This document shows positions 1-64,000 of a stretch of 64,000 bases of DNA, piece after piece. This DNA comes from Flavitalea plasmicola. Its GTDB lineage: Bacteria; Bacteroidota; Bacteroidia; Chitinophagales; Chitinophagaceae. The notes beneath the pieces were generated by a model. It made no database searches, was not told the origin of the DNA, and worked only from the letters and a program-made list of their open reading frames with translations. Position 1 is the stretch's first letter. Each line of letters opens with the position of its first letter. The position numbers and the translations under genes were made by a program. The stretch lies in contig NZ_JAUOTO010000003.1 in NCBI RefSeq assembly GCF_030546645.1, forward strand, positions 1,022,956-1,086,955. Reading direction: 5' to 3'.

Positions 1-426
1 TCCGTCACTGTCAACGGTCAGGCCCAAACGCCCGCCATCACCAACGGTTACATAGCCATCCGGCGGACCTGGAAGAAAGGGGATAAGATCGTGCTGGACC
101 TGCCCATGACCATCCAGCAGATCACCGCCGACGAAAAAATAGAGGCCGACCGTGGACGTATTGCCCTCCGTTATGGTCCACTGCTGTACAATGTAGAAAC
201 AGCCGACAACCAGGATATCAACAAAGCGCTCGGCACAGGTCCTCTTTCCCTGGAATGGAAGGACAGCCTGCTCCATGGCATCATGGCCATCAAAGGCACA
301 TGGGCCGATGGCATGCCACTGCTGGCGATTCCGAATTACACCCGGCTGAATCGCGTCGCTCCCACTCCTTTTCCGTTGCAAACGCCCGACAAAACACCTG
401 CATCAATTATCTGGATAAAGAAATAA
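1..426 (+). CDS. GH127-family (DUF1680) glycoside hydrolase, C-terminal fragment
   Basis: The reading frame is open from base 1 to the TAA at 424-426, so this is the last 141 codons of a gene that starts before the window. The visible part has the C-terminal beta-sandwich signature of GH127/DUF1680 proteins: a VNGQ turn, GYIAIRRTWKKGD, then LDLPM and a GRIALRYGPLLYNVE strand. Family members such as beta-L-arabinofuranosidase are usually over 600 aa and release arabinofuranose or related sugars; the catalytic Glu and Cys residues lie in the missing part, so activity cannot be judged. The next gene follows after 25 bp on the same strand and may be co-transcribed. Confidence 0.8.
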   Translation, partial: SVTVNGQAQTPAITNGYIAIRRTWKKGDKIVLDLPMTIQQITADEKIEADRGRIALRYGPLLYNVETADNQDINKALGTGPLSLEWKDSLLHGIMAIKGTWADGMPLLAIPNYTRLNRVAPTPFPLQTPDKTPASIIWIKK

Positions 427-451
427 CTTAGCGATCATAATTCACCCATAC

Positions 452-2233
452 ATGAGAAAACAACTGCTTTTATTTATCGTATGCTGCATCGCCTTTCTTG
501 GGAACCCTGCCTATGCCCAACTGGCTCCCGGCGAATACGCCCCCTGCCAGGAAATGCCCAGTCTCATCACCCGTTTTGAGGCAGATCACAGTGCCTTAGA
601 GCGGTTTTATACTACCCCCGCCAATGCCAGCGGCTTCGGTCGCGGCGGCGGAGATCAGGAAAGCGGAGGCGCCTCACCGGAAAAACGCGCCCGGCTGGAA
701 ACGCTCTGCCATGACTACCTGAAAAAGCTGGAGCAAATAGACTTTAAAAGCCTCCCACAGGAATGCAAGGTCGATTATATCCTCTTCAGGCGCGACCTCG
801 ATGCCAGGTTGCAGGTGTCCGCGAATGAGAGGGCCGGCTACGAAAAAATAAAGAAATGGTTCCCTTTCTCCGACTCTATTTACGCTGTGGAAAAGCTCCG
901 CCGCCGCGGCCACCAGCCCGACGCGCAAGCCACGGCCAAAAACTGGTTTGACTTTTCCGAACAGATAAAACAGCTGAAGAACCGCCTGAAAACAGACAGC
1001 TCGGTTACCATGGACCAGATCTACCAGGCCGGCCTGGTCATCAACGACCTGAAAAGGTCCATCGCCTCCGTCTATAATTTTTTCAACGGCTATGACCCGC
1101 TCTTCACCTGGTGGATGCCGAAACCATACAAGGAGCTCGACGATGCGCTCGCTTCCTATGCCGACGTATTTTCCGATAAGAAAAAAGCCTTTACCCCGCC
1201 CGACAACAGCGGCATCGTCGGCAAACCCGCTGGCCGGGAAGAGCTGCTGCGGCAGCTGAAATACGAAATGATCCCCTACTCGCCGGAAGAGCTGATCGAC
1301 ATCGCCAATAAGGAATTCGCCTGGTGCGACGCGGAAATGCTGAAAGCTTCCAAAGAAATGGGCTTCGGCGACAACTGGAAAGCCGCCCTGGAGAAAGTAA
1401 AGAATACGTATGTACCAGCCGGTAAGCAACCGGAAATGATCCTCGACCTCTTTTCCCAATCGGTGGATTTCCTGAAAAAAAACGACCTCATCACTGTTCC
1501 GCCACTGGCCGAAGAGACCTTCGGCATGATGATGATGACGCCGGAACGGCAGCTGGTCAACCCCTTCTTCCTGGGAGGCAATGATATCATCATCTCCTAT
1601 CCCACCAATACCATGGATGAGGACGACAGATTGATGAGTATGCGGGGAAATAACCCCCATTTCTCCCGCGCCACCGTTCACCATGAATTGATTGCAGGGC
1701 ATAACCTTGAATTTTACTCAAACGCCCGCTACCGCACCTACCGCAACTTCGAAACCCCTTTCTGGATAGAAGGCTGGTCGCTGTATTGGGAGCTGCTGCT
1801 CTGGGACCTGAAGTTTCCCAGGGGACCCGAAGACAGGATGGGCATGCTATTCTGGCATATGCACCGCTGCGCCCGCATCATCTTCTCCCTCAACTACCAC
1901 CTGGGCAAATGGACGCCCCAGCAATGCATCGACTTTCTCGTCGACCGGGTTGGTCATGAAAGGGCCAATGCCGCCGGAGAGGTCCGCAGATCCTTCGTGG
2001 ATCACTATCCCCCATTGTACCAGCTGGCTTATCTCACAGGAGGACGGCAGTTCTACGCTTTAAAAAAGGAATTGGTGGACAGTGGCAAGATGACCTATAA
2101 GCAATACCATGACGCCGTGATGCACCTGAATGCCATGCCGGTGGAAATGGTACGGGCCATCCTGACCAAACAGCCGCTGGAAAAGGATTTTGCCACCAAA
2201 TGGAGATTTTACGATCTCGGTGGTGTGAAGTAG
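452..2233 (+). CDS. DUF885-family secreted metallopeptidase-like protein
   Basis: 593 aa with an N-terminal signal peptide (MRKQLLLFIVCCIAFLG...AYAQ), so exported. The C-terminal half has the DUF885 zinc-peptidase pattern: HELIAGH at residues 411-417 (an HExxxGH variant of the usual HExxPGH), followed by a WIEGWSLYWE block that supplies the third metal ligand in this family. A Gly-rich patch lies near residues 65-75 and the middle is a long helical region. Family members are poorly characterised; a few are carboxypeptidase- or dipeptidase-like. It ends one base before the convergent GH30 gene, leaving no room for a separate terminator. Family assignment is good; substrate unknown. Confidence 0.8.
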   Translation: MRKQLLLFIVCCIAFLGNPAYAQLAPGEYAPCQEMPSLITRFEADHSALERFYTTPANASGFGRGGGDQESGGASPEKRARLETLCHDYLKKLEQIDFKSLPQECKVDYILFRRDLDARLQVSANERAGYEKIKKWFPFSDSIYAVEKLRRRGHQPDAQATAKNWFDFSEQIKQLKNRLKTDSSVTMDQIYQAGLVINDLKRSIASVYNFFNGYDPLFTWWMPKPYKELDDALASYADVFSDKKKAFTPPDNSGIVGKPAGREELLRQLKYEMIPYSPEELIDIANKEFAWCDAEMLKASKEMGFGDNWKAALEKVKNTYVPAGKQPEMILDLFSQSVDFLKKNDLITVPPLAEETFGMMMMTPERQLVNPFFLGGNDIIISYPTNTMDEDDRLMSMRGNNPHFSRATVHHELIAGHNLEFYSNARYRTYRNFETPFWIEGWSLYWELLLWDLKFPRGPEDRMGMLFWHMHRCARIIFSLNYHLGKWTPQQCIDFLVDRVGHERANAAGEVRRSFVDHYPPLYQLAYLTGGRQFYALKKELVDSGKMTYKQYHDAVMHLNAMPVEMVRAILTKQPLEKDFATKWRFYDLGGVK

Positions 2234-2234
2234 C

Positions 2235-3686
2235 TCACCACACGTAGGTCGCCACTGCCCCTGCGCCCAGGGTCTGCTTTGCCGTACCTTTATTGTCCTG
2301 GACAGTAAAAGAAAGTGTGCTATCGCTCTTATTCAGCACGATCAACACCGTCTTGCCCGCAGGCGTACGGAAAGCCACATTTGGCAGAACTCCGCCGTCG
2401 GCCACGGCAGCAGATCCTGCTGGCCCGTCAGTCCGCAGTTCCGAAGCGATCCTCACTGATCCGGGCCTTACGAATTTGGCGGCGTGTGCGATGATGTAGT
2501 AGGCAGGATTGTGCGTCACCCTGTCTCCGTCGATGGTCACCGCCCCCAGGCAGCGATCACACCCGCCCCTATCCGTATGCGGGTTGTTGCCGGAGTCGGC
2601 AGCCAGGTTCCATTCGATGACATTTTTGCTCCAGTTACGGGTGGCGCCGATGATGAGATTTTCTATATGCTCAGGTATATCCCTGGAAAAATCTCCCGGC
2701 GCGCCCACCCACAGCTCTGTGAAATAAAGGTTCTTCGACGGATAGGCGTCGTGGACCTTCGACATGGCCTCTATCTTTCCGCCATACAGGTGAAAAGCCG
2801 ATCCATCCACGTATTTCCGGGCTTCGGGGTCATCCAGAATGCTAATGGGATACTCCGGCTTATCGCAGTTGTGATCGTAGATGATGATCCTGGTTTTTAT
2901 GCCTGCCTGTTTGAATGCAGGTCCCAGGAAATTCTTCACGAATACAGCCTGTTCGGGCGCCGGCATATACATACTGGGATTATTGCCCGGATGCAGGGGC
3001 TCGTTCTGTACCGTTATGGCATCCAGCCGGATACCTTCCTTCGCCATGGCCTGGATATACTTTACAAAATAACGGGCATAGGTAGCGTAATACTCCGGCT
3101 TAAGGCTCCCTCCTTTTGTATCGTCGATCGTTTTCATCCAGGTAGGCGCGCTCCAGGGAGAACCTACTATCTTTAGTGAAGGAAAGATGGTCAATATTTC
3201 CCTCACGACCGGGATGACATCCTTCCTGTCGGGCCCCAGGTCAAAATGAACCAGGGACGAATCGGTCTGCCCTGCAGGCAGGTCGTCATAAGAAAAAACG
3301 TGATCGTTGAGGTCGGATGCGCCGATGCTGATGCGCAGATAGCTGCCGCCGATGTGGTCGTCCTTCGCGGAGAAAAGATCTTTCAGCAGGGCTGCCCGCG
3401 CCGAAGCGCTCATGTGGATGATATGTTGTGCGCTGCCACCTGTGAGGGCCCACCCATATCCATCGATGGACTGGTAGGTTTGCCTGGCGTCCACCCGGAT
3501 GAGAAAGTCTGCCCTGGTCGCAATCGAATCCTGCCCCGGGTTCCAGGGGACTGCTGGCGCCGGTGGTTGTTTGGTAAAAAATATCTGCCTTGCAGGATCC
3601 GTCAGCCAGCACGTCGCTTTCAATTGCGCCCGCACCTGTAGCAGGCCGCACATCAAAAATCCCAGGAAAATGGCCCTCGTGATCAT
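2235..3686 (-). CDS. GH30-family glycoside hydrolase (second gene of pair)
   Basis: 483 aa when started at the ATG at 3686 (MITRAIFLGFLMCGLLQVRAQ, a signal peptide). The open frame extends upstream to 4043 but that part only shadows the preceding gene and lacks protein-like composition. GH30 features: GYGWALTGGSAQ near the N terminus, SPWSAPTWMK, acid/base Glu229 in TVQNEP and nucleophile Glu324 in FTEL, followed by a C-terminal beta domain. The family contains beta-glucosylceramidases, beta-1,6-glucanases and xylanases; the subfamily is not clear. The ATG overlaps the stop of the upstream GH30 gene by 4 bp (ATGA), which implies translational coupling. Probably periplasmic or surface exposed. 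Confidence 0.85.
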   Translation of the reverse strand: MITRAIFLGFLMCGLLQVRAQLKATCWLTDPARQIFFTKQPPAPAVPWNPGQDSIATRADFLIRVDARQTYQSIDGYGWALTGGSAQHIIHMSASARAALLKDLFSAKDDHIGGSYLRISIGASDLNDHVFSYDDLPAGQTDSSLVHFDLGPDRKDVIPVVREILTIFPSLKIVGSPWSAPTWMKTIDDTKGGSLKPEYYATYARYFVKYIQAMAKEGIRLDAITVQNEPLHPGNNPSMYMPAPEQAVFVKNFLGPAFKQAGIKTRIIIYDHNCDKPEYPISILDDPEARKYVDGSAFHLYGGKIEAMSKVHDAYPSKNLYFTELWVGAPGDFSRDIPEHIENLIIGATRNWSKNVIEWNLAADSGNNPHTDRGGCDRCLGAVTIDGDRVTHNPAYYIIAHAAKFVRPGSVRIASELRTDGPAGSAAVADGGVLPNVAFRTPAGKTVLIVLNKSDSTLSFTVQDNKGTAKQTLGAGAVATYVW

Positions 3687-5098
3687 TGGATGATAAGCGT
3701 AGAGATAGAGTGAGGCAGACTTTCTGCAGCCGTCTCCTTCCCTTTCAGGATAAGCCGGTAAGGCAGCTGCTCGCCGGTGGTATTCAGCACGACCACCGCA
3801 ATGCTCCCATCTGTGTTGAGGAAAGCGGTCGTCTGCAGCTGCGCCCTGTTGGTGGAAGCTGCGATCCGCTTTGCGCCGGGCCGCACGAATTTCGAAAAAT
3901 GACCGATATAATAATATGCATTGGTATAGATCAGGTTCCCTGTGCGGGTGTCGGCATGCACAGGCGCAAAACAAAAATTGCCTACATGGTTTGGACCGCC
4001 CTTTTCGTCCAGCAGTATATTCCAGTCTGTCCAGCCCACGCATCCATTGTTGAAATCATTGACCATGGAGTAACCATACTTCTCGCCCAGCGACCAGCTT
4101 TTAAGACTGTCAAAATTAAATTTTTCCTGGCAGCCTTCCGTGAATATGAGATGCGCATCCGGAAACGCTTTCGTCACCAGCTTCATGTTCTCGAATTGCA
4201 TCGGTCCCCCCGTCCAGGTCTCATACCAGTGATACCCGATGCCCCAGATATATTTTGCCGCACCCGGGTCTTCCAGGATCGTGCTGGCACGCTGGTACAG
4301 CAGGTCCCGGTTGTGATCCCAGGCGATCAACTTCTTGTTGCTCATGCCGGAGGATTGCAGGATGGGCCCGAGATAGTTCTTTATAAAATCCCTTTCTTCG
4401 GCTGCCGTATATATACAGGACTCCCATTTCTGCTTGGCCATCGGCTCATTCTGCACCGTCAGTCCCCAGATAGGAATGCCCTTTTCTTCATAGGCCCTGA
4501 TAAATTTTATGTAGAAGTTGGCCCAGCTGCGGGCATATTCGGCCTTCAGATGCCCGCCTCCGATGACGCTCCCATTGTCCTTCATCCAGCCCGGAGGGCT
4601 CCAGGGAGAGACAAAGAGCGGGAGACTGCCGCCGGCAGCTGCGATGGCCTGCCTGATCAGCGGTATCCTGTATTGTTCGTCATGCGCAACGCTGAAGCTG
4701 GTCAGCGCCGTATCATTGTCCTTTATGTAGGAATAGCTCCCGCTGGAAAAATCGCAGCTTTGTATTTGCGTCCGGGCCAATGTGTAACCAATGCCGTTCT
4801 GTGGATCATAATAAGCCCGCAGCAGCGCTGACTGCTGCGCCTTGGGGATCTTCGAGAAAGTTTCAGCCGAGGCGTCCGTCAGCGCTCCCCCAATGCCAAT
4901 GATGGTCTGGAAGGCGGACTGCGGGTCCACCAGTATAAAAGGTTCTGTTTCGAGGGGCTGCCGCGAATCCGTAAAGTTGAGCTTCCCGCCCTGTGCCAGT
5001 CGCAATGGGGATTTTTCCGCTGTCGTGTAGATCGAGCCCGATTGGGCATAAGCGCCGCCGCCGGCGAGCACCAGAAAGATGGCAAGGATCTTGTTCAT
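3683..5098 (-). CDS. GH30-family glycoside hydrolase (first gene of pair)
   Basis: 471 aa with a signal peptide (MNKILAIFLVLAGGGAYAQ). GH30 landmarks in order: IIGIGGALTDASAETF near residue 65, SPWSPPGWMKDNG, acid/base Glu218 in TVQNEP, GYHWYETW, nucleophile Glu321 in FTEG, and a C-terminal beta-sandwich ending SISTLIIQ. The pattern resembles the glucosylceramidase / beta-1,6-glucanase branch of GH30. It is the first gene of a two-gene unit with the downstream GH30 (ATGA overlap). A -7-like TATCTTTA lies at 5103-5110, so the message may be almost leaderless. The two GH30 proteins differ clearly, so this is not a recent duplication. Confidence 0.88.
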   Translation of the reverse strand: MNKILAIFLVLAGGGAYAQSGSIYTTAEKSPLRLAQGGKLNFTDSRQPLETEPFILVDPQSAFQTIIGIGGALTDASAETFSKIPKAQQSALLRAYYDPQNGIGYTLARTQIQSCDFSSGSYSYIKDNDTALTSFSVAHDEQYRIPLIRQAIAAAGGSLPLFVSPWSPPGWMKDNGSVIGGGHLKAEYARSWANFYIKFIRAYEEKGIPIWGLTVQNEPMAKQKWESCIYTAAEERDFIKNYLGPILQSSGMSNKKLIAWDHNRDLLYQRASTILEDPGAAKYIWGIGYHWYETWTGGPMQFENMKLVTKAFPDAHLIFTEGCQEKFNFDSLKSWSLGEKYGYSMVNDFNNGCVGWTDWNILLDEKGGPNHVGNFCFAPVHADTRTGNLIYTNAYYYIGHFSKFVRPGAKRIAASTNRAQLQTTAFLNTDGSIAVVVLNTTGEQLPYRLILKGKETAAESLPHSISTLIIQ

Positions 5099-5177
5099 CG
5101 ACTAAAGATAACCAATATTTCAATTTAGCTATGCCGCCGGCTGGGTAATGCTCTACGTCAAAACCACTGCAACGGCC

Positions 5178-7322
5178 TTACCTTCGTATCCAACGCTCGA
5201 AGAACTCATATGTCCTCAACATCTGATCCATCCGTTGCCGGTTGTCCCCGCTGCGGGTAAGCTCATGCGTTCCTCCCGGATGCCGGACATACTCCACCGG
5301 CCGTCCCAGCACCTTCAGGCTTCTGTACAGCATCTCACCCTGTACAAACCCCGTCCGCCTGTCATTCTCTCCATGGAAAATGATCAGCGGTGTCGTAATG
5401 TTGGCCACATAGGTGATGGGCGACTCCCTTTCCAGCACTGCCCTGGTATGCGCTTCCCAGGGATAGCCGCCGAAGTAGTTGGGTACGAGCCGCCAGGCGT
5501 TGCCTTCTCCGAAAAAGGTCGCCAGGTCATAAACACCCCGTTGGGCGCAGGCGGCTTTGAATCGATGGTCGTGGCCTACGATCCAGGCCACCAGGTATCC
5601 GGCATATGACCCTCCGCTCACCACCAGCCTGGAAGTATCGGCCCATCCTTCCGCTACCGTCTTGTCAAGGGCCGTCAGTACATCGCTCGTCGGACCAGTC
5701 CCCCAATCCTCCACATTGGCCCGCAGAAATTCCAATCCATAACCTCCGGACCCCCGCGGATTGCTGTACACCACTCCATAGCCCTTGCTGCAAAAGAACT
5801 GGAATTCATGCCACATGCTGGTCTCTCCCGGTCCCCACATGGCCGAAGGACCCCCATGGATATCCAGCAACAACGGATATTTCTTACCCGGCATATAGTC
5901 CGCAGGCTTCATCACCCAAAACTCTACGGTGAGCCCCCTGTCGTTCGTAAAGCTGTGCTTCTCCGGCAGCGACAGCCGCTTACGCTGCACCCAATCATAA
6001 TTGAATGCAGTGATGCGGCGCACCTGCTGCAGGGCCGGATCGGCAGTGTACAGGTCGAATGGATCATTCACCTCCGAACGGACAAACACGACCTTCCCGC
6101 TGCCCACGGCAAAACTGCCCGTGCCGCTGTCATAGTCCGACAACTGCTCCGTCCGCTGCGTGCTGACATTCACACGATACAGCGGCGCACCTCCGTTGGA
6201 AGCCGCCGTAAAATAGATCCACTTCTCATCGGGACTCCAGGTATAGCCGCCCTTGCTGCGGTCGAAAGGCAGATCGATCGGGCTGCCGCCCTGAAGGGAG
6301 ACGATCGCCAGCTGCGGTACGGTGACAAAAGATGTATTGCTGTGTTGAAAGGCCAGCCATTTGCCCGAGGGAGAAAGCACTACGTTGGAATAAACTTTTC
6401 CTTTCTCCCCTAACAGCAGCCGCAGGTGAGCCCCATCCCTGTCGGCGAGGTAAACGCTGCTTTCCAGGCTCCTGTCCGGATGCTGCGTGGAGTCCATATT
6501 ACCCGTAATGACCAGGTGCTGTCCGTCGGGCGTGAAGTCCACGTCGGCGTAACGATAAAACCCGTGGGTCACCGGCACCGGTAACGCGCCCGGCCGCAAT
6601 TCCTGTGTATAAAAATGATTAAAGCTCATCTCCGCATTCACCACCATCTCGTCCTGGAAATTCAGCCGGCTCACCACCTTCGCTTTCTTATCCGCGACAT
6701 CGTTTTCCAGATAAGCCCGTATCTCCTCCGGATTTCCGTCCGGGTCGGGCCTCGCCCGGGCCACAGAGAGGTTTTCATTCTTGTCGAAACCCGCCTGCTC
6801 AAAAGGCCATGAGGGCAGTGTATGACCGCCGTTGAGCACCGTATCGCGGATCAGCTCACCCATCCGTATATTCGAAGAGAATAAAATGGCTTTCCCGTCC
6901 GGCGACCATTTGGGGGTACCTGCTCCATATTTGCAATGTGTGAACTGCACCGGCTCCCCTCCATCCATCGACAGGATGAAAACCTGCGGCTTGCCGTCGA
7001 CCGCCCGCACAAAAGCCAGCTGCTTTCCATCAGGGCTCCAGGCTGGCTGGGACGCTCCTTCTTTCACCGTCAGCTCCCTCGGCGCCCCGCCTTCGGGCGA
7101 TACGACATAGATGTGATTGACATATTTATAATCTGCTTTCGAATCGGGATCCGCCTCGATCTTCGTCACCGTGAACGCCGCCTGACGGCCGTCCTTGCTC
7201 AGCGTGACCATGCTGAGGGACTGGACCTTCAGCATGTCCGTAACCTTCACCGGCTCTCTTCCGGCTTGTCCATATACTAAAAAGGAAAAGAATGCCAGGA
7301 CGGCAGTCAGGTATTTTCTCAT
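5178..7322 (-). CDS. S9-family prolyl oligopeptidase / acyl-aminoacyl-peptidase-like
   Basis: 714 aa with a signal peptide (MRKYLTAVLAFFSFLVYGQ). The first 430 residues form a WD40/PD40-type beta-propeller with repeated SPDGK and SPDEKWIYF motifs. The C-terminal alpha/beta hydrolase domain has catalytic Ser572 in GGSYAG, Asp654 in HGENDRR and His686 in GGTHEL, with HGGPSAMWG as oxyanion-side motif. Such enzymes cleave short peptides, often dipeptidyl- or acyl-aminoacyl substrates, in the periplasm. DusB lies 25 bp upstream on the same strand, so the two may be co-transcribed; a TAAATTTA box just before the start could also give a separate promoter. Family certain, specificity not. Confidence 0.9.
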   Translation of the reverse strand: MRKYLTAVLAFFSFLVYGQAGREPVKVTDMLKVQSLSMVTLSKDGRQAAFTVTKIEADPDSKADYKYVNHIYVVSPEGGAPRELTVKEGASQPAWSPDGKQLAFVRAVDGKPQVFILSMDGGEPVQFTHCKYGAGTPKWSPDGKAILFSSNIRMGELIRDTVLNGGHTLPSWPFEQAGFDKNENLSVARARPDPDGNPEEIRAYLENDVADKKAKVVSRLNFQDEMVVNAEMSFNHFYTQELRPGALPVPVTHGFYRYADVDFTPDGQHLVITGNMDSTQHPDRSLESSVYLADRDGAHLRLLLGEKGKVYSNVVLSPSGKWLAFQHSNTSFVTVPQLAIVSLQGGSPIDLPFDRSKGGYTWSPDEKWIYFTAASNGGAPLYRVNVSTQRTEQLSDYDSGTGSFAVGSGKVVFVRSEVNDPFDLYTADPALQQVRRITAFNYDWVQRKRLSLPEKHSFTNDRGLTVEFWVMKPADYMPGKKYPLLLDIHGGPSAMWGPGETSMWHEFQFFCSKGYGVVYSNPRGSGGYGLEFLRANVEDWGTGPTSDVLTALDKTVAEGWADTSRLVVSGGSYAGYLVAWIVGHDHRFKAACAQRGVYDLATFFGEGNAWRLVPNYFGGYPWEAHTRAVLERESPITYVANITTPLIIFHGENDRRTGFVQGEMLYRSLKVLGRPVEYVRHPGGTHELTRSGDNRQRMDQMLRTYEFFERWIRR

Positions 7323-7347
7323 GTAATAAATTTAGCAGAATTCTCCC

Positions 7348-8382
7348 TCACAAAGTGCACCGCTCATGATAATTCACCAGCCTAATCGGCTCCCAATCCA
7401 TCTCCAGGCCCCGGTAATCCCTTCCGATGGCATCCAGCGCAGCTTCCACCTCCTCGATGGATGCCAATGCTACCAGCTTCCTGCGATGCTCCGCCAATCC
7501 CGGCAGCCCCTTCAGGTACTGGGCATACCGGCCCCGCATTTCACGCAGACCAATGGACCCGTGCCAGGCCACCGCCTTTTGCAGGTGCAGCTTGCAGACC
7601 AGCAACCTTTCTTCCAGCGTCGGCGGCGGATGCAGCTCGCCCGTCTCTCTTAAATGCCGCACCTCCCGGAAGATCCAGGGATATCCAATGGCCGCACGGC
7701 CTATCATAATGCCGTCCACCCCATAACGATTACCATATTCCAGCGCCTTTTGCGGACTATCGATATCTCCATTGCCAAAAACGGGGATCTTTATCCGGGG
7801 ATTGTTCTTCACCTTTCCGATCAGCGTCCAATCCGCCTCCCCTTTATACAATTGGCTACGCGTCCTGCCATGGATGGTCAATGCCGCTATACCGGCATCC
7901 TGCAACCGTTCTGCCACCTCTTCGATATTCTTAGTCGCTTCATCCCACCCTAACCTTGTTTTGACGGTGACGGGCAAACGCGTTGATCGTACGCACGCTT
8001 CCGTCAGCCGCACCATCCGCTCAACATCCTTCAACACCCCCGCACCGGCGCCCCTGCCGACAATGCCTTTCACCGGGCAGCCGAAATTAATGTCCAGCAG
8101 GTCAGGCCCCACCGCCTCAACGATCTGCGCTGCCAGCGCCAGCCGCTCTTCATCACCTCCAAAGATCTGGATACCCACGGGCCGCTCGTCCTCGAAAATA
8201 TCCAGCTTCCGACGGCAGGCAATGGCATCCTTGATCAACCCCTCGCTGGAAATGAACTCCGTGAAAAGGAGATCCGCCCCATGTTGCTTGCAGACGGCCC
8301 GGAATGGTGGATCGCTCACGTCTTCCATGGGCGCCAGCAGCAGCGGAAAGTCCTCCAGCGCTATTTTCCCGATTTTCACCAT
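7348..8382 (-). CDS. dusB: tRNA-dihydrouridine synthase (DusB-type)
   Basis: 344 aa, cytosolic. FMN-dependent reduction of uridine to dihydrouridine in tRNA. The TIM-barrel signature is complete: LLAPMEDVSDPPFR at the N terminus, QIFGGDEE, DINFGCPVKGIVGRGAG with catalytic Cys102, VKTRLGWDE, IHGRTRSQLYKGEADW and a VFGNGDI / DGIMIGRAAIG phosphate-binding block. The C-terminal helical domain carries LREMRGRYAQYLKGLPG. The length fits the DusB/Nifr3 group. A perfect TACTTTTG -7 element precedes the gene at 8399-8406, giving a very short leader. Confidence 0.93.
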   Translation of the reverse strand: MVKIGKIALEDFPLLLAPMEDVSDPPFRAVCKQHGADLLFTEFISSEGLIKDAIACRRKLDIFEDERPVGIQIFGGDEERLALAAQIVEAVGPDLLDINFGCPVKGIVGRGAGAGVLKDVERMVRLTEACVRSTRLPVTVKTRLGWDEATKNIEEVAERLQDAGIAALTIHGRTRSQLYKGEADWTLIGKVKNNPRIKIPVFGNGDIDSPQKALEYGNRYGVDGIMIGRAAIGYPWIFREVRHLRETGELHPPPTLEERLLVCKLHLQKAVAWHGSIGLREMRGRYAQYLKGLPGLAEHRRKLVALASIEEVEAALDAIGRDYRGLEMDWEPIRLVNYHERCTL

Positions 8383-8398
8383 ATTTTCAGTTCAGCGG

Positions 8399-8406
8399 CA
8401 AAAGTA
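8399..8406 (-). promoter_or_regulatory. Bacteroidota -7 element of dusB
   Basis: TACTTTTG on the minus strand matches the primary-sigma -7 consensus TAnnTTTG exactly and ends 16 bp before the dusB ATG. No good -33 TTTG is visible at the usual distance. Confidence 0.5.
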
Positions 8407-8538
8407 GGCCATCCTCCCCATATCTGGTCCTCCCGGGATACAGGCAGCGATGAAATGCTTTATTCGGGTATAATAAAAATATGATATATGTCGTTTGGAG
8501 GGATGTAGAACTGATCTGAAACCGCTTCAAAACTAAAG

Positions 8539-9027
8539 ATGAAAATACGCACTGTCCTCACTTTCGCGTGCACATTCGCCGCGCTCGTCTCCACAGGTTG
8601 TAAAAAAAACAACAATACCAACCATGCCAATATCAACAGCATCTCTGCGACCTTGAACGGCGTCAACTGGCAATCACAATATACCGCGGGGATCGCACCC
8701 ACCAGCAACAGCTTTATTTTCCTCTATGGCTATTTTGTCAATCCAGGCGATACCTCAGTGATTGAGCTGGATATTCCTGACAGCATTCAAGTAAATGATC
8801 CTGATCCTTTCTATGGCTCCACTGCCTCCTATACCAAAAGTGATGGGACTTTCTACTTAGTCGATAACTTTTTTGGGGGCCACGGTACCATCACCGTAAC
8901 CTTGAAGGACACGAATATTCATAGGATCGCAGGTACCTTCAGCGGCGTGTTTTACAATACGGAGAATGGTAAGGACAGTATCCAGATCGGTAATGGTCGC
9001 TTCAATACCAGCTACTTCGCAGAATAG
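8539..9027 (+). CDS. small lipoprotein, DUF6252-like beta-barrel/sandwich fold
   Basis: 162 aa with a lipoprotein signal (MKIRTVLTFACTFAALVSTGC, lipidated Cys near residue 21) followed by a Lys/Asn linker. The mature part has the pattern of a Bacteroidota lipoprotein group in which ISATLNGVNWQ opens the domain and IAGTFSGVFYN...GRF closes it. Members are membrane-anchored and of unknown function. A good intrinsic terminator lies 23 bp after the stop, so this is probably a single-gene transcript. Annotation beyond lipoprotein is tentative. Confidence 0.7.
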   Translation: MKIRTVLTFACTFAALVSTGCKKNNNTNHANINSISATLNGVNWQSQYTAGIAPTSNSFIFLYGYFVNPGDTSVIELDIPDSIQVNDPDPFYGSTASYTKSDGTFYLVDNFFGGHGTITVTLKDTNIHRIAGTFSGVFYNTENGKDSIQIGNGRFNTSYFAE

Positions 9028-9049
9028 TAAATTCCAAAATATCAATTAA

Positions 9050-9083
9050 AATGCCGGGCCAGTCCTTCTGATCCGGCATTTTT
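9050..9083 (+). terminator. intrinsic terminator after the lipoprotein gene
   Basis: AATGCCGG and CCGGCATT form an 8-bp stem with a 15-nt loop, followed on the plus strand by TTT and then GTATTTT. It sits between the stop at 9027 and the next start at 9112. Confidence 0.8.
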
Positions 9084-9111
9084 GTATTTTGCCTATGCTA
9101 AATCCTGACAA

Positions 9112-10215
9112 ATGACTTTTCGTTTAAAAGACCTTGGCTTCAAGACCTTTTTCCTCCACTTTCCTGCCGTCATGGTATACATTCTCCTCACTGACAGCGA
9201 CGGCTGTGGCGACCTTCCCCGGGACTTTCGCTTCTTCCCGATCGCGGGAGCCTCCGCACTCCTGCTGGCTATCATCTGGAGCCTCATAGACAAACAACGC
9301 CGGGACTATAACAAGCTCCAATACCTGCTGCAAATAACCCTCCGCTTCTTCCTCGCCTATACCATCATGCAGTATGGCGCCGCCAAAGTGCTCGACGTGC
9401 AATTTAATTCCAGCATCTCCTCTCTTGACACCAAAGTAGTGGACATGCAACCCATGAGCGTTGCCTGGTCCTTTTTCGGCTACTCCTTCCCCTATGAGTT
9501 CTTCATCGGTTGCAGCCAGATCGCCGCAGCTCTCCTCCTCCTCTTCCGCCGGACAACAACCCTGGGCGCCATCGTTATGGTGACCATCATGAGCAATATC
9601 GTCTTCGTAAATTTTGCCTTTGACGTATGCGTAAAGTTCTTTTCCTCTTCCTACCTGGCCATGTCCCTTTACCTGTTGGTAGACGATGCCGGGCGCCTTA
9701 CCAACGTGCTGCTCCTCAACAGGGCGGTGGAAAAAAGGACCTGGCCCCAGCTGTTCCGAAAGAAGATCATGAAAAAGGTCGCCGGCCTCACCGGTATACT
9801 GCTGGGCTTTTTTGCAATTGCCTATCCCATGTATGACACCGTGCGCATGAGAGAAAAATACGGCGTCGGAAAACATACGGCGCTCTATGGCGTCTGGTCT
9901 GTCGACAGTCTTCATCATTCCCGGGACTCCATGGACCGGGCCCTGCATGCCGATGTAAGCGGCTGGAGGCAGATCATCTTCGAAGATTATGACAACGCCT
10001 CCATCAAATCATGGACATCTACCCTGGATTACCTGGGCTATGGAGTGGATACTGCTAAACACACGCTTCACATGAATCGTACTTACCCGGATACCCTGCT
10101 GGCGATCAACTCAACCTATCGCCTGGATAAGGATACCCTCTATCTGAGGGGGAAACATGGAGAAGATTCGTTATATGTTCGCCTTCATCTGCGGCGAAAA
10201 TACTTTCGTCGTTAA
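9112..10215 (+). CDS. DoxX-like multi-pass membrane protein
   Basis: 367 aa. The first 235 residues hold about six hydrophobic helices; the block LRFFLAYTIMQYGAAKVLDVQF followed by helices with FFGYSFPYEFFIGCSQIAAALLLLFRR and VFVNFAFDVCVKFFSSSYLAMSLYLL is typical of DoxX/DoxD-like membrane proteins. The last 130 residues are a soluble, probably periplasmic tail (YGVWSVDSLHHS...) rich in short beta-type stretches. Function unknown; DoxX relatives have been linked to thiol or quinone redox chemistry, but no redox motif is seen here. It starts just after a terminator, so it should have its own promoter. Confidence 0.75.
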   Translation: MTFRLKDLGFKTFFLHFPAVMVYILLTDSDGCGDLPRDFRFFPIAGASALLLAIIWSLIDKQRRDYNKLQYLLQITLRFFLAYTIMQYGAAKVLDVQFNSSISSLDTKVVDMQPMSVAWSFFGYSFPYEFFIGCSQIAAALLLLFRRTTTLGAIVMVTIMSNIVFVNFAFDVCVKFFSSSYLAMSLYLLVDDAGRLTNVLLLNRAVEKRTWPQLFRKKIMKKVAGLTGILLGFFAIAYPMYDTVRMREKYGVGKHTALYGVWSVDSLHHSRDSMDRALHADVSGWRQIIFEDYDNASIKSWTSTLDYLGYGVDTAKHTLHMNRTYPDTLLAINSTYRLDKDTLYLRGKHGEDSLYVRLHLRRKYFRR

Positions 10216-10306
10216 GAAAACATCCGCAAAGAGACTATAAAGTACTAAAATACTCTTAGGCGCCGTTCATTAAAATAGGAGAAATCCGTCTTCAAATCCA
10301 ATTCAT

Positions 10307-10498
10307 ATGATGAAGTCTCAGGCCGTCGCTTTCCTGTTAGGGTTCGCCCTTACCTCCATTGTGTTGCTTTTTATTCCAGGGATCTATAAAAACAACAACA
10401 GCAGTAAGAAAAGCAATGCCAGCGTCACCAGGACCACCGGTGACACCACCGTCCCCAACGGACATTTTTCCAACAATACCGCTATCGTCTCTCACTAG
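10307..10498 (+). CDS. small single-pass membrane protein
   Basis: 63 aa. Residues 5-26 (QAVAFLLGFALTSIVLLFIPGIY) form one hydrophobic helix, followed by a polar Asn/Ser/Thr-rich tail of about 35 residues. The gene could start at either of two adjacent ATGs at 10307 and 10310. There is no recognised family. The clear helix-plus-tail layout and its position in an otherwise empty gap on the coding strand support a real gene, but only moderately. Confidence 0.5.
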   Translation: MMKSQAVAFLLGFALTSIVLLFIPGIYKNNNSSKKSNASVTRTTGDTTVPNGHFSNNTAIVSH

Positions 10499-10608
10499 CG
10501 CGAACACTCATTGTATCATCAACGGACAGTCATCCCGTCACCGATCCTCATAATCGATTGATTAGCATGATCGTTTAAACCCGGCACTTGTTTAGTTGCC
10601 CGGTAGCT

Positions 10609-12987
10609 ATGATAAAGAGCTACCTCACGATCGCATGGCGCAACCTTACAAACAATAAGGTCTACAGCGCCCTTAACATCCTGGGCCTCGCAATAGGCAT
10701 GGCCGTTGCCTTGCTGATCGGCCTGTGGGTGTATTATCAATCTACCTACGACCGCTTCCTTCCCGGTTACCAGCAGGTTTGCCAGGTAAGATACCGGGTC
10801 GAAAGCAACGGGCAGGCAAGTACTTACAATTCCGTCAGCTACCCCCTGGCTGAAGTCCTGAAAAAAGACATTCCCGGTATTCAATATGTCGCGCAGACAG
10901 ACTGGATCACCGATCACGGTCTCGTGGCTGGTGAAAAAAAGCTCATCCTCAATGGCATCATGGCTGGAGAGGACTTTTTAAAGATCTTCCAATACCCATT
11001 GCTGAAAGGAAATCCCGGCGACGTATTGAAGGACATGTACTCCATCGTACTTACGCAGTCCACGGCAAGATCATTGTTCGGTGACGAAAATCCTTTGAAC
11101 AGGACCGTCCGCATCGACAACTCCCATGACCTGAAGGTCACGGGTATTATGGAGGACATTCCTGAGAATTCTTCTATCCGCTTCCACTACATCATACCTT
11201 ACTCCTATTTCGTAGCTACGGAGAACTGGGGTAGAAAATGGTGGAATAACAACCTGCAGACATTCGTTTCTCTCCAGCCCAATGTTGCCTATGAAGAAGT
11301 TGAGCCACAGTTGAGAACGATCTTAAAAAAGTATAGCATTGAAGAATATAAGACAACGAAAGCAGAGGTCTTCTTTCACCCGCTAACGAAACTGCATCTG
11401 TTTACCGAGTTCAAAAATGGAGTGGCTTCCGGCGGCTTTGTCGAATATGTCCACCTCTTCGGCATCATTGGACTGTTGGTGCTGCTCATCGCCTGCATCA
11501 ATTTCATGAATCTGTACACCGCCCGATCCGAAAGGAGGGCCAGAGAGGTCGGCATCCGAAAGGCCATGGGCTCAATTCGTAAAAGCCTTATTCTGCAATT
11601 CCTCCTTGAATCCGCCTTCATCACTTCCATCGCATTCATCATTTCATTGCTCATCGTGCAGATCACTCTGCCTGCATTCAGCACGCTTACGGGGACAAAC
11701 CTCCGTGTTCCTTATAGCAACGGCTACTTCTGGCTGATCATGATCGGATATGTGCTGCTCACCGCCCTGTTGGCTGGCAGCAGACCCGCCTTTTATCTCT
11801 CCTCCTTCAAACCCATAAAGGTTTTGAAAGGCTCCGTTCATATGGGACCAGGCGCCTCGCTTCCCAGGAAAATACTGGTGACCGTACAATTCACCGCCTC
11901 CATTGCTCTGATCATAATCACGATTATCGTATACCAGCAGATTCAGTATGGCAAGGACAGGTCCATTGGGTATGATGCGCGCCGGCTGGTGATGACAGGC
12001 GCCAGCCCGGACATCACGCGCAATTATGATGCTTTGAAAAACGAGCTGCTGCAAAGCGGCGTCGTCTCCAGCGTTACCAAATCCTCCAGCCCCGTCACGG
12101 CCATCTGGGTAGTCAACGGCGTAGACGATTGGGAAGGACGGCAGCCCAACGACAACCTCGGCCTGGGCACCATTGCCGTCTCCGATGCCGATTATTTCAG
12201 GACCATGGGCATGGAGATAAAAGAAGGAAGGGATTTTACGGGGAACAGGGGTACAGACTCCTTCGCCGTGATCTTAAATGAAGCAGCAGCCAAACGCCTG
12301 GGATATACGGCTGCCCTGGGCAAGTCCATGCTGATGAAATGGTATAACCCAAAGCCGGTGAAGGTCGTGGCGGTAGTAAAGGATGCCCTGATGGAATCCC
12401 CTTTTTCACCGGTGAAGCCAACCCTGTTCGTCTACGACCCGGGATGGTCCAATATCGTCACTTACCGGCTGTCGCCCTCCATAACTACCAGCCAGGCCAT
12501 CGGGAGGCTAACGTCGATCTTTAATAAATATAACCCCTCCTACCCTTTCACTTACGACTTCGTGGACCAAAGCTATGCTGCCAAATTTGGCTTTGAAACC
12601 CTTATCAACAAACTGGCCGGGCTATTCTCGATCCTGGCTATTTTCATTTGTTGCCTCGGTTTGTTTGGCCTCGCCGCTTACACAGCCGAACAACGAACCA
12701 AAGAGATCGGTATCCGCAAGGTCCTTGGCGCTTCCATTGGACAGGTGTGGATATTGCTGTCAAAAGATTTTCTCCTGCTCGTCGCCATCAGCTGTATGAT
12801 GGCAGCACCCATCGCATTCTATTATTTACACCACTGGCTGCAGCAATATGAATACAGGATCACCATCCAGCCATTGGTATTCGTTGTGGCCGGTGCTTCG
12901 GCTATAACCCTTACGCTGCTCACCGTCAGCTTCCAGGCAATAAAAGCCGCGCTGGCAAACCCAGTGAAGAGCTTACGCACAGAATAA
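10609..12987 (+). CDS. MacB/FtsX-type ABC transporter permease
   Basis: 792 aa when started at the ATG at 10609 (MIKSYLTIAWRNLTNNK); the open frame begins 7 codons earlier at a TTG that lacks the conserved start. Duplicated architecture: an N-terminal helix, a periplasmic MacB_PCD domain, a three-helix FtsX block with ERRAREVGIRKAMGS (around residue 310), a linker, a second helix with periplasmic domain, then a second FtsX block with EQRTKEIGIRKVLGAS (around residue 700). Such large permeases of Bacteroidota have no fused ATPase and pair with a separate LolD-like protein, not found nearby. Probable substrates are peptides or lipoproteins, or a mechanotransmission role; not determinable here. 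Confidence 0.85.
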   Translation: MIKSYLTIAWRNLTNNKVYSALNILGLAIGMAVALLIGLWVYYQSTYDRFLPGYQQVCQVRYRVESNGQASTYNSVSYPLAEVLKKDIPGIQYVAQTDWITDHGLVAGEKKLILNGIMAGEDFLKIFQYPLLKGNPGDVLKDMYSIVLTQSTARSLFGDENPLNRTVRIDNSHDLKVTGIMEDIPENSSIRFHYIIPYSYFVATENWGRKWWNNNLQTFVSLQPNVAYEEVEPQLRTILKKYSIEEYKTTKAEVFFHPLTKLHLFTEFKNGVASGGFVEYVHLFGIIGLLVLLIACINFMNLYTARSERRAREVGIRKAMGSIRKSLILQFLLESAFITSIAFIISLLIVQITLPAFSTLTGTNLRVPYSNGYFWLIMIGYVLLTALLAGSRPAFYLSSFKPIKVLKGSVHMGPGASLPRKILVTVQFTASIALIIITIIVYQQIQYGKDRSIGYDARRLVMTGASPDITRNYDALKNELLQSGVVSSVTKSSSPVTAIWVVNGVDDWEGRQPNDNLGLGTIAVSDADYFRTMGMEIKEGRDFTGNRGTDSFAVILNEAAAKRLGYTAALGKSMLMKWYNPKPVKVVAVVKDALMESPFSPVKPTLFVYDPGWSNIVTYRLSPSITTSQAIGRLTSIFNKYNPSYPFTYDFVDQSYAAKFGFETLINKLAGLFSILAIFICCLGLFGLAAYTAEQRTKEIGIRKVLGASIGQVWILLSKDFLLLVAISCMMAAPIAFYYLHHWLQQYEYRITIQPLVFVVAGASAITLTLLTVSFQAIKAALANPVKSLRTE

Positions 12988-13010
12988 AAAAGACCGTCGT
13001 GTGACGGTCT
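12985..13010 (-). terminator. intrinsic terminator of the 45-aa membrane protein gene
   Basis: AGACCGTC and GACGGTCT form a perfect 8-bp stem with a 4-nt loop at 12991-13010. Read on the minus strand it is followed by a T5 run; read on the plus strand only by TCTAAAT. It therefore ends the minus-strand gene at 13021-13158, although it may also stop plus-strand transcripts from the permease. Confidence 0.75.
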
Positions 13011-13020
13011 TCTAAATCAT

Positions 13021-13158
13021 TTACTTTGAGGTGGCGTTTATAAAGACATACGATAGGAACAAGACCAGGCTAAGAAAGGCTATTGCCAATACGATCGTCA
13101 CGGCTGTGTTATGGACGGCTGCACCCTTGGATGCATGTGTCCCTGCTTCGGGTTTCAT
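13021..13158 (-). CDS. 45-aa single-pass membrane protein
   Basis: ATG at 13158, TAA at 13021-13023. The 45-aa product has a polar N terminus (MKPEAGTHASKGAAVHN) and one strong hydrophobic helix, about residues 18-41 (ending LVLFLSYVFINATSK). Three things support a real gene: a helix with charged flanks, an intrinsic terminator of matching orientation right after the stop, and a promoter-like pair (TTG, 18 bp, TATATTTT) about 40 bp upstream. No family is recognised. The size is similar to small accessory subunits of membrane complexes, but nothing indicates which complex. Confidence 0.65.
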   Translation of the reverse strand: MKPEAGTHASKGAAVHNTAVTIVLAIAFLSLVLFLSYVFINATSK

Positions 13159-13199
13159 ATGACTGGATTTTGATGAGCAAATGCAAATTCGTTATTAGT

Positions 13200-13228
13200 A
13201 AAATATAACATATTTGCTGTATTTCCAA
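13200..13228 (-). promoter_or_regulatory. promoter of the 45-aa membrane protein gene
   Basis: On the minus strand TTG (13226-13228) is separated by 18 bp from TATATTTT (13200-13207), close to the Bacteroidota -33/-7 pattern; the -7 differs from TAnnTTTG only in the last base. Predicted start is about 35 nt upstream of the ATG. Confidence 0.5.
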
Positions 13229-13254
13229 CCGTAAAAACCCTATTTCTGCCTAAT

Positions 13255-15543
13255 CTAATGCTTTTCACTCATATAAAACACCAGCTTTCCCCCAGCCAGG
13301 ATCTCCTGGTGGGTGATAAAGCGCCGGTTGAGCGGCTGGCCATTCAGCACGACTTTCTTTACATACACGTTCTTCTCGCTTTGGCCCTGTGCTTCTATCA
13401 CGAGCTCCTTTCCGTTCTCCAGGTGTAGCACCGCGCCATTGACAGCCGGGCTACCCAAAGCATATTGGTCGGAACCGGGGGCTACAGGATAAAAACCCAG
13501 CGCGCTGAAAATATACCAGGCGCTCATCTGCCCGCAGTCATCATTGCCTCCCAGGCCGTCGGGCGCATTGCGGTATTGCTTCTTCATGATCATCCGCACC
13601 CGCTCCTGCGTCTTCCAGGGTTGATCCGTCCAGTTGTACAGGTAGGCCACATGATGCGAAGGCTCATTACCATGTACGTAATTGCCGATGATGCCATCCC
13701 TTGTGATGTCCTCCGTCTCCGCAAAGAACTTATCCGGCAGCTCCATGGTGAACAAAGAATCCAGGTGCCGGACAAAACGCTGCTTACCCCCCATCATCGC
13801 GATCAATGCGGCCGGATCATGCGGAACGTACAAAGAGTAATTCCAGGCATTCCCCTCGATAAAGCCCTGATCATTGGTGCTGAGCACATCGAACTCTTTT
13901 TTGAAGCTGCCATCGGCCATCCGGGGACGCATATATCCTATGGAGGCGTCCCAGACGTTCTTATAGTTCTCCGACCGTTTCATATAAGCTGCATACACAT
14001 CTCTTCTTCCCAGCTTCTCCGCCGCCTGGGCAATGCTCCAGTCATCATACGCATATTCAAGCGTGTTGGACACGGAAGTGCCGCTGCCTTCCGCAGGGAC
14101 ATAGCCCTTGTCGATATAGGCGCCCAGACCCATAAAATCCCGGTGCTGCGAAGTGGCGATACAGGCATCCAGCGCCTTGTTCGCATCAAATGGCGCATTC
14201 CCCTTCACAATGGCGTCAGCCACCACCGACACACTGTGGTAGCCGGACATGCACCAGTTCTCATTGGCATAATGGGACCAGATGGGCAGCATATGCTGTG
14301 TGCTTTGATCATAATGCACCAGCATGCTCCGGACCATATCGGCATTCCGCGCCGGCTCCAGGATATTGAACAAAGGATGCAGCGCCCTGTGCGTATCCCA
14401 TAAGGAGAATGTCGTGTAATTGGTAAATCCTTCTGCCTTATGATTCACCTGGTCCAGTCCCCGGTAGGAGCCGTCCACGTCCATATAAACCGTGGGGTTG
14501 ATAAAAGCATGATACAGGGAGGTATAGAAGTTCTCCTTCTCATCCTTTCCTGCTTCGATCCGCGCCTTACCCAGCTCGCGGTTCCACCAGGCTTGTCCCT
14601 CCTGCTTCACCCGCTGAAAATCCCAGCCTGGCACTTCTGTCCGTAAATTCAACAAGGCGCCTTCGGTGCTGACCGAAGACAACGCCATCTTCAGCTTGAT
14701 CTGTTCGCCCTCTTTCGTATGGAAGTCGAAATACATGCGGATCTGCCTGCCGGCGATATCCGGGAAATTATGGTTCTGGTCAAACTTACCCCAGAACCCC
14801 CGGTACACCTGTTTCCTACTATAGTTCCTGCCACCATACTGCACAAAGGGTTTGGAAAAGCTCAACGCAAAATATTCCGTTCTTGTCCTGCCCCAGCCAT
14901 TGGTCTGCCGCCACCCTGTCACCAGTGTATCATTCTCCACCCGGACAAAGGTCCAGACATTCTTATCTTCATAATTATAGATGCCGCTCATCAGGTCCAG
15001 GATAATATGCGCCTGTTCCGTGGCAGGAAAAGTATACTGGTGCATGCCCACCCGGGCGCTGGTGGTTAGTTCCGCCAGCACGTTATAATCCTCCAGCTTC
15101 ACCTTGTAGTAATCGGCCTCCGCCACTTCCGTCGCATGGGAGAAGGCGCTTCTGAAACCGCTCCGCGGCTTATCCGCCACACCGGGATTCAGCTGCAGCT
15201 CACCCACCGTCGGCATGATCAGAAAATCACCCAGGTCCGAATGCCCCGTCCCGCTGAAATGCGTATGACTAAATCCGACGATGGTCTTATCGTCATACTG
15301 GTAACCCGCACAGTATTTATATACATCCGGATTATACTTCCCATTCATCTCATAAGGAATGGTGTCCGTATCAGGACTCAGCTGCACCATGCCGAATGGC
15401 ACCGTTGCGCCCGGATAGACATGGCCCATCCGCTGGGTTCCGATGATCGGCCGTACATACTGGACCAGGTTTTCATCGGCAGCGCTCTGGGCAAAGGAAA
15501 ATACAGGAAGACTGGCTAAGATCGCGAATAGTGACGTACGCAT
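13255..15543 (-). CDS. GH92-family alpha-mannosidase
   Basis: 762 aa with a signal peptide (MRTSLFAILASLPVFSFAQ). The GH92 hallmarks are present: VRPIIGTQRMGHVYPGATVPFGMVQLSPDT at the N-terminal beta domain, GFSHTHFSGTGHSDLG, FSLWDTHRALHPL, and GGNDDCGQMSAWY with the catalytic base pair Asp668/Asp669, ending in a GFYPVAPGSDQYALGSP block. GH92 enzymes are Ca-dependent exo-alpha-mannosidases acting on 1,2-, 1,3- or 1,4-linked mannose of N-glycans or yeast mannan. It follows the SusCD operon after 101 bp and has its own -7 element, so it may be expressed both from that and by read-through. It suggests that PUL 1 handles alpha-mannose-bearing glycans. Confidence 0.93.
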   Translation of the reverse strand: MRTSLFAILASLPVFSFAQSAADENLVQYVRPIIGTQRMGHVYPGATVPFGMVQLSPDTDTIPYEMNGKYNPDVYKYCAGYQYDDKTIVGFSHTHFSGTGHSDLGDFLIMPTVGELQLNPGVADKPRSGFRSAFSHATEVAEADYYKVKLEDYNVLAELTTSARVGMHQYTFPATEQAHIILDLMSGIYNYEDKNVWTFVRVENDTLVTGWRQTNGWGRTRTEYFALSFSKPFVQYGGRNYSRKQVYRGFWGKFDQNHNFPDIAGRQIRMYFDFHTKEGEQIKLKMALSSVSTEGALLNLRTEVPGWDFQRVKQEGQAWWNRELGKARIEAGKDEKENFYTSLYHAFINPTVYMDVDGSYRGLDQVNHKAEGFTNYTTFSLWDTHRALHPLFNILEPARNADMVRSMLVHYDQSTQHMLPIWSHYANENWCMSGYHSVSVVADAIVKGNAPFDANKALDACIATSQHRDFMGLGAYIDKGYVPAEGSGTSVSNTLEYAYDDWSIAQAAEKLGRRDVYAAYMKRSENYKNVWDASIGYMRPRMADGSFKKEFDVLSTNDQGFIEGNAWNYSLYVPHDPAALIAMMGGKQRFVRHLDSLFTMELPDKFFAETEDITRDGIIGNYVHGNEPSHHVAYLYNWTDQPWKTQERVRMIMKKQYRNAPDGLGGNDDCGQMSAWYIFSALGFYPVAPGSDQYALGSPAVNGAVLHLENGKELVIEAQGQSEKNVYVKKVVLNGQPLNRRFITHQEILAGGKLVFYMSEKH

Positions 15544-15582
15544 ATTGGTAAGGGCCCTTCCATTTGGTCAGTCAGGGACTTG

Positions 15583-15590
15583 CAAATATA
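15583..15590 (-). promoter_or_regulatory. -7 element of the GH92 gene
   Basis: TATATTTG on the minus strand is an exact TAnnTTTG match, 39 bp upstream of the GH92 ATG. A TTTC lies about 18-20 bp further upstream in place of a -33 TTTG. Confidence 0.55.
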
Positions 15591-15644
15591 GTCCTGTAAT
15601 TGTAAACAGAAACTTAATGACACCATCCTGCCCCATCCCGCCTC

Positions 15645-17186
15645 CTAATTGATGGTCACGGTCGCCCCCAGCTTATTATACCCGGTTGCCGCCTCCCACG
15701 TATCCTTATTAGCCAGCCGGATGGCATACTCCGCACGCCCCGCCAGGGACGCAGCCGCGTCCGGCAAATAGAGCAGCAGATCATAAACGCCCTTGGACAT
15801 ACCGGCATCCGTACTAATGGTCTCGTTCACCACGACTGCCCCGCTATACCATTTACGCACATCCGCTGAAAGAGGGAATTCGTACCCTTTACCTCCATCC
15901 CGCGCGCGCAGCACCAGCCTCGCCGGCCGCTGGTTATAGGGCGAGGCGTACCCTTCGTTCCTCAGGTTCAGGGTTAGCTTGAACTGCATACCCGCCTTCA
16001 CGGCCACACCCGGATAGATCCCGCTCACCAGGACAAACCTATACCCTAAGTTCTTTTTAATATTCTCCATACATCCCCCGTCCACCCAGTCATTGTTCAC
16101 GTCATTATTGTACGCACAATTGAGGAAGCTGTAATGCATGGCACTCATCACCGTCTGTGCCATTCCTGCCGTTTCACAATCATTTTGCGGGCTATACGTA
16201 TCGTCGCAGGTCTCCCCGCCCACCGCAGTATATTTATTGTCCGCCTGCGCATAAGCCTCCAGCAAGGTAGTGGCCGATCCCCGGGGCGTGGAAGAATTGC
16301 CGTAATCATCATAGGTGCCGTAATCTCCCACGCCTGAAAGGAAGCAATCATTATGCATCCCGATCCGGGCTTTGTCCTCGCCGGAAAATGCTTCTGCATC
16401 CGTCAAAGCAGCCGAGGTCACGGGCGCATCAATGCCGTACACATACCGCTGTTTCATCTGCGGCGTACGCACCTGCACCATACGGCTGGCTGGCAGTGCG
16501 CCCAGTAAAGCTTTCAGCACTTCGATCTTATCCCGCCAGTTGCTGTCCAGCAGCTTTGACTGACCATTCGAGGAAGGATCGCCAAAATAGTCCGTATAAT
16601 AATTCTCGCCCCAGATGCCGACAAACCCCATCTGCATACAGGCGATCACGTCCGCATTGTCCTGCAGAAGAGGTTTTAGCTGCGCAATGTGCTGCAGGAC
16701 GATGGCCTTCGGGGCATCCCCGTAAGGCGGGCAAATGCCTCCTTCCGGGCAGCTGCCGCCATGCGTTGTGGTCGTGTAGGAAAAACGGAGGATCAGCTTC
16801 ACCCCCGCCGTACGGGCAGCCGCCAGGTCCGCTTTGATCTTGTCCAGCAGGTCGGCCGGTAATGCCGTCCCTGTCAAGCCATCCAGCACAATGCTCCGGA
16901 AAACCAGCGTGCTGTAGATCTTATAAACACCGCCCCCATCTGCCTGCTGCAGTGTCCGCCAGGCTTTTAGCTGGGTAGCATCCAAAGCCGTATAAGTATT
17001 CGCATTTACTTCCGTGGCGCGGTAAAATCCCCGCTCAGGATTGGCAAAGTCCGAATCGCTGGCCGTATAATGTATGGTATCGACAGGGACAGGCGTATAC
17101 AGTACGGGCTTTTCCAATTTGTCACAGGAAAGGACGGAGCAGCAGCCGACCACCAGTAAAAAGGCTATTAATGAATAGATCTTCAT
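15645..17186 (-). CDS. DUF4874/DUF4832 lipoprotein (putative glycan-active protein)
   Basis: 513 aa with a lipoprotein signal (MKIYSLIAFLLVVGCCSVLSC). The first domain begins with the DUF4874 signature NPERGFYRATE and continues as a TIM-barrel-like unit: VYKIYSTLVFRSIVLDG, GVKLILRFSY, MQMGFVGIWGENYY, VQVRTPQMK. The second half is DUF4832, ending in a beta-sandwich (ARLVLRARDGGKGYEFPL). Proteins with this pair are frequent in Bacteroidota glycan loci and resemble glycoside hydrolases, though activity is not established; the Glu in GIWGE is a candidate catalytic residue. It is the last gene of the SusC-SusD-PKD unit, 10 bp after the PKD gene. Confidence 0.8.
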   Translation of the reverse strand: MKIYSLIAFLLVVGCCSVLSCDKLEKPVLYTPVPVDTIHYTASDSDFANPERGFYRATEVNANTYTALDATQLKAWRTLQQADGGGVYKIYSTLVFRSIVLDGLTGTALPADLLDKIKADLAAARTAGVKLILRFSYTTTTHGGSCPEGGICPPYGDAPKAIVLQHIAQLKPLLQDNADVIACMQMGFVGIWGENYYTDYFGDPSSNGQSKLLDSNWRDKIEVLKALLGALPASRMVQVRTPQMKQRYVYGIDAPVTSAALTDAEAFSGEDKARIGMHNDCFLSGVGDYGTYDDYGNSSTPRGSATTLLEAYAQADNKYTAVGGETCDDTYSPQNDCETAGMAQTVMSAMHYSFLNCAYNNDVNNDWVDGGCMENIKKNLGYRFVLVSGIYPGVAVKAGMQFKLTLNLRNEGYASPYNQRPARLVLRARDGGKGYEFPLSADVRKWYSGAVVVNETISTDAGMSKGVYDLLLYLPDAAASLAGRAEYAIRLANKDTWEAATGYNKLGATVTIN

Positions 17187-17196
17187 GGGTAATGTT

Positions 17197-18054
17197 TTAT
17201 TCGCTCATATCAATGAATATCGGCGCGGATCCCTCGTCGGGCATCTCACCAAGGGTTTTACTCCAGTCATTCTTCGTAGCCGTCAGCGCCAACCGAAGGC
17301 CCTTTCCCGTGAGCCCTTTTAGCTTGCTGCGTTTCAATGCCCCTTCGAATTTCAGTGTGGCGCCGTCCTGTACCACCGTGCCTATCTGGTAAAAATCGGC
17401 TACGGAGACACCGCTCCAGCCCCATGCGTTCTGTGTGGCGCCGGAGAAATAGAAAGGATCGAACCATTGGTTCAGCATGGCGCCCTCGATAAGTACGTCA
17501 TACCCGCCCCCTGGCCAGGTCCCGGTGACGTAGCCGGTGGCAGGATTGTTATCCGCATCCAGGTAAAAATCGAAGATATCTCCTGCCGCGACGGTAGATG
17601 TCATTTCAAAATAGAAGTAGACATTATCGCTGTTGTAATCGAATTTCGCTTTTGTAAAGATCCCTCCGTCGACACCCGGCGTGATGGCATTGTACGCCAC
17701 GGTATCCCAATCCGACAAGGTATTGTCATCCAGCTTCACCGCCGATGACTTCGCAATATGGATGACAGTCGAGCCTTCCGCCTTTACGCCGCCCGCCGTC
17801 GTGACATACAGGGTAGGTACATACTTCCCCTTGCCGGGATAGGTATGAACCGGGCTCTTGTCGGTGGAGCTTCCTCCGTCGCCGAAATCCCATTGATAGG
17901 AGGTCGCTCCTTCCGTTTGATTGGTGAAAGTGACGGTATAGCCATCCAGGCTCACCGTGTAAATGACGTCAGGAGGGGCGACTGTATCTTTCTTACAGGA
18001 ACAAAGCCAGCAGCAAGCCGCCAGTATATAAAGCGTTATCTTGGTAGGTGTCAT
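17197..18054 (-). CDS. PKD-domain surface lipoprotein with C-terminal CBM9-like domain
   Basis: 285 aa from the ATG at 18054 (MTPTKITLYILAACCWLCSC, lipobox LCSC); the frame also allows a start 10 codons earlier, inside the SusD terminal codons, which lacks signal-peptide character. Residues 30-110 are a PKD domain (VTFTNQTEGATSYQWDFGDGGSS...HTYPGKGKY). The C-terminal 170 residues (LDDNTLSDWDTVAYN...NVYFYFEM...FDFYLDADNNPATGY) resemble the CBM9/DOMON-like sandwich that binds sugars. It sits where SusE/SusF-type surface glycan-binding proteins occur, 11 bp after susD, so an outer-membrane glycan-binding role is inferred. Confidence 0.75.
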   Translation of the reverse strand: MTPTKITLYILAACCWLCSCKKDTVAPPDVIYTVSLDGYTVTFTNQTEGATSYQWDFGDGGSSTDKSPVHTYPGKGKYVPTLYVTTAGGVKAEGSTVIHIAKSSAVKLDDNTLSDWDTVAYNAITPGVDGGIFTKAKFDYNSDNVYFYFEMTSTVAAGDIFDFYLDADNNPATGYVTGTWPGGGYDVLIEGAMLNQWFDPFYFSGATQNAWGWSGVSVADFYQIGTVVQDGATLKFEGALKRSKLKGLTGKGLRLALTATKNDWSKTLGEMPDEGSAPIFIDMSE

Positions 18055-18065
18055 GATGATGGGTT

Positions 18066-19577
18066 TTATTTGTTTTGCGTACACAACGTATTGGTCTGCA
18101 CCTCGTCTATGGGAATGTAATAGATGATCTTCGGATTGTCCGGAGCGATGATCATGTTCGCATAGCCCGTTGGCTCTTTGGAAAGATCGATATCCGTCTC
18201 CTTCAGCCCCGGCAGATGATATCCCCAGTACGTCCTGTTCATACTGCGCTTGTTGCGGTAGACATCGAAAGCACGATGTCCTTCGAACGCCAGCTCGAAA
18301 CGCCGCTCGTTCAGCACCAGATCAAGTGCCGTATAGCCAGCAGGTACAACACCACCATAAAGGCTTCCATTTAACCCCCTGTTCTTACGGATCATATCCA
18401 CGTCATCCAGTGCCGCCGCTGTTTGCCCTGCCTTCGCTTCCGCCTCGGCCTTGTTCAGGTACATCTCGGCAAGCCGGAACATGACGGGCGAGCTCAGCGT
18501 AGGACTACCTCCCTGGAAAGAAAATTTTGAGATATAATAGATCTCGATGCCGTTCTTTTTCTGGACCACTCCATTGATGGTGTCCGGCACGATATAGCTC
18601 CAGCGTACATCTTCGGGATGGGCCGCCATGGAGTCCCTGAGAGAGGCCGATGCGTACTCTTCACCCCAGCCGGAATTGCCGTCCGAGTAGATCATGGAGG
18701 CGATGGATCCGAATTTGCCATAGTCATCCGTCGCCGTAAAGGCAATACAGAAAATGGTCTCCGGGCTTGCCGCCGCATTGGCGAAAAGCGTGGGATACGT
18801 TGCCGCCGTGCTAAGCGTAAAATTTCCGCTGTTGATCACCTTATCGGAATAGTAGATCGTGCTGTCATTGTTCCCCTCATACAGATAGGCCCTGGATAGT
18901 AAGGCCCAGGCCGCCTCCCGGGTGGCATATTGCACCCCCCTGCTTTGTACCATCAGGTCCGCCCCTTTTGCCGCATCGGCAATCACCTGCTGGTAGACCT
19001 GCTGCACCGTAGCCCTTGCCTTCAAAGCCGGGTCACTGGTGGAGGTCCTCAGAATAACGCCGTCTCCCGTGGGAGAGTTGGTATAAGGCATCGCATAAAA
19101 ACGGACCAGGTTGAAATGGGCGAAGGCGCGCAGGAAGTAACACTCCCCCAGCAGCTGCCGGGTGGCGGCATCCGGGCTGGCAACTTTCTCCGCAGATGCT
19201 ATCACCGTATTCACGTCGCTGATGATCTTATAGGAGATGTACCAGAAATACCGCATATTCGTCTGCGTGGGAGTATGACCCAGCGAAAAGCTGTAATAGA
19301 GGGCGTCCGTAGTCGTCTGTCCGCAAACAATGTCATCACTGGCAAAATCAGACGCCTGGAAATACTGCCGCAGATACATATTATTATCATCCGTCGAACC
19401 GGCAAAGGCAACATGGTCCTTAAAAAGCGCATACGCTCCATTCACCGCATTCTTCAATCCCTCGGGGGAGTTGGTCAACGTAGCCGTGGTAATGGCATCG
19501 CTGGGCGTAACGTCCTTGACACAGGACGCCAGCAGCAACAGTAAGGGGGATACTATCCAGAATAATTTCTTTTGCAT
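18066..19577 (-). CDS. RagB/SusD-family nutrient-binding lipoprotein (PUL 1)
   Basis: 503 aa. Lipoprotein signal MQKKLFWIVSPLLLLLASC. SusD features: DNNMYLRQYFQASDFASDD, the TPR-like helical pairs RQLLGECYFLRAFAHFNLVRFYAMPYT and WALLSRAYLYEGNNDSTIYYSDKVI, and a C-terminal block MFRLAEMYLNKAEAEAKAG ... LVLNERRFELAFEGHRAFDVYRNK. The protein forms the lid over the SusC channel and binds oligosaccharide at the cell surface. It starts 15 bp after susC and is followed at 11 bp by the PKD lipoprotein, so one transcript is expected. Confidence 0.95.
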   Translation of the reverse strand: MQKKLFWIVSPLLLLLASCVKDVTPSDAITTATLTNSPEGLKNAVNGAYALFKDHVAFAGSTDDNNMYLRQYFQASDFASDDIVCGQTTTDALYYSFSLGHTPTQTNMRYFWYISYKIISDVNTVIASAEKVASPDAATRQLLGECYFLRAFAHFNLVRFYAMPYTNSPTGDGVILRTSTSDPALKARATVQQVYQQVIADAAKGADLMVQSRGVQYATREAAWALLSRAYLYEGNNDSTIYYSDKVINSGNFTLSTAATYPTLFANAAASPETIFCIAFTATDDYGKFGSIASMIYSDGNSGWGEEYASASLRDSMAAHPEDVRWSYIVPDTINGVVQKKNGIEIYYISKFSFQGGSPTLSSPVMFRLAEMYLNKAEAEAKAGQTAAALDDVDMIRKNRGLNGSLYGGVVPAGYTALDLVLNERRFELAFEGHRAFDVYRNKRSMNRTYWGYHLPGLKETDIDLSKEPTGYANMIIAPDNPKIIYYIPIDEVQTNTLCTQNK

Positions 19578-19592
19578 GGTATAATATTTTTA

Positions 19593-22500
19593 TCAGAACC
19601 TGAAATCGATGTTGAAGAGATACTGCCGGTTGTTGGGATACTTGAAATCCGATACACCGGGCATCACATACAGGCCGGGCGTAATGGTGGTCTGCGGATC
19701 CTGGCCGAAGAACTTCGTCGCCCGGTAAACATTGTCCGCCGACAACGACACCCTGACCCCATCCAGCTTCAGCTTACGGATCACTACTTTCGGCAGGTCG
19801 TATGACAGCGTCACGTTCCGGATAGCAAGAAAAGATCCGTCCTTCAGATACCTGGTAGACGTCTGCGTGGAATTATTGGCGTTCTGAGGACTGGGCTCCG
19901 ACGCAATATCACCCGGCTTCGTCCACACCTTATAGCCCTTTGGAAGAACCGCCTGGTTATAGTAAGGTTCGCTGCCATCGTTCTCCACAAAACGCAGGGC
20001 ATTGCTGAAGATCTTGTTGCCCGAGAGGAAATAGGCATTGACGCTCAGCGTAATCCCCTTATAGCGGAAAGAGTTGGTCATACCACCCTGGAACTTCGGC
20101 AGCGGGCTTCCTGCTTCCTGGTACGTCGCACTGTCATAGTTCGAAGTCGCTTGTCTGTAGATGACTTTTCCCGCCGCATCTTTCGTGATCTGCTCCCACA
20201 AAGGCGCCCCTGTCTGCGGGTCCACACCCATCCATTTCGGCATATAGAACTCATAAAGGTTGCCCCCGTTGCGGTAGATCTGGGAAATACCCCAGGTAGA
20301 CTGTGTACTGATGCTGACAGCAGGGAATTGCCGCAGCTTATTGGTATTCCAGTTGATGGAAAAATCCGTCCGCCATTCGAAATCATGCGTAGTGATGTTC
20401 AGGGTGCTCAGCCCTATCTCTATACCCTTATTGGCGATCTCTCCCCTGTTTTCCCACCTGCTCTCAAAGCCCACGGACAAAGGCTGTGATACCTGCAGCA
20501 GCAGGTTCCGGGTGATATTATTATATACATCCACCGTCAGGTCCACCCGCTTGAACAATCCCAGGTCGACACCCGCATTCCATTGATGCTTGCTTTCCCA
20601 GGTAAGGTCCGGACTGGGCAGCTGGGAAGGGGTCGCCGCTATCAGCGAATTGTACTGGCTGGAGAGGGAGTATAACCCCAGGTAACGGGAGGAGCCGATG
20701 TCCTGCGTGCCCGTGATGCCATAGCTCAGCCGCAGCTTCAGGTTGCTCACCAGCCGGCTGTTCGCCAGGAAATCCTCCTTGCTCAATAGCCAGCCGGCGC
20801 TGACAGCGGGGAAACGCGCATAACGATGGCTGGAAGGAAAGGCAGAGGAGCCATCCACCCTGTAAGAGCCCGTGAGGAAATATTTGTCCAGGTAACTATA
20901 GTTCACCTGCGAAATATAGGACACCAGCGTGGCCTGGTCATTGCTGCCGCTGACTACCTGGCTGTTGGACACCGTATTCAACACCTGCAGCCCTACCGGC
21001 AGGCCCTTGCCCGCCGCCCCGTTGAGCTCCGTATGGCTGCCTTCGAACGCCACTCCGGCAAGTCCGCTGATCCTGTGAGGGCCGAGGTTGAAATTGAACT
21101 TCAGGAGGTCATTGGAGATGTAGCCATAATTAAAGGTGTTCATCTCGCTGAGATAGCCATTCCCATGATACTGTCCTGCCGTGAGCGGCGAAAAGTAGGT
21201 GGTACTCTTGAAATAGGCAGCCGACACCCGGTTGGTGCTCGCCAGGGACAACCAGGGCGTCAACGTCACATTGGCGTTGAGGTCATAGTTCGCATCGAAA
21301 TTTTTGTACGGGTGATTGGAGTTCTGAATAGTATGGATGGGATTCACCTTATCCCTCGACCACCATTTGAAGGTGGAGCTGCCATCCACATACACCGGCC
21401 TGCCTGTGCTGTCATATGGATTGTCCCAGGGTAAATTGAGATAAGCATTGTACACATCGTTGTAATCATAGCTCTTGCCTGTCGTCCCGCTGATATTGAT
21501 ATTGTTGGTGACGGCAATGGCTTTGTTGAAATGATACGTGCTGTTGGCGCGAAGGTTGAGGCGCTGGTATTTCGTGTTCAGGAATGTCCCCTTTTCATTG
21601 TAATAGGACAAGCCTACATAATAGTCCGCTTTCTCTGTCCTCCCGCTGGCCGATGCATACAGGTTGGTCATCGGTGCATGCCTGAAGGTCGTCGTCAGCC
21701 AATTGTAGTTCCTGTCGCGCAGGCTCAACGGCCTTTCGCCATAGAATTTCAGGATATCTATCTTAAAGGAATTGCCGGTGTCCGTGGGAATATAATCCCG
21801 GTAATACTCCTTCTGCTGGTTGTACAGCTGGCTGCCCGACATCATCTTCATCTCGCCGAAATCAGGCGTACGTATCCCTTGCGTCACTTTCACTTCAAAC
21901 CGGGTCTTTCCGGCAGCCGCTTTTTTTGTCGTAATAATGATCACTCCGCCATTGGCCTGTGATCCATACATGGCCGTGGCCCCCGCGTCCTTCAGCACTG
22001 TCACGTTTTCCACATCATTGGGGTCATAGTTGCCGCCAATGATCCCATCCACTACGAACAAAGGGCTCTGGGAAGCATTCACGGAAGAGACGCCCCGCAG
22101 CCTGATCTCTGCGGCGGCGCCCGGTACGCCGGAGCTGTTCACCACCTGCAGACCAGCTACCTTGCCCTGCAGCATCGACCCTATGTCATTGGTCGTCACA
22201 TCCTTTAGTTTTTCCGCCGACACCACCGTAACAGCGCTGGTCAGCTCGCTCTTTCGCTTGTCGCTGTAGCCTACCACTACCACTTCATTTATCTGCTGGT
22301 TGGATTCCTTCAGGATGATGACAAAGGTCGACCGTCTGTCTACCTTCACCCATTGCGTCTCATATCCTACAAAGGAGAACTGTAAGGTGTCGCCCTCCGA
22401 CGCGGGTAGGTTGAAATAGCCCTTCCCGTTCGTCTGTGTGCCTTTCGAAGTTCCCCTGATCAGGACAGATACATTAGATAAAGGCTCTCCCCGTTCATTT

Positions 22501-22907
22501 CGTATGATGCCCGTCACCGGATCCGCCGCGACTGCCACGGAAGAGGAAGCCTCGCTCAGCACAATAAGATGATTGCTGTTGATGGAATAATCAAGCCCCG
22601 TTCCCTTCAATACAAGTGAAAGCACATACTCGAGCGGCGCCTCCTCGACCTTCAGGCTGACCACTTTTGTCTCGTAGAGATCTTTATACTGGTAGAGGAA
22701 GCGGTAGCCGGTCTTTTGCTCTATCAGCGACAGTACATTGGACAGCGGCTCTTTGTTGACAGTGAGACTGATCGTCTTCTGGGAAAAGGCCCATACGGAA
22801 AGATGGACCCCGGCCAACACCATGCATAAAGCTGTTATTTTCATAATAAACAGTAGTTTACGCCGGGCAATAAGTCGCCCGGGAACAGTTGTTCTGGTAA
22901 AATGCAT
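19593..22907 (-). CDS. SusC/RagA TonB-dependent transporter with STN domain (PUL 1)
   Basis: 1104 aa. After the signal peptide comes a secretin/TonB N-terminal (STN) domain, about residues 45-120 (ISLTVNKEPLSNVLSLIEQKTGYRFLYQY and YEYV-like repeat), a carboxypeptidase-regulatory-like domain about 130-215 (GIIRNERGEPLSNVSVLIRGT), the plug about 220-330 (EVVVVGYSDKRKSELTSAVTVV, GSMLQGKVAGLQVVNSSG, TNGGVIIITTKK) and a long barrel ending FNIDFRF. The STN domain signals through the adjacent FecR to the ECF sigma factor, so import and gene induction are linked. The start codon overlaps a -7 element read on the opposite strand. Confidence 0.95.
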   Translation of the reverse strand: MHFTRTTVPGRLIARRKLLFIMKITALCMVLAGVHLSVWAFSQKTISLTVNKEPLSNVLSLIEQKTGYRFLYQYKDLYETKVVSLKVEEAPLEYVLSLVLKGTGLDYSINSNHLIVLSEASSSVAVAADPVTGIIRNERGEPLSNVSVLIRGTSKGTQTNGKGYFNLPASEGDTLQFSFVGYETQWVKVDRRSTFVIILKESNQQINEVVVVGYSDKRKSELTSAVTVVSAEKLKDVTTNDIGSMLQGKVAGLQVVNSSGVPGAAAEIRLRGVSSVNASQSPLFVVDGIIGGNYDPNDVENVTVLKDAGATAMYGSQANGGVIIITTKKAAAGKTRFEVKVTQGIRTPDFGEMKMMSGSQLYNQQKEYYRDYIPTDTGNSFKIDILKFYGERPLSLRDRNYNWLTTTFRHAPMTNLYASASGRTEKADYYVGLSYYNEKGTFLNTKYQRLNLRANSTYHFNKAIAVTNNINISGTTGKSYDYNDVYNAYLNLPWDNPYDSTGRPVYVDGSSTFKWWSRDKVNPIHTIQNSNHPYKNFDANYDLNANVTLTPWLSLASTNRVSAAYFKSTTYFSPLTAGQYHGNGYLSEMNTFNYGYISNDLLKFNFNLGPHRISGLAGVAFEGSHTELNGAAGKGLPVGLQVLNTVSNSQVVSGSNDQATLVSYISQVNYSYLDKYFLTGSYRVDGSSAFPSSHRYARFPAVSAGWLLSKEDFLANSRLVSNLKLRLSYGITGTQDIGSSRYLGLYSLSSQYNSLIAATPSQLPSPDLTWESKHQWNAGVDLGLFKRVDLTVDVYNNITRNLLLQVSQPLSVGFESRWENRGEIANKGIEIGLSTLNITTHDFEWRTDFSINWNTNKLRQFPAVSISTQSTWGISQIYRNGGNLYEFYMPKWMGVDPQTGAPLWEQITKDAAGKVIYRQATSNYDSATYQEAGSPLPKFQGGMTNSFRYKGITLSVNAYFLSGNKIFSNALRFVENDGSEPYYNQAVLPKGYKVWTKPGDIASEPSPQNANNSTQTSTRYLKDGSFLAIRNVTLSYDLPKVVIRKLKLDGVRVSLSADNVYRATKFFGQDPQTTITPGLYVMPGVSDFKYPNNRQYLFNIDFRF

Positions 22908-22990
22908 ACCTTTGGTTTGATTAAGTTAGTAATAGGCTTTCAACTGCCTGTTGGTAACTCCGGAGAGGTGGCGCAATCACCTCTCTTTTC
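22907..22990 (+). ncRNA. predicted cis-antisense sRNA opposite the susC leader, PUL 1
   Basis: Plus strand, opposite the susC-fecR gap. TACCTTTG at 22907-22914 is a perfect TAnnTTTG -7 element, so transcription should start near 22920. An intrinsic terminator follows: GAGAGGTG, a 7-nt loop GCGCAAT, CACCTCTC (22963-22985), then TTTTC. The predicted RNA is about 70 nt and covers the susC 5' leader. The same layout occurs at PUL 2 with a related loop. A clear -33 element is not seen (a TTG lies 15 bp upstream). Known parallel: cis-encoded sRNAs (DonS type) that repress SusC/SusD genes in sigma/anti-sigma PULs of Bacteroides. Inference from sequence only. Confidence 0.5.
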
Positions 22991-23032
22991 ATTTACAGGC
23001 CTTCTTTCATCATGAAGACATATTGTGTGTTT

Positions 23033-24121
23033 TTATTTACTCCCGGTGATCACGACGGTCTTACCATTTATATCATAGGCGAAAGAGGCGGAACGACGTA
23101 AAGCCTCAAGGGCTTCTCCCACCGTTTCTTTTTCAAAGGAACCCGTAAAAAGCAAGGACTGCTGGCTGGTGTCGGTAAACACGATATGCACCTGGTACCA
23201 TCGCTCCATTCGCCTGGCCAGCGAAGCAAAGGACTCTTTCCTGAATACCAGCTTATCTTTCAACCAGGCTGTCTCAATATAGCTGCTGTCTTTGGGATCC
23301 GCCTCCACCTGCGTCACCCGGATCACCTCGTCGCGACTTTTCGCCTTGCCGCTGTCCGTCAAGGGCGCCGCCATCATTACCTGGTTGCGGATAACGATCT
23401 TTTCATTGGGTCTTAACAGGATCTTCCGCTCCGGGTCCGATCGCAGGCTGACCTCGATGACGCCTCTCACCAGGGTGGCCTCCACAAAAGAATCTTCCGC
23501 ATAAGCCCGCACGTTGAATGCCGTCCCCAGCACCCGGATGATGACATTGCCCGCATGCACCACCAGCGGCATATCGGGATTGCTGTGTATATCGAAAAAA
23601 GCTTCCCCCGTCAGGCGCATCTCCCGCTTCCTCACTCCGAAATCCTTGTTGTAGGCGAATTGACAGGCGCTGTTCAGCACCACTGTACTGCTGTCCGGCA
23701 GGTTGATCAGCGTTTTAGAGCCCGTTTTCGTAACGATCCTGTCATAAGGCTCCGCACCGGTGCCGGACGCGTTCCCTGTTTTCTTAAAGACGATACCGGC
23801 TACCACCGCGACCACCAGCATCACCGCTGCCCCTGCAAACATCCTGCTCCTGCCCGGTCGTCCGGCGATGTGCGCCTCTTCTTCGGCCGGTGCAGACGTC
23901 CCCCGCACCTGCTGCATAATGGCCGACAAACTATTATTCCTGGCTGCCATATCCTCCGCCGAAGGCCGGAAAGCAAGCGTCTTCAGCTCCGACAGCAGCT
24001 CACCATAGGGCATCGTGTCCTGCCGTTCCTGCAACAACAGATGCAATTCCCGGAGCTCTTCTTCCGTGAGCTGCCCGTCATACTGCTTAGCCAGTAATTC
24101 CCATAGTCTTTTGTCTGCCAT
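23033..24121 (-). CDS. FecR-type anti-sigma factor (PUL 1)
   Basis: 362 aa from the ATG at 24121 (MADKRLWELLAKQYDGQLTEEEL); the frame opens nine codons earlier without conserved sequence. The cytosolic N-terminal part (1-90) holds the sigma-binding helices, one membrane helix spans about 94-112, and the periplasmic FecR domain follows (YDRIVTKTGSKTLINLPDSSTVVLNSACQFAYNKDFG...REMRLTGEAFFDI), then a C-terminal DUF4974/STN-like domain (KLVFRKESFASLARRMERWYQVHIVF). It senses the loaded SusC through the STN domain and controls the ECF sigma factor. It lies 64 bp after the sigma gene, in the same operon. Confidence 0.93.
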   Translation of the reverse strand: MADKRLWELLAKQYDGQLTEEELRELHLLLQERQDTMPYGELLSELKTLAFRPSAEDMAARNNSLSAIMQQVRGTSAPAEEEAHIAGRPGRSRMFAGAAVMLVVAVVAGIVFKKTGNASGTGAEPYDRIVTKTGSKTLINLPDSSTVVLNSACQFAYNKDFGVRKREMRLTGEAFFDIHSNPDMPLVVHAGNVIIRVLGTAFNVRAYAEDSFVEATLVRGVIEVSLRSDPERKILLRPNEKIVIRNQVMMAAPLTDSGKAKSRDEVIRVTQVEADPKDSSYIETAWLKDKLVFRKESFASLARRMERWYQVHIVFTDTSQQSLLFTGSFEKETVGEALEALRRSASFAYDINGKTVVITGSK

Positions 24122-24185
24122 CACAAAGGCTGATGCAGAAAAGATCATTTACCCCTAAAAGCCTGTGTAAAAAATTTACGAAAAA

Positions 24186-24746
24186 TTAATGCTGGAGAAA
24201 AGTGAGAGGCACCGCATGGCCGATCTTCTTCAGCGCAATGCTCATTTGAGCCTCGACGGTCTTGACGGAAATATTCAGCAGCTCCGCCACTTCCTTATAT
24301 CTGAGATTGCTTTCCTTCACCAGGAGAAATATCAGCTTACATTTCGGCGCCAGCTGGTCGATGACCTTATTAATATAACGTACCATCTCCGAGGAGATCA
24401 GCAGCTGCTCCGGACTCACCTCCCACTGAACAGGGAAATCATGCAGTTCATCCTCCGCCAGGCGAACAGAAGACTTTTGGGACCGGAGGAACTCCAATGA
24501 TCTGTTCCGGGCGCATTTCAAGAGGTAGAGCTCCGGGTTGACCACCGCCTTCAAGAGAGGCCTCCGCTGCCAGATCCGCAGAAATACATCGTTCACGATC
24601 TCCTCGGCAGCCTCCTTTTCCCCTACGATGGAACAAGCCAGCTTATACAATCGGTAAAAATACAGGTGGTGCAGCCCCGCAAGGGCCTCCTCATCCTCAC
24701 CCAGGGAGAGTCTTTCGAAAAGAATATAAGCAGCGTCCGTGGTCAT
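24186..24746 (-). CDS. ECF sigma-70 factor (PUL 1)
   Basis: 186 aa from the ATG at 24746 (MTTDAAYILFERLSLGED); the open frame begins four codons earlier at TTG. Region 2 is HLYFYRLYKLACSIVGEKEAAEEIVNDVFLRIWQRRPLL, region 4 is QLAPKCKLIFLLVKESNLRYKEVAELLNISVKTVEAQMSIALKKIG with the helix-turn-helix. This is the Bacteroidota ECF group paired with FecR and STN-type SusC receptors. Upstream, a perfect 14-bp palindrome (24798-24811) of LacI-family type lies in the divergent gap with the ABC exporter genes. Confidence 0.93.
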   Translation of the reverse strand: MTTDAAYILFERLSLGEDEEALAGLHHLYFYRLYKLACSIVGEKEAAEEIVNDVFLRIWQRRPLLKAVVNPELYLLKCARNRSLEFLRSQKSSVRLAEDELHDFPVQWEVSPEQLLISSEMVRYINKVIDQLAPKCKLIFLLVKESNLRYKEVAELLNISVKTVEAQMSIALKKIGHAVPLTFLQH

Positions 24747-24797
24747 ACCTGACTCCAATGTACGGAGATTTTCTACTCCTTGCCCTTATAAACCCCT

Positions 24798-24811
24798 CGC
24801 AAACGTTTGCG
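24798..24811. promoter_or_regulatory. LacI-family-type operator candidate
   Basis: CGCAAACGTTTGCG is a perfect 14-bp palindrome centred on CG. This is the core of binding sites of LacI-family regulators (PurR- and CcpA-like). It is in the 181-bp divergent gap, about 52 bp upstream of the ECF sigma start and 117 bp upstream of the ABC exporter start. No LacI-type gene is in the window. Confidence 0.5.
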
Positions 24812-24927
24812 CCATTTTAATAATAGGTCCACGGTTCACCGGCGTATCCCCCCCTTTCACCGGCCTTTTCGGGTCATTAGACCTTCAGCCCTTCGCTCCT
24901 GTCCTTATTTTCCTAATTTTACACCCC

Positions 24928-26676
24928 ATGGAAAAGACAAAAAGACCACCTAAAGGACCTGGATTGTCCTCCCTGTTGAAACCTTACAGGGGGCTGATCG
25001 CCCTGCTAGCCTTTTTAGCCTTCCTGAGCAATGGCCTTAGCCTGGCGCTGCCTAAAATTATCGGCTCCGCCATCGACGGATTTGACAAGCGTCAACTGGA
25101 CATGCACCATATCGTCGTCAAATTCCTGACAGTGACTATAGGCGTCTTTGTCTTTGCCTATCTGCAAAGTATTGTACAGACCTTCGCTTCTGAAAGAGTA
25201 GCCCGCGACCTGCGGACCCGTCTGTCGGAAAAGATCTCCAGACAGAGCTATGAGTTCCTGCAGAAGGTAAACCCATCGGCCCTGCTGACCAATCTGACGG
25301 CTGACGTCGACTCGATCAAGATGTATGTGGCCCAGGCCATCGTATCCATCCTCTCATCGCTGGTGACCATCATCGGGGTCAGTATCCTGGTGATGACCAT
25401 CAACTGGAAGCTGGGGCTTATCGTCATCGCCATCATCCCTATTATAGGTATTACCTTTTTTATAGTGCTGCGAAAGGTCAGGGCTTTGTTCCTTAAGTCG
25501 CGGGAGGTTATCGACCGGCTTAACAAGGTGATCAACGAAAGCATATTGGGGGCGGCCATCATCCGGGTGGTCAATTCCCAGCAATTGGAGTATAATAAAT
25601 TCCTGGATGCCAATAGTAAAGCGATGGGGATCGGGTTGAGCATCCTGCGGCTTTTCGCCTCACTCATCCCTGTCATTATCTTTACGGCCAACATGGCGAC
25701 CCTCTCCATCCTGGCCCTGGGCGGGCATTTTGTCATCACGGGTTCTATGTCGCTGGGTGATTTCTCCGCTTTCAATAATTATCTGGCCATGCTGATCTTT
25801 CCCATTCTGATCATCGGGTTTATGAGCAATGTCATCGCCCAGGCCCAGGCGTCCTATGCCCGTATCAACGGTGTCCTCAATGCGCCCGATCCGGTGGAGA
25901 CGGGAACATTGAAAACGGCATTGAAAGGCGAGATCAACGTGAAGGATATAACGGTGACTTATAATGGGAAGACGGTGCTGAAAGATATTTCCTTTACTGT
26001 CGACGCAGGCTCCCGAACGGCTATCATCGGTCCCACAGCTGCGGGCAAGACGCAGCTGCTGCACCTGCTCACCGCACTCACCCGCCCTGATGCAGGGACC
26101 GTCGAATATGACGGCCATCCCATTGCCGACTATGAAAAAGAAACGCTGCACAAACAAATAGGGTTTGTTTTCCAGGACAGCATCATCTTCAATATGAGCA
26201 TCCGGGAGAACATCGCCTTTAATGAGATGGTTAAGGAAGAAGACATGCAGAAGGCCATCGATACAGCAGAACTCCATGATTTCATAGACGCTCTTCCCGA
26301 AAAACTGGAGACCGTCGTCTCCGAAAGAGGGACCAGTCTCTCCGGCGGCCAGAAACAACGGATCATGCTGGCCCGTGCCCTGGCCATCAATCCGCAGGTG
26401 CTGCTGCTGGATGACTTCACCGCCCGTGTGGATGCCAGCACCGAACAGAAGATCCTGGAGAATGTTCGCCGTAACTATCCGGGCATTACCCTGCTATCGG
26501 TGACCCAAAAGATCGCCTCCATCGAAGACTATCATCAGATAATTCTGCTGATGGAAGGTGAACTCATTGCTTCCGGCACGCACCAGGAACTTATGGATAC
26601 CTGCCCGGAATATGTTCAGATCTATCAATCACAACGTAGCACCAGTCATTATGAGCAACACGAACTACAATCTTAA
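24928..26676 (+). CDS. ABC exporter half-transporter with degenerate ATPase site
   Basis: 582 aa from the ATG at 24928 (MEKTKRPPKGPG); upstream codons of the open frame cover the promoter gap. Six membrane helices (about residues 25-300) precede the nucleotide-binding domain: Walker A GPTAAGKTQ (Lys374), Q-loop VFQDS, canonical signature LSGGQKQR, Walker B VLLLDD in which the catalytic Glu is Asp496, and a switch position with Gln527 (VTQKI) instead of His. These changes mark the degenerate half of a heterodimeric exporter such as TM287/288, LmrCD or BmrCD. The partner follows with a 26-bp overlap. Likely exports lipophilic compounds, drugs or lipids. Confidence 0.9.
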   Translation: MEKTKRPPKGPGLSSLLKPYRGLIALLAFLAFLSNGLSLALPKIIGSAIDGFDKRQLDMHHIVVKFLTVTIGVFVFAYLQSIVQTFASERVARDLRTRLSEKISRQSYEFLQKVNPSALLTNLTADVDSIKMYVAQAIVSILSSLVTIIGVSILVMTINWKLGLIVIAIIPIIGITFFIVLRKVRALFLKSREVIDRLNKVINESILGAAIIRVVNSQQLEYNKFLDANSKAMGIGLSILRLFASLIPVIIFTANMATLSILALGGHFVITGSMSLGDFSAFNNYLAMLIFPILIIGFMSNVIAQAQASYARINGVLNAPDPVETGTLKTALKGEINVKDITVTYNGKTVLKDISFTVDAGSRTAIIGPTAAGKTQLLHLLTALTRPDAGTVEYDGHPIADYEKETLHKQIGFVFQDSIIFNMSIRENIAFNEMVKEEDMQKAIDTAELHDFIDALPEKLETVVSERGTSLSGGQKQRIMLARALAINPQVLLLDDFTARVDASTEQKILENVRRNYPGITLLSVTQKIASIEDYHQIILLMEGELIASGTHQELMDTCPEYVQIYQSQRSTSHYEQHELQS

Positions 26677-28453
26677 TGCTATTGCGGGCCAGCAGCCCAA
26701 AAAGACCTCCAACTGGAAGGCCCTGGGCAAGTTGATCAACCTGCTGCCCGAAAAGCGCAGCGTATTGATATGGGCGCTGATCGCCATTCTGTCCTATTCC
26801 GGTCTTACCATGCTGGGACCCTATATCATCGGCCAGACCATCGATAAATATATCCGCAACAGCCAGGATTTCGGCGGCATATTGAAAAACTGCGGCTGGC
26901 TGCTGCTGATCTACGGCGGGGTGCTGGTCTGCGTCTATCTCCGCACTATCCTCATGGGCAGCTTTGGCCAGCACCTGCTGTTCAAGCTTCGCAATACCGT
27001 GTTCAATAAGCTGCAGGAATTGCCGAATGCCTTTTTCGCACAGAATAAGGCCGGCGACCTGATCTCCCGGGTAAACAGCGATACGGACAAGATCAACCAG
27101 TTTTTTTCCCAGTCCCTTATGCAATTTGTCTCCAGTATATTTATCATTACGGGGGCCGCCATCGCCCTGCTGGTGCTCAACTTCCGCCTGGGCCTTGCCA
27201 CGCTTTCCCCTGCCCTGCTAATGTGGGTCTTTACTAAGGTGATCACCCCCTGGGTCAAACGTAAAAATGCCGCCAATCTGAAAAGCGTGGGTGGCCTCAG
27301 CGCCGAGATCCAGGAAAGCCTGGATAATTTCAAGGTCATCATCGCGTTCAACCGCCGTGACTACTTCAGAAATCGTTTTGCCAAAGCCAACAAGGATCAA
27401 TATTCATCTGCGATAAAAGCGGGCCTGGCCAACAATATCTTTATGCCCGTTTATAGCCTGGCATCCAGCCTCGGGCAGCTCATTATGCTGACCTATGGTA
27501 TTTACCTTATAACCACCGGTAACTTTACCACCGGCTTCCTTATCAGCTTTTTCGCATACGTCACTAACTTCTATGACCCGCTGCGTCAGATGGCGGCACT
27601 CTGGGCCAGTTTCCAGGTAGCGCTTGCCGCCTGGGACCGTATTTCCCAGATATTGAACCTGGAATCCGACCTTGCCACTTTCCCCCATACGTCTGACCTT
27701 TCCGTTGCAGGCGCGGCTCCCACCTCAGCCACACCCGCGCTTCTGGAATTCCAGCATGTATCCTTCCACTATCCCGATGGCACGGAAGTCCTCCATAACA
27801 ACAGCTTCCGGCTGGAGAAAGGAAAAACCTACGCCCTGGTAGGCCCCACCGGCGGCGGCAAGACCACCACTGCCAGCCTTATTGCTCGTCTCTATGATCC
27901 TACTGCAGGGCGCATCCTCCTGAACGGGAAAGACCTCCGGTCCTATACGCCCGCAGAAAAGAGCCGTAAAATAGGCTTCATTCTGCAGGAACCCTTCTTG
28001 TTTTCCGGTACCGTAAAGGATAATATCCTCTATGGTAATGAGCAATATCGCGATCTCTCCAATGAAGCGCTGACTGCGGTGATCGAGAAAGCCAACCTGC
28101 AGACGTTATTATCCCGCTTCGATACGGGACTTGAAACTCCCGTAACTTCCGGCGGCGACGGCATCAGCCTGGGCCAGAAACAACTGATCGCCTTCATGCG
28201 TGCCGTGCTCCGTAACCCGGAGCTCCTCATCCTTGACGAAGCGACCGCCAATATTGACACCGTTACGGAAAAAATGCTGGAAGACATCCTGCATAAACTG
28301 CCGGATACCACCACCCGGGTCATTATCGCGCATCGCCTCAATACGATCGAGAATGCCGACGAGATCTTCTTTGTCAATGCAGGCGCCATCACCCGTGCCG
28401 GCTCCCTGGACCAGGCCGTCGACATGCTGCTGCATGGTAAAAGAGTGAGCTAG
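26651..28453 (+). CDS. ABC exporter half-transporter with consensus Walker B
   Basis: 600 aa from the ATG at 26651 (MSNTNYNLNAIAGQQ), inside the end of the upstream gene (26-bp overlap), which points to coupled translation. Membrane domain about residues 40-330 with six helices. The nucleotide-binding domain has Walker A GPTGGGKTT, an altered signature ISLGQKQ (residues 505-511) instead of LSGGQ, Walker B LLILDE with Glu530 and switch His561 in IIAHRL. Its Walker B plus the canonical signature of the partner make the active site, while the partner's Asp496 and this altered signature make the inactive site. Confidence 0.92.
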   Translation: MSNTNYNLNAIAGQQPKKTSNWKALGKLINLLPEKRSVLIWALIAILSYSGLTMLGPYIIGQTIDKYIRNSQDFGGILKNCGWLLLIYGGVLVCVYLRTILMGSFGQHLLFKLRNTVFNKLQELPNAFFAQNKAGDLISRVNSDTDKINQFFSQSLMQFVSSIFIITGAAIALLVLNFRLGLATLSPALLMWVFTKVITPWVKRKNAANLKSVGGLSAEIQESLDNFKVIIAFNRRDYFRNRFAKANKDQYSSAIKAGLANNIFMPVYSLASSLGQLIMLTYGIYLITTGNFTTGFLISFFAYVTNFYDPLRQMAALWASFQVALAAWDRISQILNLESDLATFPHTSDLSVAGAAPTSATPALLEFQHVSFHYPDGTEVLHNNSFRLEKGKTYALVGPTGGGKTTTASLIARLYDPTAGRILLNGKDLRSYTPAEKSRKIGFILQEPFLFSGTVKDNILYGNEQYRDLSNEALTAVIEKANLQTLLSRFDTGLETPVTSGGDGISLGQKQLIAFMRAVLRNPELLILDEATANIDTVTEKMLEDILHKLPDTTTRVIIAHRLNTIENADEIFFVNAGAITRAGSLDQAVDMLLHGKRVS

Positions 28454-28511
28454 CCGGAAATTGAGTTGCAGGATACAGAATTTCATCAGAATAGCACGGT
28501 AATTTGCGCCC

Positions 28512-30998
28512 ATGAAATTCCTTAGCTTCCTGATCGCTGCGATCTTCTTTTCACTGTCCCTTACAGCCCAGCAGGCGGCTTCCGCCGGCAAGGGCAGGAT
28601 CACAGGCCGTATCCTCGACTCAACTACACAAAATCCCGTGGAATACGCCACCATTACCCTGTATGCAACGGGTAATACCAAGCCCCTGAATGGCGCCACC
28701 TCCAATACGAAAGGCGTTTTTACCCTCGACGGCATTACACCGGGCAACTATACGCTTACCATCGGGTTCATCGGCTATCAGCCCCGGTCCACCGGCTCCC
28801 TGACCCTGGATGGCAAAACCATCAATATCTCTCTCGGTGACCTGTTGCTATCGAAAAGACCGGAAGCCCTTCAGTCCGTCACCGTCACTGCCTCGAAAGG
28901 GCTCGTGGAGAATAAAATAGACAAGATGGTCTATAACGCAGAAAAAGACATCACTTCCCAGGGGGGCGTCGCCACCGATATCCTGAAAAAAGTGCCGATG
29001 GTGTCCGTTGACGTGGACGGCAATGTCCAGCTGCAAGGCAACTCGAATATCCTTTTCCTCATCAACGGCAAGCCCTCCAGCATATTCGGCAATAACCTGG
29101 CCGACGCACTCCAGACGATCCCTGCCAGCCAGATAAAGAACATCGAGGTCATCACCAGCCCCGGCGCCCGGTACGATGCGGAAGGCACCGGCGGTATCAT
29201 CAACATCATCCTGAAAGAAAACAAGCTCCGGGGCATCAACGGCAATATCAGCTTAACGGCGGGCAGCCGCCTGGAAAACGGCTCGCTGAACCTGAACGCC
29301 CGCCACGGCAACTTCGGTATGAACGCCTTCTTCAGTGGCAATGCACAGCTGCGCTCCACCAGGATCAACAGCTCCGACCGCCAATCGGATGACACGGCTG
29401 CAGGTACAAAAGACAGGCTGCAGCAACAGGGCAGCAGCAAATTCAACCGGCAGGGTTACGAATCCGGCCTGGGCTTCGACTGGAGCATCGATCACCGCAA
29501 TACCCTCTCCGGCAACATAGGATATGATAATTTCGGCAACACCAATGACGGCTCCTATCTCCAGCAACAAACCGAAACGGTCAGTGCCACCGGCGCTCCC
29601 CTCACGGACTTCAGTTCCCGCGTACGCTCCGGCAGCCGCTTCCAGGGACATTCCCTGGATTACAGCCTTAATTATAAAAGGACATTTCCACAGGAAGATC
29701 GGGAACTGACCATATCCTATGACGGCAGCTATGGCAACAATCACTCGGCCTACCACCAGGCGCAAAGCCTGCCTTCAGGTGATTCCACCTATGCCGGGTC
29801 CAACAGCAACAGCAACGGATATGATCACGAGACGAACTTTCGCCTCGATTACGTCCAACCGCTGGGTGGGAATATAAAACTGGAGACGGGCGGCAGGGTA
29901 CAGATCCGCCAGATCAGCAGCGCTTCCACTGTGAACACGCTGATCCCCTCCTCCGGCAACTATGCCTACGACAGCGGCCAATCCAATGCGCTTTCGTATG
30001 GCCGTCACGTATATGCCGGCTATGCTTCCCTTGCCCTGCCCCTTTTCAAATGGCTGGACGTCAAAGGCGGGATCAGGTACGAACGCACGGAGACCGATGC
30101 CGAATTCAGCAAGGCGGCCGGCACCCGTATTCCCGGCTACAATACTTTCGCTCCTTCCCTCATCCTCTCTCATAGCTTTGAAAATGAGCAAACGGTCAAA
30201 ATAGCGTATACTAAAAGGATCCAGCGACCGAACTACAGGTTCCTCAATCCTTATATAAATGCCAGCGACCCGAAGAACATCGTCACTGGCAATCCTTACC
30301 TGCAGCCTGAGATCGGCAACAACATCGATATCACCTGGAGTAAATCCTTTGAGAAAGGCAGCGCCCTGAACGTCGTCCTGTTCTATCGCGGCAGTCAGCA
30401 TGACATCCAGCCCTTCGTAACCTACTATCCGGAATACAGCATCGGCGATTCGGTTTACGCCAACACCTCCGTCAGCGTGCCGATGAACGTGGGCTCGGAA
30501 AACAACTACGGATTGAATATTTACGGCTCCGTTCCCATCGGCCCGAAGCTCAATATCCGCAGTAACCTTTCCTTTTTCGACAGGTATATCACCACTGGCA
30601 GCCTGGGCGGGGGCAACGTCACCAGCTTTAATTACCGCCTCAACATGAATGCCGCTTACCAGCTCAGCAATACCTTTATATTGGAGTTCTTCGGCAATTT
30701 CAATTCACCCCGCAATGAGCTCCAGGGGAAATATCCCTCTTTTACCTCCTATAACTTTGCTTTCCGCAAACAGATCTGGAATAAAAAAGGCAGCATCGCC
30801 TTTTCCGCCACTAACCCCTTCGCGTCCAGCGTGCGCCAGGAGACTACTGTCACGGGTGCAAATTTTAGGTTAAATACGCTGCAGCAGGTGCCTTACCGGT
30901 CATTTGGCATTAACTTTACCTACAAATTCGGAAAGCTGGAATTCCGGAAAGAGAAGGAAGAGCCGAAGGAGTTGCCGGCGCTGCCCGATAATGGTTGA
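28512..30998 (+). CDS. TonB-dependent outer-membrane receptor (no SusD partner)
   Basis: 828 aa with a signal peptide (MKFLSFLIAAIFFSLSLTAQ). A carboxypeptidase-regulatory-like domain covers about residues 30-110 (GRITGRILDSTTQNPVEYATITLYAT), the plug about 120-220 (LQSVTVTASKGLVENKIDKMVYNAEKD, GTGGIINIILKENKLRG), and the rest is a barrel of the outer-membrane beta-barrel family 3 type (KIAYTKRIQRPNYRFLNPYIN). It has no STN domain and no SusD neighbour, so it differs from the PUL receptors and more likely takes up a siderophore, peptide or small molecule, or has a structural role. The start follows TAATTTGCGCCC directly, so the message may be leaderless. Probably co-transcribed with the next gene (26 bp). 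Confidence 0.9.
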   Translation: MKFLSFLIAAIFFSLSLTAQQAASAGKGRITGRILDSTTQNPVEYATITLYATGNTKPLNGATSNTKGVFTLDGITPGNYTLTIGFIGYQPRSTGSLTLDGKTINISLGDLLLSKRPEALQSVTVTASKGLVENKIDKMVYNAEKDITSQGGVATDILKKVPMVSVDVDGNVQLQGNSNILFLINGKPSSIFGNNLADALQTIPASQIKNIEVITSPGARYDAEGTGGIINIILKENKLRGINGNISLTAGSRLENGSLNLNARHGNFGMNAFFSGNAQLRSTRINSSDRQSDDTAAGTKDRLQQQGSSKFNRQGYESGLGFDWSIDHRNTLSGNIGYDNFGNTNDGSYLQQQTETVSATGAPLTDFSSRVRSGSRFQGHSLDYSLNYKRTFPQEDRELTISYDGSYGNNHSAYHQAQSLPSGDSTYAGSNSNSNGYDHETNFRLDYVQPLGGNIKLETGGRVQIRQISSASTVNTLIPSSGNYAYDSGQSNALSYGRHVYAGYASLALPLFKWLDVKGGIRYERTETDAEFSKAAGTRIPGYNTFAPSLILSHSFENEQTVKIAYTKRIQRPNYRFLNPYINASDPKNIVTGNPYLQPEIGNNIDITWSKSFEKGSALNVVLFYRGSQHDIQPFVTYYPEYSIGDSVYANTSVSVPMNVGSENNYGLNIYGSVPIGPKLNIRSNLSFFDRYITTGSLGGGNVTSFNYRLNMNAAYQLSNTFILEFFGNFNSPRNELQGKYPSFTSYNFAFRKQIWNKKGSIAFSATNPFASSVRQETTVTGANFRLNTLQQVPYRSFGINFTYKFGKLEFRKEKEEPKELPALPDNG

Positions 30999-31024
30999 CC
31001 TATGCCTAAACAAACCCACCCCAT

Positions 31025-32038
31025 ATGCCTTGCCTACGTTCCTATTTGTCTTCAGTATTTTTGCTCATATTGCTCAACTCAGCTGTAAGGGCCCAAACGC
31101 ATTCCTTCCAGCTGATCCAGACATTCCGCATCGGAAGTCCCGGCGGATGGGATTATATCGCCACAGGGCCTGACAATAAACTATACGTTTCCCATGGCAC
31201 CCATGTGGTGATCCTGGACAAAAAAAAAGGCGACTCCGTGGGTGTCATCCCGAATACCCCCGGCGTCCATGGCATCGCCTTTTGTGAAGCCCTCGGCAAG
31301 GGGTACACGAGTAATGGCCGCACCAACAGCGTCAGCGTCTTTGAAATAAGAACAGGACGGGTCCTGAACCAGATCCCCACGGGACAGAACCCCGATGCCA
31401 TTCTTTTCGAGCCGTTCACCAGGACGATCGTCACCTGCAATGGGCGCAGCCATGACCTCAGCGTCATCGATCCCGCAACAGAGCAGGTCATCGCCACCAT
31501 CTTCCTGGACGGAAAGCCCGAGACCGCCGTCTCCGACGAGGCCGGCAGACTCTTTGTCAACATAGAGGATAAGAATGAGATCACCGTGGTGGACATGGTC
31601 CATAAGAGCATCCTCGCCAACTGGTCGCTGGCTCCGGGTGACGGACCCACAGGACTGGCCATCGACAGAAAGAACAAAAGACTTTTTGCGGGTTGCGACA
31701 AATGGCTCATGGTAATGGACGCAGGTACGGGCAATATCCTGGCAAAGCTTCCCATTGCAGATGGCTGCGACGGCGTCGTATTCGATTCCCGGCTAAAAGA
31801 TATTTTCGCCTCCTGCGGAGAAGGGTTGCTGACCGTTGTCCATGAAAGCTCCCCATCATCATTCCAGGTAATTGCCAATGTCCCTACCAGGCGCAGCGCC
31901 CGCACCCTGGCCATCGACGAAAAAGAGCACAGGATATTCCTTCCTGCTGCCGAAATGGAAAAAGGCGGCATGGGTGAAAAGCTTCGGTCGCTGCCGGGTA
32001 CATTTGAGGTCCTTGTCGTCGCTAAGCGTAAGCACTAG
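31025..32038 (+). CDS. YncE-like secreted beta-propeller protein
   Basis: 337 aa. Signal peptide LSSVFLLILLNSAVRAQ. The mature protein is built of seven-bladed propeller repeats with the YVTN-like pattern: NKLYVSHGTHVVILDKKKGDSVGVIPN, KGYTSNGRTNSVSVFEIRTGRVLNQIPTGQNPDAILFEP, DLSVIDPATEQVIATIFLDGKPETAVSDEAGRLFVN, NEITVVDMVHKSILANW. Such YncE-family proteins are periplasmic or surface proteins of unclear function. It follows the TonB receptor at 26 bp, suggesting a shared role in uptake of the same ligand. Confidence 0.82.
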   Translation: MPCLRSYLSSVFLLILLNSAVRAQTHSFQLIQTFRIGSPGGWDYIATGPDNKLYVSHGTHVVILDKKKGDSVGVIPNTPGVHGIAFCEALGKGYTSNGRTNSVSVFEIRTGRVLNQIPTGQNPDAILFEPFTRTIVTCNGRSHDLSVIDPATEQVIATIFLDGKPETAVSDEAGRLFVNIEDKNEITVVDMVHKSILANWSLAPGDGPTGLAIDRKNKRLFAGCDKWLMVMDAGTGNILAKLPIADGCDGVVFDSRLKDIFASCGEGLLTVVHESSPSSFQVIANVPTRRSARTLAIDEKEHRIFLPAAEMEKGGMGEKLRSLPGTFEVLVVAKRKH

Positions 32039-32070
32039 CTAATGGCTACCTGGCTCGAATTGCCCATTTT

Positions 32071-32097
32071 TCGTTATATTGTACATACAATAAACGA
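32071..32097. promoter_or_regulatory. palindromic operator candidate before the pyrimidine operon
   Basis: TATTGT (32077-32082), ACAT, ACAATA (32087-32092) is a perfect 6-bp inverted repeat. It extends outwards to TCGTT and AACGA with a single extra base in the left arm, giving a 27-bp near-palindrome that ends 2 bp before the mmsA ATG. There is no T-tract after it, so it is not a terminator; a repressor or activator site for the operon is the likely reading. Confidence 0.5.
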
Positions 32098-32099
32098 TT

Positions 32100-33617
32100 A
32101 TGGCAACAGCTACCTCTCATACAGCCGATGAAGCCCGGACTTCACGTCCGGCGTCAGCCCTTCCCAAATATGGCCGCCTGAAGAATTTCGTGGGGGGCGC
32201 CTTCATTGATGTCCCCGGACGGAGCATGTCCGTCATCTCTCCCCTTGACGGCTCCTTCCTGGCCGAAATGCCCTGCTCCTCCGCGGCCGACCTCGACCTG
32301 GCGGTAAAAGCCGCACAGGCCGCCTTTCCTGCCTGGAGCAGGACCCCCATCAAGGAAAGAGTCCAGGTGTTGTTCCGGTACAGGCATTTACTGGAGAAGC
32401 ATATGCAGGATCTGGCCGCCCTGGTCAGTGAAGAGAATGGTAAGACACTGGGCGAGGCCGTCGCCGAGATAGAGAAATGCGTAGAGCTCACCGAATTTGC
32501 CACCTCCCTGCCCCAGCTGGTGACGGGTGAGGTGCTGGAAGTGAGCAAGGGCGTGGAATGCCGTACGGAACATCCTCCCCTGGGCGTCGTCGCCTCCATC
32601 GTCCCCTTCAACTTCCCTGCCATGGTGCCCAACTGGACCATGCCCAATGCCCTGGCGCTGGGCAACTGCATGATCATAAAACCCTCCGAGAAAGTTCCGC
32701 TCAGCCTTGTGCGGCTGGCCGAACTACTGCAGGAAGCCGGGCTGCCGGAAGGTGTGTTCAATATCGTCAATGGCGACAGCGAAGTAGTAGAGGCCATCTG
32801 CGACCATCCCGGCATCGAAGCCATCTCCTTCGTAGGCTCGACAAAAGTGGCCAAGCTGGTCTATCGCCGCGCTACGAATAACCTTAAACGTTGCCTGGCC
32901 CTGGGTGGCGCAAAAAATCACCTGCTGGTGCTGCCGGATGCGAAACCCGAAATGACGGCCCAGAATGTGGCCGCTTCCATGAGCGGCTGCGCGGGACAAC
33001 GCTGTATGGCCGCTTCCGCTATGATCGGCGTGGGCGCAATAGACCATATCATAGAAAAGATCTGTGAAGAGGCCCGCCGCATCATCCCTGGCCGCAACCT
33101 GGGAGCAGTCATCAATGCCGAAGCGAAAGAAAGGATCGAGCGTTATATCACCGAGGCCGAACAGCAGGGAGCAAAAGTCCTCGTCGACGGCCGCGGCGCC
33201 ACTGTTGAAGGAAAAGACAAAGGCACCTACGTAGGCCCCACCGTCATCGACGGAGTAAAACCCCACATGGCCATCGCCCGCGAAGAGGTCTTCGGCCCCG
33301 TCATCAGCATTATGCGCGTGGATACCCTGGACGAAGCCCTAGCCATCGAGAACGCCAATCCCTATGGGAATGCCGCGGCTGTATTCACCCAGAACGGCGG
33401 CTACGCCCGTTACGTCATTGACCGTGCCTCCGCCGGTATGGTGGGCGTGAACGTGGGTGTCCCCGTGCCCCGCGAACCCTTCTCTTTCGGAGGATGGAAC
33501 GAAAGCAAGTTCGGTGTGGGCGACATCACGGGCAAAAGCTCCATCGAATTCTGGACCAGGTTGAAGAAAAGCACTGTGAAATGGAATCCGGAAGCAGGCA
33601 TTAACTGGATGAGCTAA
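32100..33617 (+). CDS. mmsA: CoA-acylating (methyl)malonate-semialdehyde dehydrogenase
   Basis: 505 aa aldehyde dehydrogenase. The MmsA subgroup marks are clear: VISPLDGSFLAEMP, PLGVVASIVPFNFPAMVPNW, KPSEKVPLSLVRLAELLQEAG, FVGSTKVAKLVYRRA, KNHLLVLPDA, and GCAGQRCMAAS with catalytic Cys302. It converts malonate semialdehyde to acetyl-CoA and CO2, or methylmalonate semialdehyde to propionyl-CoA, with NAD and CoA. As first gene of the pyrimidine operon it performs the last step for carbon from uracil (via beta-alanine) and thymine (via beta-aminoisobutyrate). The palindrome at 32071-32097 lies just upstream. Confidence 0.93.
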   Translation: MATATSHTADEARTSRPASALPKYGRLKNFVGGAFIDVPGRSMSVISPLDGSFLAEMPCSSAADLDLAVKAAQAAFPAWSRTPIKERVQVLFRYRHLLEKHMQDLAALVSEENGKTLGEAVAEIEKCVELTEFATSLPQLVTGEVLEVSKGVECRTEHPPLGVVASIVPFNFPAMVPNWTMPNALALGNCMIIKPSEKVPLSLVRLAELLQEAGLPEGVFNIVNGDSEVVEAICDHPGIEAISFVGSTKVAKLVYRRATNNLKRCLALGGAKNHLLVLPDAKPEMTAQNVAASMSGCAGQRCMAASAMIGVGAIDHIIEKICEEARRIIPGRNLGAVINAEAKERIERYITEAEQQGAKVLVDGRGATVEGKDKGTYVGPTVIDGVKPHMAIAREEVFGPVISIMRVDTLDEALAIENANPYGNAAAVFTQNGGYARYVIDRASAGMVGVNVGVPVPREPFSFGGWNESKFGVGDITGKSSIEFWTRLKKSTVKWNPEAGINWMS

Positions 33618-33653
33618 TTTATTTTAAAAACTTTATCTTAAATAAAACCGCAT

Positions 33654-35012
33654 ATGGCCTCAAGCGCACCTACTATGTCCGAGACCCAGGAGATCCTGCA
33701 AGACAACCTGGACTACACCCTTTTCTCCTGGAGTAAACAGAAAGGCATCAACCCCATTGCCGTCAAATATGCCGAAGGCGTCTACCTCTACGATTATGAT
33801 GGCAAACGTTACCTGGACTTTTCCTCCGGCCTGATGAACGTCAACATCGGTCACGGCAACCAGCGTGTCACCGCCGCCGTCGCCCGGCAAATGCAGGAAG
33901 TGAGCTATGTCACGCCCAGCTGCGTCACCCGGGCCCGGGGCGAGCTGGGCCGGCGCCTGGCGGAGATCACCCCGGGCAATCTGCAAAAGACCCTCTTTAC
34001 GGTGTGTGGCGCCACGGCCATTGACAACGCCATCAAGCTGGCAAGAATGTATACAGGACGGCACAAGATCATTGCCCGCTACCGGGCCTTTCATGGCGCC
34101 TCTTACGGCGCAATGACTGCGGGCGGCGATCCCCGTAAGCTGGCGGCCGACGCCCAGCAAATGCCGAACGTCGTACATGTGGAAGACCCCTATTGCTACC
34201 GCTGTCCCTGGGGCAAGGAGATCACCTCCTGCCACCGGGAATGCGTAAGTCATATACAGCGGATCATCGAGTTCGAAGGTCCCGCGAACGTCGCGGCGAT
34301 CCTGATGGAAGGCGAGAGTGGCAGCTCGGGCTGCATCAAATACCCGCCGGATTATCTGCAAAAGATCAGGGCGCTCTGCGACCAGCACGGCATTCTCCTC
34401 ATCATGGATGAAGTGATGAGCGGTTTCGGACGGACAGGCAAATGGTTCGCGGCAGAATTACACGGCATCGTTCCGGATATGATCGCCACCGCCAAAGGCA
34501 TCACAGCCGGCTATCTTCCCCTGGGGGCCCTTATCGTTACAGATAAGATCGCCGATCACTTCAATGACCGCGCCCTTATGCTGGGCCTGACCTATTCCGC
34601 TCACCCCGTAGCCTGCGCCGCCGGCGTGGAAGTGCTGAAGATCTATGAGGACGAGCACCTGATAGAAAACGCAGCGGAAATGGGCCGTTATATCGATCAT
34701 TGCATGGAAGTGCTTAAACAACGGCATCCGTCCATAGGCGATTTCCGCAACACAGGTCTCCTGGGGTGCATAGAACTGGTAAAGAACAGGACTACCAAAG
34801 AGCCGATGGCCCCCTTTAATGCGAAGCCGGATGAAATGACGGTAATGAACCAGGTGGCTGCCCGCCTCCGGCAGCTGGGAATGTACACTTTTGTCAGATG
34901 GAACTATATCTTTATCGCACCTCCGCTGTCAATCAACCGCGAACAGGTGGACGAAGGGCTGGCCATCATCAGCGACGCCCTCACCATCGCTGACGCTCAC
35001 ACGCAATCCTAA
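33654..35012 (+). CDS. class III aminotransferase, probable beta-alanine/beta-aminoisobutyrate transaminase
   Basis: 452 aa, PLP-dependent fold type I. Landmarks: GLMNVNIGHGNQRV, FTVCGATAIDNAIKLARMYTG, RAFHGASYGAM, LIMDEVMSGFGRTG with Asp252, and the Schiff-base Lys281 in ATAKGITAGYLPLGA. An insertion near residues 180-200 carries four closely spaced Cys (PYCYRCPWGKEITSCHREC). In this operon it should move the amino group of beta-alanine or beta-aminoisobutyrate to pyruvate or 2-oxoglutarate and hand malonate semialdehyde to MmsA. The start at 33654 is followed by a second ATG five codons in; both are possible. Confidence 0.87.
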   Translation: MASSAPTMSETQEILQDNLDYTLFSWSKQKGINPIAVKYAEGVYLYDYDGKRYLDFSSGLMNVNIGHGNQRVTAAVARQMQEVSYVTPSCVTRARGELGRRLAEITPGNLQKTLFTVCGATAIDNAIKLARMYTGRHKIIARYRAFHGASYGAMTAGGDPRKLAADAQQMPNVVHVEDPYCYRCPWGKEITSCHRECVSHIQRIIEFEGPANVAAILMEGESGSSGCIKYPPDYLQKIRALCDQHGILLIMDEVMSGFGRTGKWFAAELHGIVPDMIATAKGITAGYLPLGALIVTDKIADHFNDRALMLGLTYSAHPVACAAGVEVLKIYEDEHLIENAAEMGRYIDHCMEVLKQRHPSIGDFRNTGLLGCIELVKNRTTKEPMAPFNAKPDEMTVMNQVAARLRQLGMYTFVRWNYIFIAPPLSINREQVDEGLAIISDALTIADAHTQS

Positions 35013-35040
35013 CGCACGATAACCCAAAGACACAACTGCT

Positions 35041-36519
35041 ATGACACCCGTCCCGTCACCCGATACATCCCTTTATAGTGAGGATCTGGCGCCTGTTCCT
35101 CCTTCGGGCAGGACCTGGACCACCTGGAACTATGCAGCCCTCTGGATCAGCATGAGCCTTTGCATCCCCACTTATATGCTGGCCAGCTCCCTCATCGGCG
35201 GCGGAATGAACTGGTGGCAGGCCATTTTCACCATCTTTTTAGGCAATACCATTGTCCTGGTGCCCATGATCCTCAACGGAAGGGCGGGCGCAAAATACGG
35301 CATCCCCTTTCCTGTCTTCGCCAGGGCCAGCTTTGGTGTTAAAGGCGCCAATATCCCCGCCCTCCTGCGCGCCATCGTAGCCTGCGGCTGGTTTGGCATT
35401 CAGACCTGGATCGGGGGCTTTGCCATCTACCAGGCAGCTAAGCTCTGGATACCCGCCCTTGCATCATTGCCACAGATATTCCCGGATAGCTGGGGCCTGC
35501 AGACAGGACCCGCCATTTGTTTTATCCTGTTCTGGATATTAAATATGTACGTCGTCTGGCTGGGCGTGGAAAGTATCCGCAAGCTCCTTGTCTTTAAAGC
35601 TTTCTTCCTTCCACTGGCCGCCCTGGCGCTCCTGTTCTGGGCCATCACCGCCGTCCACGGAGGACTGGGCCCCATTCTCTCCCAGCCTACCCAACTCCAT
35701 GGCGCCGCATTCTGGACCTTCTTCATCCCGGCCCTCACAGGCATGGTCGGCTTCTGGGCTACCTTGTCCCTCAATATACCCGACTTCACCCGTTATGCCG
35801 TTGACCAACGGGCACAGGCGAGAGGACAGGCCATCGGCCTGCCGCCTTCCATGACCCTCTTCGCCTTCATCGGCGTCATCGTCACCTCCGCAACGACCTT
35901 ACTCTACGGCCAACCCATCTGGGATCCCGTTGTGCTTGCAGGAAAATTTGAGAACAAGGTGCTTATTACGCTGGCAATGACTGCAGTAGCTGTCTCTACT
36001 CTGGCGACCAATATCGCAGCCAATATCGTCAGCCCAGCCAATGACTTTGCCAACCTGAGCCCTGCCCGGATCAACTTCCGGACAGGCGGTCTGATCACAG
36101 GCGTCCTGGGTATCCTGATCTTTCCATGGAAACTGATAGCGGATCCCAGCGGCTATATATTCACGTGGCTCGTTGGCTATTCCAGCCTCCTGGGGCCAGT
36201 GGGCGGTATCCTGATCACCGACTATTACCTCATTAGAAGACAACAGCTGTCCGTAACAGACCTCTATTCTCTCCGGGGCGCTTATTCCTATACCGGCGGA
36301 TTCCACCGGCGGGCCATCGTCTGCCTGCTGCTGGGCATCATCCCCAATATTCCCGGCTTCCTGGCCACCATCGGCCTCATCAGCCGGAACGCCATGCCGG
36401 CCTGGATCATCTCATTATACAGCTATGCCTGGTTCGTCGGTTTCTTCGTTTCCGGCGTTTGCTACCGGCTCTCTTTCAACTATAAAAAACAGGTCAACTA
36501 TGTCAGTATTGATTACTAA
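35041..36519 (+). CDS. NCS1-family nucleobase permease
   Basis: 492 aa with about twelve hydrophobic helices. NCS1 signatures: a short N-terminal tail followed by TWTTWNYAALWISMSLCIPTYMLASSLIGGGMNWWQAI, GAKYGIPFPVFARASFGVKGANIPALLRAIVACGWFGIQTWIGG, NIPDFTRYAVDQRAQARGQAIGLP and PVGGILITDYYLIRRQQL. This pattern fits the hydantoin/allantoin/uracil branch (Mhp1, PucI). In this operon the substrate is most likely uracil or thymine, taken up with sodium or protons. Its last 20 bp overlap the start of the dihydropyrimidinase gene. Confidence 0.9.
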   Translation: MTPVPSPDTSLYSEDLAPVPPSGRTWTTWNYAALWISMSLCIPTYMLASSLIGGGMNWWQAIFTIFLGNTIVLVPMILNGRAGAKYGIPFPVFARASFGVKGANIPALLRAIVACGWFGIQTWIGGFAIYQAAKLWIPALASLPQIFPDSWGLQTGPAICFILFWILNMYVVWLGVESIRKLLVFKAFFLPLAALALLFWAITAVHGGLGPILSQPTQLHGAAFWTFFIPALTGMVGFWATLSLNIPDFTRYAVDQRAQARGQAIGLPPSMTLFAFIGVIVTSATTLLYGQPIWDPVVLAGKFENKVLITLAMTAVAVSTLATNIAANIVSPANDFANLSPARINFRTGGLITGVLGILIFPWKLIADPSGYIFTWLVGYSSLLGPVGGILITDYYLIRRQQLSVTDLYSLRGAYSYTGGFHRRAIVCLLLGIIPNIPGFLATIGLISRNAMPAWIISLYSYAWFVGFFVSGVCYRLSFNYKKQVNYVSIDY

Positions 36520-37882
36520 CGGCAGGATCATCACCGCAACCGACGATTTCATCGGCGATATCTATATCGAAGGAGAGAAGATCGTCTCGGTCGGCAAACG
36601 TCTCGAGGTCACGGCAGAACACACCATTGACGCCACAGGCCAGCTGGTCATGCCCGGCGGCATCGATCCGCACGTACACCTGGATATGCCGTTCATGGGC
36701 ACCTTCTCCAGCGACAGCTACGAGACGGGTACACGGGCAGCCCTCTTTGGAGGTACCACCACTGTCATCGACTTCATCCTTCAAAAGCAGGGACACTCCC
36801 TGCGGGAAGCCTTCGACGAATGGAACGGTCGCGCCTCCGGCACCGCTGTGGGAGACTACAGCTTCCATATGGCCGTAACGGATTTTAATGAACAGACGAA
36901 GCCGGAGATTAGGACGATGGTAGAAGAGCATGGCATCACTTCCTTTAAGACTTTCATGGCTTACAAAGGCGCGTTGATGATCGACGACAGGCAGATGACG
37001 GCTCTCATGCAGGAGGTTCGCCGCCAGGGCGGACTGGTGACCGTCCACGCCACGAATGGCGACATGATCGACTACCTCGTCGCCCGTCACAGGGGCGAAG
37101 GCAAGCTCACCCCGCGCTACCACTACCTGTCACAGCCGGAGATCACAGAGGCCGAAGCATCGTGCCGTTTTGCCGATATCTCCCATTACACGGGCTGCCC
37201 CGGCTATATCGTACATCTCACCTGCGAAGGCGCCCTCAACGCTGTGCGCAACGCCACCACCCGCAACCAGCATATATGGGTGGAGACCTGCATACAGTAT
37301 CTCCTGTTGGATGCCTCCCGCTACGGAGAAGACTTCGAAGGGGCCAAATGGGTGATGAGCCCGCCCCTCCGGGAAAAGAAGGACCAGGCGACCTTATGGG
37401 CCGGTATCAACCAGGGATTGGTGAACGTGGTAGCCACCGACCATTGCCCCTTCCGCTGGGAACAGAAATTGATGGGCAAGGATGATTTTTCGAAGATACC
37501 CAATGGCCATCCCGCCATCGAACACCGTATGGAGCTGCTCTACAGCGAAGGTGTCCGGAAAGGCAGGATCAGCTTGCAGAAATATGTGGAGCTCACCTCC
37601 ACCAATGCAGCTAAGATCTTCGGCCTCTTCCCCCGTAAGGGCACCCTGGCCCCGGACAGCGACGCAGACATCATCCTGATGGACCCCAATCGCCAGCATA
37701 CCCTTTCGACCGCCACCCACCACATGAACGTGGACTACTCTGCCTATGAAGGATGGCAACTGACGGGAAAGATCCAGACAGTCCTGCTGAGAGGGAAAGT
37801 CGCCATCGACCAGGGCGAATGCAAGGTCCATAAAGGGTATGGTCAATTCCTGAAACGCCATCGACACACAGGGTTGCCCTGA
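36500..37882 (+). CDS. dihydropyrimidinase (D-hydantoinase)
   Basis: 460 aa from the ATG at 36500 (MSVLITNGRIITATDDF), which lies inside the permease gene (20-bp overlap); the frame opens earlier but with permease-shadow sequence. Amidohydrolase fold with binuclear zinc ligands: GIDPHVHLD (His58, His60), carboxylated Lys150 in TSFKTFMAYKG, His in VTVHATNGD and HLTCEGA, and Asp314 in ATDHCPF. It hydrolyses dihydrouracil or dihydrothymine to N-carbamoyl-beta-alanine or its methyl analogue, step two of the reductive pathway. Usually a cytosolic tetramer. Confidence 0.94.
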   Translation: MSVLITNGRIITATDDFIGDIYIEGEKIVSVGKRLEVTAEHTIDATGQLVMPGGIDPHVHLDMPFMGTFSSDSYETGTRAALFGGTTTVIDFILQKQGHSLREAFDEWNGRASGTAVGDYSFHMAVTDFNEQTKPEIRTMVEEHGITSFKTFMAYKGALMIDDRQMTALMQEVRRQGGLVTVHATNGDMIDYLVARHRGEGKLTPRYHYLSQPEITEAEASCRFADISHYTGCPGYIVHLTCEGALNAVRNATTRNQHIWVETCIQYLLLDASRYGEDFEGAKWVMSPPLREKKDQATLWAGINQGLVNVVATDHCPFRWEQKLMGKDDFSKIPNGHPAIEHRMELLYSEGVRKGRISLQKYVELTSTNAAKIFGLFPRKGTLAPDSDADIILMDPNRQHTLSTATHHMNVDYSAYEGWQLTGKIQTVLLRGKVAIDQGECKVHKGYGQFLKRHRHTGLP

Positions 37883-37941
37883 TCCGGCAAACAACATTTC
37901 ACGCCCTTTTCATTTCTAATGTTAACCAACAATCGAATATA

Positions 37942-38808
37942 ATGCCCAGAATGATCAGATCCGGCCTCATCCAGATGAGCCTGCCGAAGACGGAAGGAGA
38001 AGGTACCATCGAAGAGATAAAGGAAGCCATGGTGCAAAAGCACATCCCCCTCATCGAAGAGGCAGGTAAAAAAGGTGTCCAGATCCTTTGCCTCCAGGAA
38101 ATATTCAACACGCCCTATTTCTGTCCCGGACAAAACCGGGCCTGGTACGACTCTGCCGAACCTGTGCCTGGCCCGACCGTCGATCGGATGACGGAATACG
38201 CGAGGAAATACAATATGGTGATGATCGTGCCCGTGTACGAAAAAGAGCAGGCCGGCGTGCTCTACAACACTGCCGCCGTCATCGACGCCGATGGCACCTT
38301 CCTGGGAAAATACCGTAAGAACCATATTCCTCATACCTCCGGGTTTTGGGAGAAGTTTTTCTTCAAGCCAGGCAACCTTGGCTATCCTGTCTTCCAGACA
38401 AAATATGCAAAGGTCGGTGTGTACATCTGCTATGACCGCCATTTCCCCGACGGCGCACGCTGCCTGGGCCTCAATGGCGCCGAGATCGTGTACAATCCAT
38501 CCGCCACCGTGGCCGGCCTTTCGCAATATCTCTGGCAGTTGGAGCAGCCCGCCCATGCCGCCGCCAACGGCTACTTCATGGGCTGCATCAACCGCGTAGG
38601 AGAAGAAAAACCCTGGAACCTGGGCCGCTTCTATGGCAGCTCCTATTTCGTGGACCCGCGGGGGCAGATCTTCGCCCAGGCCTCCGAAGATAAAGACGAG
38701 CTGCTGATCGCGGACTTCGACCTGGACCAGATCGAAGAAGTGCGCAGCGTATGGCAGTTCTTCAGGGACAGGCGGCCGGAAACCTACGGCAAATTGACGG
38801 AACTTTAA
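37942..38808 (+). CDS. beta-ureidopropionase (N-carbamoyl-beta-alanine amidohydrolase)
   Basis: 288 aa of the nitrilase superfamily. The catalytic residues are Glu53 (CLQEIF), Lys126 (YRKNHIP) and Cys163 (VYICYDRHFPD). The RYHFPD-type motif and the sequence WEKFFFKPGN resemble the beta-ureidopropionase / N-carbamoylputrescine amidase branch. It releases CO2 and ammonia from N-carbamoyl-beta-alanine and gives beta-alanine to the aminotransferase of the same operon. Context decides the substrate; N-carbamoylputrescine is the alternative but the neighbours argue against it. Confidence 0.9.
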   Translation: MPRMIRSGLIQMSLPKTEGEGTIEEIKEAMVQKHIPLIEEAGKKGVQILCLQEIFNTPYFCPGQNRAWYDSAEPVPGPTVDRMTEYARKYNMVMIVPVYEKEQAGVLYNTAAVIDADGTFLGKYRKNHIPHTSGFWEKFFFKPGNLGYPVFQTKYAKVGVYICYDRHFPDGARCLGLNGAEIVYNPSATVAGLSQYLWQLEQPAHAAANGYFMGCINRVGEEKPWNLGRFYGSSYFVDPRGQIFAQASEDKDELLIADFDLDQIEEVRSVWQFFRDRRPETYGKLTEL

Positions 38809-38818
38809 ATCATTGTGC

Positions 38819-40216
38819 ATGGCCATTACCAATCATCGACTGACCCCCGAAGCTTACGAGGAGAATTTCAGGGACATCCACCCCCCTTTCGAAACAAGGG
38901 ATGCCGTGCTGGTGGAAGCCAACCGCTGTCTCTTCTGCTATGATGCACCCTGTACCAAAAGCTGCCCCACCGGCATCGACGTGCCGAAATTCATTAAGCA
39001 GATCGCTACCGATGACCTCAGAGGGTCCGCCCACACCATTTTTATCGCCAATATAATGGGCGGCGGCTGCTCACGCGTATGCCCCGTGGAAAAGCTATGC
39101 GAAGGAGCATGCGTATACAATCTCATGGAAGAAACACCAATCGCCATCGCACGCCTGCAACGCTACCCCACCGATCAGGCGATGCAACGGAAATGGCCGC
39201 TGTTCACCCGCAAACCTTCTTCCGGCCGCCGTGTTGCTGTCATAGGCGCGGGACCTGCGGGCCTTAGCTGTGCGCATGTGCTTTCCCGTGAAGGCATCGA
39301 CGTCACCATCTATGAAAAGGAAGCGAAGGGCGGCGGGCTGATGACCTATGGCGTCGCCGCTTATAAAGTGACGCCCGAATATTGCGCGGAAGAGCTGAAT
39401 TACATCCTCTCTCTGGGCGGCATCACTATTCAATATGGCAACGAGCTGGGAAAGGACCTGCAGCTGGAACAGCTGCGCTTGCAGTATGACGCCGTCTTTC
39501 TGGCCTTTGGCGTAGGACTGGCGCGCCGGCTGGACATTCCCGGCGAAGAGCTGGAAGGTGTGGTGGATGCCCTCCGTTTTATTTATTCCATTCGTACCGA
39601 CGGCTTCCCATCCGTGCCGGTGGGTGATAAAGTAGCCGTCATCGGTATGGGAATGACCGCCATCGACGCCGCCACCCAGGCGCGCCGGCTGGGTGCGGCA
39701 GAGGTCACGCTGGTTTATAGAAGGACAGAGGCAGAAATGCCCTGCACGGAAAAAGAGCTGGAGATCGCCCGGCTGGATGGCTGCCGTATGCACTGGCTGG
39801 CGGCGCCCGAAGCGCTCACCGGCGCCGATGGCCGCGTGACACAGCTGCGCTGCAGGAAAATGGAATTGGGACCTCCCGACGCCAGCGGACGCCGCGCTCC
39901 TCGACCCACCGGCGAGACCTTTACCCTCGACGTGGATATGGTCATCAAAGCCACTGGCCAGATGCCTTTTGAAGAATTAGTACAGGATGCCGGCCTGCGG
40001 CATCGCAACGGAAAGATCGATAGTGCCACCCATGGACTTACCTCGCTTCCCGGCATCTTTGCCGGCGGCGACTGCGTCAATGGCGGAAAAGAAGTGGTGG
40101 ACGCCGTGCAGGCCGGCAAGCTGAGTGCCGTCGCGATCCTCGAATACATTCAGTCGCAACCCCCACGGCCTGCTGTGGGACCGATTGATCCATCCATACC
40201 CGATCACACCGTTTAA
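38819..40216 (+). CDS. preT: NAD-dependent dihydropyrimidine dehydrogenase subunit PreT
   Basis: 465 aa from the ATG at 38819 (MAITNHRLTPEAYEENF), 10 bp after the ureidopropionase stop; a TTG two codons earlier is the only alternative. The N-terminal domain has two [4Fe-4S] Cys sets (CLFCYDAPCTKSCPTG and GGGCSRVCPVEKLCEGAC). The FAD site is VIGAGPAGLSCAHVLSREG near residue 140, and the NAD(P)H-binding half has VIGMGMTAIDAATQARRLG. It matches the N-terminal, electron-input part of mammalian dihydropyrimidine dehydrogenase and works with PreA, encoded 11 bp downstream. Confidence 0.94.
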   Translation: MAITNHRLTPEAYEENFRDIHPPFETRDAVLVEANRCLFCYDAPCTKSCPTGIDVPKFIKQIATDDLRGSAHTIFIANIMGGGCSRVCPVEKLCEGACVYNLMEETPIAIARLQRYPTDQAMQRKWPLFTRKPSSGRRVAVIGAGPAGLSCAHVLSREGIDVTIYEKEAKGGGLMTYGVAAYKVTPEYCAEELNYILSLGGITIQYGNELGKDLQLEQLRLQYDAVFLAFGVGLARRLDIPGEELEGVVDALRFIYSIRTDGFPSVPVGDKVAVIGMGMTAIDAATQARRLGAAEVTLVYRRTEAEMPCTEKELEIARLDGCRMHWLAAPEALTGADGRVTQLRCRKMELGPPDASGRRAPRPTGETFTLDVDMVIKATGQMPFEELVQDAGLRHRNGKIDSATHGLTSLPGIFAGGDCVNGGKEVVDAVQAGKLSAVAILEYIQSQPPRPAVGPIDPSIPDHTV

Positions 40217-40227
40217 ATCCATTCACC

Positions 40228-41496
40228 ATGGCTTCCCTTTATACCAACTATCTCGGCATTTCCTCCCCCAACCCCTTCTGGCTGGCCAGCGCACCCCCGA
40301 CGGATAAACTGATCAATGTAATCCGCGCCTTCGAAGCCGGCTGGGGCGGGGTCGTGTGGAAGACGCTCGGAAGCCAGGTGAAGAACGTCTCATCCCGTTA
40401 CTCCGCCGTAGATTACCACGGCAGCCGCGTCATGGGCCTGAACAATATTGAACTTATCAGCGATCGCCCGCTGGACCTCAACCTTAAAGAAATAAAGGAA
40501 TGCATCCGCCTCTTCCCCGACAGGGCCATGGTCGTCTCCCTGATGGCTGACAACGACCGTGACAGCTGGCACGACCTGATCCATAAGGTAGAGGACACCG
40601 GCGCCCACGGGATCGAGCTGAATTTTGGTTGCCCTCATGGCATGACCGAACGCGGCATGGGCGCCGCTGTAGGACAGGACCCGTCGATCGCCCGCATCGT
40701 GACGGAATGGGTCATGGAGACCGCCACCATCCCCGTCATCACCAAACTTACACCTAACGTCCACTCTGTCGTTCCTACAGGCCGTGCAGCCGTGGAAGCC
40801 GGCAGCCAGGGGCTTTCCCTCATCAATACCATCCAGTCCGTCACGGGCGTCGACCTGGACACGTTCATCCCGAATCCCAATGTAGGCGGCAAGTCCACTT
40901 TTGGCGGCTATTGCGGCCCTGCCGTAAAACCCATCGCCCTGAAGATGCTGACCACCATTGCACAGGACCCCGTCACCGCCAAAGCCCCCGTCTCCGGCAT
41001 AGGAGGTATCACCACATGGAAGGATGCCGCAGAGTTCATGCTGCTGGGAGCCACCACCGTTCAAATATGCACCGCCGTTATGAAACATGGTTTCCGCATC
41101 ATCGAAGGGCTCTGCGAAGGTCTCAGCAACTGGATGGATGAGAAAGGGTTTCAACAAACCACTGATTTCATAGGTCGTAGCGTCCCCACCCTCACGAACT
41201 GGGAAGACCTGGATCTTAATTTTCACGTAGTGGCCCGTATCGATCCAGATAAATGTATCCATTGCGGACTGTGCTATATCGCATGCGAAGATGCTTCCCA
41301 TCAATCCATCAGCATAGACCCTGGCAATCCTTACAATACCTACGCCATTAAGGAAGAGGAATGCGTAGGCTGCAATCTCTGCAAGCTGGTCTGCCCCGTC
41401 GACAGTTGCATTACCATGGTCGAGCAGCGCAAAGGTCCGGACTACCTCAATTGGAAGGAATTTCAGCAGCGGGGGTTGCCGCTGAATGATCATTGA
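40228..41496 (+). CDS. preA: NAD-dependent dihydropyrimidine dehydrogenase subunit PreA
   Basis: 422 aa. The first 320 residues form a dihydroorotate-dehydrogenase-like FMN barrel (LGISSPNPFWLASAPPTD, ELNFGCPHGMTERGMG, ITKLTPNVHSV, SGIGGITTWKDAAEFMLLGA); the tail has two [4Fe-4S] motifs (CIHCGLCYIAC and CVGCNLCKLVCPVDSC). It reduces uracil and thymine to the dihydro forms. Where the mammalian enzyme has its general-acid Cys (GLACGQDP) this protein has Val (GAAVGQDP). Its last 50 bp overlap the convergent gene at 41447. Confidence 0.93.
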   Translation: MASLYTNYLGISSPNPFWLASAPPTDKLINVIRAFEAGWGGVVWKTLGSQVKNVSSRYSAVDYHGSRVMGLNNIELISDRPLDLNLKEIKECIRLFPDRAMVVSLMADNDRDSWHDLIHKVEDTGAHGIELNFGCPHGMTERGMGAAVGQDPSIARIVTEWVMETATIPVITKLTPNVHSVVPTGRAAVEAGSQGLSLINTIQSVTGVDLDTFIPNPNVGGKSTFGGYCGPAVKPIALKMLTTIAQDPVTAKAPVSGIGGITTWKDAAEFMLLGATTVQICTAVMKHGFRIIEGLCEGLSNWMDEKGFQQTTDFIGRSVPTLTNWEDLDLNFHVVARIDPDKCIHCGLCYIACEDASHQSISIDPGNPYNTYAIKEEECVGCNLCKLVCPVDSCITMVEQRKGPDYLNWKEFQQRGLPLNDH

Positions 41497-42097
41497 TCTG
41501 CACTACATACCCCGCCCGGATAGTACGTACAATTGATGCCGGCGTCAACACTTTCACCCGCCGTCCTTCAGGCAGCGTCTGCCCGTTCTCATACCCAAAA
41601 GGACTCCAGCGAAAGATCTTCCGCTGCGCCACCACGTAAGCCTTTCCCTCTATTTCAACAAAACTCCCGTCCGGCAAACGATCGGCCATTTCCTCATACG
41701 TCACTTTCCCGCCACGCTTGTCGATCCTCTCCCCATGAATGATCTTGTCTATCTCTCCGATGGAAGTGCCCTCGTTGAATCCATACTCCGGATTCCCCTT
41801 TAGCCAAAACTTTTTGAATCTCACCGCGTCGTTCCGCCGGCATTCAAAACAAGGCCGATGCCCCGCCGCCAATGAGGTAGCCTCGTCCAGGAAGAATAAT
41901 TCGGTCCACCTGTCAGGCGACATCACCTTCCTATGCCTGCCCTTGAACTGCAGTACACAGGTGATCCAGGCTTTCAATTTGAATGGCCGGCGAATGGTTT
42001 GATGCTCGTCATGCAGGACGCCGCGGTTGCCCATCCAGGCCCCACGTGCGCTTGTGGTGATAATGACTCCCCAGGGATCGACTCGGTTTTGTAACAT
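41447..42097 (-). CDS. uncharacterised protein with HRPCxxCRR motif
   Basis: 216 aa, cytosolic, no signal peptide. I recognise a recurring but uncharacterised bacterial protein type: GNRGVLHDEH near residue 23, WITCVLQFKGRHRKVMSPDRWTELFFLDEATSLAAGHRPCFECRR at about 45-90, and a C-terminal small beta-domain (DGSFVEIEGKAYVVAQRKIFRWSPFGY). The GHRPCFECRR pair of Cys resembles the zinc site of the Ada N-terminal domain, so nucleic-acid or metal binding is conceivable. The gene converges on preA and overlaps its last 50 bp. The Ala-rich C-terminal 15 residues coincide with the overlap and may be an extension. Confidence 0.7.
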   Translation of the reverse strand: MLQNRVDPWGVIITTSARGAWMGNRGVLHDEHQTIRRPFKLKAWITCVLQFKGRHRKVMSPDRWTELFFLDEATSLAAGHRPCFECRRNDAVRFKKFWLKGNPEYGFNEGTSIGEIDKIIHGERIDKRGGKVTYEEMADRLPDGSFVEIEGKAYVVAQRKIFRWSPFGYENGQTLPEGRRVKVLTPASIVRTIRAGYVVQINDHSAATPAAEIPSN

Positions 42098-42119
42098 ATT
42101 TTACTGACAAATAAAATTA

Positions 42120-42208
42120 AAATTTGTTGCGCATTAAACAAGGTTAATCTCTCACTGAAGTTCTCCCGTCACCGAATATACTAATAGCTAAATTTGTTCC
42201 GCCTTAAA
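42120..42208. repeat. imperfect direct repeat upstream of the Rpn gene
   Basis: Two 19-bp copies, AAATTTGTTGCGCATTAAA at 42120-42138 and AAATTTGTTCCGCCTTAAA at 42190-42208, match at 17 positions and start 70 bp apart. The second contains the -7 element of the downstream gene. They may be duplicated regulator sites or a promoter duplication. Confidence 0.6.
42189..42196 (+). promoter_or_regulatory. -7 element of the Rpn-type nuclease gene
   Basis: TAAATTTG matches TAnnTTTG exactly, 20 bp upstream of the ATG at 42217. It overlaps the second copy of the direct repeat. Confidence 0.5.
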
Positions 42209-42216
42209 TCTTACCT

Positions 42217-43125
42217 ATGCGCAGAAAGAATGACATCTTATGGAAAGGAATGATGGAGGAGGTATTCGATGACCTGTTACGCTTTCTCTTTCCCGAGGCA
42301 GAACAATTGGTTGATATGGATCGCGGCTTTGACTTTCTCGACAAAGAATTGGCAGAGATGTATCCAGAGCCGGATAAACTGTCTGACACCAGATACGTTG
42401 ATAAGCTGGTAAAAGTCCATCTGCTGAATGGAAGTGAACAATGGTTCCTTGTTCACCTGGAAGTCCAGGGTTATTCGGATAAATTGTTTGCTGAAAGAAT
42501 GTTCCGATATTATTACAGGATCTTCGACAAATACCAAAAGCCAGTGACGACATTAGCCATTTTTACAGGACCTGACGGAAAAAATATGCCGGTTTCTTAT
42601 AGGCATAATTTCATGGGCACTAAGCTGATATATAAATACAACACCTGTTGCATCACTGATTACGCCGATGAGATGTTAATGACCAGCAATAATCCTTTTG
42701 CCATGGTCTTATTAGCAGCAAAGACAGCACTGCTTTCGGAAAAAGTACTGGAAGAGAAACTGCTGAATCAAAAACTATTGATAGCCAGATTATTGTATAA
42801 AAAGGACATATTCAGCAGAAAGAAGATCGAGGCTGTTCTGACATTTTTGAATAATTACATCCTATTTGAGCATGAGGAAACTAATCGTATCTTTGAAAAG
42901 CAACTCGATCAAATCACCGGTAAAACACATACTATGGGAATTATTGAGCAAGTAGCAGAAATGAGGGCGGAGATGAAAGCAAGCAAAGCCAGAACTGAGG
43001 AACGAGAAACAATTGTAAAAAGACTGCTCTCCGAAACTGAACTCTCTCCCGAAAAGATCGCATCTCTGGCCGGCGTGTCAATCGATACCGTTGAGAAAAT
43101 AAAGAAAAGCCTCCATTCAAAGTGA
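42217..43125 (+). CDS. Rpn-family recombination-promoting nuclease / putative transposase (PD-(D/E)XK)
   Basis: 302 aa. N-terminal PD-(D/E)XK nuclease-like domain with RYVDKLVKVHL followed by LVHLEVQGYSDKLFAERMFRYYYRIFDKYQKPVTTLAIF, the pattern of RpnA/PDDEXK_2 proteins (Asp, then ExQ). The middle is helical; the C terminus carries a coiled-coil stretch (EQVAEMRAEMKASKARTEERE) and a small HTH-like end (LSPEKIASLAGVSIDTVEKIKKSL). Base composition is visibly AT-richer than in neighbours, a sign of horizontal gain. Rpn proteins nick or cut DNA and promote recombination; some act in phage defence. There is no transposon end nearby. Confidence 0.8.
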   Translation: MRRKNDILWKGMMEEVFDDLLRFLFPEAEQLVDMDRGFDFLDKELAEMYPEPDKLSDTRYVDKLVKVHLLNGSEQWFLVHLEVQGYSDKLFAERMFRYYYRIFDKYQKPVTTLAIFTGPDGKNMPVSYRHNFMGTKLIYKYNTCCITDYADEMLMTSNNPFAMVLLAAKTALLSEKVLEEKLLNQKLLIARLLYKKDIFSRKKIEAVLTFLNNYILFEHEETNRIFEKQLDQITGKTHTMGIIEQVAEMRAEMKASKARTEERETIVKRLLSETELSPEKIASLAGVSIDTVEKIKKSLHSK

Positions 43126-43128
43126 TCT

Positions 43129-43326
43129 TCACGCCTCTGAAAAGCGTGAATGACCAGCGTACTTACAACTTATTTTCCAGGTCCCATCCCGCATAATATT
43201 ACCCAGCAGCGCGGTAATCGCTAACAGGATCAAAACATGGACCGCATTCCCCAAATGAAACACAAACACCCCCACAACCCATCCTATCGTCAGGACAACG
43301 GCAATAACGTACATCCATCTTGTCAT
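43129..43326 (-). CDS. small DUF5670 / lmo0937-like membrane protein
   Basis: 65 aa from the ATG at 43326 (MTRWMYVIAVVLTIGWVVGVFVFHLGNAVHVLILLAITALLGNIMRDG). Two hydrophobic helices with a FHLGNAVHVLL turn are the hallmark of the lmo0937 small membrane protein type. An ATG 15 codons upstream (43371) gives an 80-aa form, but it abuts the galM terminator and adds only a Pro/Thr-rich stretch, so the shorter start is preferred. The stop lies 3 bp from the convergent Rpn gene. Function unknown; often stress-related in other bacteria. Confidence 0.7.
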   Translation of the reverse strand: MTRWMYVIAVVLTIGWVVGVFVFHLGNAVHVLILLAITALLGNIMRDGTWKISCKYAGHSRFSEA

Positions 43327-43377
43327 GGCGGCGCCGCTGGCTGTGGGGGGTGGTGGGGTATTTACAGCCATAAAAGA

Positions 43378-43400
43378 AACGGGCCCCGTCGGGGCCCGTT
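43378..43400 (-). terminator. intrinsic terminator of the gal gene unit
   Basis: AACGGGCCCC and GGGGCCCGTT pair over 10 bp around a 3-nt loop. On the minus strand a TTTCTTTTA tract follows. It lies 10 bp after the galM stop and ends the PUL 2 / gal transcripts. Confidence 0.85.
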
Positions 43401-43409
43401 CAAATCTTC

Positions 43410-44603
43410 TTATTTCTTCACCGTGAACCGGTATACCGTACTCGTTTTATACTTCGCTCCGGGCTTCAGCTCCGTCGTTGGGAAAGACGGCTCATTGGGC
43501 GAATCAGGATAGTGTTGCGTTTCCAGACAGAAAGCCGTCCGATGATCATCCTTCTTTCCACCCTTCAGAGGATTGCCGCCATTCATAAAATTACCACCAT
43601 AGAATTGGATGGCCGGCTCCATCGTCAGCACTTCCATAAAGATACCGCTCTGATCGCCCAGCACTGTTGCCGCCAGGTTCAGACCCGCGCCTTTATTGGC
43701 ATTCAAAACGAAATTATGGTCATACCCCTTTCCGAATTTCAGTTGCTCATTGTTCGCATCGATCCGCGATCCGATCGCCGTCGGCTGCAGGAAATCAAAA
43801 GGTGTCCCGGCTACAGGTTCCAGCTTGCCCGTGGGTATCAGCGTAGAATCCACCGGGGTATACCGGTCTGCGTTCAGGAAAAGCAGATGATGGTTGATCG
43901 TCCCGCTGCCCTGTCCATTCAGATTGAAATACGTATGGTTCGTCAGGTTCAGCACGGTAGCCTTGTCCGTCGTCGCCTCATAATCTATTTTCAAAGAATT
44001 AGCCGTGTCTCCCGACAACGTATAGGTTACTTTTGCCTGTAGGTTGCCCGGATAGCCCTCTTCCTGGTCCTGAGACAGGTAGGTCAATTCAAGGGTGCTG
44101 TCGTTCAGTTTTTTTGCATCCCAGACATGCGCGCCAAAACCTTTGAGACCGCCATGGAGGTGATTGGCTCCATTGTTGGTGGCCAACTTGTATTCCTTGC
44201 CATTCAGCTTGAATTTTCCTTTAGCGATGCGGTTGCCATAGCGGCCTACAATGGCCCCGAAATAAGTCTCGGGCTGATGGATATATTTACCGATACTGTC
44301 ATATCCCAGCGCCACATCCGTCAAAGTCCCGTTCTTGTCCGGTACCAGCAGGCTGACGACGCGCGCCCCATAATTGGTAATGGCGACGGACGCATTATTC
44401 TTATTCTTTAGTATATACAAGCCCGTTGTCTTACCTTCCAGGCTATCCCTGAAAAGGGCGTTGTCCGGCAATGCGGCGCCGGCGGCAGGACCGGTAGCAG
44501 TGGAGTCACCGGCAGGCTTGTCAGAAGAAGCGTTGTTACCACAGGCCACCAGCAAACAGGTGGCTGCGATGCACGAAAAGGAGGCAAAAGATCTCGTCAT
44601 CAT
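43410..44603 (-). CDS. galM: aldose 1-epimerase, lipoprotein form
   Basis: 397 aa. Lipoprotein signal MMTRSFASFSCIAATCLLVAC, then an Ala/Asp-rich linker, so the enzyme is membrane-anchored outside the cytoplasm, unlike classic GalM. Mutarotase motifs: YGARVVSLLVPDKNG, GRYGNRIAKGKF, NNGANHLHGG, NLTNHTYFNLNG (catalytic His), GYDHNFVL, and FCLETQHYPDSPN with the catalytic Glu. It interconverts the alpha and beta anomers of galactose or glucose. It follows galK by 26 bp and precedes a strong terminator. Confidence 0.92.
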   Translation of the reverse strand: MMTRSFASFSCIAATCLLVACGNNASSDKPAGDSTATGPAAGAALPDNALFRDSLEGKTTGLYILKNKNNASVAITNYGARVVSLLVPDKNGTLTDVALGYDSIGKYIHQPETYFGAIVGRYGNRIAKGKFKLNGKEYKLATNNGANHLHGGLKGFGAHVWDAKKLNDSTLELTYLSQDQEEGYPGNLQAKVTYTLSGDTANSLKIDYEATTDKATVLNLTNHTYFNLNGQGSGTINHHLLFLNADRYTPVDSTLIPTGKLEPVAGTPFDFLQPTAIGSRIDANNEQLKFGKGYDHNFVLNANKGAGLNLAATVLGDQSGIFMEVLTMEPAIQFYGGNFMNGGNPLKGGKKDDHRTAFCLETQHYPDSPNEPSFPTTELKPGAKYKTSTVYRFTVKK

Positions 44604-44629
44604 ATAGCAATAATTGTTTTTGAGATTAT

Positions 44630-45802
44630 TTAGATCAGCGAGGTTCCATTCTCGATCTGTCCGATATACACTTTCAGCTCCTTATTCATCGCCCTGGCAT
44701 AGGCGGGCGTTAGTTCCGCCACCAGCTCATCGATGACGGCTTCACGCACCAGGTTGATGGTGCAGCCGCCAAAGCCTCCTCCCATCATCCGGGCGCCGAT
44801 CACACCCGGCCTGCCCTTCACCTGCTCCACCAGGAAGTCCAGCTCGGGACAGCTGACGGCATACTTACGGCTTAATCCTTCGTGCGTCGCAAACATCTTC
44901 TGGCCGAAAGCTTCAATGTCCCCCTTCTTCAGATCTTCGCCGGCCGCCAGCAACCGTAGGTTTTCCTCCACAACATATTGACAGCGTTGATAAACCAATG
45001 CGTCCGCAGGCGCCACATGTTTGTCCAGCATCTCCAAAGTCGCATCCCGCAGGCTGCGAACCTCCGGATGGTGCGCCCTGATCAAAGCTACACCCGCCTC
45101 GCATTGCTGACGACGCGTATTGTATTCGGAGCTGGCCAGCGAATGCTTCACATTCGTATCCAGTAGAACGATGCGGATGCCATCGGTATTAAAAGGCACA
45201 TATTCATATTCCAAAGACTGGCAATCCAGCCGGATGACATGGTTCCTGCGACCGAACATACTGGCAAACTGGTCCATGATCCCGCATTTCACTCCCACGA
45301 ACTCGTTCTCCGCCTTCTGCGACAATTTTACCATGGTCAGCGGGTCCATTTTCAGACCGAAAAGCTCATTGAGGGAAAAAGCCGTGGCGCATTCCAGGGC
45401 GGCCGATGAGGACATACCCGCCCCCAGGGGAATATCTCCGCCGAAAACACAGTTGAAGCCGCCTACAGGATGTCCAAGGGCCTGCACCTGTTGGACGACT
45501 CCCAGTATATAATCGGGCCAGTGAAGGGAAGTAGGCTCCACCTTGGCTATATCGCCCAGATAGCTGAGCTCAAGATCCTGCGACACGATGTGAATGAGGT
45601 CGTCATCCCGGCGGGATACCGCCATATAGATCGCCTTATTGATGGCGGCAGGCATGACAAACCCGTTGTTATAATCCGTATGCTCGCCGATCAGGTTGAC
45701 CCTGCCGGGAGAACGGATGACCATCGGGTCCGTATTAAAAGTTTCTTTGAATTTCTCTATAATCCTGAAGGACAATGACTTCTCTTGTTGGGTTGCTATC
45801 AT
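44630..45802 (-). CDS. galK: galactokinase
   Basis: 390 aa GHMP kinase, cytosolic. Motifs in order: SPGRVNLIGEHTDYNNGFVMPAAI (galactokinase signature, residues 30-55), GDIPLGAGMSSSAALECA (ATP loop), CGIMDQFASMFGRRNHVIRLDC (catalytic Asp), and GARMMGGGFGGCTINLV near the C terminus. It phosphorylates alpha-D-galactose at C1, the first step of the Leloir pathway. galT and galE are not in the window. It sits 59 bp after the giant VCBS lipoprotein gene and has its own palindromic site upstream, so it may be regulated apart from PUL 2. Confidence 0.95.
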   Translation of the reverse strand: MIATQQEKSLSFRIIEKFKETFNTDPMVIRSPGRVNLIGEHTDYNNGFVMPAAINKAIYMAVSRRDDDLIHIVSQDLELSYLGDIAKVEPTSLHWPDYILGVVQQVQALGHPVGGFNCVFGGDIPLGAGMSSSAALECATAFSLNELFGLKMDPLTMVKLSQKAENEFVGVKCGIMDQFASMFGRRNHVIRLDCQSLEYEYVPFNTDGIRIVLLDTNVKHSLASSEYNTRRQQCEAGVALIRAHHPEVRSLRDATLEMLDKHVAPADALVYQRCQYVVEENLRLLAAGEDLKKGDIEAFGQKMFATHEGLSRKYAVSCPELDFLVEQVKGRPGVIGARMMGGGFGGCTINLVREAVIDELVAELTPAYARAMNKELKVYIGQIENGTSLI

Positions 45803-45821
45803 ATGCGGTCAATCTGCAAGT

Positions 45822-45844
45822 GTCAAAATAACATCTATTTTGAC
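45822..45844. promoter_or_regulatory. palindromic operator candidate upstream of galK
   Basis: GTCAAAATA, ACATC, TATTTTGAC is a perfect 9-bp inverted repeat with a 5-bp centre. It starts 20 bp upstream of the galK ATG and is not followed by a T-tract in the direction of transcription, so a DNA-binding-protein site is more likely than a terminator. Confidence 0.5.
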
Positions 45845-45861
45845 TTAAAATAAAAAAAACT

Positions 45862-48800
45862 TTACCCCTGGGGCCGCCCCGGCATTTTTCCACGGTAAGC
45901 TTTCACCGGCGCCTGGTTGATACCGAAAAGCAATGTGCCTCCCACCCGCACCACCGACCGTACATCCCCCTGGAGATGAAAACCCGACTGGCGCTGAGGG
46001 ATATAGACGAAACCTCCCTTGCCATCTCCCTTTAACAGGCATCCGTAGTTGGCATCGTATTTTCCAAACCGCAGCCGGGCATGGTTGATATTGCCGCAAA
46101 GCAGCAGGTCTTCCTTCCCATCCCCGTCATAATCCAGCACCGTGATCGTCCAGACTGGGGAGAACTGCGCCTGCAGCGGCAGCCGCTCCTCATGCATACG
46201 CCCGTCCTTGCCCGAAGAGAAATAACAGGTCCGCAGACAAGTGGCCTGCAGCTTCCCTGCGCCCTGCAGACCCGCCTCTCCAAAAATATCCTGGATCTTC
46301 GCACCGGCATAGGTCTTATAATCGGGAAAACGTTTGCTCATATTCCCCACCTGCTGCAAAAGCTCGTCCCGCGTAAGAAATGGATAGCTGGTATCCCCGA
46401 TGTAAAAGCATAAAAAAGGATCCATGGTGCCATTCCCGTCAAGGTCCTTATAATACAGCTCGGCCGGATGCTGCTCATCCACCTTGCACTGTGAATTTAA
46501 TCCGAGGTTGCCGGCAACGATATCGGGTTTCCCATCACCATTCAGATCCCCTATCCAAAGCTTATTCCACCATCCGCTGTACGGCCTGTCAAAATAATCC
46601 CGCGTCCTGTTCTCCCATCCCCCCTTGTTCCCGATGAACACGGTGACCGGCATCCATTCTCCCACCACTACCAGGTCCTGTCTCCCATCTCCATTCAGGT
46701 CCGCCCATGCCGCATCCGTGACCATTCCTATCTTCTCCAGCCCCGGCGCTAATTTTTTCACCTGGTTGGTAAAATGCCCCTTTCCATCGTTGATCAACAG
46801 GTAGCTGGCTGGCGTAACAGGATAAAGACCGGGTATCATGCGCCCTCCGACAAAGACATCAGGCCTGCCATCCCCGTTAATGTCCGCCACCCGTACACAG
46901 CTCTTCGATACGCGCATGGAAGGAAGCGTCCCCTCCCGGCTGCGCATAAAATGCCCTCTCCCATCTCCCAGGTACAGCCGGTCCTCCAGCAGGCTGTCGT
47001 TCTCCCGCAAATTATGACAGCCGCCACTGGCCACATACAGGTCCACGTGCCCATCTCCATCCGCGTCCAGGAATGCGGCATCCGCATCCACAGCGGCCTT
47101 GTCGGCCTCCAACGCGGGCTGGGGCAATACGACAAAACTCCCGTTCCGCTGCTGCATATACAGGCTCCCGGCCTGTCCGTTGTCGCCCCCGACAAACACG
47201 TCCTCCAAACCATCCCCGTTCACATCGCCCTTGACAAGACAAGGCCCCGAAAAAGACAATGGATTCACCAGCAGTGGTTGACGCTTGTAATCATTGATGG
47301 CCATTTTCGCGGGCTGATAAGGGACGGGAGAAGCGACCTCATTAAAAAGGACTGGCGCCGGTAAAGGCGCATGAAAGCTGCTTGCGGCATCCTCCTCCCG
47401 TAGCACCAGCGTACGATCTATCGCGACGCCCGTCCTCACCTGCTGCCGGCCCGAAGGCCATACTACCCGCAAAGAATCAACCGATGTATCTTTCCCCAAT
47501 CCGAAATGAAGAACAGGAGACACCGACGACTGATACCCCTGCTGTGGCATCTGCTCGACATACTGCACCTTGCCCGCGTCATATAGGGTCAGCCGCGCGC
47601 CGACGCCCTCCGTATTACCACCCTTCCCTTCCAGCTTCACCTGCAGGTAATGATACCCTCCTGACTGACGGGCCTTGTTCTCATATACGAAAGCGGGTAA
47701 ATTGAGATTGTTCACCACCAGGTCCAGGTCCCCGTCATTGTCCAGGTCCGCCCAGGCAGCGCCATTGCTGTTGGAAGGCTGAAGAATTCCCCAATCCGCA
47801 CTCCTGTCGGAAAAGCTCAGATCCCCGTTGTTATGAAAAAAATAACTGTGTACATTAGACGAAGGCATATGGTCTACTATGTCCAGCACATCCTCCCGCC
47901 GCAACCGGCCCTTGCTTTGGGTATAACCTTCCATGAACTTGATGAAGTCCATATTGGTATAGTCCCGAACATAGCCATTCGTTACAAAAAGGTCTTTCCA
48001 TCCGTCGTTGTCCAGGTCGGCCCATAAAGGCGCCCAGCTCCAGTCCGTATTGGAGATGCCGGCCAGCTGCCCCACTTCGCTGAAATGGCCATTGCCATCG
48101 TTCAGCTGTAGCATATTGCGCATATACTGGTAATAAAAACCACTCCTCAGGTAGAGGTCGAACTTCTCATAGTTGTCCGGAGAGAACAGCAGCTTCTGGC
48201 GACGATTGTCTTCCGGCAGCATGTCCAGGGTAAAAATGTCCGGCAACCCGTCGTTATTTACATCGGCTACATTGTTCCCCATGGAGAACTGGGATATATG
48301 GCCAAAGCCGTCTGTAAGATGATTGACAAATCCGCCTTTGTGATCATTGATATAATAAGCGTCCGGTACGGCATAATCATTGGAAATATAAATGTCCGGC
48401 CATCCATCCCCGTTGATATCCGCAATGCCCGCGCCCAATCCATAGCTGAGCGAGCTGCTGTTGAGCCCCGCGCCAGCCGTTACATCATGAAAACGTCCTC
48501 CGTCGTTCCGGTATAAACGCACCCCGCAAAGGGGGTCCTGCTGCTTAAGGATGGCCGCCGTGCTCACTTCGTTCAGCACGGGCAGGTTGTTCGGATTATG
48601 GTTCAGCAACAACAGGTCCAGGTCTCCATCCCTGTCCTCATCGAAAAAATAAGCCTGCGTCGTGTAAGAAGAGTCCGCCAGCCCGTATTGTTCGGCCTGT
48701 TCACTAAAGCGAGGGACGCCGCCTGCATCATTACCCTGGTTGATGAACAGCTGCTTCATCCTTTTGATGCCGCGTACCTTGCCCGAATAACAGACAAAGA

Positions 48801-49242
48801 TGTCCGGCTTGCCGTCTCCGTTCACATCTGCTATGGCAACACCTGTTTTCCACGGCCCCGGCCTGCCGGCTACACCAGCCCTGTCGGTGATGTCTTCAAA
48901 TTGCAACCGGCCCCGGTTGAGATACAGCTTGTTGTCAGTCATGTTGCCGGTGAAATAAACGTCCTGCAGCCCATCCCCGTTCATGTCACCTACCGCTACT
49001 CCACCTCCGTTGTAGAAATACTCATATAATAATACATTGGTGTTGAGCCCTTCGGTCAGCTGGTTGGAAAAGGTGATATGCGTGCTGTCCGGTGGCAGCA
49101 GCCTGAAAAGGGCATTCCGGCCGGCAGCCTGGGATGTGTTGGAATGGCTGGTGTCAGCCATGTCATCCACGGCTGGATGTCCACAGCTGGTGAAGAAAAT
49201 GCCTGCTCCGAAGAGCAGGCATAAAAATAATGATCTTTTCAT
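45862..49242 (-). CDS. giant VCBS/FG-GAP and ASPIC-UnbV repeat lipoprotein (CRTAC1-like)
   Basis: 1126 aa with lipoprotein signal (MKRSLFLCLLFGAGIFFTSC). It consists of many VCBS/FG-GAP propeller repeats with calcium-binding DxNGDGxxDIFV loops (for example VAIADVNGDGKPDIFV, GIADINGDGWPDIYISN), interrupted at about residues 540-613 by an ASPIC/UnbV domain (NTEGVGARLTLYDAG...LHFGLGKDTSVDSLRVVWPSG), after which a second propeller runs to the end. Such surface lipoproteins often follow SusC/SusD pairs in Chitinophagaceae. Function unproven; a glycan- or glycoprotein-binding surface role is inferred. 28 bp after susD. Confidence 0.88.
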   Translation of the reverse strand: MKRSLFLCLLFGAGIFFTSCGHPAVDDMADTSHSNTSQAAGRNALFRLLPPDSTHITFSNQLTEGLNTNVLLYEYFYNGGGVAVGDMNGDGLQDVYFTGNMTDNKLYLNRGRLQFEDITDRAGVAGRPGPWKTGVAIADVNGDGKPDIFVCYSGKVRGIKRMKQLFINQGNDAGGVPRFSEQAEQYGLADSSYTTQAYFFDEDRDGDLDLLLLNHNPNNLPVLNEVSTAAILKQQDPLCGVRLYRNDGGRFHDVTAGAGLNSSSLSYGLGAGIADINGDGWPDIYISNDYAVPDAYYINDHKGGFVNHLTDGFGHISQFSMGNNVADVNNDGLPDIFTLDMLPEDNRRQKLLFSPDNYEKFDLYLRSGFYYQYMRNMLQLNDGNGHFSEVGQLAGISNTDWSWAPLWADLDNDGWKDLFVTNGYVRDYTNMDFIKFMEGYTQSKGRLRREDVLDIVDHMPSSNVHSYFFHNNGDLSFSDRSADWGILQPSNSNGAAWADLDNDGDLDLVVNNLNLPAFVYENKARQSGGYHYLQVKLEGKGGNTEGVGARLTLYDAGKVQYVEQMPQQGYQSSVSPVLHFGLGKDTSVDSLRVVWPSGRQQVRTGVAIDRTLVLREEDAASSFHAPLPAPVLFNEVASPVPYQPAKMAINDYKRQPLLVNPLSFSGPCLVKGDVNGDGLEDVFVGGDNGQAGSLYMQQRNGSFVVLPQPALEADKAAVDADAAFLDADGDGHVDLYVASGGCHNLRENDSLLEDRLYLGDGRGHFMRSREGTLPSMRVSKSCVRVADINGDGRPDVFVGGRMIPGLYPVTPASYLLINDGKGHFTNQVKKLAPGLEKIGMVTDAAWADLNGDGRQDLVVVGEWMPVTVFIGNKGGWENRTRDYFDRPYSGWWNKLWIGDLNGDGKPDIVAGNLGLNSQCKVDEQHPAELYYKDLDGNGTMDPFLCFYIGDTSYPFLTRDELLQQVGNMSKRFPDYKTYAGAKIQDIFGEAGLQGAGKLQATCLRTCYFSSGKDGRMHEERLPLQAQFSPVWTITVLDYDGDGKEDLLLCGNINHARLRFGKYDANYGCLLKGDGKGGFVYIPQRQSGFHLQGDVRSVVRVGGTLLFGINQAPVKAYRGKMPGRPQG

Positions 49243-49270
49243 CGAAAATTTCCGTGTTTCAATGTTAATA

Positions 49271-51145
49271 TTATTCGTATCCCGGGTTCTGTACCAGTTT
49301 ATTATTTTTGATCATCTCGTCGCGGCTAATGGGCCGGAAATACATTTTATCCACCCACTGCCTGTTCTCCAGGCTATTGTCCACCACGGGCGAATAGGTA
49401 TAATTGTACAGGGTCTCGTCGTGTCTGTAGGGGGAGGGGGCGGTGGCGCCAGATTTGAGCATGCCTGTAACGCTCATGTAAACAAGCTTTCGACCGAGCG
49501 TAGCAGGGGCGATCATCCAGCGGCGCGCGTCATGATAACGCTGCTCCTCATACGCCATCTCGATCCTTCGCTCGTTCCTGTATCGCTGCCGGAGAGAATC
49601 TCCCGTAACAGTAACAGGGATGGCAGGCATTCCTGCCCGGTACCGGATCTTGTTAAGCCAGTTCCGCGCTTCCGGTTCATTGCCCAGCTCGATGTTGGCT
49701 TCCACATAGTTCAGGACGGCCTCGGTATACCGGAAGAAAGGCCAGGGGATATATTGCCGGGTAGTGTTATCTACGATATTCGGATCGGGGTCGATAAATT
49801 TTTTCATATAGTAGCCTGTCCAGCTGCCATTCCAGTTTTCGATGGAGCTCTGCCGCGTATCGAGACCAGGTATCATGCCCGAGGCTACCTGGTAAGACCC
49901 CACCTGTATCTGGTTTACCGGATCCACATTGCCGGAGATTTTGTCCCTGGGTTTCCAACCTGCACCATCATACAGGATAGTGGCATAAAAACGGGGGTCC
50001 CTGTTGACATAGGGGGCAGCTTTTTGGGTGGCATTATTCCAGTCGAACCGGGAACCGTCCATCATTTCATAGTCATCTACCAATTCCTGGATGGGAGAAT
50101 TGCCAGCCCAATTATGGTAGCCGTTCGGCCCGTTGGCCAGACCGACATAGATGCCGGCATATTCGTCCTTATTAGGTGTAAAATCGCGGGTGAACAGAAG
50201 CTCCGAAGCTGCGGTTGCGTCGATGCCAGGAGCCTTGCTACCCCCTCCCATTGCAATGGAAAGATAATTGGCCTGGGCAGCTGCCGAGGTCTCGGGTGCG
50301 CTGAGTCCGAGTTTGTATCCACTCCCCGCATCATCCAGCACCGCCTTGGCTGCATTCATCGCAGCCGTCCACCGGGTGGCAGGATCCGAAGTGGTGTATC
50401 CCAGCAGTTCGGGATGGGCATATGCCCCGATAGTGGCAGAATTGGCCTTAGCCTTCGTCATATCATGCAGGTCGCTGGCCGCATATAGCAGGAGCCGGGA
50501 TTTCAGCGCCAACGCCGCATTGACGGATGCACGGCCGGAGGGCATGGACATGCCTGTCAGCAAGAGCACCGCGCTGTCGCATTCTTTACTGATGAAATTT
50601 ACGCATTCTTCAAAGGTATTCCTGGCGATAGTATAATCCTCGTTCAGGCCATAAGTCTTGGAGATCAGCGGGACACCCCCGTAATATCTCAGAAGCTGGT
50701 GATAGAAATAGCCCCTGAGAAAATGCGCCTCGCCCATCAGCTGCTTCTTTAATGCAGCGTCGCTAAAAGTGGCCACAGGCAGCTGCTCCAGGGCGACATT
50801 GCAGGTACGGATATGGTTATACATATTCGTCCACTCGTAAGTATTATTGGTCCAGCCAAGATTGGAAGGATTTAATGTTCCCTCATTGATAGTATTGATA
50901 CCCCGTCCGGCATGGGTAAACACGGCTTCGTCGCTGAGAGAAGCCAGCATCTGCTCATCAAAACCGCCCATGCCCAGACCGCTGTAGATACCCGTGACGA
51001 ATGCCGTCGATAAGGGACCGTCTGTCCAGGTGGAGGAGGATGGCACTGTAGTCTGGGATTTTGTATCGAGAAAATCCTTTTTGCACGAGAACATGCCTGA
51101 TAAAAGAATAAACAGGCAGAATAGTTTGAATTTTATATTTTTCAT
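49271..51145 (-). CDS. RagB/SusD-family nutrient-binding lipoprotein (PUL 2)
   Basis: 624 aa from the ATG at 51145 (MKNIKFKLFCLFILLSGMFSC); an ATG three codons earlier is also in frame. SusD features: KKDFLDTKSQ after the lipid Cys, MGEAHFLRGYFYHQLLRYYGGVPLI, ALALKSRLLLYAASDLHD, FFRYTEAVLNYVEANIELGNEPEARNWLNKIR, and YRNERRIEMAYEEQRYHDARRW. At over 600 aa it is at the large end of the family and belongs to a different subgroup from SusD of PUL 1. It starts 10 bp after susC and is followed by the VCBS lipoprotein. Confidence 0.95.
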   Translation of the reverse strand: MKNIKFKLFCLFILLSGMFSCKKDFLDTKSQTTVPSSSTWTDGPLSTAFVTGIYSGLGMGGFDEQMLASLSDEAVFTHAGRGINTINEGTLNPSNLGWTNNTYEWTNMYNHIRTCNVALEQLPVATFSDAALKKQLMGEAHFLRGYFYHQLLRYYGGVPLISKTYGLNEDYTIARNTFEECVNFISKECDSAVLLLTGMSMPSGRASVNAALALKSRLLLYAASDLHDMTKAKANSATIGAYAHPELLGYTTSDPATRWTAAMNAAKAVLDDAGSGYKLGLSAPETSAAAQANYLSIAMGGGSKAPGIDATAASELLFTRDFTPNKDEYAGIYVGLANGPNGYHNWAGNSPIQELVDDYEMMDGSRFDWNNATQKAAPYVNRDPRFYATILYDGAGWKPRDKISGNVDPVNQIQVGSYQVASGMIPGLDTRQSSIENWNGSWTGYYMKKFIDPDPNIVDNTTRQYIPWPFFRYTEAVLNYVEANIELGNEPEARNWLNKIRYRAGMPAIPVTVTGDSLRQRYRNERRIEMAYEEQRYHDARRWMIAPATLGRKLVYMSVTGMLKSGATAPSPYRHDETLYNYTYSPVVDNSLENRQWVDKMYFRPISRDEMIKNNKLVQNPGYE

Positions 51146-51155
51146 ATAAATCATT

Positions 51156-54100
51156 TTAGAAAGTTACTCTTACGCCTGTATTTAAAATTCGGGACTGCGG
51201 ATAATACTGGCCGTTGCCGGAAGTGGACTCAGGGTCCCAGATCTTCATTTTATCCCAGGTGAGCAGGTTAAGTCCGCTGACATAGATACGGAGGTTGCTG
51301 ATACCGGCCCTTTTCGAAATACTGCCCAAAGTGTATCCTAATTCGATATTTTTGAGACGGATATAATTGCTGTTGCGAAGGAAGTAAGTGTTGTTGCCCG
51401 CTCCGCCACCCGTATAGTAGGTATCGCCCCTGTTGGCCAGCCGGGGATCCGTGCTGCTGGGATGATCGACAGACCAGCGATGATCATAGCTATACTGGAG
51501 GAAATTGCCGATGTCGCCCGATTCCGTACCAAAGAAGAGGAGACCTCCGGAAGCGCCCTGAAAAAGGATGGAAAGATCGAAGCCTTTGTAGGCCATGTTG
51601 GCAACCAGGCCGCCCGTAAACGTCGGGTCGCGGTTCTTATCCAACCTCTTCTCGTCGTTGCCGTCTATCTTGCCGTCTGGCGGGCCGCCATTGGGGCCTC
51701 CGATGTCCTTGAACTTCATATCACCCGGCCTTAAAGTGCCGGCGAGCGCAGAATAATCCAGGGTCCTGGTGTCGATGTCCTTTTGATCTTTGAATACACC
51801 GTCATATTCGTACGCCAGGAAATTCGGTCCGCTGGTGCCATAGGAATGGCCTGTAGCCAATTGGTATTTTGGCGCCCCTGAGGCCTCATCCCAATAGAGG
51901 ATCTTGTTCTTGGCAAATCCCCCGTTCACACTGACACTGTATTTGAATTCGCCCGCCTGCCCATTGTATCCCAGCTTGAACTCGAATCCCTTGTTCTCCA
52001 GCTTACCCTTGTTCACAGGTGGTAAAAGGCCGCTTATGCCCGAGCTTCCGGGTACGGATCCGGGATGGATCAGCATGTTGTTACGCCGGTTATAGAAATA
52101 ATCCAACTCGAAGAAAATCTTTGAGTTCATCATGCTTCCCTCCAGGCCGATGTCGGAATTCCGCGCCACTTCCCAGGTGAACTGGTCATTGGGGACCACC
52201 GTCTCGGACAAAGTCTTCAGGACCTGGTTATTGATGACCTGAGTCCCTAAACTATATAGAGAAGCAAAAGCGTATTCCTGCAGTGCTCCATTGTAATACA
52301 CCTGGTCATTGCCTAACTGTCCGTAGGAGCCCCGTAATTTAAGATAGTTGATGAGAGGAACAGCCTTAAAGAAGTCTTCATTGGAAATATTCCATCCGGC
52401 CAGCACGCCGGGAAAGAATCCAAACCGCTTCTCCTTCGGAAAGATATAGGAGCCGTCGCTACGCCAGAGGAATTCCAATAAATACTTTTCCTTATAATTG
52501 TAGCCTACACGGCCGAAATAGCTCATCCGGGCCCGCTCATAACCAGCGCCCCCCGTGTTCTGCTGATCCGATCCGCCAGCAAACAACTGGTCGACTGCCG
52601 AAGAAATAAAATAACGGCGGAAGGCATTAAAACCATCGTCGTTCACCGTCTCCTTGGATAGTCCCGCCAGCAGGTTGATGGTATGTGGGCCATAAGTATG
52701 GTCATAGGACAGCAACCCTGTCAGGTTGATGTTCAGTTGATTTTCGTCGAATTGGCTAAGACGGGGATCTGTGAATGTGGATCGCACGGATTTCGTCAGT
52801 AAAGGCGTTTTCCCGTCGGGCTCGTAGGTGGCATGGTCCCAGAAATACAGGTACCAGGGCGTTTCCCATTTCTTACCGCGGGTGATCAGTTTATCCAGCG
52901 CTCCGGAGAGGGTCAGTTTCAGCCCCTCTATCCAGGGGTTGGTAATCTCTACGCGGCCATTGGTCTGGAAATAATCTTTCCATTGCTTATCGTATCCTGT
53001 CTGGTTGGTAGTGATGACGACAGGGTTCTGACCATTTTCAATATCCGGGCCAGGAAGGCCATTGGGCCAAATCTCGGGCTCCGTCGGTTTGCCCCGCATC
53101 AGCATACGGAAGATCGATCCGGCGCTCTGTGTGGGATAGAACCTGTTCTCTTCACGAGCCGTGAGACCAATGCTGGTATTGATGTACTTATTGATCTTCG
53201 CATCCATATTCAGCCGCATATCGTACTGTTTGTACCCGGTGGCTGAATGCTTATAATAACCGTCCTGATCCAGGTAGCCCAGGGAAGCAAGGTAACGTAC
53301 GTTCTCCGATCCGCCATTGATCTGTAGGTTATGCCGAACCTGGGGAGACCAGGTCTTTAACGCGCCTTTAAACCAGTCGGTATTCGGATGTCCCCAGGGA
53401 TCGCTGCCGTCGGCGGTCTTTTTGATATAGTCGGGAGAGTAAGGAGCATTGACCACGACAGCGTTGTCCGTCCGGGTATAGCTTCCTGTGCTTTTAAACG
53501 CTGCCCAGCCGGCCGTCCATTGATCCGCCGGCAAATTATTGAAGAGGGATAGCTCATTATTAACCTCCGCATATTCAGGACCATTCATCAGCTTAGGAAT
53601 GCGCGTAGGCTGGGCCCAGCCATGGTTGAAGTCATACGAAAGCTGGGGCACGCCTGATTTGCCCCGTTTCGTTGTGATGAGGATAACCCCGTTGGCCCCC
53701 CTGACGCCATAAATAGCGGCAGAAGCATCTTTTAGTATGGAGACACTTTCGATATCAGCCGAGTTTATACGATCCAGACCGCCTGCGCGATCCGGGATAC
53801 CGTCGATCACGATCATTGCCCCGCTGTTGCCGATGGTATTGGTGCCACGGATCTGAATGGTCGATCCATCGTAGCCGGGTTCCCCGCTGGACTGAATGGC
53901 GATGACACCCGGCAGCCTGCCCGCCAGGGAGTTAGACAGGTTAACGGTGGGAGACTTTTGCAACTCCGCCCCTTTAACAGTGGCTACCGCCCCCGTAACC
54001 GTCACCTTCTTTTGTGTGGCGTAACCTACAACCACGATATCTTTCAGGGCATTCTCGGAAGCAAGCAACCGGACATCCGCGCTTGTCTTTCCTTTCAATG

Positions 54101-54680
54101 GATATTCCTGGTTGGCAAATCCAATATAGCTAAAGACCAGTATGGCATTCGGGCTGGTGACCTGTAAAGTAAATCCGCCGTCATCCCCTGTCACTGTGCC
54201 ATTATTGGTGCCTTTTTCCACGACAGACACCCCTCTCAAAGCCTCGCCCTTATCATTGGTCACTTTGCCGGTGATCTTCACTGCCTGCAGGGCACGGATA
54301 CTTTCCCCGGCGTCCGCACGGGTGATGACTACCAGGTTCTCACTGAGCTTATGATAGGTCAGTCCGGTGTTTTCCAGCACTTTATCCATGACGGCAGCCA
54401 GTTCGGCATGCTGTACCCGGATACTGATGCCCTGTTCCTTCGGTAGGATTTCGTCCTTGTACACAAATCGATAGAAACCACCTTCTTCGATGGCTTTAAA
54501 TACCTTTTTTAATTGCGTTTTTTCCAGTCTGAGACTGATATTTCCCTGCCCATAACCATTGTTGGCAAAGGATTGCATGGATTGAACAATAATCAGTAAA
54601 ATGGCAAGTTTGGTCATCAGCAGGCATTTGATGATTAAACGGCGGTTATCAACCGATACGCCGCTTGCGTTTTTTTTCAT
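51156..54680 (-). CDS. SusC/RagA TonB-dependent transporter with STN domain (PUL 2)
   Basis: 1174 aa. A signal region (LLMTKLAILLIIVQSMQSFAN) is followed by an STN domain about residues 48-115 (ISLRLEKTQLKKVFKAIEEGGFYRFVYKDEI), a carboxypeptidase-regulatory-like domain about 133-205 (KVTNDKGEALRGVSVVEKGTNNGTVTGDDGGF), the plug (DIVVVGYATQKKVTVTGAVATVKGAEL, NSLAGRLPGVIAIQSSG, GANGVILITTKRGKSG) and the barrel with the C-terminal end RILNTGVRVTF. Imports an oligomeric nutrient with SusD and signals via FecR. The N terminus starts with about 20 extra polar residues (MKKNASGVSVDNRR) before the hydrophobic core. Confidence 0.95.
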   Translation of the reverse strand: MKKNASGVSVDNRRLIIKCLLMTKLAILLIIVQSMQSFANNGYGQGNISLRLEKTQLKKVFKAIEEGGFYRFVYKDEILPKEQGISIRVQHAELAAVMDKVLENTGLTYHKLSENLVVITRADAGESIRALQAVKITGKVTNDKGEALRGVSVVEKGTNNGTVTGDDGGFTLQVTSPNAILVFSYIGFANQEYPLKGKTSADVRLLASENALKDIVVVGYATQKKVTVTGAVATVKGAELQKSPTVNLSNSLAGRLPGVIAIQSSGEPGYDGSTIQIRGTNTIGNSGAMIVIDGIPDRAGGLDRINSADIESVSILKDASAAIYGVRGANGVILITTKRGKSGVPQLSYDFNHGWAQPTRIPKLMNGPEYAEVNNELSLFNNLPADQWTAGWAAFKSTGSYTRTDNAVVVNAPYSPDYIKKTADGSDPWGHPNTDWFKGALKTWSPQVRHNLQINGGSENVRYLASLGYLDQDGYYKHSATGYKQYDMRLNMDAKINKYINTSIGLTAREENRFYPTQSAGSIFRMLMRGKPTEPEIWPNGLPGPDIENGQNPVVITTNQTGYDKQWKDYFQTNGRVEITNPWIEGLKLTLSGALDKLITRGKKWETPWYLYFWDHATYEPDGKTPLLTKSVRSTFTDPRLSQFDENQLNINLTGLLSYDHTYGPHTINLLAGLSKETVNDDGFNAFRRYFISSAVDQLFAGGSDQQNTGGAGYERARMSYFGRVGYNYKEKYLLEFLWRSDGSYIFPKEKRFGFFPGVLAGWNISNEDFFKAVPLINYLKLRGSYGQLGNDQVYYNGALQEYAFASLYSLGTQVINNQVLKTLSETVVPNDQFTWEVARNSDIGLEGSMMNSKIFFELDYFYNRRNNMLIHPGSVPGSSGISGLLPPVNKGKLENKGFEFKLGYNGQAGEFKYSVSVNGGFAKNKILYWDEASGAPKYQLATGHSYGTSGPNFLAYEYDGVFKDQKDIDTRTLDYSALAGTLRPGDMKFKDIGGPNGGPPDGKIDGNDEKRLDKNRDPTFTGGLVANMAYKGFDLSILFQGASGGLLFFGTESGDIGNFLQYSYDHRWSVDHPSSTDPRLANRGDTYYTGGGAGNNTYFLRNSNYIRLKNIELGYTLGSISKRAGISNLRIYVSGLNLLTWDKMKIWDPESTSGNGQYYPQSRILNTGVRVTF

Positions 54681-54684
54681 AACT

Positions 54685-54776
54685 TAGTTTTGATAAAATG
54701 ATAAGAACCCGCTCCGCATGGAGCAGGAATTGTCTTTACACCGGCGGGGAATGCTGCAATCATTCTCCGCTTTTTC
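54685..54776 (+). ncRNA. predicted cis-antisense sRNA opposite the susC leader, PUL 2
   Basis: Plus strand. TAGTTTTG at 54685-54692 is a perfect TAnnTTTG -7 element 4 bp from the susC start codon, with TTG 17 bp upstream; transcription should start near 54698. The terminator is GCGGGGAATG, loop CTGCAAT, CATTCTCCGC (54744-54770, one mismatch in ten pairs), then TTTTTC. The predicted RNA of about 75-80 nt also contains a smaller hairpin (54708-54727, CCCGCTCC with GGAGCAGG). The same arrangement, loop type and distances occur at PUL 1. Sequence inference only. Confidence 0.5.
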
Positions 54777-54906
54777 GTTAACAGACAGGAATGTGTTAAG
54801 TGATTTTCATATAAGCAATTTTGGTTAAACAATAGACGGCCCCATGCAGGCTGCCCGCAATGTCGGAAAGGGAGTCATGCCGGTGCTGATGCATCCGACT
54901 TCTATA

Positions 54907-56028
54907 CTAGGGTGTTATGGTAATCTCTTTTTTGCTGATGACATACCGGAAATTACCCGTCATCCGCAATGCCTCCATCACCTGCCGCAAACTCTCATCT
55001 TCGAAGACGGCGCTGTATTCCGTATGCTTAAGTCTTTCATCTTTGATAGTCACCTTTACATCATACCAGCGCTCGATCTTCCGGGCGGCATCCTCCAGCG
55101 TTTCCTTGTCAAAAGCAAGCTGGTTCTTCACCCACAGGATATCCATGGCCGTACTATCCTTTTCCTGCAGATGCGCTTTGCCCAGTGTCATCACAGGCGC
55201 GGGCTCCTCCTTTTGTAGCACGGGCTTATTCTTTACGACGATCGCCTTGCCGTTCTGTACCACCAACTTTTCGTTGGGTTGCAAAATTATCTTCTTATCG
55301 GGGCTGCTTCGCAGCGTCACTTCGATAGAGCCGCGGATCAGGACTGTCTCCGTATTCTTTTCGTTATTATAGCTCCGGATATTCAGGCTGGTGCCCAATA
55401 CCTTTATATCGATGGAATTGGCATGGATGATAAATGGATGGTCCTTGTCCTTCGCAATGTCGAAATAGGCTTCACCAATTATCTGCACCTGCCGGAAAGG
55501 GCCCCGGAAATTCTCGTCATAGATGATCCGGCTGTCGGCATTCAGCCATACCTGCGATCCATCCGGCAACTGGATCTTTGACTTGGAGCCTCGTTTTGTG
55601 CTCACCGTATTCTGCGCCGTCCGCGTCGCCTCGCCCCTGGGCTCCTGTACGTTTACAAACAGGAATACCAGGGCTATGGCCGCGGCTATTCCCAGTGCCG
55701 GCCATAGCAGCCGACGGGTCCACCGGGACGAGCCAACGCTGACCTCCTCTTCCTCCTCCAGAACGGCTGTCGTCTCATAATTGAGGGCAGGGGCTGATAA
55801 ATGATTGCTCAGCCGCTGCAGGTGCCTGTTAAGCGCGCCTCCCCTCCTGGCATCCGACGGCACGCTCTCCCATAGGCCATGCAGCATTTCCATCCGCACC
55901 CCCATCTCCGGACAACGTACGAGCCATGCATCCAGCTCATCCAATTCCTCAGGCGTAGCTTCTCCGGCAAGTCGTAAACTTACCAGCAGCCAAAACCTTT
56001 CTTCCTGTTTAAATTGATCTTCCTGCAT
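54907..56028 (-). CDS. FecR-type anti-sigma factor (PUL 2)
   Basis: 373 aa. Cytosolic N terminus 1-105 (RFWLLVSLRLAGEATPEELDELDAWL), one membrane helix about 107-126 (LLWPALGIAAAIALVFLFV), periplasmic FecR domain (NTVSTKRGSKSKIQLPDGSQVWLNADSRIIYDENF...VQIIGEAYFDIAKDKDHPFIIHA) and a C-terminal DUF4974 domain (LAFDKETLEDAARKIERWYDVKVTI). Partner of the upstream ECF sigma factor and of the STN domain of SusC. The Glu run (LEEEEEVSV) just before the helix is unusual. It starts 86 bp after the sigma stop. Confidence 0.93.
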   Translation of the reverse strand: MQEDQFKQEERFWLLVSLRLAGEATPEELDELDAWLVRCPEMGVRMEMLHGLWESVPSDARRGGALNRHLQRLSNHLSAPALNYETTAVLEEEEEVSVGSSRWTRRLLWPALGIAAAIALVFLFVNVQEPRGEATRTAQNTVSTKRGSKSKIQLPDGSQVWLNADSRIIYDENFRGPFRQVQIIGEAYFDIAKDKDHPFIIHANSIDIKVLGTSLNIRSYNNEKNTETVLIRGSIEVTLRSSPDKKIILQPNEKLVVQNGKAIVVKNKPVLQKEEPAPVMTLGKAHLQEKDSTAMDILWVKNQLAFDKETLEDAARKIERWYDVKVTIKDERLKHTEYSAVFEDESLRQVMEALRMTGNFRYVISKKEITITP

Positions 56029-56114
56029 ATAGATGTGCTTATTCTACAGACAATGCCTCTGATCGGAATGTACCAAAGGATGAGGGAATTTTTTTGGGGA
56101 GGCCGGACAGCCGC

Positions 56115-56681
56115 TTAAGAATGGGAGAACCGGTTGATCTCCTTAAAACCCGATTGCAGATAGGCTGGCAGCATTTCCCCGATCTTGCGGACAGCAATAG
56201 CCAGCTGATTGCGGACAGTCAATGGAGATATTTCCAGCACAGCGGCCACTTCCTTATATTTAAGACCTTCCTCCTTCACGAGCTGAAAGATAAGCCGGCA
56301 TTGCGGCGGCAGCTGCCGGATGACACGCCCGATCTGCTGGATGAGATCCGCGGAAATACACATTTCCACCGGCCCGTTGAGCTCGATCACAGCCTCCACG
56401 TCCAGCTCATCCAGGCTGACCATCGTATTCTTATAATGCTTGGTAATATAATTGAAGGAGAAATTCCTGGCAATGGTATAGAGATAGACTTTCAGGTTTT
56501 CGATCTCCGGCAGCCTGTCCCGGATCTGCCACATCTTTATAAAAACATCGGAAACGATCTCTTCCGCCACTTCCTGCGACTTCACCAGGGAGTAGGTGAA
56601 CCTGAAGATACCTCCGGACAAGAGCTCGAACAACTGGTTGTATGCTTTCATATCCTCATAGAAAGCAATGCGCTCCTGCAT
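56115..56681 (-). CDS. ECF sigma-70 factor (PUL 2)
   Basis: 188 aa from the ATG at 56681 (MQERIAFYEDMKAYNQLFELLSGG). The open frame extends 20 codons further to a TTG at 56741, but those residues (HDACNVLLLHLDQ) are not conserved-looking and cover a palindromic region. Region 2: IFRFTYSLVKSQEVAEEIVSDVFIKMWQIRDRL; region 4: QLPPQCRLIFQLVKEEGLKYKEVAAVLEISPLTVRNQLAIAVRKIG. It should drive PUL 2 transcription when FecR is triggered. Confidence 0.92.
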   Translation of the reverse strand: MQERIAFYEDMKAYNQLFELLSGGIFRFTYSLVKSQEVAEEIVSDVFIKMWQIRDRLPEIENLKVYLYTIARNFSFNYITKHYKNTMVSLDELDVEAVIELNGPVEMCISADLIQQIGRVIRQLPPQCRLIFQLVKEEGLKYKEVAAVLEISPLTVRNQLAIAVRKIGEMLPAYLQSGFKEINRFSHS

Positions 56682-56739
56682 TTCTCGTATGGCAATAGTT
56701 TGGTCCAAGTGTAGTAGTAAAACGTTACATGCATCGTGC

Positions 56740-56755
56740 AATCGTTTACACGATT
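56740..56755. promoter_or_regulatory. palindrome upstream of the PUL 2 sigma gene
   Basis: AATCGT, TTAC, ACGATT is a perfect 6-bp inverted repeat 58 bp upstream of the preferred ATG. An overlapping second repeat (ATCGTG at 56733-56738 with CACGAT at 56749-56754) gives two nested palindromes, suggesting a regulator site. No regulator is assigned. Confidence 0.35.
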
Positions 56756-56833
56756 TTTGAACGTTAAAGGAAAGTTAAACAGCTTTAACGAATTTGCAAT
56801 GGCTTTCTGTAATTAAATTTATACACGTCTTTC

Positions 56834-57862
56834 TTACACTTTTTCATATAGCCCCGTAAAATCGATGCCCAGCCCCGGGGCGCGGGGGATCTGCACTTTG
56901 CCTTGATCAAAAGCAACACCCGTCGCAAGATCTTCCTTTAATAATAAAGGCCCATCCATATCCACATAATCCAGGCCGGGCAACAAATGTGCTATGGCAG
57001 CGCTGCCCACCGAGCTTTCGTTCATGCTCCCCACCATTACCTTCATACCCCAACCGCGCGCCGCAGCGATCATTCGCCGGGCCGGCGTAATACCACTGCA
57101 CTTTGTCAGCTTTATATTGATGCCATGAAAATAGCCCCTGCACTTTTCGACATCAGCTTCCCGCACACAGGACTCGTCGGCGATCAGGGGCAGCGGCGAT
57201 TGCTGAAACAATACTTTCATTCCTTCCCAATCTTCTTTCGCCAGCGGCTGCTCCACGAACTCAACATTCAGTTCTTTTAAGACTGGAATGATCTCCAGTG
57301 CCTGCTCCAGCGTCCATCCCGCATTGGCATCTACCCGGAATACAGCTGCCGTATGCTGACGCAAAGCCCGCATGATCGCAATATCGTCCGGCGAACCCAG
57401 CTTGATCTTATAGATTGGCCAGGGTCTTTCCTGGATCTTGGCCACCATTTTGTCAATCGTGTCGATCCCGATGGTAAAGTCCGTCATCGGTCCCGCTGCC
57501 GGATCCAGCTTCCACATATTATATAAAGGTTGTTGCCGCAGCTTTCCCGCAATGTCCCAGGCGGCCATATCCAGCGCACAGACCAGGAATGAGTTGTCAG
57601 GTATCAGATGATGCAGATAATGCCAATACCGCTCAGGGTCCGTAAGCGCGTACCGCTCTATAAACGGCCGCTTCGCCTCCAGGTCGGCGATCATTTTTTC
57701 GACAGGAATATGATAGTAGCTGATGGCAGGGGCCTCCCCATAGCCTTTTATCCCCCGGTGCTCCAATTCGACGATCAGGGTAGGCTGATGGGTCTTCGTA
57801 CCCCTGGAAATAGTAAATGGATGACGGAATGCCAGTTCGTAAGCGTAATACTTAAATTGCAT
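56834..57862 (-). CDS. dipeptide epimerase (L-Ala-D/L-Glu epimerase type), enolase superfamily
   Basis: 342 aa from the ATG at 57862 (MQFKYYAYELAFRHPFTISRGTKTHQPTLIVEL); a start seven codons earlier would overlap the promoter. Enolase-superfamily barrel with catalytic Lys152/Lys154 in YKIKLG, metal ligands Asp in RVDANAGWT, Glu in VEFVEQPL and Asp in LIADESC, and the opposing Lys in GINIKLTK. It epimerises dipeptides, in other bacteria L-Ala-D-Glu from murein, so a role in peptidoglycan recycling is likely; substrate specificity in this family varies. A perfect TACCTTTG box ends 5 bp before the ATG. Confidence 0.87.
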   Translation of the reverse strand: MQFKYYAYELAFRHPFTISRGTKTHQPTLIVELEHRGIKGYGEAPAISYYHIPVEKMIADLEAKRPFIERYALTDPERYWHYLHHLIPDNSFLVCALDMAAWDIAGKLRQQPLYNMWKLDPAAGPMTDFTIGIDTIDKMVAKIQERPWPIYKIKLGSPDDIAIMRALRQHTAAVFRVDANAGWTLEQALEIIPVLKELNVEFVEQPLAKEDWEGMKVLFQQSPLPLIADESCVREADVEKCRGYFHGINIKLTKCSGITPARRMIAAARGWGMKVMVGSMNESSVGSAAIAHLLPGLDYVDMDGPLLLKEDLATGVAFDQGKVQIPRAPGLGIDFTGLYEKV

Positions 57863-57867
57863 GGGCG

Positions 57868-57875
57868 CAAAGGTA
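57868..57875 (-). promoter_or_regulatory. -7 element of the dipeptide epimerase gene
   Basis: TACCTTTG on the minus strand is an exact TAnnTTTG match; only GCGCC separates it from the ATG at 57862. The transcript is therefore expected to be leaderless or nearly so. Confidence 0.5.
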
Positions 57876-58079
57876 CAGAGCACGGGCCACAGGGCAGCCG
57901 CCCTGCATAAATTACGGTACCCATCGTGTTTTTCCTACCTTTTTTGCAGAAATGAGAAGATTTTTCCCATTCAGGGAACGTTGGAGGGTTTGGCACGCTC
58001 TTAAATGATTAATATTCAACGTTTTGTTTTTTGGTACACAATTTACCTGGTATAGAGCGTAACACGAAAACGTACCCAG

Positions 58080-58754
58080 ATGAAAACTATTAACGCAGCT
58101 ACCTTTACTACCGCTCTTTTTACCGCCGTGATCATGATGGCCGGCGCAACCAGTGCAAACGCCCAGGAACTGGCACAGAACAAGAGCAGCCAGCCCGCTC
58201 TTCTTATGAGCTTCACCAGCCAGACAACGGGCGACTCCGAAGGTCAGCTGCTGTGGACAATGGAAAATCTCACCAACTGTAAATGGTTTGTAATAGAAAG
58301 GTCTGCCAATGCCAGCGGATTCGATTCCATCGGCGTAGTAATAGGAACCAACAACACCCATTCCACCGATTACACTTTCACGGACGAGCATTTATTAAGC
58401 GGTAATAATTATTACAGGCTTCGTCAGGTGGATATGGACGGCACCTCCAGGTATTCCAGGATCGTTTGCCTGTCCAATACCACTAAGGCCACCGCCAACC
58501 AAAATTTACAGGTATATCCCAATCCCGCCATCTCCGTAGTGAACTATACGCTGAACAGCACGACCGCCACTTCCGCAATGGTACAGGTATACAATATGTC
58601 TGGCGTGCTGGTCCTTACACAGCAACAGCAGCTTACTTCCGGTGTTAATCAGCAATCTGTTGCTATCTCTCACCTGAGAAACGGAAATTATTTCCTGAAG
58701 GTCATTAGCCACAACGGCGCTCAATACGAGCAGACCTTTGTAAAGTATCTCTAA
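58080..58754 (+). CDS. T9SS type A sorting-domain protein
   Basis: 224 aa. Signal peptide MKTINAATFTTALFTAVIMMAGATSANAQ. Residues 30-135 form an Ig/fibronectin-like domain (WTMENLTNCKWFVIERSANASGFDSIGVV...YTFTDEHLLSGNNYYRLRQVDMDGTSRYSRI). The C-terminal 80 residues are the type IX sorting domain: LQVYPNPAISVVNYTL, VQVYNMSGVLVL, LRNGNYFLKVISHNGAQYEQTFVKYL. The protein is secreted by the T9SS and probably attached to or released from the surface. No catalytic domain is present, so it may be a small adhesin or matrix component. A 13-bp duplication lies at the stop codon. Confidence 0.9.
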   Translation: MKTINAATFTTALFTAVIMMAGATSANAQELAQNKSSQPALLMSFTSQTTGDSEGQLLWTMENLTNCKWFVIERSANASGFDSIGVVIGTNNTHSTDYTFTDEHLLSGNNYYRLRQVDMDGTSRYSRIVCLSNTTKATANQNLQVYPNPAISVVNYTLNSTTATSAMVQVYNMSGVLVLTQQQQLTSGVNQQSVAISHLRNGNYFLKVISHNGAQYEQTFVKYL

Positions 58755-58770
58755 TCGAAAGTATCTCTAA
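58742..58770. repeat. 13-bp direct repeat covering the T9SS gene stop codon
   Basis: AAAGTATCTCTAA occurs at 58742-58754, ending with the TAA stop, and again exactly at 58758-58770. A short tandem duplication that leaves the protein unchanged. Confidence 0.9.
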
Positions 58771-58800
58771 ACGTTTTCGTTCCTGAACCCCTCTCCCCCA

Positions 58801-58826
58801 GCCGGACCGCAAGGTCCGGCTTTTTT
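58801..58826 (+). terminator. intrinsic terminator after the T9SS gene
   Basis: GCCGGACC, GCAA, GGTCCGGC forms an 8-bp GC-rich stem followed by six T on the plus strand. The T-run overlaps the malQ stop codon on the other strand. Confidence 0.9.
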
Positions 58827-61527
58827 ATCTGCCCGCATGTTCCACATACCCCTTCAGCTCATCATTAAACTCCTTCTCCCTGATCAGCTCCTCCAACGTG
58901 AGATGCATTCGGTATCTCCAATAATGCTTCGGATCGGCCGGTACATTGATCCGCTCGTCATGAGGGTTTTCCCGCCGGAACTGCTCGCTCATGCCCAAAA
59001 GGTCCTGTAACTGGAAAATGCTCCACTGTGCGGGAGAATGAAGGTGCTGTAACACGATCGCCTTGTTTACCCAGGGTTCACAGAAATAAGGCGCTTCGCC
59101 CCATTGACCCAGCTCCTGGTTAAAGAACCGCTGGATCTTCTCCCTGTCCTCTTCCCACCATCCCCTGATGGTGCTCATATCATGCGTGGACGGGGTAACG
59201 ACTGATAAATAGGGCGCCTCATTCGGATGAAAGAACTCCCGGGCGGGGTTCTTCGGCATGCGCTGGATCTCCAGGCTGAGGATCCCTAATTGCCGCATGA
59301 CATCGGGCACGCAACGGGGCACCATTCCAAGATCCTCCCCAAAGACCAGCATGTTGGTAGCCCGCTTTAGTGCAGGAAGCTTATGCATAGCCTCCCTCTC
59401 CCAGAATGCGTCCTGCCGGCTAAAAAAATAATTCACATAAAGGTCCTTCAGGCCCTGCTGTGTATGCCATTCAAGGTACCTGAACGAAGACGTCTGATCC
59501 ATGGCAATACGGAAATGGAATTGCTGCTGCCCGCTGCCTTCCACATCCATCAGGATGATATTGGAAATCAGATCATATAAGCCATCCCTGATCCGCGCAT
59601 GAAGATCCGAATGCCCGACGCCGTTGAACCAGGCTTCCACCTTGCGTTGCGTATCAAATGCTTCGCGCAGCACATAAGTACCATGGTCCCTGCCCCATAG
59701 AAAATTCGCCTTCACGTATTCCGAGTCATTCCCGAATAATTCCCAGAGCACTGCATCGTTGATGAACGGCCGGGTATAACGGTCATGGTCAAACCAGAGA
59801 TTCCTTTCGCCGAACTCGACCCGGTGCACCGGTATCGCCGGGACAAAATGCCCCAGGATCCCCTGCACCGCATCCATGGGTATGCTCCAGATACGGAAAA
59901 AGCCCAGGATATGATCGATGCGGAACCCATCGAAATAATTGCTCATCTGCTCAAACCGCTGCTTCCACCAGCAAAACCCATCCTTTTCCATCTCCTCCCA
60001 ATTATAGGTAGGAAATCCCCAGTTTTGTCCCTTTACGGCAAAATTGTCCGGAGGCGCGCCCGCCTGCTGATCGATATGGTAAAGACGAGGCTCCATCCAG
60101 GCGTCGCAGCTGTACCGGTAAATGCCGATCGGGATATCGCCTTTCATAATGACACCGTTCTCATGGGCGTGGTCCGCAGCTTCCCGCAGCTGCAGGTGCA
60201 AATGATATTGTATGAAATACTGCAGGGCAATAGACGCATAATGCCGGGTCCCACGCGCCACGAATTGTTCGATGGCCTCTTTGTCATAATTCCGATGCGA
60301 CTTCCAGGCAGAAAAATCCGGCGTTCCGTTCTTATCTCTCAGGTAACAAAAGGCAGCGTAGGGTATCAACCAATGCTTGTTCTGCTCAAAAAAAGCGATA
60401 TAATCCGGGTCTTTCTCAAATTGTACTTTCTGTATCTCGTATAATTCTTTGACTGTCAGGAGCTTGATCTTCATTACGGCCTCGTAGTCCACCTGTGGCA
60501 GCTCATTTAGCTCCTTCTGGCGTTTTTTCAAAGGCTTGATCAGCTCGGCATATTTACGCCCGGCGCATTTCTCCAGGTTCAGGTACAATGGATGCAGCGC
60601 AAAAGCCGAGATAGCCGCATAGGGATAGGAGTCCTGCCAGTCATGATTGGCGGTGGTGTCATTCACCGGCAGTATCTGCACCACTTTCAGACCGCATTTC
60701 ACCGCCCAATCGATCAACAGCTTCAGGTCCGTAAACTCACCCACCCCCATCGACTTTTTAGTGCGCAGGCTGAAAACAGGTATAGCCACCCCGGCGCCTC
60801 GCCAGGTATTATTCGGCAAGTGCACAAATCCGTCGTGAAGGACCGTCAACGTATGCTGATGGGCATCCCCATGCAAATACCGGTTATCTCCATTTTCATA
60901 CAGCACCACCCGCTTTTCTTTCATATGGTAGACGCCATATTTGTAGACCACCGGCAGCGATTCTTTTGGCAAACTCAACCGGCAAGTCCACCAATTCCCC
61001 TCCTGTACCATCAACAGAGGATCTTCGCTTTCCCAATCTTTCAACGCCGGCCCGCTGCCCAAAAGACACAGCGTCTCATCCTGCTTCAGCAAAGGCGCCT
61101 TCACCTTGAATATATGCGTGATCACCCCTTTCGTCCGGGATTTACGGCTTTTACCCTTCCTCCGCAGCAATACATCCCGGAATGGAGCGGTATAAAATAC
61201 ATTCTCATATTCCCCCGACCAGTTCCAGGTATCCATCACCTGCATCTCGCCAGTGTCCGCCGCCGGCTGTTCCAATTGCCGGTCGCCACCCCATTCTTCC
61301 GTCATTTTTCCATCCTCCGTATGCAGGATATAATGATAGCTGACAGGCGCTTTTGGCCACTGCTCCAACACGACCTGCACATGCCAGAAATCGCTGTTCA
61401 TATATTGCATGGACAGCGCTTTCAATGGATCCTTGTCCCCCAGGGCCGCTATATTTCCTGACAAATGCAATGTTTGACCGGGCCGAGTATGAAAACGTAG
61501 ATAGAAATCAATTTTTAAAACAGACAT
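58825..61527 (-). CDS. malQ: 4-alpha-glucanotransferase with two CBM20 domains (DPE2-type MalQ)
   Basis: 900 aa from the ATG at 61527 (MSVLKIDFYLRFHTRPGQTLHLSGNI); the frame opens three codons earlier at a TTG. Two starch-binding CBM20 domains occupy about residues 1-115 (LHLSGNIAALGDKDPLKALSM) and 130-235 (LCLLGSGPALKDWESEDPLLM), then the GH77 barrel with nucleophile Asp538 (FDGFRIDHILGFF), acid/base Glu731 (VFGEDLGMVP) and STHDMSTIRGWW. This layout equals plant DPE2 and Bacteroides MalQ, which disproportionate maltose and glucans in the cytosol. A strong promoter with an operator-like palindrome lies upstream. Confidence 0.95.
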   Translation of the reverse strand: MSVLKIDFYLRFHTRPGQTLHLSGNIAALGDKDPLKALSMQYMNSDFWHVQVVLEQWPKAPVSYHYILHTEDGKMTEEWGGDRQLEQPAADTGEMQVMDTWNWSGEYENVFYTAPFRDVLLRRKGKSRKSRTKGVITHIFKVKAPLLKQDETLCLLGSGPALKDWESEDPLLMVQEGNWWTCRLSLPKESLPVVYKYGVYHMKEKRVVLYENGDNRYLHGDAHQHTLTVLHDGFVHLPNNTWRGAGVAIPVFSLRTKKSMGVGEFTDLKLLIDWAVKCGLKVVQILPVNDTTANHDWQDSYPYAAISAFALHPLYLNLEKCAGRKYAELIKPLKKRQKELNELPQVDYEAVMKIKLLTVKELYEIQKVQFEKDPDYIAFFEQNKHWLIPYAAFCYLRDKNGTPDFSAWKSHRNYDKEAIEQFVARGTRHYASIALQYFIQYHLHLQLREAADHAHENGVIMKGDIPIGIYRYSCDAWMEPRLYHIDQQAGAPPDNFAVKGQNWGFPTYNWEEMEKDGFCWWKQRFEQMSNYFDGFRIDHILGFFRIWSIPMDAVQGILGHFVPAIPVHRVEFGERNLWFDHDRYTRPFINDAVLWELFGNDSEYVKANFLWGRDHGTYVLREAFDTQRKVEAWFNGVGHSDLHARIRDGLYDLISNIILMDVEGSGQQQFHFRIAMDQTSSFRYLEWHTQQGLKDLYVNYFFSRQDAFWEREAMHKLPALKRATNMLVFGEDLGMVPRCVPDVMRQLGILSLEIQRMPKNPAREFFHPNEAPYLSVVTPSTHDMSTIRGWWEEDREKIQRFFNQELGQWGEAPYFCEPWVNKAIVLQHLHSPAQWSIFQLQDLLGMSEQFRRENPHDERINVPADPKHYWRYRMHLTLEELIREKEFNDELKGYVEHAGR

Positions 61528-61549
61528 GTAAAGCAATTTTTTTTGCCAT

Positions 61550-61580
61550 CCACATAATGTGTATTTTTTACATTATGTGG
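61550..61580. promoter_or_regulatory. operator candidate at the malQ start site
   Basis: CCACATAATGT and ACATTATGTGG form a perfect 11-bp inverted repeat with a 9-nt centre. It lies directly downstream of the predicted malQ -10 box, covering the predicted transcription start, the classic place for a repressor site. It could also fold in the RNA leader. Confidence 0.6.
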
Positions 61581-61584
61581 CTAA

Positions 61585-61612
61585 TTTATAGTAAAAATCT
61601 GAAATGTGTCAA
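61585..61612 (-). promoter_or_regulatory. malQ promoter
   Basis: On the minus strand TTGACA (61607-61612), 16 bp, TATAAA (61585-61590); the same bases also read as TTG, 19 bp, TATAAATT in Bacteroidota style. Predicted start near 61578, about 50 nt before the ATG. Confidence 0.55.
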
Positions 61613-61715
61613 CTTGTCACGCCTTTTTTGTTTTCTCAGAAGGTTTTAAAATGGCCGGCAAAGATGTAGGACCGCAAAGGTAATTCATACTCTTTTCTTT
61701 TTGAGCCTTTTCACT

Positions 61716-61723
61716 TAGTTTTG
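61716..61723 (+). promoter_or_regulatory. -7 element of the small membrane protein / MutS-like operon
   Basis: TAGTTTTG matches TAnnTTTG exactly, 24 bp upstream of the ATG at 61748. No clear -33 TTTG at the standard distance. Confidence 0.5.
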
Positions 61724-61747
61724 CGTCAAACTTACAACCCTCATAGC

Positions 61748-61903
61748 ATGGAAAAGCAAAAGAAAAACACGGGACTTTATTGGATCCTCTTCCTTATCTC
61801 TACCGCAGCTTTCATTTTCGCCATTGGCGCCCATTTCGAATATCTCACCCTCATATTACCTTTCGTCTGCACATTTTTTGTTAAGGCCATGGATATCATG
61901 TAA
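61748..61903 (+). CDS. 51-aa two-helix membrane protein
   Basis: Starts at the ATG at 61748 (MEKQKKNTGLYWILFLISTAAF); the open frame begins nine codons earlier, before the -7 spacing allows. Two hydrophobic helices (about residues 10-29 and 32-48) with a short GAHFEY turn. No family recognised. Its stop TAA shares one base with the ATG of the MutS-like gene (TAATG), so the two are translated together and probably act together at the membrane. Confidence 0.6.
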   Translation: MEKQKKNTGLYWILFLISTAAFIFAIGAHFEYLTLILPFVCTFFVKAMDIM

Positions 61904-63684
61904 TGCCAGCCCCCATTTCGTTCTATGAAGAGAAGATAACTTCATATACCGCTCGTCTCCGGATGGTACGGAAGAGGTTGGCGCTGCTGGCCACCCTTCG
62001 TCTTATTTGCTTCCTGGGATTATGCGTGGCTGGTTTTTACCTTATTCCTTCTTTTCCCCGGCTCATCGCCGGTCTGTTTTTTTTGCTCCTGGCGGCCTTC
62101 ATCGTCCTGGTAAATCGCTATTTCCGGTGGAATGACCAGAAAGCCCTGCTGGAAAAGCTGTTGTACGTCAATACCAACGAACAGGCTATCCTGCATGGGC
62201 AGGTCAACAGCTTTCCGGACGGGAAAGACCATTTGGATTCCTACTCATACCTGGACGACCTGGATATCTTTGGCCCCCGCTCACTGTTTCACCTGCTCAA
62301 CCGGACCACTACCTCTCTGGGAAAAGCCCGGCTTTCCACCCTGCTGAGAACTCCCTTGCTGCAAATTCCGGACATCCAGCAGCAGCAACAGGCGATCCGG
62401 GCTCTTACCCAACAACCTGACAAATGCCAGTTGCTGACGGCAAAAGGCCTTCTGGCCGGAGAAAAGGAAGGCAACCTGCATAGCCTCACCGGCTGGCTTT
62501 CCAATCCTTCCCGTATCACTGGGCGAAAAGGTCTTACCTTCCTTCGCTGGCTCCTGGTCGCATACAACCTTTTTTCCATCGGCCTGTACCTGGCCACCGA
62601 TCTCTATGCACCGCTGCTGACGGGCGTTTTGCTTTCCTGGGCGTTCATTGGTTCCTTCACAGGCTATATCTCCAGGCAACACTTGCTTATCAGTAAAAAA
62701 CAGGCCATCCTCGATCAATATGCGTCCATCCTGGCCGTCTTTAATACGATGGATCCCCAGGGGGCCGCTGCCCTTCAGGATCTGCAGACCCGCACATCGA
62801 CGGCTCACCGGGCCATTCGCCGCCTTTCCCAGCTGGCATCTTTCTTTGATCAGCGGCTCAATGTGCTGGTGAATATCTTTCTGAACAGCTTTCTCCTGTA
62901 CGATCTGCACTGCATGGCCGCCCTGGAAAAATGGAAAGAGACCTATAAGGACAGGTTCCACGAATGGATCGACGCCGTAGGCGATATCGAAAGCCTCAAC
63001 TCATTGGCATCTTTTGCTTTTTCCAATCCCACGTTCATCTACCCCGCTCCGGTGCAAGACACCGGCCTCCGGCTCGCAGCCACCCACCTGGCTCATCCAT
63101 TGATCCCCGCTGCCGAACGTATCGCCAATGACTGCTCTATTGGAAAAGACCAGCGCCTGATCCTTGTCACCGGCTCCAATATGTCCGGTAAGACCACCTT
63201 CCTGCGTACCATTGGCGTCAACCTTTTACTCGCGCAATGCGGCGCTCCCGTCTGCGCCACCGCCTTTTCTTTTACGCCTATGCAGCTCCTCACCTCCCTC
63301 CGCGTCAGCGACTCGCTGCAGGAACATACCTCCTATTTTATGGCGGAGCTGAAAAAGTTGCAACGGATCATTCACAGCCTTCGGGGTGGCATCCCTTCCC
63401 TCGTATTGATAGACGAGATCCTGCGTGGCACCAATTCGGAAGACAAGACCTACGGCTCCGAACAATTCATACGTAAGCTTTTGCAATATCCATGCCTCTC
63501 GTTCTTTGCTACGCACGACTTGTCGCTGGGCAGCCTGGAAAAGGAAATGCCGGGCCTTGTCAGCAATTATTGCTTCGAAAGCATCATCCAGGGCGATGAG
63601 CTCCTCTTCGACTACCGGCTTCAGCAAGGCATTGCCCGCAACCGCAATGCATCCTTCCTGATGAAGAAAATGGACATCATCTGA
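61903..63684 (+). CDS. membrane-anchored MutS-like ATPase
   Basis: 593 aa. The C-terminal third is a MutS domain V ATPase: Walker A GSNMSGKTT with Lys430, Walker B LVLIDEILRGTNSED with Asp504/Glu505, and a later FFATHDLSLG. A reduced lever/clamp region lies before it. There is no mismatch-recognition domain I, no connector and no Smr domain. Instead, four hydrophobic helices are seen, about residues 26-48, 52-72, 212-230 and 234-255. Similar proteins are annotated simply as MutS-related in Bacteroidota; a role in mismatch repair is doubtful. Coupled to the 51-aa membrane protein by a 1-bp overlap. Confidence 0.85.
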   Translation: MPAPISFYEEKITSYTARLRMVRKRLALLATLRLICFLGLCVAGFYLIPSFPRLIAGLFFLLLAAFIVLVNRYFRWNDQKALLEKLLYVNTNEQAILHGQVNSFPDGKDHLDSYSYLDDLDIFGPRSLFHLLNRTTTSLGKARLSTLLRTPLLQIPDIQQQQQAIRALTQQPDKCQLLTAKGLLAGEKEGNLHSLTGWLSNPSRITGRKGLTFLRWLLVAYNLFSIGLYLATDLYAPLLTGVLLSWAFIGSFTGYISRQHLLISKKQAILDQYASILAVFNTMDPQGAAALQDLQTRTSTAHRAIRRLSQLASFFDQRLNVLVNIFLNSFLLYDLHCMAALEKWKETYKDRFHEWIDAVGDIESLNSLASFAFSNPTFIYPAPVQDTGLRLAATHLAHPLIPAAERIANDCSIGKDQRLILVTGSNMSGKTTFLRTIGVNLLLAQCGAPVCATAFSFTPMQLLTSLRVSDSLQEHTSYFMAELKKLQRIIHSLRGGIPSLVLIDEILRGTNSEDKTYGSEQFIRKLLQYPCLSFFATHDLSLGSLEKEMPGLVSNYCFESIIQGDELLFDYRLQQGIARNRNASFLMKKMDII

Positions 63685-63708
63685 GGATCGACCCCATGGG
63701 GGCCAGGC

Positions 63709-63737
63709 AAAAAAAGATCCCCGCGATAGCGGGGATC
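63709..63737 (-). terminator. intrinsic terminator of the 72-aa gene
   Basis: GATCCCCGC, GATA, GCGGGGATC gives a perfect 9-bp stem, followed on the minus strand by seven T. It lies 32 bp after the stop of the minus-strand gene at 63770. Confidence 0.85.
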
Positions 63738-63769
63738 AAACTAACTGCTAAACAGAGCCTGTACTATTG

Positions 63770-63988
63770 TTAATAGCTGATTCCTGTAGTAATGGTGCCC
63801 TTTTGACGAGGCTTGCCGGCATAACGGCCATGCTTACGGATATTCCACATATCCACCAATCCGAAAGAAGATTTCACCTCTTTCTCAAAAGCAACTTCCG
63901 TTGCCACCGTTTCTTTTACTTCAGTCACCAACTCATTAAGGATAGCAGGTTCCATTGGGACATAACTGTCCATGACATCACTTTTCAT
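63770..63988 (-). CDS. small conserved-looking hypothetical protein (72 aa)
   Basis: Starts at the ATG at 63988 (MKSDVMDSYVPMEPAILNELV), stop TAA at 63770-63772. Acidic helical N-terminal half (VTEVKETVATEVAFEKEV) and a basic C-terminal end (MWNIRKHGRYAGKPRQKG). A strong terminator of fitting orientation follows, which supports expression. No signal peptide or membrane helix. The WNIRKHGR end looks like that of other short cytosolic Bacteroidota proteins, but no family can be named; the promoter lies outside the window. Confidence 0.55.
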   Translation of the reverse strand: MKSDVMDSYVPMEPAILNELVTEVKETVATEVAFEKEVKSSFGLVDMWNIRKHGRYAGKPRQKGTITTGISY

Positions 63989-64000
63989 AACGTATACTAT

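Follow-up and report, generated by a model that had tools for sequence, protein, structure and literature searches.

The window analysed here, a stretch of 64,000 nt from Flavitalea plasmicola, contains the loci PUL 1 and PUL 2, which both show the order sigma-fecR-susC on the minus strand. The first-pass annotation had called the genes of PUL 2 divergent from those of PUL 1, which may hold for their sequences but not for their orientation. The features of both loci are as follows.

PUL 2
56115..56741, minus strand: ECF sigma factor gene
54907..56028, minus strand: fecR-like anti-sigma gene
54796..54810, minus strand: tiny ORF ATG AAA ATC ACT TAA (MKIT*), between fecR and the antisense terminator, read by eye
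51156..54680, minus strand: susC-like TonB-dependent receptor gene (STN, CarboxypepD_reg and Plug domains)
49271..51154, minus strand: susD-like gene
54685..54692, plus strand: -7 promoter box TAGTTTTG (TAnnTTTG) of the predicted antisense RNA, from the sequence
54697..54775, plus strand: predicted antisense sRNA of about 79 nt with two hairpins, from the R1 match (see below) and folding
54700..54734, plus strand: upstream hairpin, base GATAA/TTGTC (54700-54704 / 54730-54734), upper stem 54708-54715 / 54720-54727
54743..54775, plus strand: intrinsic terminator, stem 54743-54753 / 54761-54771, loop CTGCAAT (54754-54760), T run

PUL 1
23033..24148, minus strand: fecR-like gene
19593..22907, minus strand: susC-like gene (STN domain)
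22907..22914, plus strand: -7 box TACCTTTG, overlapping the susC ATG, from the sequence
22919..22989, plus strand: predicted antisense sRNA of about 71 nt with two hairpins, terminator stem 22963-22970 / 22978-22985

At PUL 2, the susC start codon occupies 54678-54680 on the minus strand, and the region upstream of it is the complement of the predicted antisense RNA. The box TAGTTTTG, of the form given for the Bacteroidota promoter consensus (TAnnTTTG / TTTG) in PMC7366714, begins 5 nt past this start codon and is found as TAG[GT]TTTG in the window and in five same-genus orthologs. PUL 2 is atypical in this respect: the position abutting the start codon, usual for the family, holds TAACTTAG, with one mismatch to TAnnTTTG, and the perfect box lies 5 nt further on. 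No clear -33 element was seen at the PUL 2 antisense promoter. Both ends of the RNA are predicted, the 5' end being placed at the fifth nucleotide after the box. The terminator reads GCGGGGAATG (54744-54753), CTGCAAT (54754-54760), CATTCTCCGC (54761-54770) and TTTTT (54771-54775). Folded as RNA, the antisense strand at 54697-54776 forms two clean hairpins with an MFE of -30.5 kcal/mol (z -4.6); the sense strand reaches -27.9 kcal/mol (z -3.2), i.e., less than the antisense strand but better than shuffles. The box, the two-hairpin RNA and the intrinsic terminator are all kept in the five same-genus orthologs.

The PUL 1 terminator (22963-22989) is composed of GAGAGGTG, the loop GCGCAAT and CACCTCTC, followed by TTTT. 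Its antisense strand (22919-22990) also folds into two clean hairpins, one of them upstream of the terminator (MFE -31.8 kcal/mol, z -6.4), and its sense strand folds with -22.7 kcal/mol (z -4.4). The box, the hairpin with a 7-nt loop and the T run that the first-pass annotation had described at both PULs are readily read in the sequence. The distance from the ATG to the hairpin is similar at the two loci, as claimed, although our recount gives 63 and 55 nt instead of 64 and 56. The terminator hairpin was correctly identified, while the upstream hairpin at 54700-54734, part of the conserved RNA, had been missed. The tail supposedly shared after the terminator (GTTAACAG / ATTTACAG) is absent from the PUL 2 orthologs and looks incidental, and the shared loop GCAAT recurs among paralogs without being universal.

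A predicted antisense element downstream of fecR

The genome contains 80 FecR_C matches, 11 of which lie inside large receptor frames, the others defining 69 FecR loci. Of the gaps after fecR, 52 are 60 nt or longer. Dinucleotide shuffles predict antisense-strand terminators in 8.3 of these and sense-strand terminators in 1.9; the observed numbers are 38 and 4. The -7 box abutting the start codon, which in the sense-strand reading is CAAANNT immediately followed by ATG, is present at 26 of the 69 genes after fecR if all in-frame ATGs up to 150 nt away are admitted, starts being picked by the box motif where there are several such ATGs. It is present at 21 of the 69 with the mechanically first start, and at none of 68 fecR starts, for which only the most upstream ATG was considered. 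The claim that this layout exceeds chance, initially made from two loci, is therefore upheld by both the terminators and the box. The -33 element is weak in the family, with TTTG at a spacing of N19 in 3/26 loci of this genome and 3/21 of the probably Bacteroidales genomes described below.

A covariance model, R1, was trained on 22 own-genome paralogs (alignment A2). The by-hand removal of 32 of the 69 loci (short gap, no box or unclear start) left 37, of which 34 entered alignment A1 and 22 entered A2 and R1; three of the removed loci (L013, L018 and L023) later matched R1. At E values up to 1, and with 150 of 1877 first-look candidates scored, R1 retrieved 36 matches in the 8.73 Mb genome. 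All 36 sit 4-136 nt downstream of a FecR match and on the opposite strand, and in all 36 the gene after the match has STN, CarboxypepD_reg and Plug domains. Fourteen matches are outside the training set, including that of PUL 2 (54678-54780, 47.4 bits, E 3.1e-4 for the whole genome); the match at PUL 1 (22905-22997) is inside it. Thus, what had been presented as the second copy of two is one of 36 model matches in the genome. A trans-encoded family was also considered and is ruled out by the position of these 36 matches, all antisense downstream of FecR. Searches against Rfam gave no match at the gathering threshold in the window or in 20 loci, and none up to E 1 in the PUL 2 gap. In 7 of 29 own-genome loci, the distance from fecR to the antisense terminator is below 25 nt, so at these loci the susC message must either begin within fecR or continue from it.

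The link to FecR can also be followed among orthologs. Seventeen SusC relatives of PUL 2 were found in named genomes, 15 with a readable start and 2 at unreadable loci; Puia dinghuensis carries the ortholog. The four FecR-linked orthologs (L100, L101, L102 and L114, the same places as L071, L073, L074 and L072) all have the box and the terminator, whereas none of the eleven relatives without FecR has either, the absence of FecR being judged from the C-terminus of the upstream gene. These eleven are 59-68% identical and match from residue 91 or later (STN corresponds to residues 70-121). Box and terminator track FecR among the PUL 2 SusC orthologs.

In the relatives set, R1 matches 26 of 58 genomes at E 0.001, own genome included, although a search over more than 40 genomes applies stricter filters, with which weak matches are lost. 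The highest counts are 57, in a Puia genome with 6% contamination, and 35, in a member of another genus of the family. Among the family's 16 genomes from outside Puia, 7 have a match, and the 23 genomes from other families of the order have none at the same threshold. In the phylum sample, matches were obtained in 11 of 148 genomes, own genome included, belonging to three families. Among the 36 R1 hits fetched from other genomes, 34 have a FecR-like ORF on one side and a SusC-like ORF on the other, the exceptions being L154 and L178. At L154, the R1 match runs antisense to the beginning of a SusC-like gene, with no FecR-like ORF in the fetched stretch.

Since R1 was built from own-genus sequences and can miss divergent forms, the layout itself was tested in six probably Bacteroidales genomes, an assignment judged from Mfa_like_1 proteins only. 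The Mfa_like_1 probe retrieved 2 of 148 genomes in the phylum sample and 11 of 296 in the class sample; 7 of these 11 were taken, and 6 of the 7 have FecR. Genome G313 has 52 FecR_C matches, some inside SusC, of which 25 were fetched. After leaving out 9 of 50 loci (fecR or the next gene unreadable, or the gap shorter than 60 nt), the 41 remaining gaps of at least 60 nt contain 28 antisense terminators (4.2 expected) and 2 sense terminators (1.0 expected). A box whose last base is G or A abuts the susC ATG at 22 loci, 21 of them with a terminator, and the predicted RNAs, counted up to where the stem ends, are 65-117 nt long.

Covariation and the strand of the structure

The paralogs have a closing stem in common, in which the 5' nucleotides of the predicted RNA (GTTTGGGTTAA in many) pair with a stretch just before the terminator. 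In 21 of 26 loci that we grouped as type A, this partner ends 1-5 nt before the terminator. The mean closing-stem score over these 26 loci is 8.0, against 5.4 in shuffles, and the stem beats its own shuffles at 0.05 in 14 of the 26 own-genome loci and in 8 of 21 loci of the probably Bacteroidales genomes. In alignment A2 (22 paralogs), the closing stem and terminator show double changes in 17 of 20 pairs, and 85.6% of the cells are paired, compared to 34-55% when the partners are slid by 1-3 columns. None of 500 shuffles reaches any of the five measures used for this alignment.

These results bear on the possibility that the segment is an ordinary terminator, either accompanied by a chance promoter in the gap or serving fecR. 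Terminators are indeed common between genes, but a terminator of fecR would need its T run on the other strand, the antisense terminators far exceed their expected number, the box has a fixed place and every genome model match is downstream of FecR. The terminator excess, the fixed box, the covariation (0/500 shuffles) and the FecR link refute an ordinary or chance terminator as a general account, and such an origin is scarcely credible for PUL 2.

Because a G-U pair turns into an A-C mismatch when the complementary strand is read, such pairs tell on which strand a structure is maintained. The first-pass annotation had proposed comparing covariation on each strand over many susC-fecR gaps, and in every set that we counted the G-U pairs are mostly antisense (Supporting counts are given here as antisense:sense). 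In this genome, the ratio is 36:6 for the terminators of 36 of the 37 retained loci (L038 left out) and 52:6 for the closing stem of the 26 type A loci. Both counts favour the antisense strand, since their regions had initially been selected by antisense pairing and had to carry an antisense T run. When pairing was scored symmetrically for the two strands, the 21 loci of the probably Bacteroidales genomes gave 29:1 and 36:9, the antisense T run, which again favours that strand, being required here too. The six aligned PUL 2 orthologs gave 21:2 in all: 8:0 in the base of the upstream hairpin, 11:0 in the terminator, and a neutral 2:2 in the upper stem of the upstream hairpin, where 5 of 48 cells are unpaired. 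As judged from these comparisons, the structure is under selection on the antisense strand.

The antisense reading could nevertheless be the mirror image of a segment acting in the susC mRNA, as an attenuator, a processing signal or by RBS sequestration, which is the alternative that the first-pass annotation had put forward. The sense strand does fold beyond shuffles at both loci, the upper stem at PUL 2 does not discriminate between strands, and the tiny ORF and a hairpin within the susC codons (see below) may act on the sense strand. However, the G-U pairs are mostly antisense in every set, the T runs follow the hairpins on the antisense side (38 vs 4 of 52 gaps), and a promoter box fixed beside the ATG has no role in a leader. 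The antisense excess of G-U pairs and of terminators makes a sense leader unlikely as the main function, and we consider it a very improbable explanation of the locus as a whole. A secondary sense role may exist besides the antisense RNA, in view of the neutral upper stem, the sense folding (z -3.2) and the susC-codon hairpin, which lies outside the antisense RNA.

A related reading, compatible with a genuine antisense RNA, is that the sense leader is also read and folded, the two RNAs competing for one stretch. The tiny ORF has a counterpart of 4-6 codons at the same place in the window and in 5/5 PUL 2 orthologs (MKRIT*, MKKVT*, MSHKVT*, MRRACT* and MKKTPD*). In the probably Bacteroidales gaps, 54 of 85 ATGs open ORFs of at most six codons, against 33.6% expected (P 1.6e-8, the ATGs not being independent), as do 22 of 39 last ATGs, against 13.1 expected (P 0.003). 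In contrast, the excess is not significant in the own genome (21 of 65 ATGs vs 25.5%, P 0.13; 8 of 30 last ATGs vs 7.6); the test of tiny-ORF regions in this genome gave 17 of 22 regions against 12.7 expected. A hairpin of varying sequence was also observed in susC codons +10 to +56, upstream of the antisense promoter, for example in PUL 1, L007, L012, L025, L029 and L034. Its mean z is -1.0 (s.e.m. 0.25) in the 36 loci with the RNA; it is weaker but present in 32 other loci (-0.5 to -0.65), a set that is not free of the RNA, as 3 of the 32 match R1. Overall, such a double use of the stretch is possible, but we would not presume it.

Two further observations concern the sense strand of these gaps. 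The short ORFs of the probably Bacteroidales gaps (L188-L237) are often located at GCCTATG (16 in 39 gaps), which could alternatively be an ECF promoter element. The motif AACC(N)AAA, perhaps a ribosome-binding or promoter element, occurs within -45 to -5 of susC in 20 of 36 antisense RNA loci, in 7 of 33 other genes after fecR (4 match R1), and in 1 of 68 fecR starts.

Relation to DonS and other PUL-associated RNAs

Antisense RNAs at PULs have been described in Bacteroides. DonS is reported to act negatively and to be one of a group of cis-antisense RNAs, 78-128 nt long and encoded divergently to susC (PMC7366714), a family traced to Cao et al. 2016 (J Bacteriol) through the works citing it (PMC7366714, PMC10994844, PMC11697453, PMC9723704). 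Repression by DonS is reported in B. fragilis (PMC7366714, PMC10994844, PMC11697453), where antisense RNAs are mentioned at 15 PULs (PMC9723704), and its mechanism is called unknown in PMC11697453. In B. thetaiotaomicron, 32 PUL-associated antisense RNAs are reported, several visible on northern blots (PMC7366714, PMC10994844), and their correlations with the PULs are both negative and positive (PMC10994844), so the sign of regulation should be measured locus by locus.

The elements analysed here resemble DonS, as described in these sources, in being divergently encoded and antisense to the susC start region of a PUL, predicted to be short, with a -7 box of the primary-sigma type (the -33 element being weak) and an intrinsic terminator, the last criterion being our own expectation for a discrete short RNA rather than one from the DonS paper. 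The lengths predicted here, about 79 nt for PUL 2 and 71 nt for PUL 1 with predicted ends, compare with 78-128 nt for DonS. The lineage differs (Chitinophagaceae), repression is reported for DonS and predicted here, and the likeness is by description and not to the DonS sequence. The DonS-type layout, together with the closing stem, is found in the six probably Bacteroidales genomes as well. The antisense RNAs of B. thetaiotaomicron PULs are similar in position and in numbering dozens per genome (32 there, 36 matches here), but their expression was measured whereas ours is predicted (PMC10994844, PMC7366714). The kind of RNA is already known, from DonS and the PUL antisense RNAs of Bacteroides. 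Our analysis seems to add a second lineage with dozens of copies per genome, a box abutting or overlapping the susC start codon, a covarying closing stem and a search model, some of which the DonS paper may already describe. A limited literature search under the names Chitinophaga (antisense small RNAs) and Chitinophagaceae (sRNAs and polysaccharide utilization) found no earlier report.

Positions 54685-54776 very probably encode a cis-antisense sRNA of the DonS type, which would base-pair with the leader of susC and repress this gene. The promoter box, the terminator, the conservation of structure on the antisense strand and the link to fecR-susC gaps are observed. We infer that the sRNA is transcribed, that the susC message passes through this stretch and that both pair in the cell, with repression as the result. 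In the proposed mechanism, the polymerase with a primary (sigma-ABfr-type) sigma factor would initiate from the TAnnTTTG box next to the start codon of susC, giving the two-hairpin RNA of about 79 nt, ended by the intrinsic terminator before fecR. The sequence that begins about 17 nt upstream of the susC ATG and extends outward, and in which the ribosome-binding region is expected, would be the exact complement of this RNA. Once the operon is switched on by the ECF sigma/FecR pair, the antisense RNA would pair with the susC leader and lower the output of SusC, and so of SusD, by blocked ribosome loading, duplex decay or polymerase collision, the candidate routes. It might also be that only the firing of the antisense promoter matters and the sequence of the RNA does not, given that this promoter lies directly at the susC start and points towards the sense polymerase. 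The compensating changes in the closing stem and the persistence of the terminator across distant lineages reveal selection on the RNA itself and make interference by transcription alone unlikely.

The control of PULs by ECF sigma/FecR pairs is usually told as a transcriptional story. The antisense RNA would add to it a threshold and an off-switch, and appears to be a widespread version of the control known from gut Bacteroides. If this is correct, about half of this genome's transporters linked to FecR (36 matches vs 69 fecR loci) carry a built-in antisense RNA, as does a similar share in the six probably Bacteroidales genomes, judging from antisense terminators in 28 of 41 gaps. R1, along with the rule that the start codon of susC is abutted by an antisense -7 box, makes the RNA countable in other Bacteroidota, and the manner in which DonS acts becomes testable on a predicted structure, the closing stem plus terminator.

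Some paralogous RNAs (L025, L028, L032, L049, L040 and L059) share up to 23 nt with other susC leaders, enough for cross-pairing between PULs. Non-cognate RNA-leader pairs with a perfect complement of at least 16 nt number 26 of 1260, and the other loci compared for leader pairing are not free of the RNA, as 4 of 33 match R1, L038 included. The PUL 1 and PUL 2 RNAs have no match above 9 nt to the other leaders among the 69. More speculatively, FecR-controlled susC genes could have a phylum-wide two-sided switch, with an antisense promoter over the start codon, a covarying closing stem with a 5' strand complementary to the presumed ribosome-binding region, and a sense leader with a tiny ORF and an early coding hairpin. 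Transport genes would be tuned by two RNAs contending for the same 100 nt, and PULs would form a hierarchy through cross-regulation by close paralogs, which share up to 23 nt. We hold this extended scheme to be doubtful, if conceivable.

A partial analogy exists with the FopS / GibS sRNAs and RbpB, in which multicopy sRNAs are reported to be aimed at susC mRNA start regions (PMC11697453). Some paralogous antisense RNAs of this genome could likewise pair with each other's susC leaders. In contrast, FopS is described as acting in trans, with 9 of 14 copies intergenic, and as having a single-stranded 5' stretch (PMC11697453), whereas all 36 R1 matches are antisense next to fecR and their 5' end is predicted in a stem. 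As for RbpB, this genome has RRM_1 proteins, with 9 matches. Three of these nine map close to the FecR/antisense-RNA locus L018, no more than about 5 kb away (G000:C15, approximately 285,500-290,700).
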